Positions 1 to 63,213 of a DNA stretch of 63,213 nucleotides are shown one piece after another. The notes beneath the pieces were generated by a model that made no database searches, was not told the DNA's origin, and saw nothing but the letters and a program-made list of their open reading frames with translations. The stretch lies in contig JACRLY010000090.1 of NCBI GenBank assembly GCA_016219595.1, positions 1 to 63,213 on the forward strand. Reading direction: 5' to 3'. Positions within the stretch are counted from its first letter, which is position 1; each line of letters begins with the position of its first letter. A program made the translations under genes and the position numbers. Source of the DNA: Ignavibacteriota bacterium (GTDB lineage Bacteria > Bacteroidota > Ignavibacteria > Kapaibacteriales > UBA2268).

Positions 1-8
1 ATTGCAGA

Positions 9-1118
9 ATGAAAACTATTCTAATAATTGGCGGGTATGGGAATACAGGGAAACTTGTTGCTGAACATCTTATGCTCAACACTGATTGTAATTTAATAAT
101 TGCAGGAAGAAGTTTAGACAAATCAAAAATATTATCCGATAAGCTAAACTCAATTCATCAGTGTAATCGGGTTAATTCATTTATTCTCAATGCGGGAAAT
201 TCTGGGGATTTAAAAAGAGTATTTAAAAATATAGATATGGTTATTGTATGTTCCCCGACTCTCGAATATTATAAACTAATTATTGATGAAGCAATTGAAT
301 CGGGTGTTGATTATTTTGATATTAATATTTCAAAAGAAAAAAATGATTATTTATTTTCACTTGATAATATAATCAAGGTGAAAAATCTCTGCTTTATTAC
401 CGACGGTGGTTTCCATCCCGGAATTCCTGCTGCATTAATAAGTTATTCGTCCCGGGAATTTGATAAAATTGAAAAATCAAATGTATATGGTTTATTAAAA
501 TTAAACTGGGGAAGTTACACCTTTTCAAAAGAAACAATAATCGAATTTATCAAGGAATTACAATATGTTAAGCCATTGATATTTAAGAATAACAAATGGA
601 TTAATTCACCTTATACCGATAAAATAATAATTGATTTTGGGAAATTGTATGGTAAGCAAAGATTTTATGCAATGTATCTTGATGAAATGTTGAATTTACC
701 GTTAAAATATAATTCTTTAAATGAAACTGCGTTTTATGTTTCAGGTTTTAATTGGTTTGTTGATCTACTTCTTATTCCCTTTATAATAATTTACTTGAAA
801 TTATTTACAAAATCTTCTTTGAAAATTATTAGTAAATTATTTTTCTTTGGATTAAAGTATTTTTCGAATCAACCTTATGGAGTAACTCTAAAATTGAAAT
901 CCGAAGGTATTAAGAATAATAAAAGAAAATATTTTGAGATGAATTTATATAATGAAGACGCGTACGAAATGACCGCAATTCCAATTGCAGCTTGTGTTAA
1001 ACAATATCTCGTAAATAAAGACAAGAAAACAGGAGTCTGGCACCAGGCAAATTTTGTTGAACCGGTTCAGTTTATTAACGATTTAAAAGAATTTGGAATT
1101 AAAGTTGAAGAAATATAA
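9..1118 (+). CDS. Saccharopine dehydrogenase-like NAD(P)-binding protein
   Basis: This is a 369-residue protein with an N-terminal Rossmann fold. The dinucleotide motif GGYGNTGKLVAEHL lies at residues 8-21 and is followed by AGRS at the end of the second strand, the pattern of the saccharopine dehydrogenase / trans-acting enoyl reductase superfamily. A hydrophobic stretch around residues 248-266 suggests membrane association, as in integral-membrane members of that superfamily. The true substrate cannot be read from the sequence, and lysine metabolism is not implied because no lysine pathway genes are adjacent. The start is the first ATG, 8 bases into the window, so any upstream operon partner is unseen. 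It converges with queE. Confidence 0.75.
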   Translation: MKTILIIGGYGNTGKLVAEHLMLNTDCNLIIAGRSLDKSKILSDKLNSIHQCNRVNSFILNAGNSGDLKRVFKNIDMVIVCSPTLEYYKLIIDEAIESGVDYFDINISKEKNDYLFSLDNIIKVKNLCFITDGGFHPGIPAALISYSSREFDKIEKSNVYGLLKLNWGSYTFSKETIIEFIKELQYVKPLIFKNNKWINSPYTDKIIIDFGKLYGKQRFYAMYLDEMLNLPLKYNSLNETAFYVSGFNWFVDLLLIPFIIIYLKLFTKSSLKIISKLFFFGLKYFSNQPYGVTLKLKSEGIKNNKRKYFEMNLYNEDAYEMTAIPIAACVKQYLVNKDKKTGVWHQANFVEPVQFINDLKEFGIKVEEI

Positions 1119-1133
1119 AATTACTTAATAAAA

Positions 1134-1808
1134 TCATACACCTCTTTTATTCGATTCCCAAATAAATTTATGAATTTGAAGTTGCAATCTAGCCGGAATT
1201 TTACTTTCCATGAGCCATTCTGCAAGAGTTACAGGTTCGAGGTAATTAAATACCGGAGAAAACAGAATATTTTTTGTTTTTTTGAACAACATATAAGTTT
1301 CTATTACATCCAATGCCCATTCAAAATCAGTTTTAGATGCGATAACAAATTTTATTTCATCTTTTTTTGTAATGAATTTAATATTATCATATATATTCAG
1401 CTTAGACATACCTGAACCGGGACATTTAATATCCAATATTTTTATTACTCTTTTGTCAATCTTTGATATATCGAAAGCTCCACTTGTTTCAATTGTAACA
1501 ATAAATTTTTCATCACACAATAATTCCATTAACTTTAAAACATTTTCCTGGTTTAATGGTTCGCCACCGGTAATCTGTATCAAATTACAACCAAATTTTT
1601 TTACAGATAAGATAATATCTTTTAATTTCATTGGTTTCCCGTCACCTTTGAACTTAAGGGCATACGGCGTATCACACCATTTGCATCTTAATTTACATCC
1701 CTGAAGCCTTATAAAAATGCATGGTAATCCGGTTCTGGTACCTTCACCCTGGATTGAATAAAAAATTTCTGATACTATCAGAATTTTATTTAAATGATTT
1801 AATTTCAT
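1134..1808 (-). CDS. queE: 7-carboxy-7-deazaguanine synthase (QueE), radical SAM
   Basis: This is a 224-residue radical SAM enzyme that converts 6-carboxytetrahydropterin to 7-carboxy-7-deazaguanine in the queuosine (7-deazaguanine) pathway. The family signature FYSIQGEGTRTGLP is near residue 16. The cluster motif appears as CKLRCKWCDT, that is CxxxCxxC, and is followed by TGGEPL. The length matches the family. The start is ATG with no clear ribosome binding site. No queC, queD or queF is adjacent, so the rest of the pathway must be elsewhere. The gene is convergent with the preceding reductase, 15 bases apart. Confidence 0.93.
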   Translation of the reverse strand: MKLNHLNKILIVSEIFYSIQGEGTRTGLPCIFIRLQGCKLRCKWCDTPYALKFKGDGKPMKLKDIILSVKKFGCNLIQITGGEPLNQENVLKLMELLCDEKFIVTIETSGAFDISKIDKRVIKILDIKCPGSGMSKLNIYDNIKFITKKDEIKFVIASKTDFEWALDVIETYMLFKKTKNILFSPVFNYLEPVTLAEWLMESKIPARLQLQIHKFIWESNKRGV

Positions 1809-1932
1809 CGATATTTATAAAATAATTTAAAATTGTTAAAGTTATATACAGTAAAATTATAAATTCATAATTAAATGCTAAAAATTTATTATATTTAAGA
1901 TGGACTTAAATCTGTAATCTGGATTATAGTTA

Positions 1933-4710
1933 ATGAAATTAAAATTTTATATACTGTCTCTGTTTCTGATTATAATTCAAACTGTTATTCTAATATTGAG
2001 CATAAAGAATTTCAGTTCTGATAATTATTTTAATTTGGAAAAAATCAAGTATATCAATTTTTCTAAATCTGAGTTAGCTTTATTCCATGCAGAACTTGAA
2101 TTTATGAAAATCCGTAATCCTTATACAAATTCAATTCCTGAAAATGCAAGACAAAAGGAGCTTGAGTTCTCAAATAATATACCGACACGTGAATCATTAA
2201 GTCAAAAATCAAATAATTCCATACTCGCACAAAATTGGGTCTCATTAGGACCCAGAAATATTTCCGGAAGAATGTTATCTATTGAATTTGACATTAATAA
2301 TGAGAATATTATATTGGCGGGCAGTGCATCGGGTGGAATATGGAAGTCCATTGACCGTGGTCAGTCATGGTTCAGAACCAGTTCTTCGGAAGATTTAATC
2401 AGTGTTACAAGTATAGCTCAAGACAAAAGAATCGGTAAACAAAATATATGGTACTATGGTACAGGTGAACTCTTAAGTACAACCGACAGGAGAATTTCAA
2501 CTTCAATAAGAACAATAGGTTTGGGAAACGGAGTTTACAAATCAATTGATAATGGGTCATCATGGACTCCTTTGAACTCGACAAGATGCGTTTATAACGG
2601 ATGGTTAAGCGAAATTTTCCAGGGTATATGGACAATAAAAGTCGATACCAGGAGCATAAATGAAGACATTGTTTATGCTGCCTGTTACGGGGCAATAATG
2701 AGAAGTACTGATGGTGGGGAAACCTGGAATAAGGTGTTGGGTGACCTGGATAATAAATCATTTTCAACAGATATTGTATTGTCTGAAAATGGTAATTTTT
2801 ATGCATCATTAAGTTCATATACAAAATCCGGAAAAAAACCAAAACAAACAGGTATATGGAAATCTTCTAACGGAATAGATTGGATAGACATAACCCCTTC
2901 AGAATTCTCCACAGATACAAGGGTTATAAAATTGGCTGCAGCACCTTCCAATCCGAATATTTTATATATATTGACTGAAGTACCACAACACTCAAAATCA
3001 ATAATGGCATTTGCTCCTTCTTATCATGGATTTTGGAAATATACTGAAAATCCTGCATCCGGAGATGGCTCATGGGAAAAAAGAACAACTAATTTACCGG
3101 GAGGCGGAATAGATAATTATAATTTAAATTGTCTGAATTCTTTGGGTGCTTATGCTTTAACTTTTAAAGTAAAACCTGATGATGAAAATGTTATTTTTCT
3201 GGGTGGAACAAGTTTATTCAGGACAACAAACGGATTCACCGATACAACTTCAAATAAGAAAATTGGTGGGTATCCTTTTGATTGGACAGATAAAGAACTT
3301 CATCCGGATATGCATGGAATTGCATTTCTTCCGTCTAATCCGAATGTTCTATTTGTAGCTAATGACGGTGGAATTCAGGCTACTGATAATTGTATGAATC
3401 CTTCGGTGAATTGGAGTTATCTTACTAATGGCTTAATTACTACACAATTTTATTCTATTGCTATTGACCATAATGGAAATCATGATGGGTTATATTTCGG
3501 TGGATTGCAGGATAATGCTTCTCAGCTTTTGAATTCCAATGACCCATATCAACCATGGAAGACAATTTATGGTGGCGATGGTATGTCATGTGCAATAAAT
3601 GACAATGGTGAATTTATTATTGGCTCCACTTACTATGGTTCAATTTTTACAACAAATAAAACCGGAGATGTATTAGTAGAACAAATGCCTGACACATTAA
3701 ATTGGTCTAAGTTTTCTTTTTATACAAATTTTGCACTCGATTTGGATAATTCCAAAACTTTGTATCTCCCGGCTAAAAACCAAATTTGGAGGAAAGATGA
3801 TATTTCTATTTCTGCTTTCGACACTAATTATATTAATAAAGGTTGGAAAGAAATAACTTCAAATGAAATTAATTCGGCCTCATACATTACATCCATCAAA
3901 GCTGATTCATCGAGATTATATATTGGCACTAACGTTGGAAGGGTTTACAGACTTGACGACCCGAGAACAGATAATTATAAACCTTACGAAATTACCGGAA
4001 CTGAATTCCCTTTTTTCGGATTTGTTTCTTGTGTTGAATTTGACCCGGATGACCCTGATAAAGTCTTCGTAGTTTTTTCTAATTATAGTGTTTTAAGTAT
4101 TTTTTATTCAGAAGACGGTGGGATAAACTGGACAAAACAGGGAGGTAATCTTGAAGGGAATCCTGAATTGGGAACATTAGGTCCTTCAATCAGGTATATT
4201 AAAATTTTAAAATTTCATGGCAATACAATTTATTTCGCCGGAACAAGTACTGGATTATATTCAACAAATGAACTCGCCGGTTCCAATACTATTTGGGTAA
4301 AAGAAGCATCGGGAACAATCGGTAATTCAATTGTTGATTATATTGATGCGAGAAGCAGCGACGGTTTGGTTGTTGTTGCTACTCAGGGTAGCGGGGTGTT
4401 TAATACATACTATTCCACCTCTGAGAATATTAATTCATTTAAGGATTCTTATTTTTCCTTAGAACAGAATTTTCCAAATCCTGCTTCAAATTTTACTGAA
4501 ATTAAATTTACTTTGAATAAACCGGGGTATTCAAGAATTAAACTATATGATATGAATGGAAATATGGTTAAGACTGTAACTGAAAAATATTATCATACTC
4601 TGCAAAATTCCGTCAAATTGAAAGTTTCTGATATAAAAGCAGGTACATATTTTTATTCTCTTGAATCAGGTAACAGAAAACAAACAAAAAAAATGATTGT
4701 GCTTCAATAA
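1933..4710 (+). CDS. Secreted BNR/sortilin-like repeat protein with T9SS sorting domain
   Basis: This is a 925-residue secreted protein. It has an N-terminal signal-anchor-like hydrophobic segment (residues 4-24) and repeated BNR / Asp-box motifs of the VPS10-sortilin beta-propeller type, for example IWKSIDRGQSWFR, VYKSIDNGSSWTP and IMRSTDGGETWNK. The C-terminal module of about 80 residues contains NFPNPASNFTEIKF, then YDMNGNMVKTV, and ends in KKMIVLQ. This is the usual type IX secretion (Por) sorting domain of Bacteroidota and Ignavibacteria. Export through T9SS with surface attachment or release follows from family knowledge. The ligand or enzymatic activity is unknown; the propellers may be a glycosidase-like or purely structural scaffold. 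Confidence 0.85.
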   Translation: MKLKFYILSLFLIIIQTVILILSIKNFSSDNYFNLEKIKYINFSKSELALFHAELEFMKIRNPYTNSIPENARQKELEFSNNIPTRESLSQKSNNSILAQNWVSLGPRNISGRMLSIEFDINNENIILAGSASGGIWKSIDRGQSWFRTSSSEDLISVTSIAQDKRIGKQNIWYYGTGELLSTTDRRISTSIRTIGLGNGVYKSIDNGSSWTPLNSTRCVYNGWLSEIFQGIWTIKVDTRSINEDIVYAACYGAIMRSTDGGETWNKVLGDLDNKSFSTDIVLSENGNFYASLSSYTKSGKKPKQTGIWKSSNGIDWIDITPSEFSTDTRVIKLAAAPSNPNILYILTEVPQHSKSIMAFAPSYHGFWKYTENPASGDGSWEKRTTNLPGGGIDNYNLNCLNSLGAYALTFKVKPDDENVIFLGGTSLFRTTNGFTDTTSNKKIGGYPFDWTDKELHPDMHGIAFLPSNPNVLFVANDGGIQATDNCMNPSVNWSYLTNGLITTQFYSIAIDHNGNHDGLYFGGLQDNASQLLNSNDPYQPWKTIYGGDGMSCAINDNGEFIIGSTYYGSIFTTNKTGDVLVEQMPDTLNWSKFSFYTNFALDLDNSKTLYLPAKNQIWRKDDISISAFDTNYINKGWKEITSNEINSASYITSIKADSSRLYIGTNVGRVYRLDDPRTDNYKPYEITGTEFPFFGFVSCVEFDPDDPDKVFVVFSNYSVLSIFYSEDGGINWTKQGGNLEGNPELGTLGPSIRYIKILKFHGNTIYFAGTSTGLYSTNELAGSNTIWVKEASGTIGNSIVDYIDARSSDGLVVVATQGSGVFNTYYSTSENINSFKDSYFSLEQNFPNPASNFTEIKFTLNKPGYSRIKLYDMNGNMVKTVTEKYYHTLQNSVKLKVSDIKAGTYFYSLESGNRKQTKKMIVLQ

Positions 4711-4720
4711 CAATGAAATT

Positions 4721-5647
4721 ATGAGAATTTTATCCTTATTTTTTAGTGCTGACCGAAATTATATAGCTGTAGTGGAAGAATCCAAAAAGGGTTTGAAGCT
4801 CATTCATGTTAATTCAACTGAAAACGGTATTGATTTATTTAGCGCCAAAGATGAACTTCTAAATAAAGGAATTGATGAATTTCAGAATCTTCTGAAATCA
4901 TTACCTGAAAAAATCGAACAATTGGTAATTACTTTGCCCGCTGAACATGTCTTAGTTTCCAAATTCCCGGGTAATGAAAATATTGCTATGAATGACCTGA
5001 GGAAACTTGTTGATTTGGAAATTAAACAGAATTTTCCCCAATTTAATTACAATGATTTCACATCATCGGTTATTCCCTTGCTTCCGGGAATTGATAAGAA
5101 GCAGATGTTGATGGGTATCATTATTCCAAAAGAAATATATGCAGTATGCAAACGCCTTCTCGAACCAATTAATTTACCCATAAAAAATGTAGAAATAAGT
5201 CAGTTAAACACTCATTCCGCATTTATTTATAATTATCCGGAATCTTCCGATAAATCTGTTGCCTTTTTTGGTATAAAGAAGAGATTTATTGATATTAGTG
5301 TCATTAAGGGTAAAAAACCATTATACTATAATCTTGTTTCATACAAAGATGATGAAACAATATGCGACATTTGCCATTCTGAATTTACCAGGATAGTTTC
5401 GGAATATGTTGAAAAATTAGACTTAGTATATTTTTTCGGGTACTCTTTAACCAAGGAAATTCTTGACAAAGCTAAGCAGGAACTTTCTACAAGTGTCGAA
5501 TATATAGGAAGACTAAATGCCTTCAGAATGATGACTGCCGGAATTAGTGAAAGAGAAAGATATTATTGTTCGAGAACCGCACACATTTATCCTCCTTGTA
5601 TCGGAGCATGTATACAGCCTTTTCACAGAAGAATCAAGCTTGTATAA
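4721..5647 (+). CDS. PilM-like actin-fold ATPase
   Basis: This is a protein of about 308 residues resembling the actin-like PilM family, which anchors the inner-membrane platform of type IV pili. Visible features are an N-terminal RILSLFFSADRNYIAVVE strand pair, the KFPGNENIAMNDLRKLVDLEIKQ region and a second-lobe FFGIKKRFIDISVIKG strand. I place the start at the ATG at 4721 rather than an in-frame TTG at 4697, because family similarity begins there. No pilN, pilO or pilQ follows, so a pilus role is uncertain. The stop codon overlaps the start of rsmD, so the two genes are probably co-transcribed. Confidence 0.6.
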   Translation: MRILSLFFSADRNYIAVVEESKKGLKLIHVNSTENGIDLFSAKDELLNKGIDEFQNLLKSLPEKIEQLVITLPAEHVLVSKFPGNENIAMNDLRKLVDLEIKQNFPQFNYNDFTSSVIPLLPGIDKKQMLMGIIIPKEIYAVCKRLLEPINLPIKNVEISQLNTHSAFIYNYPESSDKSVAFFGIKKRFIDISVIKGKKPLYYNLVSYKDDETICDICHSEFTRIVSEYVEKLDLVYFFGYSLTKEILDKAKQELSTSVEYIGRLNAFRMMTAGISERERYYCSRTAHIYPPCIGACIQPFHRRIKLV

Positions 5648-6216
5648 TGAGAATTATTTCAGGTAATCTTAAAAGCAGGGTAATCAAAGGTAATATACCC
5701 GATTTCATTAGACCTACAACCGATAAAGTCAGGGAATCAATCTTCAATATTCTTGGTAATTATATTGATTTCGATGATTTGAATGTAGCTGATATTTGTG
5801 CCGGGACAGGTATGATGGGTTTTGAATCCATAAGCAGGGGATGCGGTAATTGTTCTTTTGTAGATAAAGACTCACAATCGATTCGTTTTATTAATTCATT
5901 AGCCGAATCATTTAGAATAAGTAAAGATAAATATTCAGTTCATAAGAATGATGCTCTGAAATTTCTGGAACAAACTATAAAAAACTTTCCTGAACATAAA
6001 TTTGATTTGATATTTACAGACCCGCCTTATAAAGCAAATTTTTTAAATCAGATGGTAAGAATAATTTATGACGGAAATCTTTTAAATTCCGGTGGATTTT
6101 TCGTTGCCGAACATGATAATACAGAAATAATTTTAGTCCCGATGGATTGGAAAAGAATTGTTGATAAGTCCTATGGATTAACTAAAATCGAAATTTTTAT
6201 GAATAATATTGATTGA
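5647..6216 (+). CDS. rsmD: 16S rRNA (guanine966-N2)-methyltransferase RsmD
   Basis: This is an N2-guanine methyltransferase for G966 of 16S rRNA (E. coli numbering), using S-adenosylmethionine. The protein is about 189 residues from MRIISGNLKSR. It shows RPTTDKVRESIFNIL, the SAM-binding strand VADICAGTGMMGFESISRG and the catalytic FTDPPY motif. All are diagnostic and the length is normal. An in-frame ATG at 5566 would add 27 unrelated residues lying inside the preceding gene, so the ATG at 5647 is preferred; it overlaps the stop of the PilM-like gene by one base. A palindrome follows the gene. Confidence 0.92.
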   Translation: MRIISGNLKSRVIKGNIPDFIRPTTDKVRESIFNILGNYIDFDDLNVADICAGTGMMGFESISRGCGNCSFVDKDSQSIRFINSLAESFRISKDKYSVHKNDALKFLEQTIKNFPEHKFDLIFTDPPYKANFLNQMVRIIYDGNLLNSGGFFVAEHDNTEIILVPMDWKRIVDKSYGLTKIEIFMNNID

Positions 6217-6232
6217 TTGACTTTTTTTAAAA

Positions 6233-6258
6233 TTTCCCCCTCATAAAAGAGGGGGAAA
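6233..6258. repeat. C-rich palindrome between convergent genes
   Basis: The perfect inverted repeat TTTCCCCCTC / GAGGGGGAAA has a 6-base loop and lies between the convergent rsmD and aldehyde dehydrogenase genes. A T-run precedes the hairpin and an A-run follows it on either strand, so it lacks the trailing U-run of an intrinsic terminator. Related C5-T3 palindromic sequence occurs at 12018-12051 and 16512-16530, so it looks like a dispersed repeat. Confidence 0.6.
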
Positions 6259-6270
6259 AAATATAAATGT

Positions 6271-7752
6271 TTAATAATTATCTATTTGAGCTCTTTGAAG
6301 TTTTCCTGAGAAATCAATATAAACGGTTTTCCATTCTGTGAAAATATCAAATACAGTCCAGCCTCCTTCACGATGACCGTTTCCTGTTCCCTTAACTCCA
6401 CCGAAAGGCATATGAGCTTCCGCACCTATTGTCGGACTATTTATATATGTTATACCCGCTTCTATATCCCTCATTGCAATACATGCTTCACCAATATCAT
6501 TTGTATAAATAGAAGATGAAAGTCCATATTGAACACCATTAGCGAGTTCAAGGGCGTGGTCGAATGATTCTGCTTTGCTGACAGCCAGAACCGGACCAAA
6601 TATTTCTTCCCGGAAAATTGTCATGTCTTTAGTTATGTCGGCAATGATAGTCGGTTTATAGAATGAACCCTTTGCCAAATCACCCTCGATTGCTCTTTCC
6701 CCTCCTAGAACTAATCTGCCGCCTTCTTTAACAGCAATTTTTACATAATTATCAATCTCTTTCAAGGCAGTGTCGTGTATGACCGGTCCAACCTGTGTGC
6801 CTTCTTTTAATCCGTCACCAAGCTTTAATTTCCCGGCTTTAGCCACAAGCATATCTATAAATTTGCTATATATATCTTTATGAATGATTAGTCTCGAAGT
6901 TGCTGTACATCTTTGACCTGTTGTTCCGAAAGCTCCCCACAATACTCCTTCGATTGCTGAATCCAAATCTGCTGAAGGCATTACTACCTGGGGATTTTTT
7001 CCACCCATTTCGAGGGAACATTTTTTATTAGTTCTTCCACATATTTCACCGATTTGATTGCCGATGTTTGTTGAGCCTGTGAATCCTATTAAATTCACAT
7101 CCGGATGTTCCACTATCAGATTTCCCATGCTGCCTTTACCGAGAAGAACATTAAACACACCCGGGGGAATTCCTGCTTCCTCTAATATTTCTGCAAATAC
7201 AACCCCTGAATGAGGAGAATCTTTCGAAGGTTTGTACACTACTGTATTTCCTGCCGCAATAGCCGGTAAAATTTTCCACGATGGCACTGCTACCGGAAAA
7301 TTCCATGCAGTAATTATACCGCATACACCAACCGGTACCCTGAATGACAAATTGAATTTATTCAACATCTCACTCGGTGCTGTTTTCCCAAAAAGCCTAC
7401 GAGTTTCTGATGCGGAGTAATATGCTGTATCAATTGCCTCCTGAACGTCTCCTTCAGTTTCAAAAGTCGGTTTACCCATTTCCCTTGTCATGATTTTTCC
7501 CAGCTCTTTTTTTCTCCTTTTGAAAATATCACCTGCTATTCTTAACAAATCTCCTCTTTTAGGTGCAGGCACAAGCCGCCATTTTTTAAATGCCGCTTTA
7601 GCAGCTGCTACAGCATCATTTACATCTTCCTGACCTGATAAAGGGAATTTTCCGATTATATCTTCGTGATTTGCCGGACTGATATTTTCGAATGACTGAC
7701 CGCTTTTTGCAGCTACCCATTGACCATTAATATAATTTTTAAATTCTTGCAT
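6271..7752 (-). CDS. NAD(P)-dependent aldehyde dehydrogenase
   Basis: This is a 493-residue aldehyde dehydrogenase of normal length that oxidises an aldehyde to its acid. The conserved residues are present: N151 in AWNF, K159 in SWK, the glutamate in LEMGGKNP (E248) and the catalytic C282 in GTTGQRCTATSR. The TTGQRCT context resembles ALDH7-type or semialdehyde dehydrogenases acting on aminoadipate, succinate or 5-carbon semialdehydes, but the substrate cannot be fixed from sequence. A good ribosome binding site (TAGGAG) precedes the ATG. The gene is monocistronic, with about 220 bases of AT-rich DNA upstream. Confidence 0.88.
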   Translation of the reverse strand: MQEFKNYINGQWVAAKSGQSFENISPANHEDIIGKFPLSGQEDVNDAVAAAKAAFKKWRLVPAPKRGDLLRIAGDIFKRRKKELGKIMTREMGKPTFETEGDVQEAIDTAYYSASETRRLFGKTAPSEMLNKFNLSFRVPVGVCGIITAWNFPVAVPSWKILPAIAAGNTVVYKPSKDSPHSGVVFAEILEEAGIPPGVFNVLLGKGSMGNLIVEHPDVNLIGFTGSTNIGNQIGEICGRTNKKCSLEMGGKNPQVVMPSADLDSAIEGVLWGAFGTTGQRCTATSRLIIHKDIYSKFIDMLVAKAGKLKLGDGLKEGTQVGPVIHDTALKEIDNYVKIAVKEGGRLVLGGERAIEGDLAKGSFYKPTIIADITKDMTIFREEIFGPVLAVSKAESFDHALELANGVQYGLSSSIYTNDIGEACIAMRDIEAGITYINSPTIGAEAHMPFGGVKGTGNGHREGGWTVFDIFTEWKTVYIDFSGKLQRAQIDNY

Positions 7753-7976
7753 TTGATACTCCTATAAAACTGATTTTCAAATTCCCTGAAAAATAATTAT
7801 ATAAAGAAAATAAAAAAATATGTATTTTGCGATTTATTTTTTATTAATCAAAGACCTTTACTAATTAATATTAACAAATTTACTATCTGTAATATTGAAA
7901 AAAAATTCGTATAAATTTTTATTTTTTAAATAATGGTTAAACGGTTGAATTTTGTATAAATAATTAAATTCTAAAT

Positions 7977-8534
7977 ATGAAAACATCATACTCAATTATA
8001 ATAATTATATTTCTTTTCCTTACTATAAGTTTAAATGCTCAATACAGACCAATTGATACATTGACCGGCAAGGTGGTACATTATGCCGGCATTTATGCAG
8101 GTGCTGCTTCCATATTAGAGGAAACACTTTACGGATTTAATCTTTCAGGCGAATATGAGTACAGAGTGGTGAAATCGTCATTTGGATTTGGTTTTAATAT
8201 TCACTTGATTTTTTCGGATATAACTGAGTATGGATTTGGTGTTCCATTGTATTTGCATGGTATTTCAAGCATGAATTTAAGATTAAGTTTGACTCCGGGT
8301 GTTACAATTACAAAAAGGGTAATTTACTCCCGGTTTGAACCCGGCACACTTCCTGTTGAATCAACTCAGAATACAGCTAACCTGTTTCTGCAGGCAGGCG
8401 TAGGCTGGTAAACTTTCATTTACAGGGATGCCGACCCTGTTCTGGTTTTTACACCAATGCTGAGCCTGGATATGATAAGTGAAAGTGAAGTGTATATGGG
8501 TATTGGTGCCAGTCTTTGCTGGATAATATATTAG
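7977..8534 (+). pseudogene. Small outer-membrane beta-barrel protein interrupted by an in-frame TAA
   Basis: The reading frame opens with a signal peptide (MKTSYSIIIIIFLFLTISLNAQ) and alternating beta-strand-like sequence for 144 residues. It then meets TAA at 8409-8411, directly after GVGW. The same frame continues without a shift for 40 more codons (TFIYRDADPVLVFTPMLSLD, then VYMGIGASLCWIIY) to a TAG at 8532-8534. The continuation aligns with the end of the neighbouring barrel protein at 8554 (RAGIGYDIFIGKFAITPGFN), so the original gene almost certainly ran through. The stop is one base from AAA or CAA, so a point mutation or sequencing error would explain it. The truncated form would lack its last strands. 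Confidence 0.6.
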
Positions 8535-8553
8535 ATTAAAATTTGAGGATTAG

Positions 8554-9390
8554 ATGATAATAAAAAAACTGCAATTATTTTTTTTGATTTTTTTCATAAC
8601 ATACTGCCTTTCTGCACAATCTTATGATTTTGGAAAAACAAGAGTATTTAACAAATTTAATACTGCACTTGCTTTACCTGAAGAAACAAAGAATTACTTA
8701 GATGCTTTAGCTACTTATCTTCATGCTAATGAATCATTTAAAGTGAAGATTTCAGGCTTCTCGGATAACTCGGGAACATCCCAGGAAAATGAAAATTTAT
8801 CTCTTGAAAGAGTAAAAATGATTAGCGATTATTTGCTCTCGAAAGGTATTACCGAAGACAGGATTGAAGGTAAAAGTGAGGGCGCGAGGATGGCTGTAGC
8901 AGTGAATGATTCCCCTGAAAATAAAGCATTGAATAACAGGGTTGAAATTATTATAGTTCATTCAATTTCAGAACTTCCTGGGAAAGAATTCAAGCACGAA
9001 CATCACTCGAATCATATCGCTTTATTCGGAGGTGCAACCACATTCCAGGAAACTAAAGAAACTTTTGCAACTGCAGGATTGGAATGTGAGCACAGGTTTA
9101 AGGATTTAAATTATTTACTCGGAATAGGATTATTCGGTGAAGCTGTTTTAGCTGATGAAACTGAATATGTCGCCGGAATACCGATTTTCATTCATCCCTA
9201 CAAAGGTATTAAAATTTTATTTGCTCCCGGAGTGAGTATTTTGAAAGATAATATTGAAATGATTATTCGTGCCGGTATAGGTTATGATATATTTATCGGA
9301 AAATTTGCAATTACACCGGGCTTCAATATCGATTATGTCAAAGAACATATAGTTTTGGTATACGGATTAAGTTTCGGGATTGGATTCTGA
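8554..9390 (+). CDS. Outer-membrane protein with OmpA-like domain and C-terminal barrel strands
   Basis: This is a 278-residue protein with a signal peptide ending near LSAQS, then an OmpA/MotB-like peptidoglycan-binding domain (about residues 25-135). The domain shows KVKISGFSDNSGTSQENENLSLERVKMISDYL and ends NKALNNRVEIIIV. After it come beta-strand-rich repeats ending YGLSFGIGF, with an aromatic C-terminus as in barrel proteins. The order is unusual, because in classical OmpA the barrel precedes the peptidoglycan domain. It follows the interrupted barrel gene by 19 bases, and the two C-terminal halves look paralogous. Confidence 0.78.
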   Translation: MIIKKLQLFFLIFFITYCLSAQSYDFGKTRVFNKFNTALALPEETKNYLDALATYLHANESFKVKISGFSDNSGTSQENENLSLERVKMISDYLLSKGITEDRIEGKSEGARMAVAVNDSPENKALNNRVEIIIVHSISELPGKEFKHEHHSNHIALFGGATTFQETKETFATAGLECEHRFKDLNYLLGIGLFGEAVLADETEYVAGIPIFIHPYKGIKILFAPGVSILKDNIEMIIRAGIGYDIFIGKFAITPGFNIDYVKEHIVLVYGLSFGIGF

Positions 9391-9408
9391 ATTAATTTTA
9401 ATTAGATA

Positions 9409-11499
9409 ATGATTCCTTTAAAAGTAGCAATACTCTGGCATTACCATCAGCCTTATTATGAAAAAGATGGTGAGCTGATTTTACCATGGGTTAGACTTCA
9501 TGGAGTGAAAGATTATTGGGACCTTCCCGAATTATTTCATGAATACCCGGATATAAAACAGACAGTCAATCTTGTACCATCCCTGAACATGCAGATTGAT
9601 GATTATATTAATGACAGAACATCTGATAAAATTCAAAGACTCACTGATATAAATCCTTCTAACCTCAGTGAATCCCAAAAACGTGAATTATTAAGATTAT
9701 TTTTTCTTTGCAATGAAGAGAATATGATATTGCCCAATCCAAGATATAAAGAGCTGTTCGTACAAGCTCAAAACAAAGAAGAAGCTATGAAAAAATTCTC
9801 CTTACAGGATTGGTTCGATTTGCAGGTATGGTATAATTTAACATGGTTCGGGTATTTCTCTAAAGAAAGAAAACCGATAAAGAGGCTAATTAAAAAAGGG
9901 AGAAATTTTTCTGAAGAAGAAAAAAAGCTTGTGATGTCCCTACAAATCGATGTGTTGCGACAGATAAAAAATCAGATGAAAATGCTGTATGCTCTCGGAC
10001 AAATAGAAATAAGTTGTACACCTCTTTATCATCCGATACTACCATTATTATGCGATACTCAATCTGCGAAACAATCGATGCCGGATTTGAAGCTCCCCGA
10101 AAATAATTTTGCATTTCCAGAGGATGCCAAAGAACAAATAGAAGGTGCAGTCAATTATTATAAACGTGAAATCGGGATTAAACCAACCGGAATGTGGCCA
10201 TCGGAAGGTTCGGTATCGGATGAAGTATTGAATATAATGATAAATGCAGGATTAAAATGGACTGCAAGTGATGAGGGTGTTCTTGCGGCTTCTATTGGCA
10301 GTCAATATGATTATACTGAAAAATATTTTCCGAGAAATTATATTTCTTCTAACGGGGAAATCGCAATGCTTTTCAGGGACCACAGTATTTCAGATGCAAT
10401 CGGTTTCCTATATTCGAGGTGGAATCCACATGATGCTGCGAGGGACTTTGTCGGAAGGTTGAACGGTATAAGGAATGACCTAATCAACAAAAGGGGAGAG
10501 GATTGCCTCAATTCAGCTGTAGTTCCCGTCATACTCGATGGAGAGAACTGCTGGGAATTCTATCAATATAACGGTTTGCCATTCCTGAAAGCTCTATTTG
10601 AAGAATTATCAAATTCAGAAAGTATAAGAACTGTTACATGTTCAACAGCTTCAGCAAAAGAGAATGTTGAATACCTTCCTCCAATTAATTCAGTGAGGGC
10701 TGGGTCATGGATAAATGCCGATTTCAATATCTGGATTGGACACAAGGACCACAGGAAAGCCTGGTCAATGCTTGCGAAAGCAAGAAAATCAGTCGAAGAA
10801 AAAAAACCGGAACTTGAAGAGAATATTTTGAACAATGTAATGAAAGAAGTCTACATAGCAGAAGGTTCCGACTGGTTCTGGTGGTACGGTGATTCTCACA
10901 TTGCCGAAAATAAGAACGACTTCGATGTGCTGTTCCGCTGGCATATCGTAAATATATATAAACTGATTGGCATGGAGATACCTAAGGATGTCATGTTTCC
11001 AATCGGGAAGGAATATGAAACTGCAAAAGTAGTTAAGCAGGAAGGCATAGTAACTCCATCAATTGACGGAAAAGTCAGTGCCGAAGATGAGTGGCTCAAA
11101 GCGGGTTATTATGATGCTCATGGCTCTATGTCAGCAATGCACCAGGTTGGTGAGCTACTTCAAAAACTTTGGTATGCGGCAGATAATAACAATATTTATC
11201 TGAGGTTTGACCTTGTTAATGCACTTGATGATGATGACTCGATTGAAGTTCAGTTTCTGAATCCGAAAAAATTTCAATTAATAATACGACAGAATATTTT
11301 TGAATTGAAAGCTGATGATGAAATAACCATTAATCAATTTTCATATTCCAATTTCGAGATTGTTGAACTTTCATTTTCGAAATCAACTTTTTTCAGTGAC
11401 AATACTTCGGAAATAAAACTTGAACTTACAATTATGACAAAAACAAAAGAAGGGGAGATTTGCTATCCGAGGCAGGGGAGTTTGGAATTAGTGATGTAA
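9409..11499 (+). CDS. Glycoside hydrolase family 57 protein (alpha-glucan-active)
   Basis: This is a 696-residue protein of the GH57 clan. The N-terminus VAILWHYHQPYYEKDG, the central GMWPSEGSVSDEVL (containing the likely nucleophile glutamate) and VILDGENCWEFY are the family's conserved regions. GH57 enzymes cleave or transfer alpha-1,4/1,6-glucan chains. No signal peptide is visible, so a cytoplasmic role in glycogen or maltodextrin metabolism is likely. The C-terminal segment of about 160 residues (from about residue 535) looks like a beta-sandwich add-on. The exact activity (amylase, amylopullulanase, glucanotransferase) is not resolved. It starts 18 bases after the OmpA-like gene. Confidence 0.85.
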   Translation: MIPLKVAILWHYHQPYYEKDGELILPWVRLHGVKDYWDLPELFHEYPDIKQTVNLVPSLNMQIDDYINDRTSDKIQRLTDINPSNLSESQKRELLRLFFLCNEENMILPNPRYKELFVQAQNKEEAMKKFSLQDWFDLQVWYNLTWFGYFSKERKPIKRLIKKGRNFSEEEKKLVMSLQIDVLRQIKNQMKMLYALGQIEISCTPLYHPILPLLCDTQSAKQSMPDLKLPENNFAFPEDAKEQIEGAVNYYKREIGIKPTGMWPSEGSVSDEVLNIMINAGLKWTASDEGVLAASIGSQYDYTEKYFPRNYISSNGEIAMLFRDHSISDAIGFLYSRWNPHDAARDFVGRLNGIRNDLINKRGEDCLNSAVVPVILDGENCWEFYQYNGLPFLKALFEELSNSESIRTVTCSTASAKENVEYLPPINSVRAGSWINADFNIWIGHKDHRKAWSMLAKARKSVEEKKPELEENILNNVMKEVYIAEGSDWFWWYGDSHIAENKNDFDVLFRWHIVNIYKLIGMEIPKDVMFPIGKEYETAKVVKQEGIVTPSIDGKVSAEDEWLKAGYYDAHGSMSAMHQVGELLQKLWYAADNNNIYLRFDLVNALDDDDSIEVQFLNPKKFQLIIRQNIFELKADDEITINQFSYSNFEIVELSFSKSTFFSDNTSEIKLELTIMTKTKEGEICYPRQGSLELVM

Positions 11500-11650
11500 T
11501 TCAACTTCAAATGCTGAATTCTGAATTATGAATTGTGGATATATAATTTTCAATTTTCAATTTTCAGTTTTCAATAAATTTATAATACTTAATTTTTAAT
11601 TAAAATCCCTCAACCCCAACCCTTCTCCCAGAGGGCGAAGGGAGTAATTA

Positions 11651-11724
11651 TTGGTTGTATAGAGCCAAAAAGGTGCAGATTTGTGCATCCGGAGCAGTTT
11701 TGAATCAATTTTGAATTTTGAATT
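11651..11724. repeat. 74-base direct repeat, copy A
   Basis: This copy matches 11828-11901 with two mismatches over 74 bases, in the same orientation and 177 bases apart. The core GCCAAAAAGGTGCAG followed by ATTTGTGCATCC can fold a short stem (TGCA/TGCA). It has no reading frame. Confidence 0.85.
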
Positions 11725-11827
11725 ATGAATGAAGAATTAATTCAATATTTCAATTCTATCCCGTATGGAATAAATATTTGTTTCACAGAGTCTCTCAGAG
11801 TTTTACACAGAGTTTCGCGGAGTATTT

Positions 11828-11901
11828 TTGGTTATATAGAGCCAAAAAGGTGCAGATTTGTGCATCCGGAGCAGTTTTGAATCAATTTTAAATTTTGAAT
11901 T
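11828..11901. repeat. 74-base direct repeat, copy B
   Basis: This is the second copy of the repeat at 11651-11724, with two substitutions. It is followed by the same AATTTTGAATT-rich tail, so the duplicated unit includes the low-complexity tail. Confidence 0.85.
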
Positions 11902-12017
11902 TTAAATTCAACCTCACCCAAAAAAGAAATTCTAAATTATGAATGCTGAATTATGAATGGTGGTTATATTATGAAAGTTGAAAGTTTGTAAAGTTAGAAA
12001 GTTTGTAAAGTAGGAAA

Positions 12018-12051
12018 TAAATCCCCTTGAATCCCCCTTTGAAAAAGTGGG
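12018..12051. repeat. C-rich dispersed repeat, degenerate copy
   Basis: The sequence AAATCCCCTTGAATCCCCC followed by TTTGAAAAAGTGGG matches the layout of the copy beside the IS element at 16499-16530 (TCCTCCTGAATCCCCCTTTA). Its palindrome arm is partly decayed. Confidence 0.5.
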
Positions 12052-12341
12052 CAAAACATTTCGGAATATCAAAGAACGGGCAGGGCGAATATAAGACAGA
12101 TGGAGTGTTATGTCAAGAAAACGGTTTTAAAAGGATTAAAAAAAAATTACTGCTAATTTTATGTTACCACTAATTTTATGTTACCGATAAAATTTTTAAA
12201 CTGAAAAGAAAAAACGGTTTGAAATCCTAACGATAATTCATTAACATAATCAACTGCCAAAAAATCTCCGCAGATTAGGTATAAGAATTGGAATTGGCAG
12301 GGTAATTATGTAATACAAACAATTACATTATTTATGGTATA

Positions 12342-12554
12342 TCATCCACCAAGACAACCCATAACGCATCCTCTTGTATTTGTCTTAGTATGAGCACTAT
12401 GTTTGGTATAAGCTCCAATAATTTCATCAGATTTATTTATTGCTATTACCGATGTAAATGCATCTTGAAGAGCGGGATAATTCATTTTTAAAAGAATAGA
12501 TTCATCACTTGAAATTTCTTTAATTTTTTCAGAAATAATTTCTTCTGTAATCAT
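12342..12554 (-). CDS. Candidate RiPP precursor peptide, 70 aa, Cys/Gly-rich C-terminus
   Basis: This small gene encodes 70 residues. The N-terminal half is acidic and helical (MITEEIISEKIKEISSDES), which suits a leader. The middle resembles folded sequence (MNYPALQDAFTSVIAINKSD). The end, TRGCVMGCLGG, carries the only two cysteines (C63, C67) and five glycines. It lies 12 bases downstream of a radical SAM/SPASM gene on the same strand. Its strong ribosome binding site overlaps that gene's stop codon, so the two are almost certainly co-translated. Small peptide plus SPASM enzyme is the standard arrangement of radical-SAM RiPP loci; the modification (for example a Cys thioether or C-C crosslink) is inference. 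I do not recognise the family. No protease or exporter gene is adjacent. Confidence 0.7.
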   Translation of the reverse strand: MITEEIISEKIKEISSDESILLKMNYPALQDAFTSVIAINKSDEIIGAYTKHSAHTKTNTRGCVMGCLGG

Positions 12555-12561
12555 GATAAGG

Positions 12562-12569
12562 CTCCTTTA
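12562..12569 (-). promoter_or_regulatory. Strong Shine-Dalgarno site overlapping the upstream stop codon
   Basis: On the minus strand, TAAAGGAGCC stands 7 bases before the peptide's ATG, and its first bases are the TAA stop of the radical SAM gene. This is one of the clearest ribosome binding sites in the window. It suggests coupled, efficient translation of the peptide relative to its modifying enzyme. Confidence 0.75.
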
Positions 12570-13670
12570 ATTTGTGATTAGTACGGAATTAATTCTACTT
12601 AATGCATGTTTTATTAAAGCTTTATATACTATACAAAGATGATCAGGTGAATTGATATTCTCATTATGACAAATTGCATGATGCATACATCCACCGTTGC
12701 AATATTTCCTAATTTCACAATTTTGACACTCAGGAATAATATTTCCACATCTTTCTAATAATTTAATCCTAGTTGGACTTATAAGTATGTCCTCAAGGTC
12801 AGTATTAAGAATATTCCCAAATTTGAACCCTTCATTATTATCGAAACGATTACACGGATAAATATTACCTTTGGGATCAATTGAAATAAAAGTATATTGG
12901 CAGTTTTCGCTTAAGAAACAATCAGAAATTCTGTTTTGAGATAATATTAATTGGGTAACTCCAAACCCAGGATTTGCTCTAATTGGGTTCTTTTTTTGAA
13001 AAAACCATAAATCAAATACTTTTATACAAGATTCAAGATATTTTTGTGGATGAACTTCAAGATCCTCATGTTTTGAGAATAAATCTGATGAAATTGGATT
13101 GATACCAAATGAAAAATTATTGTCATAACAATATCTAAATATTTGCTCAATATATTGAACATTATTATTTGTTATTGACATTAATATACCAATTTCAATA
13201 TCCTTTCGCTTTGCTTTTTCAATATTGTTCAAAATTACTTTATGAGTACCCTTCTTATTTTTTGTAAATCGTATTTTATCATGATAATTCGCTGGACCAT
13301 CAAGACTAATACTTATTGATACCTTAAATTGAGAAAATAAATCAAGTAATTCTTCACTAATTAGATAGCCGTTAGTCTGGAAAGTATGACTAATTCTGTA
13401 TTCTGAATTTATATTTTCTGTAAACCTAAAAGCCTTATAATAAAATGAAAGAGGCATTATGCTCGGCTCACCACCATGCCATATAAACAATGTTGAATTC
13501 TTTCTCTTTGAATTATATGCTATAGATTCAGTAAGAACTTTAAGCATTAAATCATCACTCATTTTATTATTACCCTTATTACCTTTGTAGCAATAAAGGC
13601 ACTCCAAATTACAGTTATCTGTGGGTTGAATTAAAATATTTAAAGGTGATTCTTTGATATAATTAATCAT
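12567..13670 (-). CDS. Radical SAM/SPASM peptide-modifying enzyme
   Basis: This is a 367-residue radical SAM protein of anSME/SPASM architecture. The SAM-cluster motif CNLECLYC (C20, C24, C27) is followed by GGEPS (66-70), QTNGYL and the SISLDGP strand. The C-terminal SPASM region carries C251, C257, C273, C308, C315, C318, C324, C328, C334 and C346, enough for two auxiliary Fe-S clusters, with the classic YPCNRF and CNGGCMHHA patterns. Family members either mature sulfatases or modify ribosomal peptides. No sulfatase is nearby, and a 70-aa Cys-containing peptide follows directly, so peptide modification is the better reading. The start is ATG with a weak upstream site. Confidence 0.88.
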   Translation of the reverse strand: MINYIKESPLNILIQPTDNCNLECLYCYKGNKGNNKMSDDLMLKVLTESIAYNSKRKNSTLFIWHGGEPSIMPLSFYYKAFRFTENINSEYRISHTFQTNGYLISEELLDLFSQFKVSISISLDGPANYHDKIRFTKNKKGTHKVILNNIEKAKRKDIEIGILMSITNNNVQYIEQIFRYCYDNNFSFGINPISSDLFSKHEDLEVHPQKYLESCIKVFDLWFFQKKNPIRANPGFGVTQLILSQNRISDCFLSENCQYTFISIDPKGNIYPCNRFDNNEGFKFGNILNTDLEDILISPTRIKLLERCGNIIPECQNCEIRKYCNGGCMHHAICHNENINSPDHLCIVYKALIKHALSRINSVLITN

Positions 13671-13857
13671 TATTCTTATTAATTTATTGTTTAAAATTTT
13701 TATTGTATCGCCTAAAATCTTTTCTTAATACCATTTTCATTTGGAGCATTACATTTTTGTTTAAATTAAATGAATCGAAATTTTTAATTCTATATATTTA
13801 ATTTGGATTTTCTTTTATATCTTCCATTAATCATCAATTGAATAATTTTAAAATTAT

Positions 13858-14325
13858 TCATTTTATCAACTTATCTATATCGGTGATCAAGAATTTTAGC
13901 ATATCTAATTCTTTTAAATTAGTTTTTTTATTTCCAAATTCTTTTCTGATTTCTAATAATAACTTACCAAAAAGAATTAATAATGGCGTATGATCAGTGG
14001 CATTTTGGTTTTGATATAAATATTGAAAAAGATTATTATATGAATTTGTAACTGAATCTGAACCAAATATCATTAAATTAAAAGCAGTCTGTTTATAATC
14101 AAATGATTGAATTTCCTTAATTGCAACTTCTAATTCATTATTATTTTTTACACCAGTTAAAACTCGGATAAATGGAGTAAGAATTTTTATATAATTCTCT
14201 CTTTTTGTACTTAACAAACTTTCTTTTTGAAGTCTAAATTTTTCACTTTTATCTTTTAGAAACCACCCAATAATAATACCTAATAATGTGATTAAAGATG
14301 GTCCCAATACTTTTAGAATTTCCAT
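13858..14325 (-). CDS. Hypothetical single-pass membrane protein
   Basis: This is a 155-residue protein with one N-terminal membrane segment (about residues 6-24, VLGPSLITLLGIIIGWFLKD) followed by a charged, helical cytoplasmic part. The N-terminal topology resembles many small membrane-anchored proteins of phage or accessory origin, but I do not recognise a family. It lies 187 bases upstream of the radical SAM gene on the same strand, so membership of that operon is possible but unsupported. The composition is AT-rich, as in the rest of this island. Confidence 0.6.
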   Translation of the reverse strand: MEILKVLGPSLITLLGIIIGWFLKDKSEKFRLQKESLLSTKRENYIKILTPFIRVLTGVKNNNELEVAIKEIQSFDYKQTAFNLMIFGSDSVTNSYNNLFQYLYQNQNATDHTPLLILFGKLLLEIRKEFGNKKTNLKELDMLKFLITDIDKLIK

Positions 14326-14551
14326 ATTATTTACTAAATTATTTTATACAAATATTTATCAAAATCAATTAATAATATCTATGTACCAGATAATTCAATT
14401 TTATTGAAATTTTCAAAATCCGGAAATACATATTTTCCGGTTTCCCGTGTTTCGAGATTTATTCTATTTAACCAGTATTTTCAAAGAAAAGTAATTCGGT
14501 ATAATCTATTTTATTTCCAATAATTTATGTTATAATCAGTATTAAAATATA

Positions 14552-14559
14552 TAATTTTT
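14552..14559. repeat. Target-site duplication, left copy
   Basis: TAATTTTT directly abuts the left inverted repeat of the insertion sequence and is repeated exactly after the right end. The local DNA is AT-rich, so some chance similarity is possible, but length and placement fit the family rule. Confidence 0.8.
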
Positions 14560-14584
14560 CGCAAGTATCACCCAATAGACAGTA
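14560..14584 (+). repeat. Left terminal inverted repeat of the IS
   Basis: This 25-base arm is perfectly complementary to 16427-16451. Similarity stops immediately inside position 14584, which sets the repeat's inner limit. Confidence 0.93.
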
Positions 14585-14606
14585 ATATTATTTAACTTAA
14601 AAAATT

Positions 14607-15584
14607 TCATACTCTTACCCTACGTTTTCTGAAATAAGCTAATTTTTTTACATCTTTTTTGGGCTTATATTTAACTAAACATTTTTCTTCGGCTACTGCA
14701 TTTCCGATAAATTCCTTGAAAGATTCAGTTCTGCGGTTTCGCCGATTATACTTGAAAGAATACTCAGCAAGGTAAAAAGGCAAATACTTTTTGCTTATTG
14801 CATTGTAACTACCTCTTATGCCGTCTTTCAATATGCTCCAGAAACCTTCAATGGTATTAGTATGAATTATACCTTTTGCAAAGGCTTCTTTGTGATTTAT
14901 TGTCATGTGTTCCACAACTTTGTCAAATGCTCTATAAGAAGGGAACTCATCAGTTATGACAAGTGCTTCATCTTCTTTAACATACTTTTTAAGCATTGCC
15001 AATAAATTTCGTGTTGTCAGTTTCTCAATGATTTTAGTTGTAACTTCACCACTTTTACCTCTTGATACTGCACCGACAACAGGTATTTTCTTTGTCCCTC
15101 TACCTCTTTTATTTTCAACTCTGCATAGCACAGGTGAATTAATAGGGACAATTATATTAGGTTTTCTTGGCTTTCCGCCTATGTATGTTTCATCAAATTC
15201 AACGATACCCTCAAGTAAGTCAGCTTGGTCAAGCATTGCACATCTTACCCTCATTGCAGAATACCAAGCAGTTTTATACGATATTCCCAAGTCTCTTGAT
15301 AATTCTTTTGCTGAAATTCCCATTGGAGCATTACACATCAGGGCTATCATATAAAACCAAATAGTCAAATCAAGTTTAGTATCTTCAAATATAGTATCAA
15401 CCAAGACGCTGAAATCCTTATTACAATTATTGCAATGATAACGGTATTCCTTTTTTCGTTCATAGATTCTTTCATCTTCATTACAATATGGACAGACAGG
15501 CACACCGTTCCAACGTACCTTCTCTAAATGCAAAAGGCACTTTTCATGTGTGTTAAATTTCCGTTGTAATTGTAATAAGTTCAT
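14607..15584 (-). CDS. IS1595-family DDE transposase
   Basis: This is a 325-residue transposase. The N-terminal zinc ribbon is C31-x2-C34 and C51-x2-C54 (CPYC, CNNC). A helix-turn-helix-like segment follows (MGISAKELSRDLGISYKTAW, 88-107). The ISXO2/IS1595-type catalytic core then has D131 in FDETYIGG, D212 in ITDEFPSYRAF and E246 in NTIEGFWSILK. The C-terminus is basic. The frame is intact. Its ATG overlaps the stop of the upstream 102-aa gene in an ATGA, so translation is coupled. Confidence 0.93.
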   Translation of the reverse strand: MNLLQLQRKFNTHEKCLLHLEKVRWNGVPVCPYCNEDERIYERKKEYRYHCNNCNKDFSVLVDTIFEDTKLDLTIWFYMIALMCNAPMGISAKELSRDLGISYKTAWYSAMRVRCAMLDQADLLEGIVEFDETYIGGKPRKPNIIVPINSPVLCRVENKRGRGTKKIPVVGAVSRGKSGEVTTKIIEKLTTRNLLAMLKKYVKEDEALVITDEFPSYRAFDKVVEHMTINHKEAFAKGIIHTNTIEGFWSILKDGIRGSYNAISKKYLPFYLAEYSFKYNRRNRRTESFKEFIGNAVAEEKCLVKYKPKKDVKKLAYFRKRRVRV

Positions 15585-15889
15585 TTTTTATCATCTTTTA
15601 AAGCAAAATATAACAATAAAGCCGTCCCTAACCCTAAAATCCAACCATTAAATTCACCGTCTTTTAATCTTTCAGCAAATGTTTTTGGTTTGCTTTTATT
15701 ATTAATATACTGTTCCCAAGAGTAGAATCCCATCCTTTTTAATTCATTCTGGATTTCATCTTGACTGTAACCATAATCTAAAAGCATTTGTTCATATTTT
15801 TTATAATCCTCAAGAGACGCAAAATTATATCTAATTTTTTCTTGCAGACCTTTTAATTCATCAGCTATCTGCTTATTTATTTGTTTCAT
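15581..15889 (-). CDS. IS-borne 102-aa protein coupled to the transposase
   Basis: This is a 102-residue protein. Its N-terminal two thirds are charged and helical (KQIADELKGLQEKIRYNFAS), and it has one C-terminal membrane-like segment (GWILGLGTALLLYFAL) followed by a basic tail. Its TGA overlaps the transposase ATG (ATGA), and a TAGGAGACTCC-type ribosome site precedes its own ATG. I recognise no family. Coupling to the transposase and position inside the inverted repeats imply a role for the element (accessory or regulatory), but this is inference. Confidence 0.72.
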   Translation of the reverse strand: MKQINKQIADELKGLQEKIRYNFASLEDYKKYEQMLLDYGYSQDEIQNELKRMGFYSWEQYINNKSKPKTFAERLKDGEFNGWILGLGTALLLYFALKDDKK

Positions 15890-15934
15890 TGGAGTCTCCT
15901 AATCTTATTTTATAAAGTTGTGTATAAGCAGTAT

Positions 15935-16201
15935 TCATCCACCAAAGAAATTAACTCCAAGTAGAACAATAATTAATACGACCATGGAAGGAATCCAAAT
16001 GAAAAAATCATTAATCCTATTATTAGTAGAATCAATTTTTACTTGTAGTGTCTGGTTATGTGCTTCCAATGAATCCAAAGCATTTTTCTCAATAATAGTA
16101 TAAACTTTATCGCCAATCTTTACTTGAGTATCGGATGAATAAGAATTGATAAAACCAAATGAAATAAAAGCGAATAAAATTAGAATTTTAAATCTTTGCA
16201 T
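15935..16201 (-). CDS. IS-borne small exported or membrane protein
   Basis: This is a protein of about 88 residues starting at the ATG at 16201, preceded by AAAGGA. An upstream in-frame ATG at 16297 lacks such a site. A signal-peptide-like N-terminus (QRFKILILFAFISFGFINS) is followed by KIGDKVYTIIEKNALDSLEA, a short coiled region, and a C-terminal membrane segment (FIWIPSMVVLIIVLLGVNFF). It lies within the inverted repeats, 45 bases upstream of the 102-aa gene. The function is unknown. It may be a passenger gene. Confidence 0.65.
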   Translation of the reverse strand: MQRFKILILFAFISFGFINSYSSDTQVKIGDKVYTIIEKNALDSLEAHNQTLQVKIDSTNNRINDFFIWIPSMVVLIIVLLGVNFFGG

Positions 16202-16426
16202 AGCTATATCCTTTAATAATGGTACATTATTTAAGTATGTAATTAAAAGATACAAATTATTTCGGTTATTTCCAATTTTATTCATTGCATTATACAAACA
16301 TTAATTTTCCTCAAAACCTTGATTAAATCTACATTTTACTGTCAAATTCATTTTTCTTGTTTTATTTTTTCTATTTTCTTCCATATATTTGATTTTAAAT
16401 AATTTAAAAAAATTTATAAAATCCCC

Positions 16427-16451
16427 TACTGTCTATTGGGTGATACTTGCG
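16427..16451 (-). repeat. Right terminal inverted repeat of the IS
   Basis: This is the exact reverse complement of the left arm at 14560-14584. It is followed by the TAATTTTT duplication. Confidence 0.93.
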
Positions 16452-16459
16452 TAATTTTT
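16452..16459. repeat. Target-site duplication, right copy
   Basis: TAATTTTT directly follows the right inverted repeat and is identical to 14552-14559. Confidence 0.8.
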
Positions 16460-16511
16460 TGTTTTAATGCAAATTTATTTTACACACTAGCAGAAAGAAA
16501 TCCTCCTGAAT

Positions 16512-16530
16512 CCCCCTTTATGAAAGGGGG
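16512..16530. repeat. C-rich palindrome downstream of the RidA gene
   Basis: CCCCCTTTATGAAAGGGGG folds into an 8-bp stem and ends five bases before the ridA-like gene's stop codon (minus-strand direction). The preceding TCCTCCTGAA resembles the copy at 12018. It lacks a U-run for termination on the minus strand. Confidence 0.55.
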
Positions 16531-16534
16531 AAAT

Positions 16535-16969
16535 TTATTTCACTGCAATCATCGAAATTTCTACATGGGCTCCCATAGGCAAGGCGGCGACCTGTACAGT
16601 CTCACGTGCAGGGAAATCTATCGTAAAGAATGAGGCATATACTTTGTTGACAGGATTGAAATCTTTCATGTCGGTTAAGTAAATTGTGGTTTTAACTACA
16701 TTTTCAAAAGTACAATTTGCTGCTTCCAGTACATTTTTTAAATTATTAAGAATAATTTCAGCTTCTTTTGCTGCACCGCCTTCGGCGATTGTGCCGGTTG
16801 CAGTATCGAGTGCAATCTGTCCCGACAAATAAATTGTACTTCCGACTTTTATTGCCTGGCTGTAAGGACCAATCGGCTTCGGGGATTTATCGCTCAAAAT
16901 TACTTTTTTGTCTTTAGCTGATAAATTAATTGATAAAATAAAACATAAAATAAAAACTAAGTATTTCAT
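16535..16969 (-). CDS. RidA-family enamine/imine deaminase with signal peptide
   Basis: This is a protein of about 144 residues. After an N-terminal signal peptide (YLVFILCFILSINLSAK) it matches RidA/YjgF proteins: GPYSQAIKVGSTIYLSGQ, then VVKTTIYLTDMKDF, and the active-site arginine in PARETVQV. RidA hydrolyses reactive enamines and imines released by PLP enzymes. The start at 16969 is chosen because GAGGGAAAC precedes it; the longer frame to 17020 adds unrelated residues overlapping the upstream gene. It directly follows an exported PLP aminotransferase-fold gene, which suggests the two work together outside the cytoplasm. Confidence 0.85.
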   Translation of the reverse strand: MKYLVFILCFILSINLSAKDKKVILSDKSPKPIGPYSQAIKVGSTIYLSGQIALDTATGTIAEGGAAKEAEIILNNLKNVLEAANCTFENVVKTTIYLTDMKDFNPVNKVYASFFTIDFPARETVQVAALPMGAHVEISMIAVK

Positions 16970-16985
16970 TGTTTCCCTCATAATA

Positions 16986-18278
16986 TTAAGATTTTGACAT
17001 TTCGGTAATTGCATCAACAAGAATGTCGAGGTCTCTTGTTGTTGTATAAACGTGCGGAGTTACCCGCACACCTTTTATATTTTCCCAATCGATGGGAGTA
17101 GTATGGATTTTATATTTGTTCAACAATGTGCTTTCGATGTCGCCCGGCTTCATACCATCAATAGTGAATATAGCCAGAGCACATGAATAATTCGGTTGAA
17201 GAGATGTCTGAAGCTTTACCCTGTCAAGCTTTATAACCTGTGATGCCCAGTAATTTTTAAGGTATCGAAGACGCGCTTCTTTTCTTTTTGTGGTAATCGT
17301 ATTATGGAAATTAATTGCGTAACCTATACCATGCTCAGCAGGGAAAGAACGGGTTCCAAGTGATTCGAATTTTCTTATATCTTCACTTTCTGGCTTATCA
17401 TTCGGATAGAGGGGCCAGATAGTTTTGATTTTATTTTTCTTAACGTAAAGCATTCCTGTTCCAAAAGGAGCGCAAAGCCATTTGTGGAGGCTAGTTCCGA
17501 GAAAATCGCAACCCAGGTCATCAATTTTATAATCGATATGTGCAAAAGTATGAGCGGCATCAACAATAGCATCAATACCTGATTTGTGAGCTTCATCGGC
17601 AATTTTCCGTGCAGGCAGAATCTGTCCGCTCCAGTTAATCATGTGAGTAATGTTTACTGCTTTAGTTTTTGATGTAAAAGCATTTTTGAATTGAGCAACA
17701 ATTTCTTCATCATTGTCGAGTGGAAGATTTAGATTCACCCATTTAATAACTATACCGTCACGCTTTTCTCTCTGCTTCCAGGCATTGATGACATTAGGAT
17801 AGTCCTGCTTTGTGAGGACAACTTCATCACCTTTTTGAAGATTGAGACCGAATATAACTGTATCGAGAGCTTCTGTTGTATTTCTGCAGATAGAAACTTC
17901 ATCAATCGAGGACCCAGCCAAATCGGCAAGACGTTTTCTCAGCAATTCACGACCCTGGTCGAGTATTCTCCACATATAATAAGAGGGACCTTCATTACAC
18001 ATGCGGTTAAAGGTTTCAAATGCATCCTGAACCACTTTCGGCTGAGGACTTACACCTCCGTTATTCAGGTTAATTATATTCGGATTTACAGTGTATGATT
18101 GCTGAACCCAAGCCCAGAAATCCTCATCGGAGGCAGATTCTTCCGGCGACTGACCCATAAATTTACTATAAGCACCTTCGACTGATTCTTTTGCTTTTGC
18201 ATCAAAAAATGAAAAGAATGGCGCAGCAGTAAGGAAAACACCAAGATATTTAAAAAAATCTCTTCTCAGGGATTGCAT
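16986..18278 (-). CDS. Tat-exported class V aminotransferase-fold PLP enzyme
   Basis: This is a 430-residue class V PLP enzyme. The N-terminus LRRDFFKYLGVFLTAAPFF is a twin-arginine signal, which suits export of a folded cofactor enzyme. The fold is recognisable in NLNNGGVSPQP, in ICRNTTEALDTVIFGL, in VDAAHTFAH and in the PLP lysine of TSLHKWLCAPFGTG. It resembles isopenicillin N epimerase / cysteine desulfurase-like proteins; the substrate is unknown. GAGG precedes the ATG. A gene for an exported RidA-like protein follows 17 bases after the stop, so the pair is probably one operon. Confidence 0.82.
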   Translation of the reverse strand: MQSLRRDFFKYLGVFLTAAPFFSFFDAKAKESVEGAYSKFMGQSPEESASDEDFWAWVQQSYTVNPNIINLNNGGVSPQPKVVQDAFETFNRMCNEGPSYYMWRILDQGRELLRKRLADLAGSSIDEVSICRNTTEALDTVIFGLNLQKGDEVVLTKQDYPNVINAWKQREKRDGIVIKWVNLNLPLDNDEEIVAQFKNAFTSKTKAVNITHMINWSGQILPARKIADEAHKSGIDAIVDAAHTFAHIDYKIDDLGCDFLGTSLHKWLCAPFGTGMLYVKKNKIKTIWPLYPNDKPESEDIRKFESLGTRSFPAEHGIGYAINFHNTITTKRKEARLRYLKNYWASQVIKLDRVKLQTSLQPNYSCALAIFTIDGMKPGDIESTLLNKYKIHTTPIDWENIKGVRVTPHVYTTTRDLDILVDAITEMSKS

Positions 18279-18436
18279 AGAAACCTCAAAATTGATTGTT
18301 ATTACATTTTGAAATGCAATAATAGAGATTTTTGATGATAAGTCAAATAATTAAGCTAAAAATTTCTTTAAATAGTCATTGATTTTCGATAAATTAATTT
18401 CTTCAAATCTTATGTTTCAAATAAATTAGTTTAAAA

Positions 18437-19420
18437 TTGGCAATTAAGAACAATATAGAAGTAATCATAATATCATACAATTCATGTAAAATGACACTCG
18501 ATTGTATAGAATCCATATATAACACAAAAAAGGGATTGGATATTGGGATTACAGTAGTAGACAATGCTTCAATGGATGATACAGTTTTCAATGTGATTAA
18601 TAAATATCCGCATGTTAAAATTAAATCAAATGAATCAAATCTTGGGTATGCCGCAGCAGTAAATGCAGGGGCAGAAAATATCGATGCCGATTTTATAATC
18701 GTATCAAATAATGATGTAATATATCACGAAAATGCCATAGAGCAACTAATTTCATATTTAGATAAAAATCCGGATACAGCAGTTACCGGACCTCAGCAAA
18801 TGTACCCGGACGGTAGCTGGGAATATAGTAATGGCAGACTTCCGGGGATTATTCTCGGATTGAGAAATTTATTTTTGATAACGTCAATTCATCAGAACCT
18901 GCAAAGAATGAAATGGAAAAGGAAAAATTCGGGAATGAAACCGGTAAATACGGGTTATATTGACGGGGCTGTAATGGCTATCAAGAAAAATGTATTTGAC
19001 CAGTTGAATGGATTTGATAAAGATTATTTTTTTTATACCGAAGAAGCAGATTTTTGTAAAAGGGTTTGGGATTTAGGACATAAAGTCAAATTCATACCTG
19101 ATTCAATAGTTACACATGTAAGGGGTGGCAGTTCAGCCAGGATGGGTTATGATGAAAATAAAGTAAGAGCATTTATAAGTAGTAAATTTATTTATTGTAA
19201 CAAGCATTTTTCAGCTCTAAGGACCAGGATTTACGCGGATTTGGAAATTGTGCATAATTATTCGATGATTTTATTTTGGAAACTTATAAATTTGTTTTTT
19301 GCAAAGGGTAAAAAACAATATATTCATTCAAAAATTAAAGTATATAAAGTACTTGCCAGAACATGGAAAGAAGTATTTATAAAATATTTGAGAAATGAAT
19401 TGATAGAAAATAATAAATAA
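18437..19420 (+). CDS. Family 2 glycosyltransferase
   Basis: This is a protein of about 327 residues with the GT-A fold of GT2 enzymes. It has VIIISYNSCKMTLDCIESI at the start, then TVVDNASMDDT, SNESNLGYAAAVNAG and VSNNDVIYHENA. The ED motif region is FFYTEEADFCKRVWDLGHKV. It resembles rhamnosyl/dTDP-sugar transferases that build surface polysaccharide. The likely start is TTG (18437), since similarity begins immediately there and no ATG lies nearby upstream. It is divergent from the aminotransferase and precedes recA by about 30 bases. Confidence 0.87.
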   Translation: MAIKNNIEVIIISYNSCKMTLDCIESIYNTKKGLDIGITVVDNASMDDTVFNVINKYPHVKIKSNESNLGYAAAVNAGAENIDADFIIVSNNDVIYHENAIEQLISYLDKNPDTAVTGPQQMYPDGSWEYSNGRLPGIILGLRNLFLITSIHQNLQRMKWKRKNSGMKPVNTGYIDGAVMAIKKNVFDQLNGFDKDYFFYTEEADFCKRVWDLGHKVKFIPDSIVTHVRGGSSARMGYDENKVRAFISSKFIYCNKHFSALRTRIYADLEIVHNYSMILFWKLINLFFAKGKKQYIHSKIKVYKVLARTWKEVFIKYLRNELIENNK

Positions 19421-19450
19421 CTAATATATAATTAATTAATAGAAAAGAAT

Positions 19451-20364
19451 ATGAAAACTAAAACAGAACAAAATCCGGCGGTAGAACAAGTAGTACCCGA
19501 AGAGAAACTAAAAGCAGTAAAATTTGCCATGGAGCAAATAGAAAAACAACACGGCAAAGGTTCAATCATGAGATTGAGCGATAAGAATGTAGTGCAAGTG
19601 GGATCGATACCAACCGGATGTTTTTCATTCGATGCAGCAATCGGAATCGGCGGTGTACCCAGGGGGAGAATAACTGAAATATTTGGTCCTGAATCATCAG
19701 GTAAAACTACTGTATGCCTGCATGTGATTGCTGAATCGCAAAAACAAGGTGGAATTGCGGCATTCATTGATACAGAACATGCTTTAGATATAAATTATGC
19801 GAAAAGAGTCGGTGTTGATTTGAACAACCTATTATTGTCGCAGCCGGAATTCGGTGAGCAGGCACTCGAAATTGTCGATACTCTCGTAAGAAGCGGAGCT
19901 ATCGATGTGATTGTGATAGATTCGGTTGCGGCACTGACACCAAGAGTCGAGATTGAAGGAGATATGGGAGATGCCCAGATGGGTTCTCAGGCAAGACTAA
20001 TGTCGCAGGCTATGAGAAAGCTGAATGCCGGTATCGGTAAATCCAATACCTGTGTGATGTTTACGAATCAGTTAAGGAGCAAAATCGGCATAGTTTATGG
20101 AAATCCTGAAACAACAACAGGTGGAAATGCTCTTAAATTCTATGCCTCTGTTCGTATTGACATCAGAAGAAAAGAAGTGATTAAGGAAGGAAGAGTGGTT
20201 CATGGTATACTTTCAAGGGTGAGAGAATGCAGGGAAGGGAAGGACTCAAGAAAGTATTGGTCGAAGACCCGAAACTTCTGGAAGACCTGGAATCACAGGT
20301 AAAATCTGCATTGAATATGCAGGTTGATAAAACAGCGGAAAAAGTGCAAAGTGAGAAAGAATAA
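19451..20364 (+). pseudogene. recA: Recombinase RecA with a frame-breaking internal deletion
   Basis: Residues 1-252 are a normal RecA N-terminus and core: the Walker [49 protein letters not shown], and [10 protein letters not shown] ending in [15 protein letters not shown] (to 20206). The frame then runs into unrelated residues. A second frame (20206-20364) reads [16 protein letters not shown] and then [13 protein letters not shown], which is the normal RecA C-terminus. About 50 conserved residues that should lie between (the VKVVKNK...GAW segment) are absent from the DNA. The sequence as given cannot make full RecA. RecA is usually conserved, so an assembly defect is a serious alternative to a true lesion. 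recX follows 38 bases later. Confidence 0.85.
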
Positions 20365-20402
20365 GATAATTTCATATTCTTATTTATAATCCCGGTTCCC
20401 TA

Positions 20403-21047
20403 ATGGATGATGAACTCAGGATAATATCTGTTAAAGCAAAGAAGAACGGACAAAGCTGTATTATCTGTTTAAATGACGGAGAAGCATTTGAATGTTCATA
20501 TGATTTAGTACTGAAATTCAGATTAGGAAACAACAGTATTATATCTGAAAAAATACTTCAGGAATTAAAAAAGGAACAAAGATTATATGATGCAAAACAG
20601 ACTGCATATAATTTTGTATCTTATAAACCCAGGACAGAGAAACAAATCAGGCAAAGACTAAAAATTAAGGGATTTGAAAATGATGAAGCAAATTCAGCAA
20701 TAGAGTTTCTGATTAAATTTGACCTCGTTGACGATATAAAATATGCAAAGCAATTTGTTTCGGATTATTTGAAAAGAAAATCAACAGGGAAATCGAAGTT
20801 ATTATTTGAGCTACTTAAAAAAGGAATAGACAAGTCATTGGCTGAAGATACTATTGAAAAATTTTATCCTGAAGAAAATACTTTTGAGATTGCAATGAAA
20901 TCAATTGAAAAAAAATTGAGGTTAATCCGTCATAAACCAATGGAAAAGCAAAAAGACTCATTAATCAGGTATATGCAATCTTCGGGATTTGACTGGGATA
21001 TTATCAGGAAAGTATTGAAAAAAGTACATTTTGGTGAAGATGAATGA
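20403..21047 (+). CDS. recX: RecX regulatory protein
   Basis: This is a 214-residue protein of the RecX family, which binds and modulates RecA filaments. It shows the three-helix repeats typical of the family: AYNFVSYKPRTEKQIRQRLK, then LVDDIKYAKQFVSDYLKRKS. The position directly after recA is the standard one. An ATGA overlap links its stop to the next gene. The length is at the upper end of the family, owing to an N-terminal extension of about 60 residues. Confidence 0.9.
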   Translation: MDDELRIISVKAKKNGQSCIICLNDGEAFECSYDLVLKFRLGNNSIISEKILQELKKEQRLYDAKQTAYNFVSYKPRTEKQIRQRLKIKGFENDEANSAIEFLIKFDLVDDIKYAKQFVSDYLKRKSTGKSKLLFELLKKGIDKSLAEDTIEKFYPEENTFEIAMKSIEKKLRLIRHKPMEKQKDSLIRYMQSSGFDWDIIRKVLKKVHFGEDE

Positions 21048-22546
21048 CATACTCAAAATTAATATTAACAGTATTTCTTGTTTTGATTATAAATTCTGCA
21101 AATTCAAAACCTGCTAATGATTCTTTATTGAACTGTAAAATAAGGCTTCCAATTGAAATAAATAGTTACCAGCCTGCATTAGTACCTGTAATTACACTCA
21201 ATGGCGATAGATTATATTTCGACAGGAAATCACATCCTTCGAATAATAATGGGGTGAAAGATTTTGATGATATTTGGTATTCCGATTGGCTGACTTCAGA
21301 CCAATGGACTGAAGCAAAAAATCTTGTTGAATTAAATACACCTGAGTCTGATGTTATTTTCCGGATATCACCTGACGGAAGAAAGGGGCTTATTTATGGT
21401 ATTTATTCGGATGATAAAATAAGTAAAAAGCAGGGGTTTTCTTTTTCAGAATATGACGGAAAAAACTGGCAAAAACCGGTATCAATAAAAATTAAAGATT
21501 TTTATAATGATTCGTTAAACTATTATGCAACGATGTCTGCTGATGAAAAAGTGTTGATAATCGCAGTGAGCCGAAAAGACGCCATAGGAGGATTAGACCT
21601 GTATGTTTCTTTTTATGATGAAACGAAAGGAGAATATTCAATCCCTCAAAATATGGGAAGTGAAATCAATACAAAATATGATGACGAAGCTCCATTCCTG
21701 GCTTATGACGACAGGACTCTATATTTTTCGTCCAATGGATTAAAAGGGGAAGGAGAACAGGATTTATTTATAACTAAGCGATTGGACGATAGCTGGAAAA
21801 GTTGGAGTAAACCTATTAACCTTGGAAATATAATTAATACAAAATATAGCGAACAAGGAATTTGCCTTACATCGATGGGGGACTCTGCCATAATCGTATC
21901 TTATGATAGTTTGAGCAAAAGAAAAGGATTATACCGGATTTGTCTGCCAAAAGAATTTCAGCCGGAGCCATATATAATTTTAACAGGTAATATAAGCATT
22001 GATAATCAATATGATATTATAGGTGAAGCAAGAATTGTAGTAAACGGCATTACTTCTCAAAATTTGAAACTCGGAACAAAGAAAAATTATACATTAGTGT
22101 TTCCTGAAAAGAAATTATACAGTATTCAGGTTAATTTTGAAGGTTATAATGCCATTACTTATGAATTAGATTTAAGAAAATATAATCAAACTCAAATAAT
22201 CAAACAAGATTTTATATTTCATAAACAGGAAATCAAAACCGAAAAAATAATAATATATTTTGATACTGATTCATATTTATTAAGTATTGAAAGTAAAATG
22301 AAAATAAAACAATTTATTTCCCATGATATAAATAACAAAAAAATTGAAATAAATGGACATGCCGATGAATCCGGCAGTAGTGAATATAATTATAAATTAT
22401 CACTAAATAGGGCTGAACAAACGCGTGATTTTTTAATATTCAATGGATTGAAGAAGGAAAATATTGAAATTTCGGGAAAAGGTGAGAATGAACCAGTTTC
22501 TCTGAATAAATCTGAGAACAGAAGAGTCGAAATCATCATCAAATAG
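21044..22546 (+). CDS. PD40/OmpA-domain outer-membrane lipid- or peptidoglycan-anchored protein
   Basis: This is a 500-residue protein with a signal peptide (residues 1-22). It then has WD40-like PD40 repeats (about 25-300) with motifs such as FRISPDGRKGLIYG, TMSADEKVLIIAVS and ADYDDRTLYFSSNG-like LAYDDRTLYFSSNG. A linker of beta structure follows, then a C-terminal OmpA-like domain (about 395-500) with YFDTDSYLL, INGHADESGSSEYNYKLSLN and ENRRVEIIIK. This architecture is common among Bacteroidota envelope proteins. It overlaps recX by 4 bases, an unusual functional pairing that may reflect a shared transcript only. Confidence 0.82.
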   Translation: MTYSKLILTVFLVLIINSANSKPANDSLLNCKIRLPIEINSYQPALVPVITLNGDRLYFDRKSHPSNNNGVKDFDDIWYSDWLTSDQWTEAKNLVELNTPESDVIFRISPDGRKGLIYGIYSDDKISKKQGFSFSEYDGKNWQKPVSIKIKDFYNDSLNYYATMSADEKVLIIAVSRKDAIGGLDLYVSFYDETKGEYSIPQNMGSEINTKYDDEAPFLAYDDRTLYFSSNGLKGEGEQDLFITKRLDDSWKSWSKPINLGNIINTKYSEQGICLTSMGDSAIIVSYDSLSKRKGLYRICLPKEFQPEPYIILTGNISIDNQYDIIGEARIVVNGITSQNLKLGTKKNYTLVFPEKKLYSIQVNFEGYNAITYELDLRKYNQTQIIKQDFIFHKQEIKTEKIIIYFDTDSYLLSIESKMKIKQFISHDINNKKIEINGHADESGSSEYNYKLSLNRAEQTRDFLIFNGLKKENIEISGKGENEPVSLNKSENRRVEIIIK

Positions 22547-22705
22547 TTGAAAATATTAATCTTAAATGCACATAATAAATAAAAAATCAGATACCGCCAG
22601 TAAAAAAACTAATATTTTCATATTCTGTAATAGTTTAGTAATTTGCAGTTTTGCTATAAATTAGTGTTTTACGTATGTAATTCAAAATTTTTATGTTAAA
22701 ATAAA

Positions 22706-24070
22706 ATGAAATTTCTGATTACTGATATGAGATTCAAATTCAACAATTTAATATTTACACCATTTATATTATTCACTTTATTATTGTTTTCCTGCAAGCA
22801 AGAAGAAACCCTTGAAGTTTTGGATAAACAGAATTTTGGAGTTCATATTGTCAAATTGTCAAAATTAGAATTTTCAACAGGAGATACAATTGAAATTTAC
22901 GGAAAGATTTTCGGAGTAAAAAGAGGGAGTAAAGTTGTTGTATTTGATGGAACTGAAGTACCTGATGGCGGATATTTAGGATGGAACGACAGTACGATAA
23001 AAGTAAAAGTACCGGAAGATGCAATTAATTTATCTGCAGAAACCGGACTTATAAATATGTCATTATCAAATTACGGTAATATTTATATTATCAACAAAGA
23101 AAGCAATCAGCTCAGTTATGAAGTACTAAGACCATGGTATGAAAGTGTAATAAGTTATTTCGTTCAAATATCTCTATTGATTTATGTGGTATTCATATAT
23201 CTGCAAATCAACAAAATCTGGAAACGTAAACATGAACGAGAAGTGGCAGAAAGCCAATCTTTGGTTGGATTATCAATTTATATTGCAAATTGTGTGCTAT
23301 GGGTATTTTATTATGCACTGGTACAATTTGATGATAAAAGTCTTGCGGACACCTCAATTTATATATTCCAGGGTTCTATATTATTCCTGATAGGCACAGG
23401 AATTTTTGTTAAAGGGCAAAGACGGCTTGGTTTCTGGAATTTGATTAAACAAGCTCTAAGATTGGAACGTAAAGAAGCAGATTACTTATTGAAAAAGTGG
23501 TTCCGTCCGGCTAATGCCGAAGCTATAATTGGCATTCTTCACCAGATAGCGATGATAGATGAAGAGTACGACCCCAAAGAAGCTGAATTAATCAAAGCAT
23601 TTGCCAAAGAATGGAATATAGAATATAATCCTGAAAAAATGAATCTTGAAAGACATAAAGATACTGAGGACAATTATATTCGACTCAGGAAAACAGTGGA
23701 AAAATATTTAGACAGGGAGCCTCCTTTGGAACAGGTGGCACAACTGAAGGACATGATTACCACAATGATCCAGGCAGATGAAAAGGTAACTTATGAAGAA
23801 GAGATGATAAGCTCCGAACTTCTTCCAATGATTGAAAATTATTTAAAAGGTGATGAAGGAACTACACAATATCTTGTTTTAATAGTACCTCAAAAACCTG
23901 AACAGGAAGAATCAATTTTAGAGTTATTACCAAATGCTGAAAAAATATATACCTCCGGAGGAATGGCATATATGATTGACTCATTTTATTCCAAGAAATT
24001 TGCCGAAATGGTATGTAATCAGTACAGGGAAATTAATTACTTTACAATAGTTAATACACCTGAAACTTAA
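22706..24070 (+). CDS. Lipoprotein-anchored TIG-domain membrane protein with TerB-like domain
   Basis: This is a 454-residue protein. A lipoprotein-type signal (FILFTLLLFSC) is followed by an IPT/TIG-like domain (about residues 45-140, LSKLEFSTGDTIEIYGKIFG). Membrane helices follow near residues 150-170 and 190-245, then a TerB-like helical domain (about 270-390: IGILHQIAMIDEEYDPKEAE and MIQADEKVTYEEEMI). The start is the first ATG; another ATG at 22727 gives a shorter, equally plausible signal. The combination is unusual and the function unknown. Confidence 0.65.
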   Translation: MKFLITDMRFKFNNLIFTPFILFTLLLFSCKQEETLEVLDKQNFGVHIVKLSKLEFSTGDTIEIYGKIFGVKRGSKVVVFDGTEVPDGGYLGWNDSTIKVKVPEDAINLSAETGLINMSLSNYGNIYIINKESNQLSYEVLRPWYESVISYFVQISLLIYVVFIYLQINKIWKRKHEREVAESQSLVGLSIYIANCVLWVFYYALVQFDDKSLADTSIYIFQGSILFLIGTGIFVKGQRRLGFWNLIKQALRLERKEADYLLKKWFRPANAEAIIGILHQIAMIDEEYDPKEAELIKAFAKEWNIEYNPEKMNLERHKDTEDNYIRLRKTVEKYLDREPPLEQVAQLKDMITTMIQADEKVTYEEEMISSELLPMIENYLKGDEGTTQYLVLIVPQKPEQEESILELLPNAEKIYTSGGMAYMIDSFYSKKFAEMVCNQYREINYFTIVNTPET

Positions 24071-24113
24071 TTATTGATTTGAGTTTGAAATAATCATTTT
24101 ATTATGAAGAAAA

Positions 24114-26168
24114 ATGTTTGCAAATAAAATTATAAGAAATAAATTTATTAGTCGGTTAATATATTTTGCTTTTTTTCTCTTATTCCCGGTACTCGTTCAT
24201 TCTCAAATAAAATACAATATAATAAATACACAGGGAATTAGGACTGTACACACTTCTGAGGTTTTGAACAATATCTCGTACTTGCCTGTATCCCAATTAT
24301 CGCCGGTATTGTTTCCAACAGGAAGATATGAAGAATCAAAAGGAGAAATAAAACTGCGCAATGGGAGCATTAAAATTACTCCTTTGTCATTCTATATTGT
24401 ATTTGATAATGGTGAAAGCATCAAAGCAGGTCAGATGAATACACCAGCTATTATAATTAAAAACCAACTATATGTTCCGGCAGTATCATTTTTCAAATCG
24501 CTTGAAACATTAGGTCTGTTTTCAGTCAATCAAAAAAATGAATCTTTTTATTTCAATATCATGAGTGACACAATTCAGGATGTCGAATTAACAGAACCGA
24601 AATTAATAACTGCAAAAAGTGGCGAAGAAATTAAAATCTCAAATGAAAAAAAGACTGTACTTATTAATAAAGTTCCTATTGAATTCAAGAAATATTTCAA
24701 TGAAAATTCAGATAAATTAAGGAAGGGATTACTTGCAATTAAAGTACTCAATGAAAGACAACAAAATGATGAAAGTAATGATAATACTGATAATAAATCT
24801 AAAATTCTTCAGAATTTAAGGGATGATAAACCTGTTTTCAAAGGGAATATAAAACCATTAGAAAAAAAGTATCCGCCTAATCTTTACGTTTTACCCCAAA
24901 ATTTAATTAGAAAAGAATTGGAAGAAGGAATTGAATCAGACAGTTTAAAAAAAAATGATATTAATTCATTACCTGATGAAAGTTTAAAAAATCAACTATT
25001 TGCATCAACATCATTGTATTCAATGTTTTCTCTTCCTCAATTTATTAAAATCACTTCAGAAATAATTAATGATACTCTTTTGATATCGTTAACCGCAGAT
25101 AGTTTCATAGAATCATACCAGGCACCAGATTGTTCGGGAAAGAACTTAACATTAAGAATCAAAAATGCGGTAAATTCAATAGGAGAATTTAAGGAGCTGA
25201 AAGGTATCCAGAGTATCAAGGCTGAAACAGTAAATGATTTACTAATTTACAGAATTAAAACTGAGTCTAATATAATAAGTTGTAAATCGGAAAGAAACGG
25301 TTCTAAAGAAATAATATATCGAGTATTGACAGATAGTAAAAAATCACCGGAAATTTCAAATACCCCAATAATAAAAGAAGAAGAGAAACATTTAAACCCG
25401 GCAACCAAAAAAGATGAAAATGAAACTTATGGTGTCAATGGATTTGAAAATGAAAAGCGGAAATGGTCTTTGGATGTTATTGTTCTTGACCCCGGGCACG
25501 GTGGACATGACCCCGGAGCAATCAGTATAAATGGATATAAGGAAAAAAATTTCACATTGGAAATAGCAAAGATGGTAAGGGATTTGCTTAAGGAGAATAT
25601 GCCTGGGACAAAAGTTATCATGACGAGAGAAGATGATACATTTATAGAACTACATCAAAGAAGACAAATAGCTAATAAAAACAAAGGAAAACTTTTCGTA
25701 AGCATTCACTTGAATTCTGCAGCATCAAAACCTTCGGCATCGAATGGTTTTGAAACTTATATTTTACGTCCCGGAAGAAATGATGATGCAGTTAGGGTAG
25801 CAAATTTTGAAAATTCTGTTATAAAACTCGAAAAAAAGACTGAAAAATACAAAGCTCTGACTGAAGAGGAATTAATAATAGCTACTATGGCTCAGAGTGC
25901 ATTTGTAAAATTCAGCGAATTGTTTGCAAAAATTTTACAATCGGAAGTCGAAAAAACTACACCTATGAAAAACAGGGGTGTGAACCAGGCAGGATTTTAT
26001 GTTTTGGTCGGAGCTTCAATGCCTAATGTTTTATTTGAGGCAGCGTTTCTTTCGAACAAGGATGATGAAGAATATATAAATTCTGAAAAAGGTATGGATT
26101 CAGTAGCAAAAGGGATTTATAATGCTATTGCACGTTATGCTGAAGAGTATGAGAGGTTGTGTAAATAG
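24114..26168 (+). CDS. N-acetylmuramoyl-L-alanine amidase (AmiC-like, Amidase_3)
   Basis: This is a 684-residue secreted amidase that cleaves the amide between muramic acid and the peptide stem. It has a signal peptide (about residues 1-30) and copper-amine-oxidase-like/AMIN-type beta domains. The catalytic domain starts near residue 450: VIVLDPGHGGHDPGA, then a metal-binding E in YKEKNFTLEIA, VSIHLNSAA and the catalytic E in NVLFEAAFLSN. The length exceeds minimal amidases because of the long N-terminal region. Its 3' end overlaps the convergent L,D-transpeptidase gene by 44 bases, so two peptidoglycan enzymes sit tail to tail. Confidence 0.9.
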   Translation: MFANKIIRNKFISRLIYFAFFLLFPVLVHSQIKYNIINTQGIRTVHTSEVLNNISYLPVSQLSPVLFPTGRYEESKGEIKLRNGSIKITPLSFYIVFDNGESIKAGQMNTPAIIIKNQLYVPAVSFFKSLETLGLFSVNQKNESFYFNIMSDTIQDVELTEPKLITAKSGEEIKISNEKKTVLINKVPIEFKKYFNENSDKLRKGLLAIKVLNERQQNDESNDNTDNKSKILQNLRDDKPVFKGNIKPLEKKYPPNLYVLPQNLIRKELEEGIESDSLKKNDINSLPDESLKNQLFASTSLYSMFSLPQFIKITSEIINDTLLISLTADSFIESYQAPDCSGKNLTLRIKNAVNSIGEFKELKGIQSIKAETVNDLLIYRIKTESNIISCKSERNGSKEIIYRVLTDSKKSPEISNTPIIKEEEKHLNPATKKDENETYGVNGFENEKRKWSLDVIVLDPGHGGHDPGAISINGYKEKNFTLEIAKMVRDLLKENMPGTKVIMTREDDTFIELHQRRQIANKNKGKLFVSIHLNSAASKPSASNGFETYILRPGRNDDAVRVANFENSVIKLEKKTEKYKALTEEELIIATMAQSAFVKFSELFAKILQSEVEKTTPMKNRGVNQAGFYVLVGASMPNVLFEAAFLSNKDDEEYINSEKGMDSVAKGIYNAIARYAEEYERLCK

Positions 26169-27042
26169 ATTTTGCCAAAGAGTCTTTCTTTTTGAATATT
26201 AATATTTTGTTATCAGAGCGGAAGTCGGACTTGAAATAAATATCTCTTCCAAATAAATTCGGTTTTTGTACCAACGCAATTTTCTCCAACTTACCAATTG
26301 AATAACCACCCGGTCTTAATATAGTATTACCATCGAGAAAAATTTTTCCGAATTTATTACCTAAAAGATTTCCTTCATACAATGACTCGAGCCTTTTTCT
26401 GAGGATTTTTGATTGATAATAATTTTTATTCTGAACGATAAAATCATTGTTCGGGTCATAATCTGATATATCAGCAAAAGCAAAAACCCGAGCAGGTTCA
26501 CTGTCAATAACCATTACAGGAGTTCCTCTTTTCACCATTGAATAGAGTTTTTCCCCATCTTTCCTGCTTATCCTGATACAACCATGTGAAGATGGTGCTT
26601 TGCCAAGGCGCCAGTAATAATTATTACCTTTCAAACCGTGAAATCCAATATTTCCGTTGAATCCAATCCAATTTATTAATTCTGCATTTTCAAATTGTTT
26701 TGAAATAGCAACAGGGGATTTTGATTGCACTGTATAAATACCCGTTGGAGTATCTTTTCCTTTATCCAAACGGCTGGTCCCGGATGAAATATTAAAACTT
26801 ACAGAACTGTCATTTCGAAATAAAATTTCCACATTTTGATTTTTGAGAGATAATTTAATATAGTAATCACATAATAAATAAATTGTATCTTTTAAAGGTT
26901 GATTTGACAAATGAATTAATATTCCAATGTTATAGTTTTTTTTGTTAAAATATTCATTTTGAACTAAACCCGGTATAAGCAGGCAAACAGACAGTAATAA
27001 TATTACAGGAAATAAAATCAGAAATTTTATATTAAATCTCAT
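26125..27042 (-). CDS. L,D-transpeptidase (YkuD)
   Basis: This is a protein of about 305 residues with an N-terminal membrane anchor/signal (RFNIKFLILFPVILLLSVCLL). The YkuD catalytic motif is FHGLKGNNYYW followed by SSHGCIRISRKDG, containing the catalytic His and Cys. Such enzymes make 3-3 crosslinks or attach proteins to peptidoglycan in the periplasm. The start at 27042 is favoured over 27090, since the longer version adds a basic tail without a ribosome site. It is divergent from the heptosyltransferase gene. Confidence 0.88.
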   Translation of the reverse strand: MRFNIKFLILFPVILLLSVCLLIPGLVQNEYFNKKNYNIGILIHLSNQPLKDTIYLLCDYYIKLSLKNQNVEILFRNDSSVSFNISSGTSRLDKGKDTPTGIYTVQSKSPVAISKQFENAELINWIGFNGNIGFHGLKGNNYYWRLGKAPSSHGCIRISRKDGEKLYSMVKRGTPVMVIDSEPARVFAFADISDYDPNNDFIVQNKNYYQSKILRKRLESLYEGNLLGNKFGKIFLDGNTILRPGGYSIGKLEKIALVQKPNLFGRDIYFKSDFRSDNKILIFKKKDSLAKSIYTTSHTLQHNVQ

Positions 27043-27142
27043 TTTTAAAAACTTATTGTTATTTTTGATTCTAAAAAAAAACCGTGTCAAATTTAAGTGT
27101 TGCGGCAGATATTTACAAAGGAATTATAATAATTATTTTTTA

Positions 27143-28132
27143 ATGAAAAGCTTCCAAAAAATTTGTGTTATCAGAACCGATAGAATAGGGGATATGATTT
27201 TAACTCTGCCTATGTGCAAAGCATTAAAGGAAAATTGTCCTGGTTCGCAAATAAATCTAATCGCTAAGAGATATGTTGAACCTTTAGTGGAAAATGACCT
27301 GTTTACCGATAAAGTGCTTTATATAGATGATTACGAAGGTGGAATAAAAGACATTTTGGGAAATAATAAATTTGATGCTGCATTTTTCCCGAGACCAAGA
27401 TTTAATGAGTGTTTATCTGCATTCATAAATAAAATTCCATTGAGAGTTGGTACAGCTTACAGGTATTATTCAATGTTATTTAATCATAAGGTCTATGACC
27501 ATAGGAAAACTGCAGAATTTCATGAAGCAGAATATAATACAAGACTTGTGGAATCTGTTTTTGGAATCAATATAAAAACAGAACTTGTCAAACCATATAT
27601 TAATCCCGATTCATATAAATATGCAAATGATATAATGATCCGAAATGGAGTTTGTAATAAAAATTACATTATTATTCATCCCGGGAGCGGAGGTTCGGCA
27701 TATAACTGGAAACCAGAGAATTTCGGTAAAGCAGGAAAAAAATTGCATGAAATAACCGGATTGAATATTATTATAACAGGAATACAAAAAGAGTACGGAA
27801 TATGTGAAATTGTCAAACAACAAATAAAAAATTCTGTTAATCTATGCGGACAATTTGATTTGAGACAAATGATTTCGTTGATTTCAGACGCAAAATTATT
27901 AATAGCAAATTCTACAGGAGTATTGCATATAGCATCAGCACTTGGTATTCCTGTACTGGGATTATATCCTAATTCAGCTCATTTATCGGCAAAAAGGTGG
28001 GGACCTTATTCGATGAATTCAAAAGTTGTGAGTCCTCCGAAAAGTGATAATAAACAATCAAATGATAATATGGAATTAATTCCAATCGAAGATGTGGTGA
28101 ACAATGCTTTAGAATTATTAAACAGTCATTAA
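27143..28132 (+). CDS. Glycosyltransferase family 9 (ADP-heptose:LPS heptosyltransferase-like)
   Basis: This is a protein of about 329 residues with the GT9/WaaF pattern. The N-terminus KICVIRTDRIGDMILTLPMCK is diagnostic, and the nucleotide-sugar site follows at IIHPGSGGSAYNWKPENFG and LIANSTGVLHIASALGIPVLGLY. It transfers heptose (or a related sugar) to LPS inner core at the cytoplasmic face. The start at 27143 is chosen because family similarity begins there; an upstream ATG at 27056 would add 29 unrelated residues. It converges with kdsB, 15 bases of overlap. Confidence 0.87.
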   Translation: MKSFQKICVIRTDRIGDMILTLPMCKALKENCPGSQINLIAKRYVEPLVENDLFTDKVLYIDDYEGGIKDILGNNKFDAAFFPRPRFNECLSAFINKIPLRVGTAYRYYSMLFNHKVYDHRKTAEFHEAEYNTRLVESVFGINIKTELVKPYINPDSYKYANDIMIRNGVCNKNYIIIHPGSGGSAYNWKPENFGKAGKKLHEITGLNIIITGIQKEYGICEIVKQQIKNSVNLCGQFDLRQMISLISDAKLLIANSTGVLHIASALGIPVLGLYPNSAHLSAKRWGPYSMNSKVVSPPKSDNKQSNDNMELIPIEDVVNNALELLNSH

Positions 28133-28882
28133 TAACTTTTCAACTTTTTCTATGTCTTCTTCTGTATCAACACCAATAGTGTTCAAATCTGTTTCGACAC
28201 ATAAATATTTCGCACCATTTTCCAAAAGCCTCAACTGCTCGAGTTTTTCGGCTATTTCCAATTCAGCGGGATTTAATTCTGAAAATTTCAGTAATGATTC
28301 TTTTCTATAAGCATAAATTCCAATATGTTTCCAGAATATTTGATTTGATAACCAATCTTCCTTTTTAATATCCCGTAAATATGGGATAGGACTCCTGGAA
28401 AAATATAGAGCATAATTTTCCTGATTACACACTACTTTTACAACAGAAGGGTCAAATAGCTCATCTGAAGAATTTATTTTTTTTACTAATGTTCCAACAT
28501 CAGCATCTGATTCAGAAAATTTATTAATCAGTAAATCAATTACTTCTGCTTTGATTAATGGTTCATCTCCCTGGAGATTCAAAATTATTTCAGCATCTTC
28601 ATTTAATGTATTATAAGTATATGCAATTCTATCGGAACCGCTTTTAAGATATTTTGGTGTCATTATATTTTCTGCACCGATGGATATACAGAAATCTGAA
28701 ATTCTATTATCATCAGTAGCTATTATAACCCGATTAAGTTTAGAAGATTTCATTGCAGATTCCCACACCCATTGAAGGAGAGGTTTACCTGCAATAATTC
28801 TGAGAGGTTTACCCGGAAGTCTTGTGGAATCATATCTTGCAGGAATTATGCAAATAACTTTTTTATTTATTTGTTCATTCAT
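28118..28882 (-). CDS. kdsB: 3-deoxy-manno-octulosonate cytidylyltransferase (KdsB)
   Basis: This enzyme activates KDO with CTP to CMP-KDO for lipopolysaccharide. The 254-residue protein shows CIIPARYDSTRLPGKPL, VIIATDDNRI, LNLQGDEPLI and YFSRSPIPYLR, all family hallmarks, and KHIGIYAYRKESLLKF. The length is normal. The presence of kdsB beside a heptosyltransferase supports a Gram-negative LPS-bearing cell. It is followed on the same strand (upstream) by a 305-aa exported protein 8 bases away, a likely operon. Confidence 0.94.
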   Translation of the reverse strand: MNEQINKKVICIIPARYDSTRLPGKPLRIIAGKPLLQWVWESAMKSSKLNRVIIATDDNRISDFCISIGAENIMTPKYLKSGSDRIAYTYNTLNEDAEIILNLQGDEPLIKAEVIDLLINKFSESDADVGTLVKKINSSDELFDPSVVKVVCNQENYALYFSRSPIPYLRDIKKEDWLSNQIFWKHIGIYAYRKESLLKFSELNPAELEIAEKLEQLRLLENGAKYLCVETDLNTIGVDTEEDIEKVEKLLMTV

Positions 28883-28889
28883 AATAATA

Positions 28890-29807
28890 TTAAAAAGGTG
28901 TCCATTTAAAACTTACAAAAGGAATCATATAAGGCACAGTAACAAATGTAATACCGAAATCAGAGGAAAAACTAGAATTACAAAGCCGGATACCTAAAAG
29001 GACGGCTGTGTTCGACGGCTTTGCCACATTGCTGTTCCACAGCTCGCCTATTAAATGTAAATCATGTCTTTTTGTAATTTTTGTGTCTAAACCCAAGCCT
29101 ATTCCAAAAGAGCCATCCTCATATATTAAATCAATCCTGTTGTTACCGAAAAATATATCATAAACATCTTTGCTCCCGGTTTTTGCAAAAACCGAAGCAG
29201 TTAATTTGGTCCTGCTTAGTTCGATAGTGCTAACACCATATACGTGAATAAAACGATTATGGCTATTGACAAAAGCAAGGTTGCCACCTAATGCCAGGGT
29301 CATTTTTCTTGCAACATCTTCAAATACAAGTGATAATAATGATAACTTCAAATTCAAAACCGAGATTTGCTGGCTTGAAGAAATTCCCGGGAGAAAGGAA
29401 AAGCCGGCAGTTACCGATACAATATCTCCGAATCCTGCTCCGGCATATAAAAACATTAATTCATATAAACCAATAAAATGGTTGCTACTTATTGGTTCTG
29501 CAGTTGGTAGAAGATAGATACTATGGTTTTGTCTGTATTGTCCTTCTCCGGGTTTTATTTCAGTTATTTGGTTAGCAAATACAATAGCATTGCCAACAGC
29601 GGTTTTCAATTTTATTCCTTCACCATCTTCCGGGTCATTTACCATTTCTATGACATAGCCGGATACAATATCCCCGTTATTCAAGCGAAGTATGTATTCC
29701 TGTTCCCTGTTTGGAAGTATTCCCTTCAGAATATCATTTTCAGAGTATAAATATTCTGATAAAATAATAAGCAAGAAAATTATTAAAAAATAATTTATAA
29801 TTTTCAA
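28890..29807 (-). CDS. Hypothetical exported beta-rich protein
   Basis: This is a 305-residue protein with a signal peptide (YFLIIFLLIILSEYLYS). A short domain with GDIVSGYVIEMVND and ANQITEIKPGEGQY resembles the Sm-like or beta-hairpin modules often seen at the start of Bacteroidota envelope proteins. The remainder is alternating beta-strand sequence (FGIGLGLDTKITKRHDLHLIGELW), which suggests an outer-membrane barrel. The C-terminus ends in Phe (KWTPF), as in barrel proteins. It ends 7 bases from kdsB. No specific family is recognised. Confidence 0.65.
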   Translation of the reverse strand: MKIINYFLIIFLLIILSEYLYSENDILKGILPNREQEYILRLNNGDIVSGYVIEMVNDPEDGEGIKLKTAVGNAIVFANQITEIKPGEGQYRQNHSIYLLPTAEPISSNHFIGLYELMFLYAGAGFGDIVSVTAGFSFLPGISSSQQISVLNLKLSLLSLVFEDVARKMTLALGGNLAFVNSHNRFIHVYGVSTIELSRTKLTASVFAKTGSKDVYDIFFGNNRIDLIYEDGSFGIGLGLDTKITKRHDLHLIGELWNSNVAKPSNTAVLLGIRLCNSSFSSDFGITFVTVPYMIPFVSFKWTPF

Positions 29808-29861
29808 ATTTCCTCCGAAAAAATATTTTTCAAAATAAGAAAAAAAGAAATAATAATCTTT

Positions 29862-30944
29862 TTATTGTTTATTCGATTGATTGAGTGATTTGAGGGCAAG
29901 CTGACCACATGCAGCATCAATATCCAGTCCGCTGGAAGTTCGCTGGAAAGACTGAACGCCGTTTTTGAGCAATTCCATTCTGAACCACTGAATTTTACCC
30001 TTTGAAGCAGGTTTTAATTCTGCTGAGAATCCTGTAGGATTTGTAAATTCGATAGTATGATATGGAATAAGGTTAATCTTTGTAGGGACTCTCCTTGCAA
30101 GTTTTGATAATAATTTTATATCGGAAATAGTATCATTTAATCCTTCGAACAAGATATATTCAAATGTAACAGGAGTTTTTGTCTGCCTGTAATAATATTC
30201 AACCGATTCAATTAATTTTTCGAATTTCCATTTTTCGGCAGAAGGCATTAATTTCATTCTTAGCTCCTGGTATGGAGCATGAAGTGAAAGTGCCAGTTTT
30301 ACAGGCAGTTTATCATCAGCTAACTGAATTATCTTCGGAATAACACCCGAGGTAGATATAGTGATTTTTCTTTTTTTAATTAGTTGAAACTCAGGATTTG
30401 TGAGCAATTCGACAGCTCTTTTTACATTATCATAGTTTAATAATGGCTCACCCATTCCCATGAAAACAATGTTCGTTAATTTTGATTTAGTCAGCTTTTC
30501 AACTGTCAGAACCTGGTCTATTATTTCTGAGGCTTTGAGATTCCTTTTGAATTTCAATTTACCTGTCGCACAAAAAGTACAATCCAAGGCACATCCTGCC
30601 TGGGAAGACACACACAAAGTTTTCCTGTTTCTTTTGGATTCTTCTGTGTACTCGCATGGGATGAGAACAGACTCAATTGAAGAGCCGTCTTTCAATTCAA
30701 AAAGATATTTTATAGTTCCATCGGATGAATGTTGTGATTTGGTATTAGCAAATGAAGATATATCAAAATTTTCAGACAAATTAATTCTGAGCGTTTTGGG
30801 AATATTAGTTATTTCATCGAAAGATTCAATCCGTTCGACAAATATTTTCAGCATTATTTGTTTTGCCCTGTACTTGGATTCTCCAACAGAAACAAGATAT
30901 TCCTGGAGTTCCGGTAATGTAAGATTTTTTATATTTTTTTTCAA
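29862..30944 (-). CDS. rlmN: 23S rRNA (adenine2503-C2)/tRNA methyltransferase RlmN
   Basis: This dual-specificity radical SAM methylase modifies A2503 of 23S rRNA and A37 of some tRNAs. The 360-residue protein has SIESVLIPCEY, the CALDCTFCATG cluster motif, NIVFMGMGEPLLNYD, RKITISTSGVIP and the C-terminal methyl-carrying Cys in DIDAACGQLALKS. The start is TTG (30944) preceded by GAGGT at a suitable distance, so a non-ATG start is used. Length and motifs are complete. Confidence 0.94.
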   Translation of the reverse strand: MKKNIKNLTLPELQEYLVSVGESKYRAKQIMLKIFVERIESFDEITNIPKTLRINLSENFDISSFANTKSQHSSDGTIKYLFELKDGSSIESVLIPCEYTEESKRNRKTLCVSSQAGCALDCTFCATGKLKFKRNLKASEIIDQVLTVEKLTKSKLTNIVFMGMGEPLLNYDNVKRAVELLTNPEFQLIKKRKITISTSGVIPKIIQLADDKLPVKLALSLHAPYQELRMKLMPSAEKWKFEKLIESVEYYYRQTKTPVTFEYILFEGLNDTISDIKLLSKLARRVPTKINLIPYHTIEFTNPTGFSAELKPASKGKIQWFRMELLKNGVQSFQRTSSGLDIDAACGQLALKSLNQSNKQ

Positions 30945-31016
30945 TTTATTTACCTCATTTTTAATCCATTCCGATTGAATGGAATTATGTACAAATAATT
31001 TACATAGAACAAAATA

Positions 31017-33566
31017 TCAGATAATAAAATTTATCAGTTTATTTGGAACGAATACAACTTTTTTTATTGTTTTACCATCGATAAAATTTAAAACTTTTTC
31101 GTCAGCAAGTGCCAAATTTTGTATTTCATCCTGATTAAGGTCAGTTGGGATGTATAATTTGGCTCTTATCTTGCTTTGCACCTGAACAACAAACTCAATT
31201 TGTTTCTTTGCTGCTTTCTCAACTTCATAAACAGGAAAATTTTGCAATACTATAGAATCTTTATACCCAAGAATATGCCAGATTTCTTCGGCGATATGAG
31301 GGGCAAAAGGAGAAAGGCATAGAATAAATTTTTCCATTGCTTCTCTCGGTTTGATTTCCGATTTTGTAAATTCATTTACAAAAATCATCATTTGCGAAAC
31401 TGCAGTGTTAAAATGAAGTTCTTCGATATCCTCACTCACTTTTTTAATTGTGTAATGAAGTATTTGCTCTTGCTCCGGGCTTAATTTTTCATCTTTTACA
31501 TTCGGAGACAGGTTGCCATTTTCATCAACGAGCATCCTCCAGACCCGGTTGAGGAATCGATTAACACCTTCTATCCCGCTTTTTGACCAGGGTTTAGCAT
31601 CCTGAAGAGGACCGAGAAACATTTCGAACATTCTAAGTGAATCTGCACCAAATTCATTGACAACATCATCGGGATTAATTACATTACCGAGTGATTTGGA
31701 CATTTTTCTTCCATCTTCACCAATAATCAAGCCCTGGTGAAATAATTTTTTGAAAGGTTCTGCAGTTGATACAAAACCATGGTCAAAAAGTAATTTATGC
31801 CAGAATCTTGCATAAAGAAGGTGAAGAACAGCATGTTCGGCACCACCTACATATAAATCTACTCCATCGGGTTTCATCCAGTAATTTTCTTTATCTTCAC
31901 TACAGAAAAATTCGGAATTACCCGGGTCAATATACCTGAGATAATACCAGCAGGAACCTGCCCATTGGGGCATGGTATTGGTTTCAAACCTGGCTTTTTT
32001 ACCGGTTTTATTATCTGTAAAATTAATCCATGAATTTACTTTAGCAAGTGGGGATTCGCCTGTTCCCGAAGGCTGAAAATCAATTACATCGGGGAGTATC
32101 AGTGGAAGTTCATCCAATTCAAGATTGCGTTTTGTTCCGTCTTCAAAAAACATTATTGGTATAGGTTCACCCCAGTATCTTTGTCTGGAAAAAAGCCAAT
32201 CGCGAAGTTTATACTGAATTTTCCTTCTACCTATTTTCTTTGATTCGAGCCAATCAACAGTTTTTTCGAATGCATCATTCGTAGTTAAACCGTTTAATGA
32301 CAATTCACTATTTGATGAATTAACTCCAATACCGTCATCGGTTAAAGCATTTTCTCCGATATTCCAATCTGAACCATCGGCAGGTGAAACAACCTGGACA
32401 ATATTTAATCCGAATGCCTTTGCAAATTCGTGGTCTCTTTCGTCATGACCCGGGACAGCCATAATGGCTCCTGTTCCATAGTGGGAAAGAACATAATCGG
32501 CAATCCATATAGGAATATCTTTACCTGAAGCAGGATTTACTGCATAAGCACCAGTAAATACACCGGTCTTTTCTTTACTGAGTTCAGTTCTTTCAAGGTC
32601 GCTTTTCATCGATGCATTATAAATGTAATCTTCAATTACCTTGATGTTCTCTTTTGAAGTAATACTTTTTACCAGTTCATGTTCAGGTGCAAGAACCATA
32701 TAGGTGGCACCAAAAACTGTGTCAGGACGTGTTGTAAAAACATTTACATAGTCATCAAATCCTTTGATTTTGAATTTGATTTCAGCACCTTCACTTCTTC
32801 CAATCCAATTTTTCTGCATTTCTTTAGTGGAATGAGGCCAGTCAACGAGTTCGAGGTCATCCAAAAGCCGCTGGGCATAAGCGGTAATGCGTATCATCCA
32901 TTGTCTCATCGGTCTTCGTTCGACTGTATAACCCTTTTCCCTCCATTCGTCAACTTCTTCGTTGGCAAGTACAGTACCAAGCTCCTCACACCAGTTGACA
33001 GGAATCATGGCAATGTAAGCAAGTCTCCTGCTGTCAATAAAATCATCAATTTCCTTCTGTGTTTTCAGTTCTGATGGTATCGGAAGTTCGTTTATTTTTC
33101 TTGCTCTATTTTGCTTTTCATCGAACCAGGAATTATAAATTTGAAGGAACATCCATTGGGTCCATTTATAATAATCCGGGTCTGTTGTGTTGATTTCCCT
33201 CGACCAATCATATCCCAAACCAAGCAAATTCAACTGTTTTTTAAAAACTTCGATGTTTGTATTTGTAGCTTCAACAGGATGTATACCAGTTTGCATGCAA
33301 TATCTTTCAGTTGGTAATCCGAAAGCATCGAAGCCCATGGGATGGAGAACATTAAAACCTTTCATTCTCTTGTATCTTGCTATGATGTCTGTTGCTGTGT
33401 AGCCTTCAGGATGACCTATATGAAGCCCCTGCCCGCTCGGGTAGGGAAACATATCGAGTATGTAATATTTCGGTTTTGAAAAATCATCATCTATTTTATA
33501 GATATTATTTTTTTTCCAGAAATCCTGCCATTTTTTTTCTATTTCATTAAAAGGGTATGATGCCAT
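31017..33566 (-). CDS. leuS: Leucyl-tRNA synthetase
   Basis: This is a class I aminoacyl-tRNA synthetase of about 849 residues. It has the HIGH variant HIGHPEGY in FPYPSGQGLHIGH, an editing (CP1) domain with TTRPDTVFGATYMVLAPEH and MAVPGHDERD, and KMSKS in DGRKMSKSLGNV. The C-terminal anticodon-binding region is intact. I start at the ATG at 33566 (MASYPFNEIEKKW), where family similarity begins; an in-frame TTG at 33581 adds five residues only. Confidence 0.95.
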   Translation of the reverse strand: MASYPFNEIEKKWQDFWKKNNIYKIDDDFSKPKYYILDMFPYPSGQGLHIGHPEGYTATDIIARYKRMKGFNVLHPMGFDAFGLPTERYCMQTGIHPVEATNTNIEVFKKQLNLLGLGYDWSREINTTDPDYYKWTQWMFLQIYNSWFDEKQNRARKINELPIPSELKTQKEIDDFIDSRRLAYIAMIPVNWCEELGTVLANEEVDEWREKGYTVERRPMRQWMIRITAYAQRLLDDLELVDWPHSTKEMQKNWIGRSEGAEIKFKIKGFDDYVNVFTTRPDTVFGATYMVLAPEHELVKSITSKENIKVIEDYIYNASMKSDLERTELSKEKTGVFTGAYAVNPASGKDIPIWIADYVLSHYGTGAIMAVPGHDERDHEFAKAFGLNIVQVVSPADGSDWNIGENALTDDGIGVNSSNSELSLNGLTTNDAFEKTVDWLESKKIGRRKIQYKLRDWLFSRQRYWGEPIPIMFFEDGTKRNLELDELPLILPDVIDFQPSGTGESPLAKVNSWINFTDNKTGKKARFETNTMPQWAGSCWYYLRYIDPGNSEFFCSEDKENYWMKPDGVDLYVGGAEHAVLHLLYARFWHKLLFDHGFVSTAEPFKKLFHQGLIIGEDGRKMSKSLGNVINPDDVVNEFGADSLRMFEMFLGPLQDAKPWSKSGIEGVNRFLNRVWRMLVDENGNLSPNVKDEKLSPEQEQILHYTIKKVSEDIEELHFNTAVSQMMIFVNEFTKSEIKPREAMEKFILCLSPFAPHIAEEIWHILGYKDSIVLQNFPVYEVEKAAKKQIEFVVQVQSKIRAKLYIPTDLNQDEIQNLALADEKVLNFIDGKTIKKVVFVPNKLINFII

Positions 33567-33750
33567 CTTGTAAATTATCAAAACATTAATTTATATAAAC
33601 TACAAATTTACAAAAAGGTTATGAAAGAATTAATTTTTAAAGTTTTATTAATGTATTAAATGCTTAGGTAAGAATTTTTATAAAATTGTAGCAATTTTTC
33701 ATTAATTTATAGTTAAATAATTATTTTATTCAATTAAATCCGGGGTTTAT

Positions 33751-34308
33751 ATGAAAAATAGAATTTACTTAATCACATTATTATCATTATTTGTAATTAT
33801 ACTTTTTTCATGCGGAAAAGATGAAGCAAAGAAAAGCAAACCGGAAATGACACCTTTGGATTACAATGATGCGATAATTGCGGAGCAAACAAAAATAATA
33901 AATACTATGCTTGAATTATCAAATTCATTCAACAATTCCGATGTGAATGTTATGGATGACAAGCTTGAAGGTTTAAACAAGCAAACCTCCAAATCGATTG
34001 AGGTACTGGAAAATATGGAACCATACGAAGGAAATAATGAATTGAGAGCGAGTGCATTGGAATTATTTAAATTCTATGAATCGCTTTCCGAAAAAGAATT
34101 CGATGAAATGGTTGAAATATTAAAAAAGAAAAATAAAATTACAAATGATGACATAACCAGGATGGGTGAGATTAATAAGAGTATTGTGGAAAGGGAAACC
34201 ATATTGGATAGAAATTTATCCCAGGCTCAACATTCTTTTGCATTAAAATATAATTTCACTGTAGAAAAGAACAAACTTCAGAATAAAATTGACAGTATGG
34301 GAAAATAA
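33751..34308 (+). CDS. Lipoprotein, LIC11966-like helical family, copy 1
   Basis: This is a 185-residue lipoprotein with signal and lipobox (LFVIILFSCGKDE). The mature part is helical, with PLDYNDAIIAEQTKIINTML near the start. A paralogue follows at 34406 with the same PxxYNDxIIxxQ motif and NExRxxAxxxFxFY pattern. The function is unknown. An intrinsic terminator follows directly (34330-34375), so this gene is probably transcribed alone. Confidence 0.7.
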   Translation: MKNRIYLITLLSLFVIILFSCGKDEAKKSKPEMTPLDYNDAIIAEQTKIINTMLELSNSFNNSDVNVMDDKLEGLNKQTSKSIEVLENMEPYEGNNELRASALELFKFYESLSEKEFDEMVEILKKKNKITNDDITRMGEINKSIVERETILDRNLSQAQHSFALKYNFTVEKNKLQNKIDSMGK

Positions 34309-34329
34309 GTAAAATTATTATTATTTTTG

Positions 34330-34375
34330 AAGCGAAGAATTGAGTTAAATTTATTCAATCTTCGCTTTTTTTTAT
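34330..34375 (+). terminator. Intrinsic terminator after the first lipoprotein
   Basis: The stem AAGCGAAGAATTGA / TTCAATCTTCGCTT (one-base bulge) has a 10-base loop and is followed by a run of nine Ts. This is the canonical rho-independent form on the plus strand. Confidence 0.85.
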
Positions 34376-34405
34376 TTTTTAAATAAATGAATAATTATCA
34401 GTACA

Positions 34406-34993
34406 ATGAAAACTTTTATAAAATTATTTACGGCTTTTATTTTTATTTCTCTGATTCTAAATTTTCAATCCTGTAATGAAAAGAAGAGTCAAAAAAAAGA
34501 TTTTCAACAGGCAACGAATATGAAGCCAGTTGAATACAATGATTCGATAATAGGATTCCAGGAAAAAGTAATAAAAAAAGTACTTGATTTTTCTCAGAAT
34601 TTCCAAATGCTCGACACAGTACAACGACAGGCAAAACTTAATGATATTTTGAATGAAATTGATAATGCTTTAACAATTTTAAAACAACTGCCTCCCTTTT
34701 ATGGAAATTCAAGATTGAAGGAAGCTGCAATAAAATGGTTTGATTTTTACAAATCTTCATTCGATAACGAATACCGTGAGATTTTAAATATCGCAAAGAA
34801 ACCCGAAACTGAAATCAGCGAAAATGATATAATGAGAATGGAAGAGTTATCAAAAAGAGTTGCCACAAAGGAACTTGAGATTCATAAGGATTTTGAATCA
34901 ATTCAACAGGAATTTTATAAGCAGTTTAATATACAGGGCAGGCAAAACGAACTTAATAACGAAATAGAAAAATCAGGCAAGAAATCAGAATGA
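34406..34993 (+). CDS. Lipoprotein, LIC11966-like helical family, copy 2
   Basis: This is a 195-residue lipoprotein (FIFISLILNFQSCNEKK), paralogous to the gene at 33751. It shares MKPVEYNDSIIGFQEKVIKK, the ELxxA-WFDFYKS region and the C-terminal QQEFYKQFNI pattern. The paralogues are separated by a terminator, so they come from a tandem duplication with independent transcription. The function is unknown. Confidence 0.7.
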   Translation: MKTFIKLFTAFIFISLILNFQSCNEKKSQKKDFQQATNMKPVEYNDSIIGFQEKVIKKVLDFSQNFQMLDTVQRQAKLNDILNEIDNALTILKQLPPFYGNSRLKEAAIKWFDFYKSSFDNEYREILNIAKKPETEISENDIMRMEELSKRVATKELEIHKDFESIQQEFYKQFNIQGRQNELNNEIEKSGKKSE

Positions 34994-35160
34994 AATTCAG
35001 AGGGTTATCCTTTTAAAAAAAATGGGTAAATTCAATAATTTGGCATAAAAATTAATAACACTCTATATATTAAAGTTAAATCTGGCAAAATAATAAATAA
35101 TTATTCCGTCAAGTATTTAATTAATACAAAACATGATTATTCACAATCCTTGGAACAGGT

Positions 35161-37701
35161 ATGAGAAAAGCAGTTATACTATTAATATTTATTATATTTA
35201 GTAGTTCGGCATATTCTGCAGGGCAGAAATTCAGAAGTGGTATTTTTTTCCATTATACGGTTGGAGAAAGAATTTGGGGACCCAATCATGGTTCGACAAG
35301 CATACCGGCAGAAATTAATACTTACAATACCTCCCATGGATTTACCGGTATTGACACCTTTAAATTAACAGGGGAAACATTTCCTGCAGATGAGACAAAC
35401 AATGAATGGTACCGATGGAGAGAGATATTTGAAAACACAAGGTCAACAGCCGACATAAGACCCTACATCGATGCAAATAAATTCATTATGCTAAAGACTA
35501 ATTATTTTGCTTCGGATATGTCATCGTGGGGAAGTGCCAGCGACACTGCCGACCCGACAATTAAATCCGTTTATAATTACAAATGGCACTGGAGAAAAAT
35601 CATAGAAAAAATGAGAGTTAACAGCGACAAATTTTTTGTTATATGGACTAATGCTCCCTTCGCAAGTTGTCCTGATTCACAAGCTTTGCTAGTGCATTAT
35701 TTTTGCAAATGGGCTAAAGATACTCTTGCAGCAGGAAGAGATACTGAATTCGGGAAATTCCCCATTAACGTTTATGTATTTGATTATTTTCACAAAGTAA
35801 CAGATGCAAATTCGAATTGGAAATTAAAACTCATCTATCAGTCGAATGATAATCCGAATTACCCCGATTCGGCAGCTACTGCACTTGTAGCACCTGCACT
35901 TATTACCGAAAGTTTTAATGCGATTTTGAATTTTGAAAATTATTTCAATCCAGACATGGTAACTGTGCCAGTATTGGTATCGCCTAATGATACTGCAAAA
36001 AATGTAATAAAAAATGTTACACTGAGATGGAGAAAAGTTCAGTTTGCCACGAGATATTCAATCCAGATAGCATTAGATACGGGATTTACCTCTATAATTG
36101 AATCTGATAATAGTGTATTAGACACATTTTATACGGCAAATAATCTATATTTTGACAGAAAATATTATTGGAGAGTCAAGTGTTTCAATTATGGTGGAAG
36201 CACCAACTGGTCTTTATCCAGAAGTTTCACAACAGTGATAGCTCCACCCGGAACACCCGGTTTGGTACAACCCGGAGATGAACAAACGAATACACCTGTC
36301 AAATTATATTTTACATGGTCACAGTCAGCACCGGCTGCCGAGAAATACAGGTTCCAGATAGGCAGAAATGTTAATTTTTCGAGCATGGTTCTCGACAGTC
36401 AAAATATTACTGCGACGACAATATTAGTATTAAATAAATTAGATTCAACAACAACTTATTATTGGCGGGTTAAAGGAATCAATATAGGAGGAGAGAGTTT
36501 GTGGTCCGAAGTGTGGAGTTTTTCCACAGTAGCAGGAATACCTTCTAACTTTACTTTACTGGAACCACAGAATAATACAATCAATGTGAGTTTATCTCCT
36601 CAATTCAAATGGAATGAATCTGCCCGGGCAACGAGATATATTTTCCAGTTAGCCAGTGATGATTTGTTCGTTAACCTGGTAAATAACGACAGCACAGTTA
36701 CTGATACTACTCATACAGTTACACCTGATTTGACAAATGATATTACATATTATTGGCGGGTAAAAGCAATAAATAGTACCGGCGGCAGCTTATGGTCACA
36801 GACTTGGGCATTCCATACAATCAAAGCAATTCCTGATGTTCCAGTAATGGTTTATCCGGTTGAGGGGAATATTAATGTACCATTAAAGCCGAAATTTTTA
36901 TGGAATGAAACACAAAGAGCTGAAAGCTATTCAATACAGGTAGCGCATGACTCTGATTTTACAACTAATATTTATGATAATTCAGTTTTGCAGGATACTT
37001 TTTACCTTGGTGAAATTGAATTCCAGAGAGAACAGGTGTATTGGTGGAGATTGAAGGCAAGAAATTTCACAGGTGAAAGTAACTGGACAACGAGTACAAG
37101 CTTCACAACTTTGGTGATGCCTCCTGCAGCATCCATTGTTTTATCTCCAAAGATTGGAGACACGGCTGTACCCGTATTGACTAATTTAATCTGGAATACT
37201 ACACCCGGTGCAGAATCTTACAATGTTCAAATTTCAAATGATTTCAGGTTCCTGATTTTATATGTTAATAAATCCGGAATTACAGATACAACATACACAT
37301 TGCCGGAACCACTCGATTATTTGAAAGAATATTATTGGAGAGTAAAGGCAAAGAATATTGGCGGTGAAGGTCCTTGGTCTGAATATGCGAATTTCATAAC
37401 GGAATCATTTACTGCAGTCGACGAGGACATTTCTAATATGAATATTCAAGTGACGCCTGTCCCATTCAGGAATATATTTGAATTGAAAATGAATCTGCCG
37501 GCTCCTGATTTTGTTTCAGGGTCATTATACAGCATTAATGGGGAAGAAATTTGTAATTTCATCAGCAAATGGTATGACTCCGGCGAACATAATGTTAATG
37601 TAAATTTAGATAAATACACGGGCATACCTGAAAATGGAATTTTAATATGCAAACTCAGGATTGGAAATAAATCGAAAACAATTAAATTAATAAGAAATTA
37701 A
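35161..37701 (+). CDS. Secreted fibronectin-like repeat protein with sorting domain
   Basis: This is an 846-residue protein with a signal peptide (residues 1-19). The N-terminal region of about 250 residues (FRSGIFFHYTVGERIWGPN) looks like a separate domain that could be an SGNH-type or other hydrolase-like module, but I see no catalytic motif. Five fibronectin-III-like repeats of about 95 residues follow (from about residue 275), each with a YYWRVKxxNxGG strand. The C-terminal domain (about 775-846) resembles T9SS sorting modules. It is presumably a cell-surface or secreted protein. A terminator follows. Confidence 0.75.
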   Translation: MRKAVILLIFIIFSSSAYSAGQKFRSGIFFHYTVGERIWGPNHGSTSIPAEINTYNTSHGFTGIDTFKLTGETFPADETNNEWYRWREIFENTRSTADIRPYIDANKFIMLKTNYFASDMSSWGSASDTADPTIKSVYNYKWHWRKIIEKMRVNSDKFFVIWTNAPFASCPDSQALLVHYFCKWAKDTLAAGRDTEFGKFPINVYVFDYFHKVTDANSNWKLKLIYQSNDNPNYPDSAATALVAPALITESFNAILNFENYFNPDMVTVPVLVSPNDTAKNVIKNVTLRWRKVQFATRYSIQIALDTGFTSIIESDNSVLDTFYTANNLYFDRKYYWRVKCFNYGGSTNWSLSRSFTTVIAPPGTPGLVQPGDEQTNTPVKLYFTWSQSAPAAEKYRFQIGRNVNFSSMVLDSQNITATTILVLNKLDSTTTYYWRVKGINIGGESLWSEVWSFSTVAGIPSNFTLLEPQNNTINVSLSPQFKWNESARATRYIFQLASDDLFVNLVNNDSTVTDTTHTVTPDLTNDITYYWRVKAINSTGGSLWSQTWAFHTIKAIPDVPVMVYPVEGNINVPLKPKFLWNETQRAESYSIQVAHDSDFTTNIYDNSVLQDTFYLGEIEFQREQVYWWRLKARNFTGESNWTTSTSFTTLVMPPAASIVLSPKIGDTAVPVLTNLIWNTTPGAESYNVQISNDFRFLILYVNKSGITDTTYTLPEPLDYLKEYYWRVKAKNIGGEGPWSEYANFITESFTAVDEDISNMNIQVTPVPFRNIFELKMNLPAPDFVSGSLYSINGEEICNFISKWYDSGEHNVNVNLDKYTGIPENGILICKLRIGNKSKTIKLIRN

Positions 37702-37727
37702 ATTTACATTTTAAAGTTTGTAATTTT

Positions 37728-37760
37728 GAGCGGAGTGAATTAACACTTCGCTCATTTTTT
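37728..37760 (+). terminator. Intrinsic terminator after the fibronectin-like gene
   Basis: GAGCGGAGTG / CACTTCGCTC (one G-U pair) forms a stem with a 6-base loop, followed by ATTTTTTATT. Confidence 0.85.
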
Positions 37761-37783
37761 ATTATGAAAGTATTAACAAAATA

Positions 37784-39400
37784 ATGGAAATTAAAAATAT
37801 TTATAAATTAATAACCGGAAGTTTGATTTTTCTAACAACCATATACAATTCTTTTCCAATACAGAGAATTAATGAAATTTACCTTGATAAAAAAGATGTA
37901 TTCGATTCTACCCAAAGTGACTGGTTCTTTGCAGCTTCATTAGCCAATTCATTACATGTGATGACTAAAGACTATATTATTGAAGATGAATTATTATTTG
38001 ATAAAGACGATGAACTCGATTATGATGCCATCTATGAAACGGAAAGAAACTTAAGGGGAATGAGATTATTTACAAAAGTAAAAATTGATGTAGATTCTAT
38101 TAATGATTACTTATGTAATATTAATATAACAACACAAGAAAGATGGTCTACAAATCCAAGTATTCTATTCGGAACAGGTGGAAATCAGACTAACTGGGGT
38201 GGTAAACTCGAAGAACATAATCTAATCGGAACAGGAACAAATATTATGTTTGAAGCCCTTCACCGTTCTGAAAACAAAATAGGCTGGCAGGGAAGAATTG
38301 AGTTATTTCAAAGAAGACTGTTCAGAACGGAATTCAGTATGTTCGGAAGTATAATGGCACATAAGTTCAGGACGGAGCAGGATTTAGCTTTTTATAAACC
38401 ATTCAGGACACTGTCAACAGAGTGGTCATACGGATTTACAGGTAAAAATCACTTCGGAGATGATTTTAAATATATCAACAGTCATTATGAATTGATGGAA
38501 TTTCATGAAAGAAATTATATGATGTGGCTTTCACGTTCATGGCGGCGGACTGACAGAGTCTTCGCTACTTTCGCACTTGAACTGAATGATGTAAACCGAG
38601 GTAAACCTGAGTTCCACAGGGCTTATGATAATTCGGGAAAGATTTATATAGCATTTTCATCCGTTTCTGAAGATTACATTAAAACCAGGAATTTGAATCA
38701 ATGGCAGGATGAAGACCTTCCTATCGGCGGATGGGGAACAGCAATTCTTGGGAGAACATTTGCGTATAAACCCGGAAGTGAGAGAATGTATTATGTAGCA
38801 GGTCAAGGTGAAAAATCTTTTTTATGGAAGGATATATATCTTTTCGGTCAAATTACCGGGGCAAGTGGTTTCATAAACAGTTACGGACTGAATACATACG
38901 AAGAATTCATGGGATTGAGTTTTTATAAAATAAACCGAGAAATGATATTAGCTGCAAGAATCAGGCAGCAATCAGTTTGGAATTGGGATGGACTCAGGCA
39001 ACTCGTTCTCGATAATGATTATGGATTAAGAGGTTATGAGTTAAATAAATTGAACGGCGATAACAGGATAATGGCAAATCTTGAATACAGGTATTTTCCC
39101 GATTTCAATATTTGGTTTTTAAAGGTCGGTGGGGCATTGTTCTGGGATATTGGAACTGTTTGCATGCAGGATGTCGATTTGGGGAAAACACAATGGCACA
39201 ATTCTGCCGGATTCGGGTTGAGATTTCAGAATATGAAAGCAACAGGTGCGACAAGTATTTTCAGGATTGATTTTGCTTTTAATTTTGATGAGAAAAAGTT
39301 TGGCAGCATAATATTCACAACAGACCAGTTATTTTCAGTATTCAAAAAACATGAATTCATGCTCCCACAAATTTATGGGACGGAATTTGATTATGAATAG
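37784..39400 (+). CDS. BamA/TamA-like outer-membrane barrel protein
   Basis: This is a 538-residue protein. The N-terminus carries a signal, then one POTRA-like unit (about 70-125: LDYDAIYETERNLRGMRLFTKVKI) and a long barrel of alternating strands. The barrel has FGTGGNQTNWGGKLEEHNLIG and the surface-antigen-like YGLRGYELNKLNGDNRIMANLEYRYFP, which is the conserved region of Omp85-type barrels. It may be an outer-membrane insertase or transport protein. It is likely monocistronic. Confidence 0.7.
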   Translation: MEIKNIYKLITGSLIFLTTIYNSFPIQRINEIYLDKKDVFDSTQSDWFFAASLANSLHVMTKDYIIEDELLFDKDDELDYDAIYETERNLRGMRLFTKVKIDVDSINDYLCNINITTQERWSTNPSILFGTGGNQTNWGGKLEEHNLIGTGTNIMFEALHRSENKIGWQGRIELFQRRLFRTEFSMFGSIMAHKFRTEQDLAFYKPFRTLSTEWSYGFTGKNHFGDDFKYINSHYELMEFHERNYMMWLSRSWRRTDRVFATFALELNDVNRGKPEFHRAYDNSGKIYIAFSSVSEDYIKTRNLNQWQDEDLPIGGWGTAILGRTFAYKPGSERMYYVAGQGEKSFLWKDIYLFGQITGASGFINSYGLNTYEEFMGLSFYKINREMILAARIRQQSVWNWDGLRQLVLDNDYGLRGYELNKLNGDNRIMANLEYRYFPDFNIWFLKVGGALFWDIGTVCMQDVDLGKTQWHNSAGFGLRFQNMKATGATSIFRIDFAFNFDEKKFGSIIFTTDQLFSVFKKHEFMLPQIYGTEFDYE

Positions 39401-39521
39401 AATCTGTCCTCAGCTATTATGAATAGCTTTTACTTTTAAGTGGTAGAATTAATTAATCGTCCATTCTGATTTACCGGCTAATATTTATTGAGTAAAGACG
39501 GTGTAATTATTAGCAACTTGT

Positions 39522-39541
39522 CCACTATCTGAAGATAGTGG
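39522..39541. repeat. REP-like palindrome CCACTATCT / AGATAGTGG, copy 1
   Basis: The 9-bp arms separated by GA form a perfect stem. The same arms recur at 53105-53124 and, decayed, at 55773-55790. It lies about 95 bases before the tRNA-Leu gene and is not part of it. Confidence 0.75.
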
Positions 39542-39634
39542 CTTTTCAAATTGATAGTTATAAGATTATGCATTTAACAAAATTAAATTTTCACGGAAAA
39601 CAAAAGAATGGTAAATTTGTATTCCCTAAACAAA

Positions 39635-39717
39635 GCGGAAGTGGTGAAACTGGTAGACACGCCATCTTGAGGGGGTGGTGCCTTACGGGTATGGGGGTTC
39701 GAGTCCCCCCTTCCGCA
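39635..39717 (+). tRNA. tRNA-Leu (anticodon GAG)
   Basis: The 7-bp acceptor stem is GCGGAAG / CTTCCGC. The D-arm contains TGGTGAAACTGGTAGACA. The anticodon stem CCATC/GGTGG encloses the loop TTGAGGG, so the anticodon is GAG (reading CUU/CUC). A long variable arm precedes GGGGGTTCGAGTCCCCC, the T-arm. The 83-base length suits a class II tRNA. The terminal CCA is not encoded. An intrinsic terminator follows. Confidence 0.95.
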
Positions 39718-39722
39718 CTGAT

Positions 39723-39751
39723 AAAGCCGATTTAATGAAATCGGCTTTTTT
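39723..39751 (+). terminator. Intrinsic terminator after tRNA-Leu
   Basis: AAAGCCGATTT / AAATCGGCTTT forms an 11-bp stem with a 4-base loop and runs directly into further Ts. Confidence 0.88.
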
Positions 39752-39819
39752 GTTTTGATTTTAACAGTTTTTTTCTGATTTTGAATAGAGTATTATTTAC
39801 CAATTTTTACTATTAAAGA

Positions 39820-40365
39820 TTGAGGTTTATAATAAATAAAATTTTAATTATATCAATATTAATATTTTTAATTTTTGCCGGGTGCGACGAAGGTCTTGCT
39901 CCTAGAAAAGTAACTGAAAAATCATTTCTGACAGGGACAATTGTTTATGTTGGAGGCATAGATTCATGGCCCAAAGATTCGATGACAGCAGTTCGTGTAG
40001 CATCATTCATTAATTATCCATTTACTGATTCACTTGGTATAATAAAGGAAATCTTGAGTGGAAACGCATATTTTACAGTTGAATCATTACCGTTGTTTGT
40101 TGATTCAACAAACTTTTCAATTGAGATTACTAATCCACCTGTATTATTAAAATATATTGTAGTAGCCAGGCAACTGGATTCAAATATAGCATCACAGCAG
40201 GTTATTGGAGTTTATACCTTAAGCGATGATAAAACCGAACCTTCAACATTGTTGATAGAAGAAGGAAAATCATATAAAATAAAGATTGAAGTGGATTTTA
40301 AAAACCTGCCTCCTCAACCCGGTGATTCTGCAAAATTCAAATGGAGTGGTAATGGCGGTAAATAA
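39820..40365 (+). CDS. Lipoprotein encoded with a TonB-dependent receptor
   Basis: This is a 181-residue lipoprotein (IINKILIISILIFLIFAGCDEG). The start appears to be TTG, since no ATG fits the signal peptide. The mature part is beta-rich with no clear family. Its 3' end overlaps the receptor gene by 14 bases, which implies an operon. Lipoproteins paired with TonB receptors commonly act as surface ligand-binding partners, and this is inferred from context only. Confidence 0.65.
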   Translation: MRFIINKILIISILIFLIFAGCDEGLAPRKVTEKSFLTGTIVYVGGIDSWPKDSMTAVRVASFINYPFTDSLGIIKEILSGNAYFTVESLPLFVDSTNFSIEITNPPVLLKYIVVARQLDSNIASQQVIGVYTLSDDKTEPSTLLIEEGKSYKIKIEVDFKNLPPQPGDSAKFKWSGNGGK

Positions 40366-42598
40366 ATTATTATATATTCTTATTGTATTATTATTTTCAG
40401 GAAGAACAATTTTTGCAGAAAATGATAGGGGGACAATTGCAGGTAGAATTATAGACCAAAACACCAAATCGGTATTACCCGGTGCTACCATAAGATTGGA
40501 AGGAACTGCATACGGCTCATTGACGAACAAAAACGGTGAATTTCAAATTAAAAATATCAGGAGAATGAAGTACAATTCAATAATAACTTATGTAGGGTAT
40601 GAAACAAAAAAGTTATTAATTGATTTGAATAAAGATGATTCTTTGTATGTTACAATTGAACTGCACGAAGAAATAATACATACTTCGGAGGTTGTTGTGT
40701 CCGCCAATAAGAGGCTACAATCCGTACAGGATGTACCGATTTCAATGTCGGTTGTTGTCAGTAAAGAACTGGATGAAAGAAATATTATTCATGTTGATGA
40801 AGCATTGATATATATCCCCGGAGTAAACCTGGTAAGAGACCAGGTTAGCATACGCGGGTCATCGGGCTTTGCATTGGGATTGGGTTCACGAGTTGCATTT
40901 CTAATGGACGGCATGCCTCTTGTTTCAGGTGACCAGGGAGATATAAAATTCGATGCAATACCAATTTTTAATCTCGACAGAATTGAAGTAGTCAAAGGTG
41001 CCGGTTCTGCATTGTATGGAACGGGAGCATTGGGTGGAGTAATAAATATAATAACTAAGGAACCTAAAGATATTCCTGAGATTAGATTACAGACTTATGG
41101 CGGAATTTATGCAAAGCCGAAATATGGACAATGGAATTATTCTGACAAAACATCTTCATTCGAAGGTTTAAATGCAGGGTATTCGGAAAAGCTTGGTCCT
41201 TTCGGTATCATAGTTTCAGGGGGATTGAACAAAGATGAATCATACAGGGATTTTGATGAATCGCATAAATGGAACTTATTTTCAAAAATCAAATATGATA
41301 TTTCTGAACGTTCTACAGTTAATGTTATCGGGACTTATGCTTATGATAATTTTGAAAACTGGGTCTATTGGAACAGTTTGGACAGTGCATTAATACCACC
41401 ATCCACTGCAGACAGAAATGTAAGGAATACATCAACGAAATTAACAGTTTCAGGTGAAGGCAGGCATATTTTTAAAAACGGTGACTTTATTATTTTAAGG
41501 TCAGGTTTATTCTCAACGGATTTCCATAATAATCTACCAACAGATAGCGCCGAGTATCATTCTTCGCAGGCAAATTCAATTAATTCTGAAATCCAGGTTA
41601 GCAATAAAATATTTGAGAATACACTTCTGACTTATGGCTTGAATCATGTCCTTAATAGTGTCAGTGCTAATATTTACGGGAATAAGATTCAGAATATATT
41701 GGCAGGATATTTCCAGGGTGAATTGTCGTTCATTAATAATTTGATTTTAACAGCAGGTGCAAGAATTGATTATGAGAAAATAAACGGTGAGGACTCTAAC
41801 AACTTTGAGTTTTCTCCAAAGCTGGGTTTATCATTTACATCTCCATGGGGTCCAATTTTCAGGACATCGTTTGGCAGGGGTTTCAGAGCCGCTACTGTAG
41901 CAGAAAAATATGCATCGCTGAAATACAACGGATTTTCAGTTATACCAAATCCGGAGTTAATTCCGGAAGTCAGCTGGTCTTATGAAGTCGGAGTCAATCA
42001 ATTATTAAACATAGGAAAAACGCAATTATTTTATGATATATCAATTTTTCAGAATGATTTTTCAAATCTAATCGAACCTAAATTTGATTTGAGCAGCACT
42101 AGTGCAATTATATTTAACAATATTACGAAAGCAAGAATACAGGGAATTGAGATTAACGTGAAGACTATGCTATTCAATGCTCTTGGAATAGAGAGCGCTC
42201 TTACTTATATGGACCCGGTTGATAAAACTATAAATGATTCTATGAAAATCCCTATTGATACAACATTTAATAAGACGTTGAAATACCGTTCTAAAATACT
42301 CTGGTATAACAGGCTGATTATACCATTTGATTTTCTTGAATTCCAGCTTGACCATAGGTATATGAGTATGATAGAAAACATTGATGACAGATTAATACTT
42401 TTAATAAAAGACAGTGACAAGCGTGTGCCAGTAAATGTACTTGATGCAAGACTAATTTTAGAACTGTCTAAGTTAACCGATATGCCTTTAACAGTTACAT
42501 TAAACGCGAAAAATCTACTCAATTATTATTATATCGAGATGGTTGGCAACCTTGCACCTGTAAGGAATTTCAGTTTGCAGGTTGAAGCAATGTGGTGA
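40352..42598 (+). CDS. TonB-dependent outer-membrane receptor
   Basis: This is a protein of about 748 residues, beginning at the ATG at 40352 with a signal peptide. It has an N-terminal carboxypeptidase-regulatory-like domain (TIAGRIIDQNTKSVLPGATI) and then the plug: SEVVVSANKRLQSVQDVPIS, VSIRGSSGFALGLGSRVAFLMDGMPL and DRIEVVKGAGSALYGTGALGG. The long barrel ends in a terminal Trp. The substrate is unknown. A 7-base tandem repeat begins at its stop codon. Confidence 0.92.
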   Translation: MAVNKLLYILIVLLFSGRTIFAENDRGTIAGRIIDQNTKSVLPGATIRLEGTAYGSLTNKNGEFQIKNIRRMKYNSIITYVGYETKKLLIDLNKDDSLYVTIELHEEIIHTSEVVVSANKRLQSVQDVPISMSVVVSKELDERNIIHVDEALIYIPGVNLVRDQVSIRGSSGFALGLGSRVAFLMDGMPLVSGDQGDIKFDAIPIFNLDRIEVVKGAGSALYGTGALGGVINIITKEPKDIPEIRLQTYGGIYAKPKYGQWNYSDKTSSFEGLNAGYSEKLGPFGIIVSGGLNKDESYRDFDESHKWNLFSKIKYDISERSTVNVIGTYAYDNFENWVYWNSLDSALIPPSTADRNVRNTSTKLTVSGEGRHIFKNGDFIILRSGLFSTDFHNNLPTDSAEYHSSQANSINSEIQVSNKIFENTLLTYGLNHVLNSVSANIYGNKIQNILAGYFQGELSFINNLILTAGARIDYEKINGEDSNNFEFSPKLGLSFTSPWGPIFRTSFGRGFRAATVAEKYASLKYNGFSVIPNPELIPEVSWSYEVGVNQLLNIGKTQLFYDISIFQNDFSNLIEPKFDLSSTSAIIFNNITKARIQGIEINVKTMLFNALGIESALTYMDPVDKTINDSMKIPIDTTFNKTLKYRSKILWYNRLIIPFDFLEFQLDHRYMSMIENIDDRLILLIKDSDKRVPVNVLDARLILELSKLTDMPLTVTLNAKNLLNYYYIEMVGNLAPVRNFSLQVEAMW

Positions 42599-42637
42599 AT
42601 AGTGAATAGTGAATAGTGAATAGTGAATAGTGAATAA
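42596..42637. repeat. Tandem 7-base repeat overlapping the receptor stop codon
   Basis: Five exact TGAATAG units and a sixth TGAATAA begin at the receptor's own TGA stop (42596-42598). Slippage would not alter the coding region because the repeat lies downstream of the stop. Confidence 0.85.
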
Positions 42638-42835
42638 TAGAAGTATATAAATTCTACAAACTTTTAATCCACTTAATCCTACAAAGACAATTATTTTAAT
42701 ATGCAGTTTCTTAGCAAACTTTGCGTGAATTAATCGACTTTTATATGAAAGTAATTATACTAATGGGATAAGTATATTGGCGGATACCGTTATACTACTA
42801 ATATATAATAGCTACGCGATAAAAAAAGTTAAATG

Positions 42836-43708
42836 CTATTTTTTCCCTTTTCTATAAATAACAACTGAGACAAATGCAAGTATTGCCAAGCTGATTGTAC
42901 TTAAAATTACAGCAGAGGTAATTGTCAGGTTATAAGATTGTTCATCAAGCGAGGAAAGGCTCGGGGTGTACATAATCACAACAGCAATGGCATTGTTCAG
43001 GAAATGGAGAAGTATTGGTATAATCAAACTTTTTGTACCGTAAGCTATAACTCCGAGATAAATTCCAATAGAAATAAGTGGAATAATATTAATTGGATTG
43101 ATATGTACAACAGCAAAAATTAATCCTGATATCAAAATAGCCAAATATGGCTTAAGCTCCTCTTCGAGTGAACGCTGATAAAATCCTCTGAATAAGAATT
43201 CTTCTGATAAAGCTGGCACAACAGCACCTATAGCCAATGCTTTCAGACAATCGATAATTCCACTGCCTCCTAAAATTTGGGAATATAAATCATTAATTGA
43301 TTTTTCAGTTGCTTTGTAGATTTCAATAAGAAAATCAGGAATTAATTTTTCCTGTAAAATAAGAAACGTTGTTTCAAAAACATACAATGCAAGTATACCT
43401 AAAATTGATAAAAGTAATAATTTCAAATCCGGTTTATATTCAAGTCTGAATAAAGTTTTGAAAGGTAGTGGAGATAAACGTGAGAATATTAACACAGGAA
43501 TTAACATTAATAATAACTGGGCTAATCCCTGCAAATAACCAAGTAGTTTGCCATATTGATGGGGATAAATTAATTCGATTATTACTCCACTTAGCAGGTA
43601 AATTAGAATGATTATAATAAAATATTTATTAGCGAATTTAATATGGGAGAATTTCGGCTTATTAATTTCTGCAGGAATTAACTGATTTGAGTTGAATGTA
43701 TCCTGCAT
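42836..43708 (-). CDS. CPBP-family intramembrane metalloprotease
   Basis: This is a 290-residue multi-pass protein of the CPBP/Rce1-like family, with the motifs ALSEEFLFRGFYQRS (EExxxR), VHINPIN and HFLNNAIAV that form the metal site. Family members cleave prenylated or peptide substrates, or act in bacteriocin immunity. It is the last gene of a four-gene minus-strand cluster (ABC ATPase, permease, thioredoxin-like, CPBP), 3 bases after the preceding stop. Confidence 0.85.
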   Translation of the reverse strand: MQDTFNSNQLIPAEINKPKFSHIKFANKYFIIIILIYLLSGVIIELIYPHQYGKLLGYLQGLAQLLLMLIPVLIFSRLSPLPFKTLFRLEYKPDLKLLLLSILGILALYVFETTFLILQEKLIPDFLIEIYKATEKSINDLYSQILGGSGIIDCLKALAIGAVVPALSEEFLFRGFYQRSLEEELKPYLAILISGLIFAVVHINPINIIPLISIGIYLGVIAYGTKSLIIPILLHFLNNAIAVVIMYTPSLSSLDEQSYNLTITSAVILSTISLAILAFVSVVIYRKGKK

Positions 43709-43711
43709 CTA

Positions 43712-44521
43712 TTATTTTTCTTTCTTTTTAATTACTTCAACCAGCTTATTTGATAAATCATCCTGTCTATATGCGAGTTCCTGAGATAGAAAGTACCTAT
43801 CAATTTCCTTACCACGGTAATAGAATATCATTAACACGCCGAAAGGGGCGTCATCAATACTGCCGAATAAAGATTTGATAACTTTTCTGTCTTCAGAATT
43901 ACTTGAAACAAGATAGGTAGGGACGAAATCCTGGGCAATCAGCAATTTGACTTTTTCATCCTGTAACATTTCGGTTCTGAAATTAAATGGATTATAACTT
44001 GCATTCAGAAGGAGTAATAGTATTTTATTACTTTTTTCTGATTCGTTATTTGCTGTGTAAAAATCCTGCCAGGAATTAATAATTTTATAAGTGGTATCTT
44101 GTATCCAGAAATAAAGGATTTGTTCATTCGCACCTGAAAGCCTCCTTATTTCTTTGCCTTTAGGTGTTAATTCCACGAGAGAAGGAATTCCTTTTATATT
44201 GAATTGTTGTTTGGCTATAGAACTGTTTTGTTTATTATCAAGAATAATTCTTGCAAGTATATATTTAGATTTCAATTTATTTTTAAGTGAATCCTTTGAA
44301 AAAACATTCCTATCAAGCTGTTTACATTCTTCACTCCAGATTGAATAAAAATTCAGAAGAACAGGTTTATTCTTTTTTGCTGCAACGATAAGCGCATCAT
44401 CGTAGCTCATCCAGTCTAAAGGCTGTTTCTCAGGAACGAAATAAAGGATGAAAGCGATTACAGTAACAGCAAGAAAAGCCAAGGCAAATATTTTTGAATA
44501 TATATTATCGTTCTGCTTCAT
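43712..44521 (-). CDS. Membrane-anchored thioredoxin-fold protein
   Basis: This is a 269-residue protein with an N-terminal membrane helix (IFALAFLAVTVIAFILYFV) and a thioredoxin-like domain (about residues 40-150, including PVLLNFYSIWSEECKQL and FNIKGIPSLVELTPKG). The usual CxxC is reduced to a single Cys (SEEC), so disulfide exchange would need a different mechanism, perhaps a DsbD-gamma-like or non-redox role. The C-terminal domain of about 100 residues is a second fold. Its ATG overlaps the permease stop. Confidence 0.75.
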   Translation of the reverse strand: MKQNDNIYSKIFALAFLAVTVIAFILYFVPEKQPLDWMSYDDALIVAAKKNKPVLLNFYSIWSEECKQLDRNVFSKDSLKNKLKSKYILARIILDNKQNSSIAKQQFNIKGIPSLVELTPKGKEIRRLSGANEQILYFWIQDTTYKIINSWQDFYTANNESEKSNKILLLLLNASYNPFNFRTEMLQDEKVKLLIAQDFVPTYLVSSNSEDRKVIKSLFGSIDDAPFGVLMIFYYRGKEIDRYFLSQELAYRQDDLSNKLVEVIKKKEK

Positions 44522-45303
44522 TAATCGAACCCTTTATCAATCTGAATGAATGAAAAATTGTATAATGATATTGAAATGAAACCGAATAATGATGAAAAGC
44601 CCCACAAGAGTTTTTCCAAAGGGAAAGATGCATTTGAAGCAACTGATTCAGCTGCTTCCTGAAATCCACCCGGAAAGTAGAAATCCGCAATCAGCATAGC
44701 AATATTGCTGTCCCAAAAATAATTATTGACTATTGAAGTAAAAATACTTTTTGAGAGAATCCAGACAATCAGGACAATAACATTGACGAAACCGGGCACC
44801 CACTGACTTAATAGAGTACATATTGCTATATATGTCAGGGCTTCACCAAGATAAATTGCATGAATGCTGATAAAACTTAAAAAATTTAATTCAACTTTTA
44901 CCGGGATGAGAATAGACAATATTGTTACCGGAATTGTTCCAATAATTAACATTAATACAAAAATAGCAAGTGAAGTGGATATTATTTTTGTTAAAAGGAA
45001 ATCCGCCCTTGTAACCGGTCTGCTCAATATAGTTCTTATCCAGTGATTTTTTATATCATTTGAAATTATTCCGGCACCGAAAATCAGTGAAAGCAATGGT
45101 ACAAGTATTGAGAATCCCTGGGACAACAATGCCTGGACATTTAACAATTGTATAGGTCCATCTATATTATAAGCACCGACAAAGTATGGAATAAAATTGA
45201 CAAACAGACTAATAAGTAAAAGTATCGAAGTGATAATAATAACAGCAAGATTCCACATCTTTCTAAATTCCAGGAACAATAATTTTAATGATAATCCTGT
45301 CAT
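44521..45303 (-). CDS. ABC transporter permease (ABC-2 type)
   Basis: This is a 260-residue integral membrane protein with six or so hydrophobic helices. It contains the ABC-2 permease-like region IISNDIKNHWIRTILSRPVTRADFLLTKI (positions about 77-105). It overlaps the ATPase gene's stop by 4 bases and the thioredoxin-like gene's start by 1, so this is a tight operon. The transported substrate is unknown. Confidence 0.82.
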   Translation of the reverse strand: MTGLSLKLLFLEFRKMWNLAVIIITSILLLISLFVNFIPYFVGAYNIDGPIQLLNVQALLSQGFSILVPLLSLIFGAGIISNDIKNHWIRTILSRPVTRADFLLTKIISTSLAIFVLMLIIGTIPVTILSILIPVKVELNFLSFISIHAIYLGEALTYIAICTLLSQWVPGFVNVIVLIVWILSKSIFTSIVNNYFWDSNIAMLIADFYFPGGFQEAAESVASNASFPLEKLLWGFSSLFGFISISLYNFSFIQIDKGFD

Positions 45304-46040
45304 AGTGAAATCCTTTCATCCCTGAATTTTCTGAATGCTTCTTCAAGAAAACCAGGTTCCATAGTGTGCATATCATAATCACCTGACAGCACACCTTCAT
45401 TAATAAATAAAACCCTATCGCAGATTTTTTCTACTTCAGTCAAATTGTGGGAACTGAATAAAACAGTAATTCCATCTCTTCTTTTTTCTTCAATGAAGTC
45501 TCTTAACTCGAAAACTGAAGGAGGGTCGAGGAATGCAGTAGGTTCATCGAATATGAGTAGTTCAGGCAACCCGAGGAAAGCCTGAATGATTTCAATTTTT
45601 TGCCTCATACCCCTTGACAATGATTGAAGGCTTTTCTTATAACTTGATGTCATATGAAAAGCTTCCATGAGATACCTTATATTAGTATCAGCATCTTTAA
45701 CACCCGACAAATGAGCATTTATTTTCAAGTAAGATTCGACATTGACAGATTTGGCTATAAATTGCATATCTGCCTGAAAACCAAGTTTTTTCCTGACTGA
45801 TAAATGCAAAGGATGTTCATTAAAAATTTTAACTGTCCCTTTATCCGAATTGAGAAAACCAAGAATAATTTTTAAAAGCGTTGTCTTGCCGGCACCATTG
45901 GGTCCGATTAAACCGGTAATTTCATCTTTATTGATGATAGCAGACAAATCCTTCAAAGCATGAGTAGGGTATTTCGATTTTGCTTTGTAGGTTTTTGATA
46001 TATTATTTAATGATATAGCTACAGGCTTTTCCATTTTCAA
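45300..46040 (-). CDS. ABC transporter ATP-binding protein
   Basis: This is a 246-residue ATPase. Walker A is GPNGAGKTTLLK, the signature is LSRGMRQKIE, Walker B is LLIFDEPTAFLDP and the H-loop is FSSHNLTEVE. It pairs with the permease downstream to form an ABC-2 type exporter. It is the first gene of the minus-strand operon, with about 120 bases separating it from the upstream repeat-protein gene and its terminator. Confidence 0.92.
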   Translation of the reverse strand: MKMEKPVAISLNNISKTYKAKSKYPTHALKDLSAIINKDEITGLIGPNGAGKTTLLKIILGFLNSDKGTVKIFNEHPLHLSVRKKLGFQADMQFIAKSVNVESYLKINAHLSGVKDADTNIRYLMEAFHMTSSYKKSLQSLSRGMRQKIEIIQAFLGLPELLIFDEPTAFLDPPSVFELRDFIEEKRRDGITVLFSSHNLTEVEKICDRVLFINEGVLSGDYDMHTMEPGFLEEAFRKFRDERISL

Positions 46041-46113
46041 GAAAAATAAATATACATTTATTCAAAATACCTATTATTTATAAGTCTTCAAAATTATTTT
46101 GAATACAATAAAA

Positions 46114-46143
46114 AAAGCGTAGCAACCCAGGTTACTACGCTTT
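46114..46143 (-). terminator. Intrinsic terminator after the cysteine-repeat lipoprotein
   Basis: AAAGCGTAGCAACC / GGTTACTACGCTTT (one mismatch) folds a stem with a 2-base loop. On the minus strand it is followed by a T-run (the plus-strand A-run at 46108-46114), so it terminates the leftward gene at 46164. Confidence 0.8.
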
Positions 46144-46163
46144 AATTGAAATTTTAATCAGAA

Positions 46164-48977
46164 TTAATGAACCAGTCTTACTGTTTCCTGCTTCATTGCA
46201 CATTCCGGGAAATACAATCCATCAAATCCCTTTGTCTGGTATCCATCCTTTGTTATGTGGACATTATAAGTTGAAGGATGACATAAACCTTCAAATATTA
46301 CCCAGCCTTCCGCATTGGTTGTTCCTTCTTTTTTCAAATTATCTCCGAGGAATACTTTTACAGTTGCACCTTCGATAGGCAGTTCAGTTGCATTGTCGAT
46401 AACTTTTAATTTGAAAACTGCTGTACAGCATGTGTCTGCAGAATTGTGCTGAAGTTCCTTTACAACTTCTTTAGTTTGATTGCAGCCGAGTTCAATTTCG
46501 AATTCGGAATGCTGGTAACCTTCTTTAATGATATCCATTACATAATTGCCTTCGCAGAGTTCAAAGAATTTAGCAACTCCGTTTTCAACTGTTTTTGTAC
46601 CAATCAATTGACCATTTTTCCAGATTTTCACAGTTGCGCCATTTAATGGATCCTGTGTGTCTTTATCCTTAGGGAAAACATGAAATTGTCCCTGGCAACA
46701 TGAATCCTGTCCTTGTTCCCTTTGCAGAAGCCTTGTTTCTTCAAATACATGGTTACAAGTCATTGTAATATCAAATTCATCTCCAACGTAATGGTCTTTT
46801 GAAATTGTTAAGTGGTATGTTCCTTCGCATAGTTCAACAAACTTTGCAAAACCACCATCAACGGTCTTTTGATAAAGAAGAGTGCCATTATGCCATAGTT
46901 TTACAATAGCCCCATTCAATGGCTCATTGTTATCTTTGTCCTTAGGCATAATTTTTATAATACCTCTGCAGCATGTATCTCTCATCACAAGTAATTTGTT
47001 GAAATGAACTGTGTCATCACATCCCATTTGGAAAGCGAAATTACCTTCTTTGTAATAATCATTACCATAAGATATCTTGTATTCTCCTTCACAAATAAAT
47101 CTGAAAATGACAGTACCATCTTCGTTTGTTTTATATAAACTTAACTTCTGGTTGCCTTTCCATAAACTGACAGATAGATTATTAATAGGCAGACCTGTTG
47201 CTGAATCCTTGGCATTGAAATAAATAGTTCCGTTGCAGCAGGAATCATGTTCACTTTCTAAAAATTTTGTAAATTCTTTAATTTCATTTCCTGAGATTTC
47301 GACTACAAATTCATTATGTGAGTAACCATCTTTTGTGATATCAAAAACATATCTTCCTGCGCAAAGTTCATTAAATAAAACGAAACCGTTTTCTACTGTT
47401 TTTTGACCTTTGAAATCATCACCCTTCCACATTTTTACTGTAGCTCCATTTAGGGGCTGTTCGTTTTTCTTATCCTTAACATAAATTTTAATCTGACTTT
47501 GGCAAGGTTCAGTATGTGGAACCATTTTTCTTTCAAATCGCATAGTATCGTTGCAATTCATTTTGAAAGAAAATTCAGGTGTGAGCCAGCCTTCTTTATG
47601 GATAGAAACTCCGTATTCAGCTTCACATATTTCCCTGAAAATAACTTTACCATCTTCATTTGTTTTATACTCCGAAATCTTTTGGTCGCCTTTCCATAAT
47701 CTGACTATTACCTGCGGTAATGGAGTATTCATAGCAGAATCGATAACTGTTATCTCGATTACACCCCGGCAGCATGAATCGAGACTTGCTTTGCTTTGCA
47801 TCTGCTTGGTAATTTCTTTTGTTTCATTACAGCCGATTTCTGCGGCGAATTCGATATGTTGATAACCCTCAAAAAATATGTCCAAACCGTATGCACCTTC
47901 ACAAAGTACAGTAAATTCGGCTACACCGTTTTCGGATTTCTTTTCTGCCATCACCTGGCCTTCTTTCCAGAGTTTGACTAAAGCACCATTCAAGGGCTGT
48001 CCGTCTGATTTGTCAGTCGGGTATATTTTCAATATTCCATGGCAGCATGAATCATCGGTTGGCTTCAGGTATCTTGGCAAATCGAGAGTGTCATCACAAT
48101 CCATGTGTAATTCGAATACCTGCTCGTAGTATTTATACTTATTTAATATCAGCCTGTAATCACCTTCACAAATTCCGCGGAATTTTACCATTCCAACATC
48201 ATTTGTCTTATATTCACTTAGTTTGTGGTCGCCTTTCCATAGTCTTACAGTAGCTTCATTGACAGGTTGCTGAGTAGCAGAATCAAGGACTGTCAAATTA
48301 ATTACACCATTACAGCAACTATCATTTTCATCATGTCCCAACAGGAAATATGAAAAATCAAGCGTATCACAATCATTTAGTTCAAATTCTTTTTCTATTA
48401 CTTTGAAACCTTCTTTTGCTAACCTGAGCCAATAATTTCCAGGACATACATGTTCAAATACAAGAATTCCCTGGTCATTTGTGTATGCTTTCCTTATTAA
48501 TTTATCACCCCGGTTGAGTCTTACTTCGACACCTCCCAATGAGGAACTGTCAAGATGTTTGAAAGTGCGAATAGTAACCTGCCCGCAGCAACTATCATCG
48601 TGTAATAACCTGATAGGAACATCTTTCCTGTCATGATTGCCGACAAAACCCGATGCCTTTGCCTGCATGGTTTTGAAATCTTCATGCGATATTTTCAAAT
48701 CAATTTTACTAATATCATCCGGCATGTTGTTCAACTGGAATTTTCCATCTTCATCAGTAGTATCAGAAGAAAGTAAATCCTGGATTGCCGCACCATTATT
48801 AATTGCCTCGACAATTGCATTCGGCACACCATTATCCTGCTCGTCTTTTATGACTCCTGCGATTACATTAGTGTCATTCGGATTTGTGTTATTATCTTTT
48901 GTGCAGGCAAGGATGAATACAAATGATAAGAATAAAATCGGTAAAAGTATACGTGGTAAACTTTTAAGTTTAGACAT
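46164..48977 (-). CDS. Lipoprotein with nine cysteine-bearing carboxypeptidase-regulatory-like repeats
   Basis: This protein of about 937 residues begins with a lipobox (LSFVFILACTKDN). The start at 48977 is preferred because GAGGG precedes it. Residues about 40-130 form a carboxypeptidase-regulatory-like domain (VIAGVIKDEQDNGVPNAIV). Nine repeats of about 88-92 residues follow. Nearly every repeat begins DSCC and carries two more Cys (in LCEGxY and xCNxT). Two repeat types alternate: one with VRLWKGDxKxSEYKTNEDG and one with PLNGAxVKLWKxG. The fifth repeat is degenerate (EPCQ, and no third Cys). It is probably a long, disulfide-stabilised periplasmic or surface fibre, but that is inference. 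Confidence 0.85.
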   Translation of the reverse strand: MSKLKSLPRILLPILFLSFVFILACTKDNNTNPNDTNVIAGVIKDEQDNGVPNAIVEAINNGAAIQDLLSSDTTDEDGKFQLNNMPDDISKIDLKISHEDFKTMQAKASGFVGNHDRKDVPIRLLHDDSCCGQVTIRTFKHLDSSSLGGVEVRLNRGDKLIRKAYTNDQGILVFEHVCPGNYWLRLAKEGFKVIEKEFELNDCDTLDFSYFLLGHDENDSCCNGVINLTVLDSATQQPVNEATVRLWKGDHKLSEYKTNDVGMVKFRGICEGDYRLILNKYKYYEQVFELHMDCDDTLDLPRYLKPTDDSCCHGILKIYPTDKSDGQPLNGALVKLWKEGQVMAEKKSENGVAEFTVLCEGAYGLDIFFEGYQHIEFAAEIGCNETKEITKQMQSKASLDSCCRGVIEITVIDSAMNTPLPQVIVRLWKGDQKISEYKTNEDGKVIFREICEAEYGVSIHKEGWLTPEFSFKMNCNDTMRFERKMVPHTEPCQSQIKIYVKDKKNEQPLNGATVKMWKGDDFKGQKTVENGFVLFNELCAGRYVFDITKDGYSHNEFVVEISGNEIKEFTKFLESEHDSCCNGTIYFNAKDSATGLPINNLSVSLWKGNQKLSLYKTNEDGTVIFRFICEGEYKISYGNDYYKEGNFAFQMGCDDTVHFNKLLVMRDTCCRGIIKIMPKDKDNNEPLNGAIVKLWHNGTLLYQKTVDGGFAKFVELCEGTYHLTISKDHYVGDEFDITMTCNHVFEETRLLQREQGQDSCCQGQFHVFPKDKDTQDPLNGATVKIWKNGQLIGTKTVENGVAKFFELCEGNYVMDIIKEGYQHSEFEIELGCNQTKEVVKELQHNSADTCCTAVFKLKVIDNATELPIEGATVKVFLGDNLKKEGTTNAEGWVIFEGLCHPSTYNVHITKDGYQTKGFDGLYFPECAMKQETVRLVH

Positions 48978-49095
48978 AAGGACCCTCAACATTTATTATT
49001 AAATATAAAGATAATTCACCTCTAACAAAGAAGAATAACACAATAAATTATAAAAGGTTGCAGAAATAATTAAATTTTTTTTAATTTAATTTTAA

Positions 49096-49839
49096 CTATT
49101 TATTTATTAATAACTTACTGATATTATTATTAATTCCGATGAAATATAAACCATTGACTAAATCATTAACCGGGATATGAATTTCCGTATTTCCGCCCAA
49201 AATGTTATTGTTATAAATCTTTTGCCCGTATAAATTATATAATGTTATAATATCTATTTTTTCTGATGATTTTGAATTAATTATTAATTCATCTTTGATT
49301 TGGTAAACAGCAAAATCGTTCAATATATTTCCATTTTCATATACATTTTCCACCAATGGAATAAAATCAACAGAATTACCGGTATAATTTGGAATTGCCA
49401 GTTCATTCTTCGCAGAATTAAAATAAATATCACTTGGTGCACTGAAACCACTTCTGAATTCTGTTAAATTATTTATATCATTCATACTGCATTTAAGAAT
49501 TTTCCCAATACCTTCCGATATCATCATATCTCCCCAGCATGCAACATAAAGATTGCCATCATTATCTTTCGTAATACCATCAAAATATTTGTAATTGTTA
49601 AAATCATATCTTGCCTCCTCAGACCAGGATACTAAATCAAATACAATAATTTGAGCTTCTTCCCAATAATTTGTCATATATAATTTATTATTATCGTAAA
49701 TAATACACTCCGGCTTTTCAATTTGCTGTAATGTATATGGTAAAAGGGATTTATCGGAAATATTATAAATAAACGAGAATAAATTTGAGATTGAAAAGAA
49801 CATAATCATTGCAATGAGTATCTTACCTGCATTTTTCAT
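49096..49839 (-). CDS. Secreted hypothetical protein with T9SS-like sorting domain
   Basis: This is a protein of about 247 residues starting at the ATG at 49839, preceded by AGGAAGA. An in-frame ATG at 49884 lacks a ribosome site. A signal peptide (KNAGKILIAMIMFFSISNLF) is followed by beta-propeller-like strands (CIIYDNNKLYMTNYWEEAQI, then GNLYVACWG). The C-terminal module is IDIITLYNLYGQKIYNN ... GLYFIGINN, resembling the T9SS sorting domain. The function is unknown. Confidence 0.68.
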   Translation of the reverse strand: MKNAGKILIAMIMFFSISNLFSFIYNISDKSLLPYTLQQIEKPECIIYDNNKLYMTNYWEEAQIIVFDLVSWSEEARYDFNNYKYFDGITKDNDGNLYVACWGDMMISEGIGKILKCSMNDINNLTEFRSGFSAPSDIYFNSAKNELAIPNYTGNSVDFIPLVENVYENGNILNDFAVYQIKDELIINSKSSEKIDIITLYNLYGQKIYNNNILGGNTEIHIPVNDLVNGLYFIGINNNISKLLINK

Positions 49840-50086
49840 ATTAATCTTCCTAAAATAATTTATAAAATACTTTGTCATTTTCATAGCAGTATAAATATTT
49901 AGTTTACTTAATTAATTTTTGCTATGTAACAAAGTATAAAAATGGAAATTTTTCCACAGAAAACAAAATGGAATGTTGAAAACATGTTTAGATGTTAATA
50001 ATTAATAAGGTTCTAATGTTATGATTAATTATTACTTTTGAATCCCAATTTTTTTAAGATTTTCATTATTTAATCAAGGAACACAA

Positions 50087-51488
50087 ATGAGTGGCTCATA
50101 CATAAATGAATTCGATAATGTTTATCCTTATGCCAAGAAGTTTGCCGGTGGAAGGGAAAAATCTCAGAAAATAGATTTCGAATCGTTTGGTTCGAAAGTA
50201 CCTCCTCATTCCCCTGAAGCGGAGATGGCTGTAATCGGTTCGATGATGCTCGAGCAATCATCAATAGCAAAGGTGATTGAAATACTCGAAATTGAAAGTT
50301 TTTACAGCGAAGCAAACCGTAAGATATATGATGCGATACTCGGCATGTTCAATAAGAAAATCGATGTAGATATAATAACTTTATCGGAGGAGCTTGTTGC
50401 CCGCAAACAGCTCGAAGAAATCGGGGGAACAGCCTATTTATCTGATATAAACCGTAAGACTCCGACTGCTGCAAACGTAGAGCATTATGCAATGATAGTC
50501 CAGGAGAAATATTTAAAAAGAGCACTGATTTCCACAGCTGGAAAAATTCTTTCGAGTGCTTATGATGAATCAACCGATGCACTTGAAGAAATAGACCAGG
50601 CGGAAAGTGAAGTATTCAAATTGTCCGACAAAAGATTTCACAAAGGATATGTGAAAATTAAGCCGATTATTTATGACGCTTTCAAATTAATTTATCATTA
50701 TAGCAGGAAGACCTTCAATGGGTAAAACCGCCCTGGCTATGTCGATGGCGAGGAACATGGCAGTGGAATACAAAAGAAAAGTGGGATTCTTTTCCATAGA
50801 AATGGACGCACAGCAATTGGCTCTTCGTCTGCTTGCCGCCGAAGCAAAGGTTAATGCCAATGACATAAGAATCGGCAAAGTTACTGTCGACTCACTTCAT
50901 AAAATTGTTAAAGTGATGAGCAAAATCAGCGATGCACCTATTATTATCGACGACAGTGCATCTTTGACGATTATGGAGCTTCGTGCCAAGTGCCGTAGGA
51001 TGATTGCCGAGTATGGGGTTGACATCGTAATGGTTGACTACCTTCAGCTAATCAGGTCGCCGAAAGCGGAAAGCCGCGAACGTGAAATTTCGATTATCTC
51101 GCAGACACTGAAGCAAATGGCAAAGGAATTGAAAATTCCTGTTGTTGCTCTTGCACAGCTAAACCGTTCGAGTGAGAAAAGGGAAGACAAACGCCCGATG
51201 CTGTCCGACCTTCGTGAATCGGGAAGTATCGAGCAGGACGCTGACGTTGTGATGTTTGTACATCGTCCTGAATACTACAAAATAAAAACTTACGAGGACA
51301 ACACACCAACGGAAGGCACAGCCGAAGCCATAATCGGCAAGCACAGGAATGGTCCAGTCGGGGTAGCACGTCTTGCATTTGTAAAGGAGTATGCAAGGTT
51401 CGAAACGCTTGCCTTCGAGTACCAGGACATACCCGAAGACCTTGTCAAATTCGATGCCGACGAAGAGGAAGAAGAGCCGGTGTTTTAA
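50087..51488 (+). pseudogene. dnaB: Replicative DNA helicase DnaB with a frame-breaking internal deletion
   Basis: The first frame (50087 to about 50692) gives a normal DnaB N-terminal domain and linker: PHSPEAEMAVIGSMMLEQSS, ITLSEELVARKQLEEIGGTA, then IKPIIYDAFKLI. A second frame, in a different phase (50691-51488), gives FIIIAGRPSMGKTALAMSMA, MVDYLQLIRSPKAESREREI and LSDLRESGSIEQDADVVMFV, which is the normal RecA-like helicase core. The roughly 35 conserved residues that should join them (the TGFxxLDxxxxGLxxxD segment) are missing. As given, the gene cannot produce full-length DnaB. Since the cell needs DnaB, an assembly error or another copy is likely. Confidence 0.85.
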
Positions 51489-51531
51489 TAAATTTATAAG
51501 GTAATTTGCTAATGATAAATTCAATTATGAA

Positions 51532-52875
51532 TTATTCGTCAGCTTCATTATTCCCTTGCATTAAACTTGTATGATCTGATAAACTATTTAACAACCATTT
51601 ATTGTCAATCAAAAGAAAGTCTATAAATAGTTTTTTACCATTATCGCTTAATAATTTGATATGATGAAATAAAATTTCCTCTTTTTTGTTTCTAATTCTA
51701 TATGATTTATTGTCAAAACATACGTGATAGCCAGATTTAAAGTATTTTATGGTAAATATCCATAAAGCGGAAATATCCATATATTTACTTCTAAAATTAC
51801 AAAAATGCGGAGTTACCAAGTCAAAGTTCCTGCACAATTCTAAAAATATTTCTCGATTTTGAATAATATCATGAATTAATTCAAAGCATTTAAAATAATC
51901 ATAATTTTCTAAATTGTAATAAAATACTCCATCCTTAGTACAGATTGTAATATCAGAAAAAAATGGGTAATCGATTACTTTATTTGTTATAAAATAAATT
52001 TCCTGAATGAAATTATTTGCATTAAATTCGTTATAATCTATCCATTCATTGCTATCTAATATAGCAAGACCTTTTTTTGTTCCGATAAAAATTCTATTTG
52101 TTTTATCACATGAAAGACAAGTAATCCAGTTATCAGGAAGTTTTGAATTGTCTTTATTATAACAAATCCATTCATTATCAAAATAAACCATTAATCCTTT
52201 TTTAGAACCGATATATATTTTTCCAGAAGAATCGATTAACATACAAGTTGTTTCTGATAATATATTACAATCTTTCTCTTCATAAAAATCCCAATCTGAA
52301 CCATCAAATTTCATTAAACAATATGGTGTTACAGCCCACAGAATATTTTTATTATCAATTGCAATATCTAAGATTGAATCCGAAGGAAAATCACAATTAG
52401 ATTTGTTATAAATTGTCCAATTACTATCATTATACATTGCAATTCCAGATGTAGTACCAAACCATTTTTGTTTTTTTGAATCAATTTCTATTGATGTAAC
52501 ATTATTATCAGGAATTGGGGAATTAATTGTATTTAATATTTTATTCTTAATTTTCAAATCGACATATATACCGTTCTTTGTAGTTGCCCAAATATATCCT
52601 GAAGAATCCTTTTTAATGTCGGTAATATCTTCTATAGTTATTTCAGTGCATTTTTCAGGTTCGGTCCTGGTGCCTTTATATTTTGTTTTTCTAACTAATA
52701 TATTCTTTTCAGATCCGAGCCAGATTCGTGAATAATTGTCAAATTCTACTGCTTTGATAGGGCTCTCAAATTCAGGTAAGCCAATTTCCTGTTTAGAAAA
52801 ATAGATATTCAAATTCTTCGAATAATTTATATTCAGAGAGAAAATGAAAAATAATATGTATATTATTTTATTCAT
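51532..52875 (-). CDS. Two-component-regulator-propeller repeat protein
   Basis: This is a 447-residue protein with a signal peptide (IIYILFFIFSLNINY) and two-component-regulator propeller repeats (RIWLGSEKNILV, YIWATTKNGIYVD, KQKWFGTTSGIAMY, RIFIGTKKGLAIL). It lacks a Y_Y_Y domain and a histidine kinase, so it is a free propeller rather than a hybrid sensor. The C-terminal region (about residues 310-447) is helical and unrecognised. It converges with dnaB. Confidence 0.72.
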   Translation of the reverse strand: MNKIIYILFFIFSLNINYSKNLNIYFSKQEIGLPEFESPIKAVEFDNYSRIWLGSEKNILVRKTKYKGTRTEPEKCTEITIEDITDIKKDSSGYIWATTKNGIYVDLKIKNKILNTINSPIPDNNVTSIEIDSKKQKWFGTTSGIAMYNDSNWTIYNKSNCDFPSDSILDIAIDNKNILWAVTPYCLMKFDGSDWDFYEEKDCNILSETTCMLIDSSGKIYIGSKKGLMVYFDNEWICYNKDNSKLPDNWITCLSCDKTNRIFIGTKKGLAILDSNEWIDYNEFNANNFIQEIYFITNKVIDYPFFSDITICTKDGVFYYNLENYDYFKCFELIHDIIQNREIFLELCRNFDLVTPHFCNFRSKYMDISALWIFTIKYFKSGYHVCFDNKSYRIRNKKEEILFHHIKLLSDNGKKLFIDFLLIDNKWLLNSLSDHTSLMQGNNEADE

Positions 52876-53104
52876 TATTACTTAACTTATGGAAATTTTT
52901 CCAAATATTCAATTTCCCCAATATTTCTTTCTTAGACGCAAAAATTTTCCGCAAATATTTTTATTATTTAGCACTTAATTTTTTGGTAAAGTGGATTTTT
53001 CCTATTAATTTTGAAGTTTGTATAAAACATAATTATAAATTCATTAGGAATTATCCTCAATTATGATATTTATATGTGTGTTTGTTCTTTTGGTGTATGA
53101 ATAG

Positions 53105-53124
53105 CCACTATCTTTAGATAGTGG
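53105..53124. repeat. REP-like palindrome, copy 2
   Basis: CCACTATCT and AGATAGTGG flank TT, the same arms as at 39522-39541. GAATAG precedes it as at 55764. It is the first member of the palindrome cluster. Confidence 0.8.
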
Positions 53125-53146
53125 TGGGAATATCCCGGATAATTAT

Positions 53147-53257
53147 GACTTTAGTCATTTATATAAGGGGATAAATCCAATAAGGTGGATGGCTATTAAA
53201 CCACGACTTAAAAGTCGTAGCTATTCAGGATAAGGTGTCAGGAGTAACTCCTGACAC
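53147..53257. repeat. Cluster of short palindromes upstream of ffh
   Basis: The cluster contains ATGACT/AGTCAT (53147-53158), ACGACTT/AAGTCGT (53203-53218) and GTGTCAGGAG/CTCCTGACAC with a TAA loop (53235-53257). Each has a loop of only two or three bases. The string of different hairpins looks like remnants of REP elements or transposon ends. None has a terminator-like T-run. Confidence 0.65.
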
Positions 53258-53327
53258 GGTATAAATTAAAATTGAGAGTCGGGTGTAATCCCGGATAGAG
53301 TTTGAAAATAATTATTAAAGTTTAAAA

Positions 53328-54665
53328 ATGTTTGAAAGTTTAACAGAGAAACTTGAATTAGCCCTTAAGCGTTTTCGCGGTCAGGCAACTATAACCGAAG
53401 ATAATATAGAGGAAGCAATGCGTGAGATACGCCGTGCTTTGCTCGAAGCAGATGTTAACCTGAACGTAGCCCGTCAGTTTGTCGAAAATGTGAAGACAAA
53501 GGCAATCGGTACTGAAGTGAAAGGTACACTTTTGCCCGAGCAGGTGATTGTGAAGTTAGTCCACGGAGAGCTTGTCGAAATTATGGGCAATAAGAGGGCA
53601 GACTTAGTGTTCTCTCCTCATCCCCCGACAGTGGTGCTGGTGGCAGGATTGCAGGGTTCGGGTAAAACTACATTTTGCGCAAAGCTGGCGAAGTCACTGA
53701 GGAAAAAAGGCAGGCAACCCTTGCTTGTTTCCTGTGACGTTCACCGTCCCGCAGCTATTGACCAGTTGAAACAGCTTGGTCAGTCGGCGGGATTGCCTGT
53801 TTTTGCTTTTGACAGCACTAATCCTATTAAAATAGCAACAGAGGCAATAAATTATTCCAAGCGATTCGCAAGAGACACGGTCATCATAGACACGGCAGGA
53901 CGACTGACTATTGATGAAGAGATGATGAAAGAGGTTGTCGAAATCTCAGAGGCGGTGAAACCGACAGAAACACTGTTTGTGTGCGATGCAATGATAGGAC
54001 AGGATGCCGTTACGACAGCGAAGGCATTTCACGAGAGATTGAATCTTACAGGTGTAATCCTCACAAAGCTTGACGGCGACACAAGAGGTGGTGCGGCATT
54101 GTCCGTGCTGTCAGTAGTCGGCAAGCCGATTAAGTATGTCGGAATAGGTGAAAAACTTGATGCGCTGGAGCCGTTCCATCCCGAAAGAATTGCATCGAGA
54201 ATACTTGGAATGGGTGATATTCTCACTCTTGTCGAGAAAGCCGAGTTGGAAGTTGACGAAAAGAAAGCAAAACAGCTCGAGGAAAAATTAAGGAAGAATC
54301 AATTTACATTCGATGATTTCCTCGACCAAATGAGAACGATAAAGAAGATGGGGTCCATTCGTGATTTGCTGGGCATGCTTCCCGGTATGGATAAAGCCCT
54401 GAAGGGTGTGAATGTGGATGAAAAGAATTTTTCGAAGGTGGAAGCAATAGTCCTTTCGATGACAAAATTGGAGAGGAATAATCCTAAAATACTGAATGGT
54501 TCCCGCCGAAAAAGAATTGCTGACGGAAGTGGAAACACGATACAGGAAGTAAACAGGCTGCTGAAACAATTCGAGGAAATGAATAAAATGATGAAAAACT
54601 TTGCACGGGGAAATAAGATGAAAATGCTTCAAAACCTCGGAATGCCGAAGGGATTTAACAGGTGA
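53328..54665 (+). CDS. ffh: Signal recognition particle protein Ffh
   Basis: This SRP GTPase delivers ribosome-nascent-chain complexes to the membrane receptor FtsY. The 445-residue protein has an N-domain (FESLTEKLELALKRFRGQAT) and the P-loop GLQGSGKTTFCAKL. It also has the motif DTAGRLTIDEEMM, TKLDGDTRGGAAL, and a methionine-rich M domain ending MKMLQNLGMPKGFNR. It is complete. It precedes rpsP, as in many bacteria, but a four-helix-bundle gene intervenes. Confidence 0.96.
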   Translation: MFESLTEKLELALKRFRGQATITEDNIEEAMREIRRALLEADVNLNVARQFVENVKTKAIGTEVKGTLLPEQVIVKLVHGELVEIMGNKRADLVFSPHPPTVVLVAGLQGSGKTTFCAKLAKSLRKKGRQPLLVSCDVHRPAAIDQLKQLGQSAGLPVFAFDSTNPIKIATEAINYSKRFARDTVIIDTAGRLTIDEEMMKEVVEISEAVKPTETLFVCDAMIGQDAVTTAKAFHERLNLTGVILTKLDGDTRGGAALSVLSVVGKPIKYVGIGEKLDALEPFHPERIASRILGMGDILTLVEKAELEVDEKKAKQLEEKLRKNQFTFDDFLDQMRTIKKMGSIRDLLGMLPGMDKALKGVNVDEKNFSKVEAIVLSMTKLERNNPKILNGSRRKRIADGSGNTIQEVNRLLKQFEEMNKMMKNFARGNKMKMLQNLGMPKGFNR

Positions 54666-54735
54666 TGAAATTTGTGTGTTCATATTTCGGGATACATGAT
54701 AAGTCTGATGCAGAAACAAAGTCAATAATATTTAC

Positions 54736-54761
54736 GAACAAGGATTAACGATTTTAGATTT
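54736..54761 (+). repeat. Left inverted repeat of the four-helix-bundle cassette
   Basis: The 26-base sequence begins GAACAAGGATTAACGATTTT. It matches the reverse complement of 55173-55198 at 22 of 26 positions. It is outside the gene, 35 bases before the ATG. Confidence 0.75.
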
Positions 54762-54796
54762 AAGAAGAAATGAACCGGTTTTAAATAAGTAAGTTT

Positions 54797-55174
54797 ATGA
54801 ATAAAAATGAACTTGAAGAACGATTAATAAATTTTTCTGTATTGATAATCGAGATTACTAAAACGATGCCAGATACAAAAGCCGGAGCATATTTAGCAGG
54901 ACAATTATTGCGTTCGGGGACATCACCTGCATTAAATTATGGCGAGGCACAAAGTGGAGAATCAAGAAGAGATTTTATACATAAAATAAAAATTGTGTTG
55001 AAAGAACTAAGAGAAAGTTATACTTGTTTGAAAATTATTTATCAAGCAAAACTTTATAAAAAAGAAGAACAAATTAATAGTGCTTTAAATGAATGTAATG
55101 AATTAATAGCAATCTTTGTTAAAAGTGTTGAAACTGCTATGAAAAATGAGCAAAACAAAGGTGAAAGAACATAA
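54797..55174 (+). CDS. Four-helix-bundle protein (bS23/IVP-like)
   Basis: This is a 125-residue helical protein of the four-helix-bundle / 23S rRNA intervening-sequence protein family. The typical patterns are present: FSVLIIEITKTMPDTKAG, LRSGTSPALNYGEAQSGESR and FIHKIKIVLKELRES. Homologues also include the Avd accessory protein of diversity-generating retroelements, but no reverse transcriptase is near. The gene is bounded by inverted repeats and interrupts the ffh-rpsP neighbourhood. Its biochemical function is not known. Confidence 0.85.
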   Translation: MNKNELEERLINFSVLIIEITKTMPDTKAGAYLAGQLLRSGTSPALNYGEAQSGESRRDFIHKIKIVLKELRESYTCLKIIYQAKLYKKEEQINSALNECNELIAIFVKSVETAMKNEQNKGERT

Positions 55175-55198
55175 ATTAAAAATCAATAATCCTTGTTC
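55173..55198 (-). repeat. Right inverted repeat of the four-helix-bundle cassette
   Basis: This is the complement of the left repeat with four mismatches. Its inner edge overlaps the gene's TAA stop, so the gene nearly fills the interval between the repeats (463 bases in total). Confidence 0.75.
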
Positions 55199-55293
55199 TT
55201 AAATCAATTTTGAAAATATAAGAATTGGGATATAATAATAATTAAGTAAAGAAAATTCGAAAGTAATATTTTTAATAATAATTAGGGAAAAAA

Positions 55294-55752
55294 ATGGTAA
55301 AATTAAGATTGAGAAGGAAAGGGCGTGTCCATCACCCTGTTTATGACATTGTCGCTATCGACGAAAGAGCAAAACGCGATGGTGCTTTTATCGAAAGATT
55401 GGGCTATTATGACCCACATCACCAGCCATCAGTGATTTCGCTTGACACTGACAGATGTTTGTATTGGCTGAATGTAGGAGCGCAACCCACAAACCTCGTG
55501 AGAAACCTTCTAAGTTATGAAGGTATACTGCTTAGAAAATATATGGCTTTGAAAGGCAACAACCAGGTTGAAATAGAGGAAGCCGTTAAACTTCACAGAG
55601 AAGTAGCAAAAGCAAGGTATTTCAGAAGAAAAGATTTGCGTAAAAAGAAAATAAGCGATAAAGAAGAAGCTGCTGAAGCTGCAAAGAAAGAAGCCGAGAA
55701 AAAAGCAGAAGCACCGGCTGAACCGGAAGTGAAAGCTGAACCAGCAGAGTAA
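55294..55752 (+). CDS. rpsP: 30S ribosomal protein bS16
   Basis: This 152-residue bS16 starts MVKLRLRRKGRVHHPVYDIVA and contains IERLGYYDPHHQP and LYWLNVGAQPTNLVRNLLSY, as in the family. The core spans about 85 residues. The C-terminal tail of about 60 residues (from KISDKEEAAEAAKK) is Ala/Glu/Lys-rich, a long tail of the kind seen in some Bacteroidota/Chlorobiota bS16. GGG precedes the ATG. In most bacteria rimM, trmD and rplS follow; here gatE follows. Confidence 0.95.
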   Translation: MVKLRLRRKGRVHHPVYDIVAIDERAKRDGAFIERLGYYDPHHQPSVISLDTDRCLYWLNVGAQPTNLVRNLLSYEGILLRKYMALKGNNQVEIEEAVKLHREVAKARYFRRKDLRKKKISDKEEAAEAAKKEAEKKAEAPAEPEVKAEPAE

Positions 55753-55772
55753 AATAATATATTATGAATAGC

Positions 55773-55790
55773 CACTATCTCTGGATAGTG
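55773..55790. repeat. REP-like palindrome, decayed copy 3
   Basis: CACTATC / GATAGTG flank TCTG, with the same GAATAGC prefix as copy 2 at 53105. It lies between rpsP and gatE. Confidence 0.65.
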
Positions 55791-55873
55791 TGTGATAATA
55801 TCATAACAAAGGACTTCAATCACTTATGTGATAAACGGATAAATAAAATAAGATTAAAATTGATTTTATAAAG

Positions 55874-57793
55874 ATGTACGATTTCGAATTTAAAACGTTT
55901 GAAGAGATGACACCTGACGATTATTCGAGGGTTGGATTTATGTCAGGTTTGGAGGTTCACCAACAATTATTAACCGAAAAAAAGCTGTTTTGCAGATGTC
56001 CTGCCGGATTATACAGCAATCATTATGATGCAGAAATATTAAGGCACATGAGACCTACATTATCCGAATTAGGAGAATATGACGGCACAGCTTTAATGGA
56101 ATTTAAGACTAAAAAAGATATTATTTACAGGATACATCATGATACTGTCTGTACTTATGAAATGGATGATACGCCTCCTTTTCAAATTAATGACCAGGCT
56201 CTCGATATAGCGCTCGAAATAGCAATGCTGACGAATGCAAAAATTGTAGATGAGATGCATATAGCAAGGAAACAGTATCTCGACGGCAGCATTCCAACCG
56301 GATTCCAGAGAACAGCTATAGTTTCGGTAGGAGGTTCAATTCCATACAAAGACAGGGAAATCAGATTGATTCAGATGTCGATAGAGGAAGATTCCTGCCG
56401 TGAAGCGAGTGATATAGGACATAAGAGGACATACATAGCCGACAGACTCGGTATGCCTCTGATAGAGACTGTAACATACCCGGATATGAAAACTCCTACA
56501 GAAGTTGCAGAAGTTAATGATATAATCAGGCGTCTGTCAAGATGTACCGGGAAAGTCAGAACCGGCGTAGGTGCAGGCAGGGAAGACGTTAATGTAAGCG
56601 TTACCGGCGGCACCAGAATTGAAATCAAGGGAGTTCCGAGCATTAAAAGGATACCGTTGCTGACTTACAATGAGGCTATGAGACAGTGGAACCTTCTGAG
56701 AATAAGGGAAGAACTTCACAGGAGAGGCATCACACAGGATAAGTTTGAATACAGGATTGATGATATTACAAAACTTTTGAGAAAGACATATTATCAGCCA
56801 ATCAGCAAGGCAATTGAAGAAGGTCTGTTTGTAAAATGCGTAACATTAAGAGGCTTCAAAGGAATATTAACATGGAAAACCCAGACAGATACTTTCTTCT
56901 CCAAAGAAATCTCTGACAGGGTAAGAGTTATAGCATGCCTGACAAGTTTGCCGAATATAATAAATTCGGACAGCCAGGAAAACACTTTATCCACTTCAGC
57001 AGGATTGAAAATCCGCAAAACAGTTGGTGCTTCTGAAGAAGATACACTCGTTATTGTTTGGGGAAATCAATCTGATTCTGAAATGGGAGCAAATGAGGTG
57101 GTAATCAGGGCAAGAGAAGCAACCATAGGCGTACCTTCGGAAACAAGACAGGCACTTCGTGACGGTACTACGGGTTTCGAAAGAATCCTGCCTGGACCGG
57201 ACAGGATGTATCCCGATACGGATTTGCCTCCAAAAAAGATAACAAAAGAAAGACTCGATTCGATTAGTTTAAATACTGTAAAACCATATTGGGTATATGA
57301 AAAATGGTTTGATGAAATTAGAGTACCAAAAGATTTAAGAAGAGATTTGGCGGGCTCAAAATTTATCAGATTTTTTGAAACATGTGTCAAAGAATTGAAA
57401 ATTGAACCAAAGTTTGCCGGAATAGTATTGATTCAATATCCGAAGAGATTGAAAAGAAAAAAATTGGATATAGACTTATTGACAGAAAATGATTTCAGGA
57501 AAGTATTTGAATTATACAGTGAAAATAAAATCGTCAAAGATTCGATTTTTTCACTTCTGGAAAAAATTATTAAAAATGGCGGTTACTCTGATGAATTGAT
57601 AACTGAACCATGCTCTGGGAAAGCATTAGAGGATATTTACAAATCGGTTAAAGAAGAATTAAAAAGCACTAAAATTATAAAAGAAGAAAAAAGAGAAAAG
57701 ATTATTATGGGAATGATGATGTATCATTTGCGCTCAAAGGTTAATGGAAGTGAAGTTTATGAATATGTCAAATCCCGGAATTTTGGAAAGTAA
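55874..57793 (+). CDS. gatE: Archaeal-type Glu-tRNA(Gln) amidotransferase subunit E (GatE)
   Basis: This is a 639-residue GatE, the tRNA-binding transamidase subunit that amidates Glu-tRNA(Gln) to Gln-tRNA(Gln) using ammonia from GatD. The GatB-like N-terminus is FMSGLEVHQQLLTEKKLFCRCP. The middle has SGIPTGFQRTAI-like SIPTGFQRTAIVS, EEDSCREASD and TYPDMKTPTEVAEV. The AspRS-like (GAD) insertion characteristic of GatE, absent from GatB, has VPSETRQALRDGTTGFERIL and DRMYPDTDLPP. The C-terminus is a YqeY-like tail. The length fits archaeal GatE. It stops 1 base before the gatD start (57795). Confidence 0.92.
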   Translation: MYDFEFKTFEEMTPDDYSRVGFMSGLEVHQQLLTEKKLFCRCPAGLYSNHYDAEILRHMRPTLSELGEYDGTALMEFKTKKDIIYRIHHDTVCTYEMDDTPPFQINDQALDIALEIAMLTNAKIVDEMHIARKQYLDGSIPTGFQRTAIVSVGGSIPYKDREIRLIQMSIEEDSCREASDIGHKRTYIADRLGMPLIETVTYPDMKTPTEVAEVNDIIRRLSRCTGKVRTGVGAGREDVNVSVTGGTRIEIKGVPSIKRIPLLTYNEAMRQWNLLRIREELHRRGITQDKFEYRIDDITKLLRKTYYQPISKAIEEGLFVKCVTLRGFKGILTWKTQTDTFFSKEISDRVRVIACLTSLPNIINSDSQENTLSTSAGLKIRKTVGASEEDTLVIVWGNQSDSEMGANEVVIRAREATIGVPSETRQALRDGTTGFERILPGPDRMYPDTDLPPKKITKERLDSISLNTVKPYWVYEKWFDEIRVPKDLRRDLAGSKFIRFFETCVKELKIEPKFAGIVLIQYPKRLKRKKLDIDLLTENDFRKVFELYSENKIVKDSIFSLLEKIIKNGGYSDELITEPCSGKALEDIYKSVKEELKSTKIIKEEKREKIIMGMMMYHLRSKVNGSEVYEYVKSRNFGK

Positions 57794-57794
57794 A

Positions 57795-59183
57795 ATGGAA
57801 GATAAAGAACTATACAAAGGTTATAAAGGACAATCATTAGAAACATTGAAGAAATTCAAGGCAATGATTTGGTGTGATGTTGAAGTGATTACATCGGATG
57901 GTGATTTTATTGGGATTATTTTACCCCGTTCCGAAACTGCTGATGCAAATCATATAGTATTGAAGTTGAGGTCGGGTTATAATATCGGGCTTGCTGCAAA
58001 TAAAGTAAATAATATAAAAATCAACGGCAGAAAAGAAATCCAGTATAAGATACCCGAAAAGGAATTTCCTTACTCTCCCAAAAAACCCAGGGTAAAACTT
58101 TTCGGTACCGGCGGGACAATAGCCAGCCGTCTTGATTACAGGACAGGTGCTGTTATTCCGGCATTTTCACCGGGTGAACTCTATGGTTCTGTGCCGGAGC
58201 TTGCAGATATTTGCAATCTTGAAACCGAAAAACTATACGGTGTATTCAGTGAAAATATGGGTCCCGAACAATGGAAAGGATTAGCTGAAGCAATTGGAAA
58301 AGAGATTGAAAAAGGAGTGCAGGGAATAGTTATCGGGCATGGTACAGATACGATGCACCATACCGCTGCAATTCTTTCTTTCATGGTACAAAACTCCCCG
58401 GTTCCAATTGTTATGGTTGGTTCACAGCGTTCAAGCGACAGGCCTTCTTCGGATGCTGCACTGAATCTTATGCACAGCGTTAAAACTGCCGCTGAGAGCG
58501 ATATTGCAGAAGTTATGGTTTGTATGTTCGGACCTACATCTGATAGCTATGGCTTGCTTCACCAGGGGACAAGATTGAGAAAGATGCATTCGAGTTACCG
58601 TTCCACTTTCAGGACAATCGGCGATATTCCTATTGCAATGGTTGACCGTCAAAAAATTACCCCATTAAGAAAAGATTACAGCAAAAGAAGAAACGACAAA
58701 AATGTAATAATAAATACGGCTTTTGAAGAAAGAGTTTCTATAGTTTATTATTATCCAAATATGAAACCGGATATTATTGATTCACTCATTGATAATGGAT
58801 ACAAAGGTATCATTATAGCAGGTACTGGACTGGGGCATGTAAACAAGCCGCTTTATCCTTCTTTGCAGAGAGCCAAGGATAATAATATTGCAGTATATAT
58901 GACAGTACAGACTTTGTGGGGATATGTTCAGATGTACGTTTACGACACAGGCAGAGACATGATGGAACTCGGTGTTGTGCCAACTGCTAACATGCTTCCC
59001 GAAGTTGCTTATATGAAACTATGCTGGGCTTTAGGTCAATCAAATGACTTAGAGGAAGTGAAGCGAATTATGTTAACTCCGATTTCACATGATATAACCG
59101 AGAGAGAACCAAGCAACGGCTACCTGATTTATCAAGGTGGTATTCCTGAGGTAGAAGAATTTATTTCTAAGTATAGGAAATAG
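57795..59183 (+). CDS. gatD: Archaeal-type Glu-tRNA(Gln) amidotransferase subunit D (GatD)
   Basis: This is the glutaminase subunit paired with GatE. It is 462 residues from the ATG at 57795, chosen because GGAAAG precedes it and the frame before it overlaps gatE (upstream ATGs at 57744, 57759 and 57765 give longer forms). An N-terminal beta domain specific to GatD (YKGYKGQSLETLKKF and VLKLRSGYNIG) precedes the asparaginase-like core. The core has the first nucleophile motif FGTGGTIASRLDYRTGAV and the second catalytic motif IGHGTDTMHHTA, then VGSQRSSDRPSSDAALN. Ordinary bacterial L-asparaginases lack the N-terminal domain and the DYRTGAV motif. Adjacent gatE confirms the call. Confidence 0.93.
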   Translation: MEDKELYKGYKGQSLETLKKFKAMIWCDVEVITSDGDFIGIILPRSETADANHIVLKLRSGYNIGLAANKVNNIKINGRKEIQYKIPEKEFPYSPKKPRVKLFGTGGTIASRLDYRTGAVIPAFSPGELYGSVPELADICNLETEKLYGVFSENMGPEQWKGLAEAIGKEIEKGVQGIVIGHGTDTMHHTAAILSFMVQNSPVPIVMVGSQRSSDRPSSDAALNLMHSVKTAAESDIAEVMVCMFGPTSDSYGLLHQGTRLRKMHSSYRSTFRTIGDIPIAMVDRQKITPLRKDYSKRRNDKNVIINTAFEERVSIVYYYPNMKPDIIDSLIDNGYKGIIIAGTGLGHVNKPLYPSLQRAKDNNIAVYMTVQTLWGYVQMYVYDTGRDMMELGVVPTANMLPEVAYMKLCWALGQSNDLEEVKRIMLTPISHDITEREPSNGYLIYQGGIPEVEEFISKYRK

Positions 59184-59186
59184 GAT

Positions 59187-59774
59187 TTATAAATAATTTT
59201 CAATTACCTGAATTGCTTCTTCCAAGCTTCTACCAAAGCTGATTATTCCTTCGGGATGTCCTCCCATAACGAGAATATTTTTATTAATAATATCAGATGT
59301 TTCAAATAATTTTATTATTTCCTGAGCCAATTCAGGTGTTCCGTATTCGGCATAATCAGGTGTTGTCGGAACTTTGTTTTTTAGTTTCTCCCATAAATTC
59401 AAATTGTGAATATGTATGACTGCATTCGCTTCTTTACAAACAGAATAAATTGCAGCATGTGTCAGTGATTCTGATGATGCTTTAACAGGTCCTTTACATT
59501 GAATTAAGTTCTTTTCTATGTCGAATGATGTAACAAGAGTGAAATCTTTTTCATCTGCTTTCTCGTTGATACTTGTCTGTGAACCGCTGATGATAAATTG
59601 ATTATCTTTATAACGAATGCTTAAATTACCAAAACCAATACCATCATTATCTGCACCAATAAAATTTATTGAAAACAAATGATTTCTCCAATGAATAATA
59701 TCATTAAGAATGTTTAGTGGTAAAGGTTTATCTTTATTCCAATGGCATCTGAATTTTATTACACCTTCCTTCAT
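59187..59774 (-). CDS. Class II aldolase-fold protein (MtnB-like or deoxyribulose/MTRu-1-P aldolase)
   Basis: This is a 195-residue class II aldolase/adducin-fold protein. The metal-binding motif HIHN (AVIHIHNLN) and the ESLTHAAIYSV helix are visible. It starts 4 bases after mtnA's stop, so the two are co-transcribed. In the methionine salvage pathway the next enzyme after MtnA is the dehydratase MtnB, of this fold. Alternatively, in the DHAP shunt, an aldolase of this fold cleaves the MtnA product. Sequence reading alone does not choose between them. Confidence 0.72.
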   Translation of the reverse strand: MKEGVIKFRCHWNKDKPLPLNILNDIIHWRNHLFSINFIGADNDGIGFGNLSIRYKDNQFIISGSQTSINEKADEKDFTLVTSFDIEKNLIQCKGPVKASSESLTHAAIYSVCKEANAVIHIHNLNLWEKLKNKVPTTPDYAEYGTPELAQEIIKLFETSDIINKNILVMGGHPEGIISFGRSLEEAIQVIENYL

Positions 59775-59778
59775 ATTA

Positions 59779-60888
59779 TCACTTTTTTATTTTGTCCGGA
59801 AATAATTCAGCTATACATTCTTTAGTTGCTTTGCATATTCCTCTTTCTGTGATTAATCCTGTAACAAGATTTGCAGGAGTTACATCAAACGCATAATTGA
59901 GAGCAGGACTTTGTTCAGGAGGCACTAAAATACTAACAACTTCATTATTGTATAATCCATCAACAAATATGACTTCATCAGGATTACGTTCTTCAATCGG
60001 AATGTCCTCACCGGTTTCAATTTCCCAGTCAATTGTTGAAGAAGGGAGAGCAACATAAAAAGGAATATTATTATCATAAGCCGAAAGTGCCTTCAAATAT
60101 GTACCGATTTTATTTGCAACATCACCATTTGGAGCAGTTCTGTCACTTCCTACAATGACAAGGTCAACCATACCTTTTTGCATTATATGACCTCCTGCAT
60201 TATCAACGATGACGGTATGGGGAATGCCTTGTTCAGCAAGTTCCCATGCAGTTAATTTTGCCCCCTGGTTTCTCGGTCTCGTTTCATCAACCCAAACATG
60301 GAGCTTGATTCCTTTTTCGTGAGCCACATAAATCGGAGCTAATGCAGTTCCGTAATCCACAGTTGCCAGCCAACCGGCGTTGCAATGAGTCAATATATTC
60401 ACTTGTTCAGGGGATTTTGAATTTGAAATATCGTTTATAATTTTAAAACCATGTTCTCCGATTGTTCTGCAATCAGCTACATCTTTATCTGCCATGTCCT
60501 GAGTTTTTGTTTGTAATATTTGAATTATATTATCAATATTATCATTATTATTAATTGATGATAAAATTTCATCAATCGCCCAGAAAAGATTTTTTGCTGT
60601 TGGTCTTGTAGATTTTAACTTATCAGCAGATTCAAAAATGAAATTAATTCCTAATCCGTTTCTTTTTTTTTCTTTTTTAGATAAATAAACTCCATAAGCC
60701 GCAGTAATTCCAATTAATGGTGCACCCCGAACGTGCATTTCCCTGATTGAATCAACAATTCCATCAACTGTCGTTAGATTTTCAATGATGAATTTATGTG
60801 GAAGCCATCTCTGGTCAATAATTTGAATTGTTCCGGGATTATTTTCATCTTCCCAAATGGTTCTGTAATATTTTTTTCCAACTTTCAT
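59779..60888 (-). CDS. mtnA: Methylthioribose-1-phosphate isomerase (MtnA)
   Basis: This enzyme isomerises 5-methylthioribose-1-phosphate to 5-methylthioribulose-1-phosphate. The 369-residue protein has IIDQRWLPHKF, MHVRGAPLIGITAAYG, NILTHCNAGWLATVDYGTAL with the conserved Cys, WVDETRPRNQGAKLTAWEL and VIVGSDRTAPNGDVANKIGTY with the conserved Asp. The eIF2B-related fold is also used by ribose-1,5-bisphosphate isomerases, but the full motif set fits MtnA. The gene is first in the minus-strand pair with the class II aldolase-like gene. Confidence 0.93.
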   Translation of the reverse strand: MKVGKKYYRTIWEDENNPGTIQIIDQRWLPHKFIIENLTTVDGIVDSIREMHVRGAPLIGITAAYGVYLSKKEKKRNGLGINFIFESADKLKSTRPTAKNLFWAIDEILSSINNNDNIDNIIQILQTKTQDMADKDVADCRTIGEHGFKIINDISNSKSPEQVNILTHCNAGWLATVDYGTALAPIYVAHEKGIKLHVWVDETRPRNQGAKLTAWELAEQGIPHTVIVDNAGGHIMQKGMVDLVIVGSDRTAPNGDVANKIGTYLKALSAYDNNIPFYVALPSSTIDWEIETGEDIPIEERNPDEVIFVDGLYNNEVVSILVPPEQSPALNYAFDVTPANLVTGLITERGICKATKECIAELFPDKIKK

Positions 60889-61253
60889 AATCTGATATAA
60901 TTTTCAATTTTCAATTTTTCAATTTCCAATTAAATATTTAATATCTAAATTTTAAATATTTTACAACATAATGAATTTTTTTAAAATAAATTTTCTGAAA
61001 TAAAAAGTATATTTTTTAAATTTTTGTCATTTATAATTCAATAAATATTAAAAATTATAAATTAGAAATTCAGAACATCTGTGGAAAATTATATTCAGCA
61101 ATAAAATCCAACATTATACGGATTATATAAAAATTATTAAAAATAGCAGTTGTAACTTATCGAATTTTTGTAACTTTTTTAAATATTCAACACTCTTATA
61201 TATTGAAGGAGTGTGATTCACAGGAATTTTTTTCTTAAAAAATCGGAGAAAAT
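60889..61253. other. AT-rich intergenic stretch between divergent genes
   Basis: These 365 bases separate the divergent mtnA and VIT/VWA genes. They contain a low-complexity TTTTCAA tract near 60900-60930 and otherwise AT-rich sequence with no supportable gene or riboswitch fold. Promoters for both genes must lie here but are not recognisable. CGGAGAAAAT precedes the downstream ATG. Confidence 0.6.
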
Positions 61254-63213
61254 ATGAAAAAGCTTCTTTTTTGCCTTGCAATAATCATTGCATCAATAAC
61301 TTATTCTATTTCACAGAATACACAGCCAATTGAAAAAGGGGAGGATAAGACACTTTCTCCATTCTTCTTTGTGCAAAGTGGGGATTCAACTGTCGAGCAG
61401 TTGCCTTTATATTCAACGTCAGCAGAGGTTAATATTGCAGGCGTTATAGCTGATGTGAAGGTGAAACAGGTCTATAAAAACACGGGCAAGAAACCAATCG
61501 AAGCGATTTATATTTTTCCTGCATCGACAAGAGCTGCAGTCTATGGTATGACTATGACAATCGGCGACCGTGTTCTTGTCGCCGAAATACAGAAGAAAGA
61601 AGAAGCCAGAAAGACATATGAGAAGGCATTGAAAGAAGGAAAAAGTGCTTCTTTGTTAGAACAGCAAAGGCCAAATGTATTCCAGATGAATGTTGGGAAT
61701 ATTATGCCAGGCGATACGATTATCGTTGAATTGAAATATACTGAATTGCTAATACCAACTGATGGAATTTACGAATTTGTTTATCCTTCGGTAGTTGGTC
61801 CAAGATATTCAAATAAATCAGCCGATTCCGCAAAACCCGGTGACAGGTTTGTAGAAACACCTTATACACATGAAGGAGAAAAGCCAACTTACCTGTTCGA
61901 TGTCAAAGTGAATATTGCATCTGCTGTACCTTTGGAAGATGTTGAGTGTAAAACTCATAGAGTGAACATAGAAAAAATCAGTGATGTACAGGAATATATT
62001 ACACTTGGTCCCTCTGAAAAATTCAGTGGGAACAGGGATTATATATTGAAATACAGATTGACCGGAAATAAAATACAATCCGGGTTACTTTTATCTGAAA
62101 ATGACAAAGAGAATTTCTTTTTGTTAATGCTTCAGCCGCCAAAAAGAGTTGAACCCAAGCAAATACCACCTAGGGAATTTATTTTTGTTGTCGATGTTTC
62201 AGGTTCTATGCACGGAAAACCACTCGATATATCAAAAGATATGATGAAAAAACTTTTAAATAATTTGAAACAGGGAGAAAAATTTAATGTCCTATTGTTT
62301 TCCGGTGGCTCAGAAGTTTTATCAGAAAATTCAATAGATGTATCACCTAAGAATATAAATAGAGCCTTTGATTTTATTAATAAACAGAATGGTTATGGAG
62401 GTACAGAATTACTCCCGGCTTTGAAAAGAGTTTTTGATTTGCCGAAAGAACCTGGAAAATCGAGAACAATTGTTATCTTAACTGACGGCTATGTAACAAA
62501 ATATGAAAATTCTGATGCAGTAGCAGAAAAATTCAGGAAGTATATAGAATCGCCTGTAATGACAGATATTAAAATCGAGTACGACGGATTTATGACTTAT
62601 GATGTAGAGCCGATGTCTATTCCCGATGTTCTTGCGGAAAGACCTATACTCGTATATGGTAAATGGCAGGGACAACCTTCAGGTAATATAATCGTATCAG
62701 GTGTTTCAGGTGATATGAAATATAAAGTAGAAATCGGCGTTCAGAAATTCAGTACTATGACACAAGGGGGAGCTTTAAAGTACCTATGGGCGAGAAATAA
62801 AATTGCTATAATTTCCGATTACAATTCTATTCGAAATAAAGAAGAAAGAAAGGATGAAATCACGGGCTTGGGATTGAAATATAATCTGTTGACCAATTTT
62901 ACTTCATTTGTTGCAGTTGATTATTTATCCAGGAATAAAGATTCATTGGTCAGAGTTAATCAGCCACTTCCAATGCCCGAAGATGTTTCAGATTATGCTG
63001 TCGGGAGAGGGCAGAGTCTCGGTGCGGTTCCAATTATGTCGAAATCAAAGGTTAGAACAGAAGAAGGATTGGACGATGCTTTGATTCCAAAAGAAAGGAA
63101 ATCAGGTGACAAGAAACCTGGTCCTTATGATTATGTTGCAGTTAATATACAGCCTGAGTCAGATCTGGATGAAATTGAAAAAAATATCATATATCCGGAG
63201 TTTGCAAGGGTAT
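61254..63213 (+). CDS. Exported VIT/VWA-domain protein, truncated by window end
   Basis: The open frame of about 653 codons starts at the ATG at 61254 (CGGAG ahead) and runs off the window. A signal peptide (KKLLFCLAIIIASITYSIS) is followed by a VIT domain (about residues 50-175: NIAGVIADVKVKQVYKNTGK, and RVLVAEIQKKEEARKTYE). The VWA domain begins near residue 315 with the MIDAS loop DVSGSMHGKP and later TIVILTDGYV. Directly after DGYV the sequence jumps to TKYENSDAVAEKFRKYIESP, a region that in relatives lies about 45 residues further on. The last VWA strands (the FGIGSSVNR region) are therefore missing, in frame. Confidence 0.82.
   Translation, partial: MKKLLFCLAIIIASITYSISQNTQPIEKGEDKTLSPFFFVQSGDSTVEQLPLYSTSAEVNIAGVIADVKVKQVYKNTGKKPIEAIYIFPASTRAAVYGMTMTIGDRVLVAEIQKKEEARKTYEKALKEGKSASLLEQQRPNVFQMNVGNIMPGDTIIVELKYTELLIPTDGIYEFVYPSVVGPRYSNKSADSAKPGDRFVETPYTHEGEKPTYLFDVKVNIASAVPLEDVECKTHRVNIEKISDVQEYITLGPSEKFSGNRDYILKYRLTGNKIQSGLLLSENDKENFFLLMLQPPKRVEPKQIPPREFIFVVDVSGSMHGKPLDISKDMMKKLLNNLKQGEKFNVLLFSGGSEVLSENSIDVSPKNINRAFDFINKQNGYGGTELLPALKRVFDLPKEPGKSRTIVILTDGYVTKYENSDAVAEKFRKYIESPVMTDIKIEYDGFMTYDVEPMSIPDVLAERPILVYGKWQGQPSGNIIVSGVSGDMKYKVEIGVQKFSTMTQGGALKYLWARNKIAIISDYNSIRNKEERKDEITGLGLKYNLLTNFTSFVAVDYLSRNKDSLVRVNQPLPMPEDVSDYAVGRGQSLGAVPIMSKSKVRTEEGLDDALIPKERKSGDKKPGPYDYVAVNIQPESDLDEIEKNIIYPEFARV

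Follow-up and report, generated by a model that had tools for sequence, protein, structure and literature searches.

A rare radical SAM/SPASM enzyme and peptide gene pair with a conserved Cys/Gly tail as a candidate triceptide-type RiPP locus

The DNA analysed here (hereafter the window) is a stretch of 63,213 nucleotides from an Ignavibacteriota bacterium, in which a radical SAM/SPASM enzyme gene is followed, on the reverse strand, by the gene of a small peptide (Table 1). A preliminary description of the region had reported these two open reading frames, of 367 and 70 aa and 12 bases apart, and both are present as claimed, the TAA stop codon of the enzyme (12569-12567) being followed by AGGAGCCTTATC and then by the ATG of the peptide. 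The strong ribosome-binding site said to overlap that stop codon is likewise found in the window, although it is not kept at the three related loci described below (L009, L011, and L016). The peptide has only two cysteines, C63 and C67, and both lie inside the sequence GCVMGCLGG, again in agreement with the earlier account.

Table 1 Features of the enzyme and peptide locus and of the surrounding insertion, in window coordinates.
Feature	Position	Strand	Remarks
Candidate precursor peptide gene, 70 aa	12342..12554	-	Adjoins the enzyme in L009, L011, and L016 too; pN/pS 0.31 vs L009
Predicted radical SAM/SPASM peptide maturase, 367 aa	12567..13670	-	CxxxCxxC at C20/C24/C27
Maturase auxiliary-cluster Cys 251, 257, 273, 315, 318, 324, 328, 346	within 12567..13670	-	
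Shine-Dalgarno AAAGGAG, overlaps enzyme stop codon	12562..12568	-	Not kept in relatives
Predicted leader recognition segment LKMNYPALQDAFTSV, residues 22-36	12447..12491	-	Homologous to the relatives' I-x-N-P-x-L-x-R-x-I motif
Predicted core YTK-HSA-HTK, residues 49-57	12384..12410	-	Aromatics at exact period 3
C-terminal GCVMGCLGG, residues 62-70	12345..12371	-	Near-identical in 4/4 members
Low-GC accessory insertion between GH57 and RidA genes	12063..16497	.	Absent at the same place in G051
Direct repeat bounding the insertion, 78%	12014-12062 and 16493-16541		
IS1595-family element	14546..16465	.	Transposase 14607-15584 (-), 39-nt inverted repeats, two passenger ORFs

The pair lies in accessory DNA, whose limits were set by comparison with a genome of the same genus (G051) in which the GH57 and aminotransferase genes are ~860 bases apart. 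The window matches this genome up to 12062 and again from 16498, and these breaks, together with the repeats at the edges, define a ~4.4-kb insertion that holds the peptide and enzyme genes along with the IS1595 element and the gene of a 155-aa membrane protein, with a GC content of 24-35% against 37-39% in the flanks. The insertion sequence that the preliminary description had placed beside the pair has an IS1595-family transposase and 39-nt inverted repeats, and its passenger ORFs (15581-15889 and 15935-16297) have no Pfam family. Two further irregularities were seen elsewhere in the window: the DnaB coding sequence is broken at the Walker A motif into two ORFs that overlap, the sequence in between being missing (50087-51488), which may be an assembly error or a real lesion, and a RecA ORF (19451-20302) ends early at 283 aa, its frame shifting near the end with sequence apparently missing, possibly through an assembly error.

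The same pair was found in three further Bacteroidota metagenome-assembled genomes (MAGs). The enzyme nearest to that of the window (67% identical) is from L009 (Bacteroidetes MAG SZUA-528) and is followed by a 70-aa peptide of 64% identity; the enzymes of L011 and L016, both from Bacteroidetes MAGs, are 34 and 32% identical, with peptides of 67 and 76 aa. With synonymous change near saturation in these comparisons, the pN/pS ratio of the peptide was 0.31 between the window and L009 and 0.19 between L011 and L016, the corresponding values for the enzymes being 0.32 and 0.16, and both genes are under purifying selection. Peptide-profile searches of whole genomes gave neither a second copy nor a chance look-alike of similar strength. 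Few of the genomes sampled from the host's order, class and phylum carry such a peptide, which makes it a very rare one: it was found in 1 of 54 genomes of the taxonomic family, 1 of 123 of the order, 1 of 391 of the class sample (exact pattern) and 1 of 395 of the phylum sample, all other genomes in these sets lacking it. The enzyme was matched at E < 1e-45 in only three of the 391 class genomes (L017 among them), and since enzyme relatives were collected by exact matches to six peptide patterns taken from the window enzyme, further relatives may exist. Viral contigs searched with a strict DNA pattern for GCVMGC[LI]GG gave no match, nor did viral contigs and plasmids searched with the peptide query, and the peptide profile gave no new members in the families and orders of the relatives. 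Two weak matches were rejected, one (L099) carrying a stop codon and lying outside any plausible gene, the other (L100) sitting within a 1098-aa frame.

Defence genes were seen close to the three related loci. In L009, Hachiman HamAB (L009:7583-11769) is 270 bases away from the peptide locus; in L016 a type II restriction-modification pair (L016:3527-5382) is at a distance of ~2 kb, and in L011 a type I restriction fragment (L011:33-392) at ~1.5 kb. For comparison, 88 proteins encoded in the flanks of 16 relatives whose peptides have other cores gave no restriction or Hachiman match at E 1e-20. The resulting difference in proximity (3/4 loci vs relatives, Fisher p 0.0035) comes from a comparison that was chosen after the pattern had been seen and that sets four loci against controls of other phyla, and the link to defence genes is a lead only.

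Pfam searches of the enzyme returned Radical_SAM (E 1.6e-18) and SPASM (E 7.2e-9). The ten SPASM cysteines previously counted do all lie after residue 250, but the clade conserves only eight of them, the exceptions being C308 and C334; C20, C24 and C27 are conserved alongside these eight. The best NCBIfam model is DynA at 259.6 bits (equivalog NF041298, cut-off 450 bits), followed by anaerobic sulfatase maturase at 199.4 bits (TIGR03942, cut-off 349.45 bits), TIGR04083 at 148 bits, PapB at 144.4 bits (equivalog NF047865, cut-off 340 bits) and GrrM/OscB at 143.9 bits, all family cut-offs being missed, and the same order of models was obtained for L009, L011, L016 and the wider relatives. A confident AlphaFold model of the enzyme (pLDDT 90.3) has as its closest folds anSMEcpe (Z 37.8), ChlB bound to a precursor leader (Z 35.4), CteB and SuiB, and anSMEcpe is also the best solved structure by sequence (E 4.5e-31). 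Asp277 of anSMEcpe, which follows the third SPASM cysteine and is the proposed catalytic base, aligns with Asn274 of the enzyme. In the tree, the four members group with L029, which is from Herpetosiphon, and with L096, an enzyme from the same class; their neighbours are the dynobactin group and a group made up of enzymes from archaea, Kiritimatiellota, Verrucomicrobiota and Ignavibacteriales. Support for the exact place of the enzyme (90/96 and lower) and for the deeper forks is moderate, and it is with this moderate support that the enzyme, whose top model is DynA below every equivalog cut-off, falls among enzymes with triplet-bearing precursors. PADLOC matches to viperin (E 2.9e-11) were rejected as an identity, reflecting the radical SAM core only.

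The peptide matched no NCBIfam or Pfam family. The relatives' leaders share I-x-N-P-x-L-x-R-x-I, and the leader of the window family aligned with their profile at a probability of 87% in hhalign (pairwise E 3.7e-6 over 28 columns); several of the relatives have I-x-N-P-x-L in common with the window peptide. Common to all four peptides are P-A-L, Y-x-K-H-S (Y49, K51, H52 and S53 in the window) and GCVMGC-x-GG. In the aligned core, Y-T-K, H-S-A and H-T-K of the window stand opposite Y-D-K, H-S-D and W-G-Q of L011 and L016. In the C-terminal halves of all four peptides the aromatic residues are, without exception, spaced 3 or 6 positions apart. By shuffling, the run of three aromatics at period 3 has a p value of 0.007 in the window and 0.016 in L011, these values being per sequence and the four members not independent. 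A two-His metal site was ruled out, the third aromatic position being either His or Trp. The tail reads GCVMGC[LI]GG in all four peptides though their enzymes are as little as 32-34% identical, its protein sequence being kept while the codons change synonymously, and it is confined to the subfamily of the window peptide. Conservation of C63 and C67, which had been proposed as a check, was borne out in the window, L009, L011 and L016, and a third cysteine stands just ahead of the tail in L011 and L016.

In relatives from archaea, CPR bacteria, Kiritimatiellota, Chloroflexota and Proteobacteria, small genes adjoin the enzyme and encode peptides whose C-terminal parts are poor in Cys and carry aromatic-X-X triplets. 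Examples are WSSDWSDWGDHSD of L029 (triplets WSD-WGD-HSD), YNKYDRYDKYDEYSKYDKHDR of L035 (YNK-YDR-YDK-YDE-YSK-YDK-HDR) and YSDHVDHTDHHSD of L010, whose HSD and HTD triplets recur in L013 (core HSDNHRDQHTD) and L043; L096 has YKEVHDKWEK, and triplets are also present in L046 and L087. Aromatic residues of the relatives are most often 3 positions apart (46 pairs, compared with 9 pairs at a spacing of 1 and 6 at a spacing of 2); tested singly, L014 and L025 had no period-3 excess. The enzyme of Photorhabdus australis (L040) scored 538 bits, over the DynA cut-off, beside a peptide that ends in WNSNVHSYRF, and this species is named as the dynobactin producer (PMC11002830). Long runs of H/Y/W-x-D/E/K triplets were seen beside the enzyme in L010, L012, L013, L025, L035, L043, L046 and L087, from archaea, CPR, Kiritimatiellota and Verrucomicrobiota; such precursors could possibly bear many cyclophanes per peptide. 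A related radical SAM gene in a genome of the class Ignavibacteria (L097:2605-5709, reverse strand) has an upstream 70-aa peptide ending in YKEVHDKWEKSGW and belongs to a larger unit, being flanked by a protein with weak kinase-like matches and by a 294-aa protein of no family.

These data bear on the central claim of the preliminary description, namely that an unannotated radical SAM enzyme lies beside its own peptide substrate, and this claim is well supported. None of the three observations named beforehand as speaking against it was made: the peptide adjoins the enzyme in relatives, pN/pS places the 70-aa frame under constraint, and the enzyme scores higher with DynA than with the anaerobic sulfatase maturase model. 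A conserved-leader precursor stands beside a modifying enzyme in an arrangement kept in relatives, and judged by these sequence comparisons the pair is a genuine, rare RiPP-type locus.

Triceptides contain i to i+2 crosslinks between an arene and a beta-carbon, as in those made by YxdB (Tyr-Asp), HaaB (His-Ala) and YhhB (Tyr or His to Arg) (PMC11002830). The window peptide has the aromatic-X-X triplets of such precursors, with Y-x-K-H-S invariant in the four homologues; this invariant core points to three-residue cyclophanes, and the window triplets, aligned with those of L011 and L016, fit the i to i+2 pattern. We lean towards reading the pair as a minimal triceptide-type RiPP locus with a conserved Cys/Gly tail, and what is new here is probably a triceptide variant with a fixed tail of this kind rather than a sacti- or ranthipeptide. 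The part of the peptide bound by the DynA-like enzyme would be a helical segment of the leader around P-A-L, and a 5'-deoxyadenosyl radical would take hydrogen from the beta-carbon of residue i+2, which would then join the aromatic ring of residue i in a strained three-residue cyclophane. Up to three cyclophanes could form in the window core (Tyr49-Lys51, His52-Ala54 and His55-Lys57), their counterparts in L011 and L016 being Tyr-Lys, His-Asp and Trp-Gln, and GCVMGC[LI]GG may serve as a follower or be used in a subsequent step (proteolysis, disulfide or metal binding, or attachment). What the sequences show are the two genes and their constraint, the recurrence of the pair, the homology of the leaders and a period-3 aromatic core that relatives share; the crosslink chemistry, the reacting triplets, the role of the tail and the biological role are inferred. 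Counted against the triceptide reading are the facts that the Cys tail, not the triplets, is the most conserved part of the peptide, and that a Tyr-x-Lys cyclophane is absent among the examples found, the nearest being Tyr-Arg, with darobactin for Trp-Lys. The same side is taken by the wide gap to the DynA cut-off, the moderate tree support and the missing period-3 excess in L014 and L025, and also by the lack of any transporter, protease or immunity gene beside the pair; for darobactin a minimal locus of precursor and enzyme suffices, the follower being cut off by host proteases (PMC9055067). A bolder and doubtful extension would have the tail undergo a second modification or attachment of an undescribed kind, giving a product of rings plus a Cys-based terminus, possibly accessory to phage-defence islands.

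The earlier assignment to sacti- or ranthipeptides through C63 and C67 is not the best reading, the cores of the relatives being mostly Cys-free with aromatic-X-X triplets. On that reading thioethers would tie C63, C67 or both to an alpha-, beta- or gamma-carbon of nearby residues, as could be argued from the almost perfect conservation of both cysteines and the nine-residue tail across such distant enzymes, from a significant match to the PapB ranthipeptide maturase HMM (144 bits), and from the presence of CteB, a solved thioether-forming enzyme (5wgg/5why), among the fold neighbours. However, the PapB score is 115 bits lower than that of DynA and misses its own cut-off, and most of the relatives' cores lack Cys, which therefore cannot be the shared substrate of the clade. 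PapB substrates carry a C-x3-D motif; this is absent from the window peptide, whose C-x3-C has no acidic acceptor and whose acidic residues are confined to the N-terminal and middle parts, and we regard thioether formation as unlikely. Slightly less likely still are two chemistries on one peptide, core cyclophanes plus a separate modification, or metal or lipid attachment, at the GCVMGC tail: the core triplets are conserved independently of the tail, which occurs only in this peptide subfamily, yet no second modifying enzyme adjoins the pair in any of the four loci.

The similarity to anSMEcpe, which is the best solved structure by both sequence and fold, would suit oxidation of a Cys to formylglycine (-18 Da) in the manner of an anaerobic sulfatase maturase, but the corresponding model gives 199 bits against a cut-off of 349, Asn274 takes the place of Asp277, a C/S-x-P/A-x-R motif is missing from the peptide and there is no adjoining sulfatase, so that this is the least credible of the alternatives, and very improbable. 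The 70-aa protein could instead be a partner or regulator of an enzyme that acts elsewhere, in keeping with the lack of an adjoining exporter or protease; this seems to us improbable, as homology of its leader to enzyme-linked peptides with hypervariable, triplet-rich C-termini is the pattern of a substrate, and minimal loci with neither exporter nor dedicated protease are known, as for darobactin (PMC9055067).

If the triceptide reading is right, triceptides gain a precursor family in which tandem Tyr/His(/Trp) triplets precede a fixed Cys/Gly tail, and this tail offers a handle for asking what role the follower plays in radical-SAM peptide maturation. The relatives also show that the range of DynA-like enzymes with leader-sharing, triplet-rich substrates includes archaea (DPANN and Asgard) as well as CPR bacteria and Kiritimatiellota.

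Among known systems, anSMEcpe shares with the window enzyme the overall fold and the eight auxiliary-cluster cysteines but differs at the Asp277 position, where the window enzyme has Asn, and the window locus has neither a sulfatase nor its target motif. Ranthipeptide (PapB) and sactipeptide (CteB) systems likewise place a SPASM enzyme beside a Cys-containing peptide, whereas the sequence score for that group is well below the one for DynA, the relatives' cores are mostly Cys-free and the window enzyme begins directly at the radical SAM domain. Dynobactin provides the closest curated enzyme model and the same layout, an RRE-less radical SAM/SPASM enzyme of ~360 aa and then a short precursor with aromatic and His residues in its core; in contrast to it, the window enzyme stays at 259.6 bits against the 450-bit cut-off, the core is YTKHSAHTK instead of WNSNVHSYRF, and the peptide has a conserved C-terminal Cys/Gly tail. 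With the triceptide systems (YxdB, HaaB, YhhB, OscB, XncB and MscB) the window peptide has in common aromatic-X-X triplets with Tyr or His first and, as in the HaaB type, Ala third, while the enzyme lies under the GrrM/OscB, YhhB and XyeB cut-offs and Lys as third residue is absent among the examples found; what sets the window family apart from them is the series of tandem Y/H/H or Y/H/W triplets followed by GCVMGC[LI]GG.
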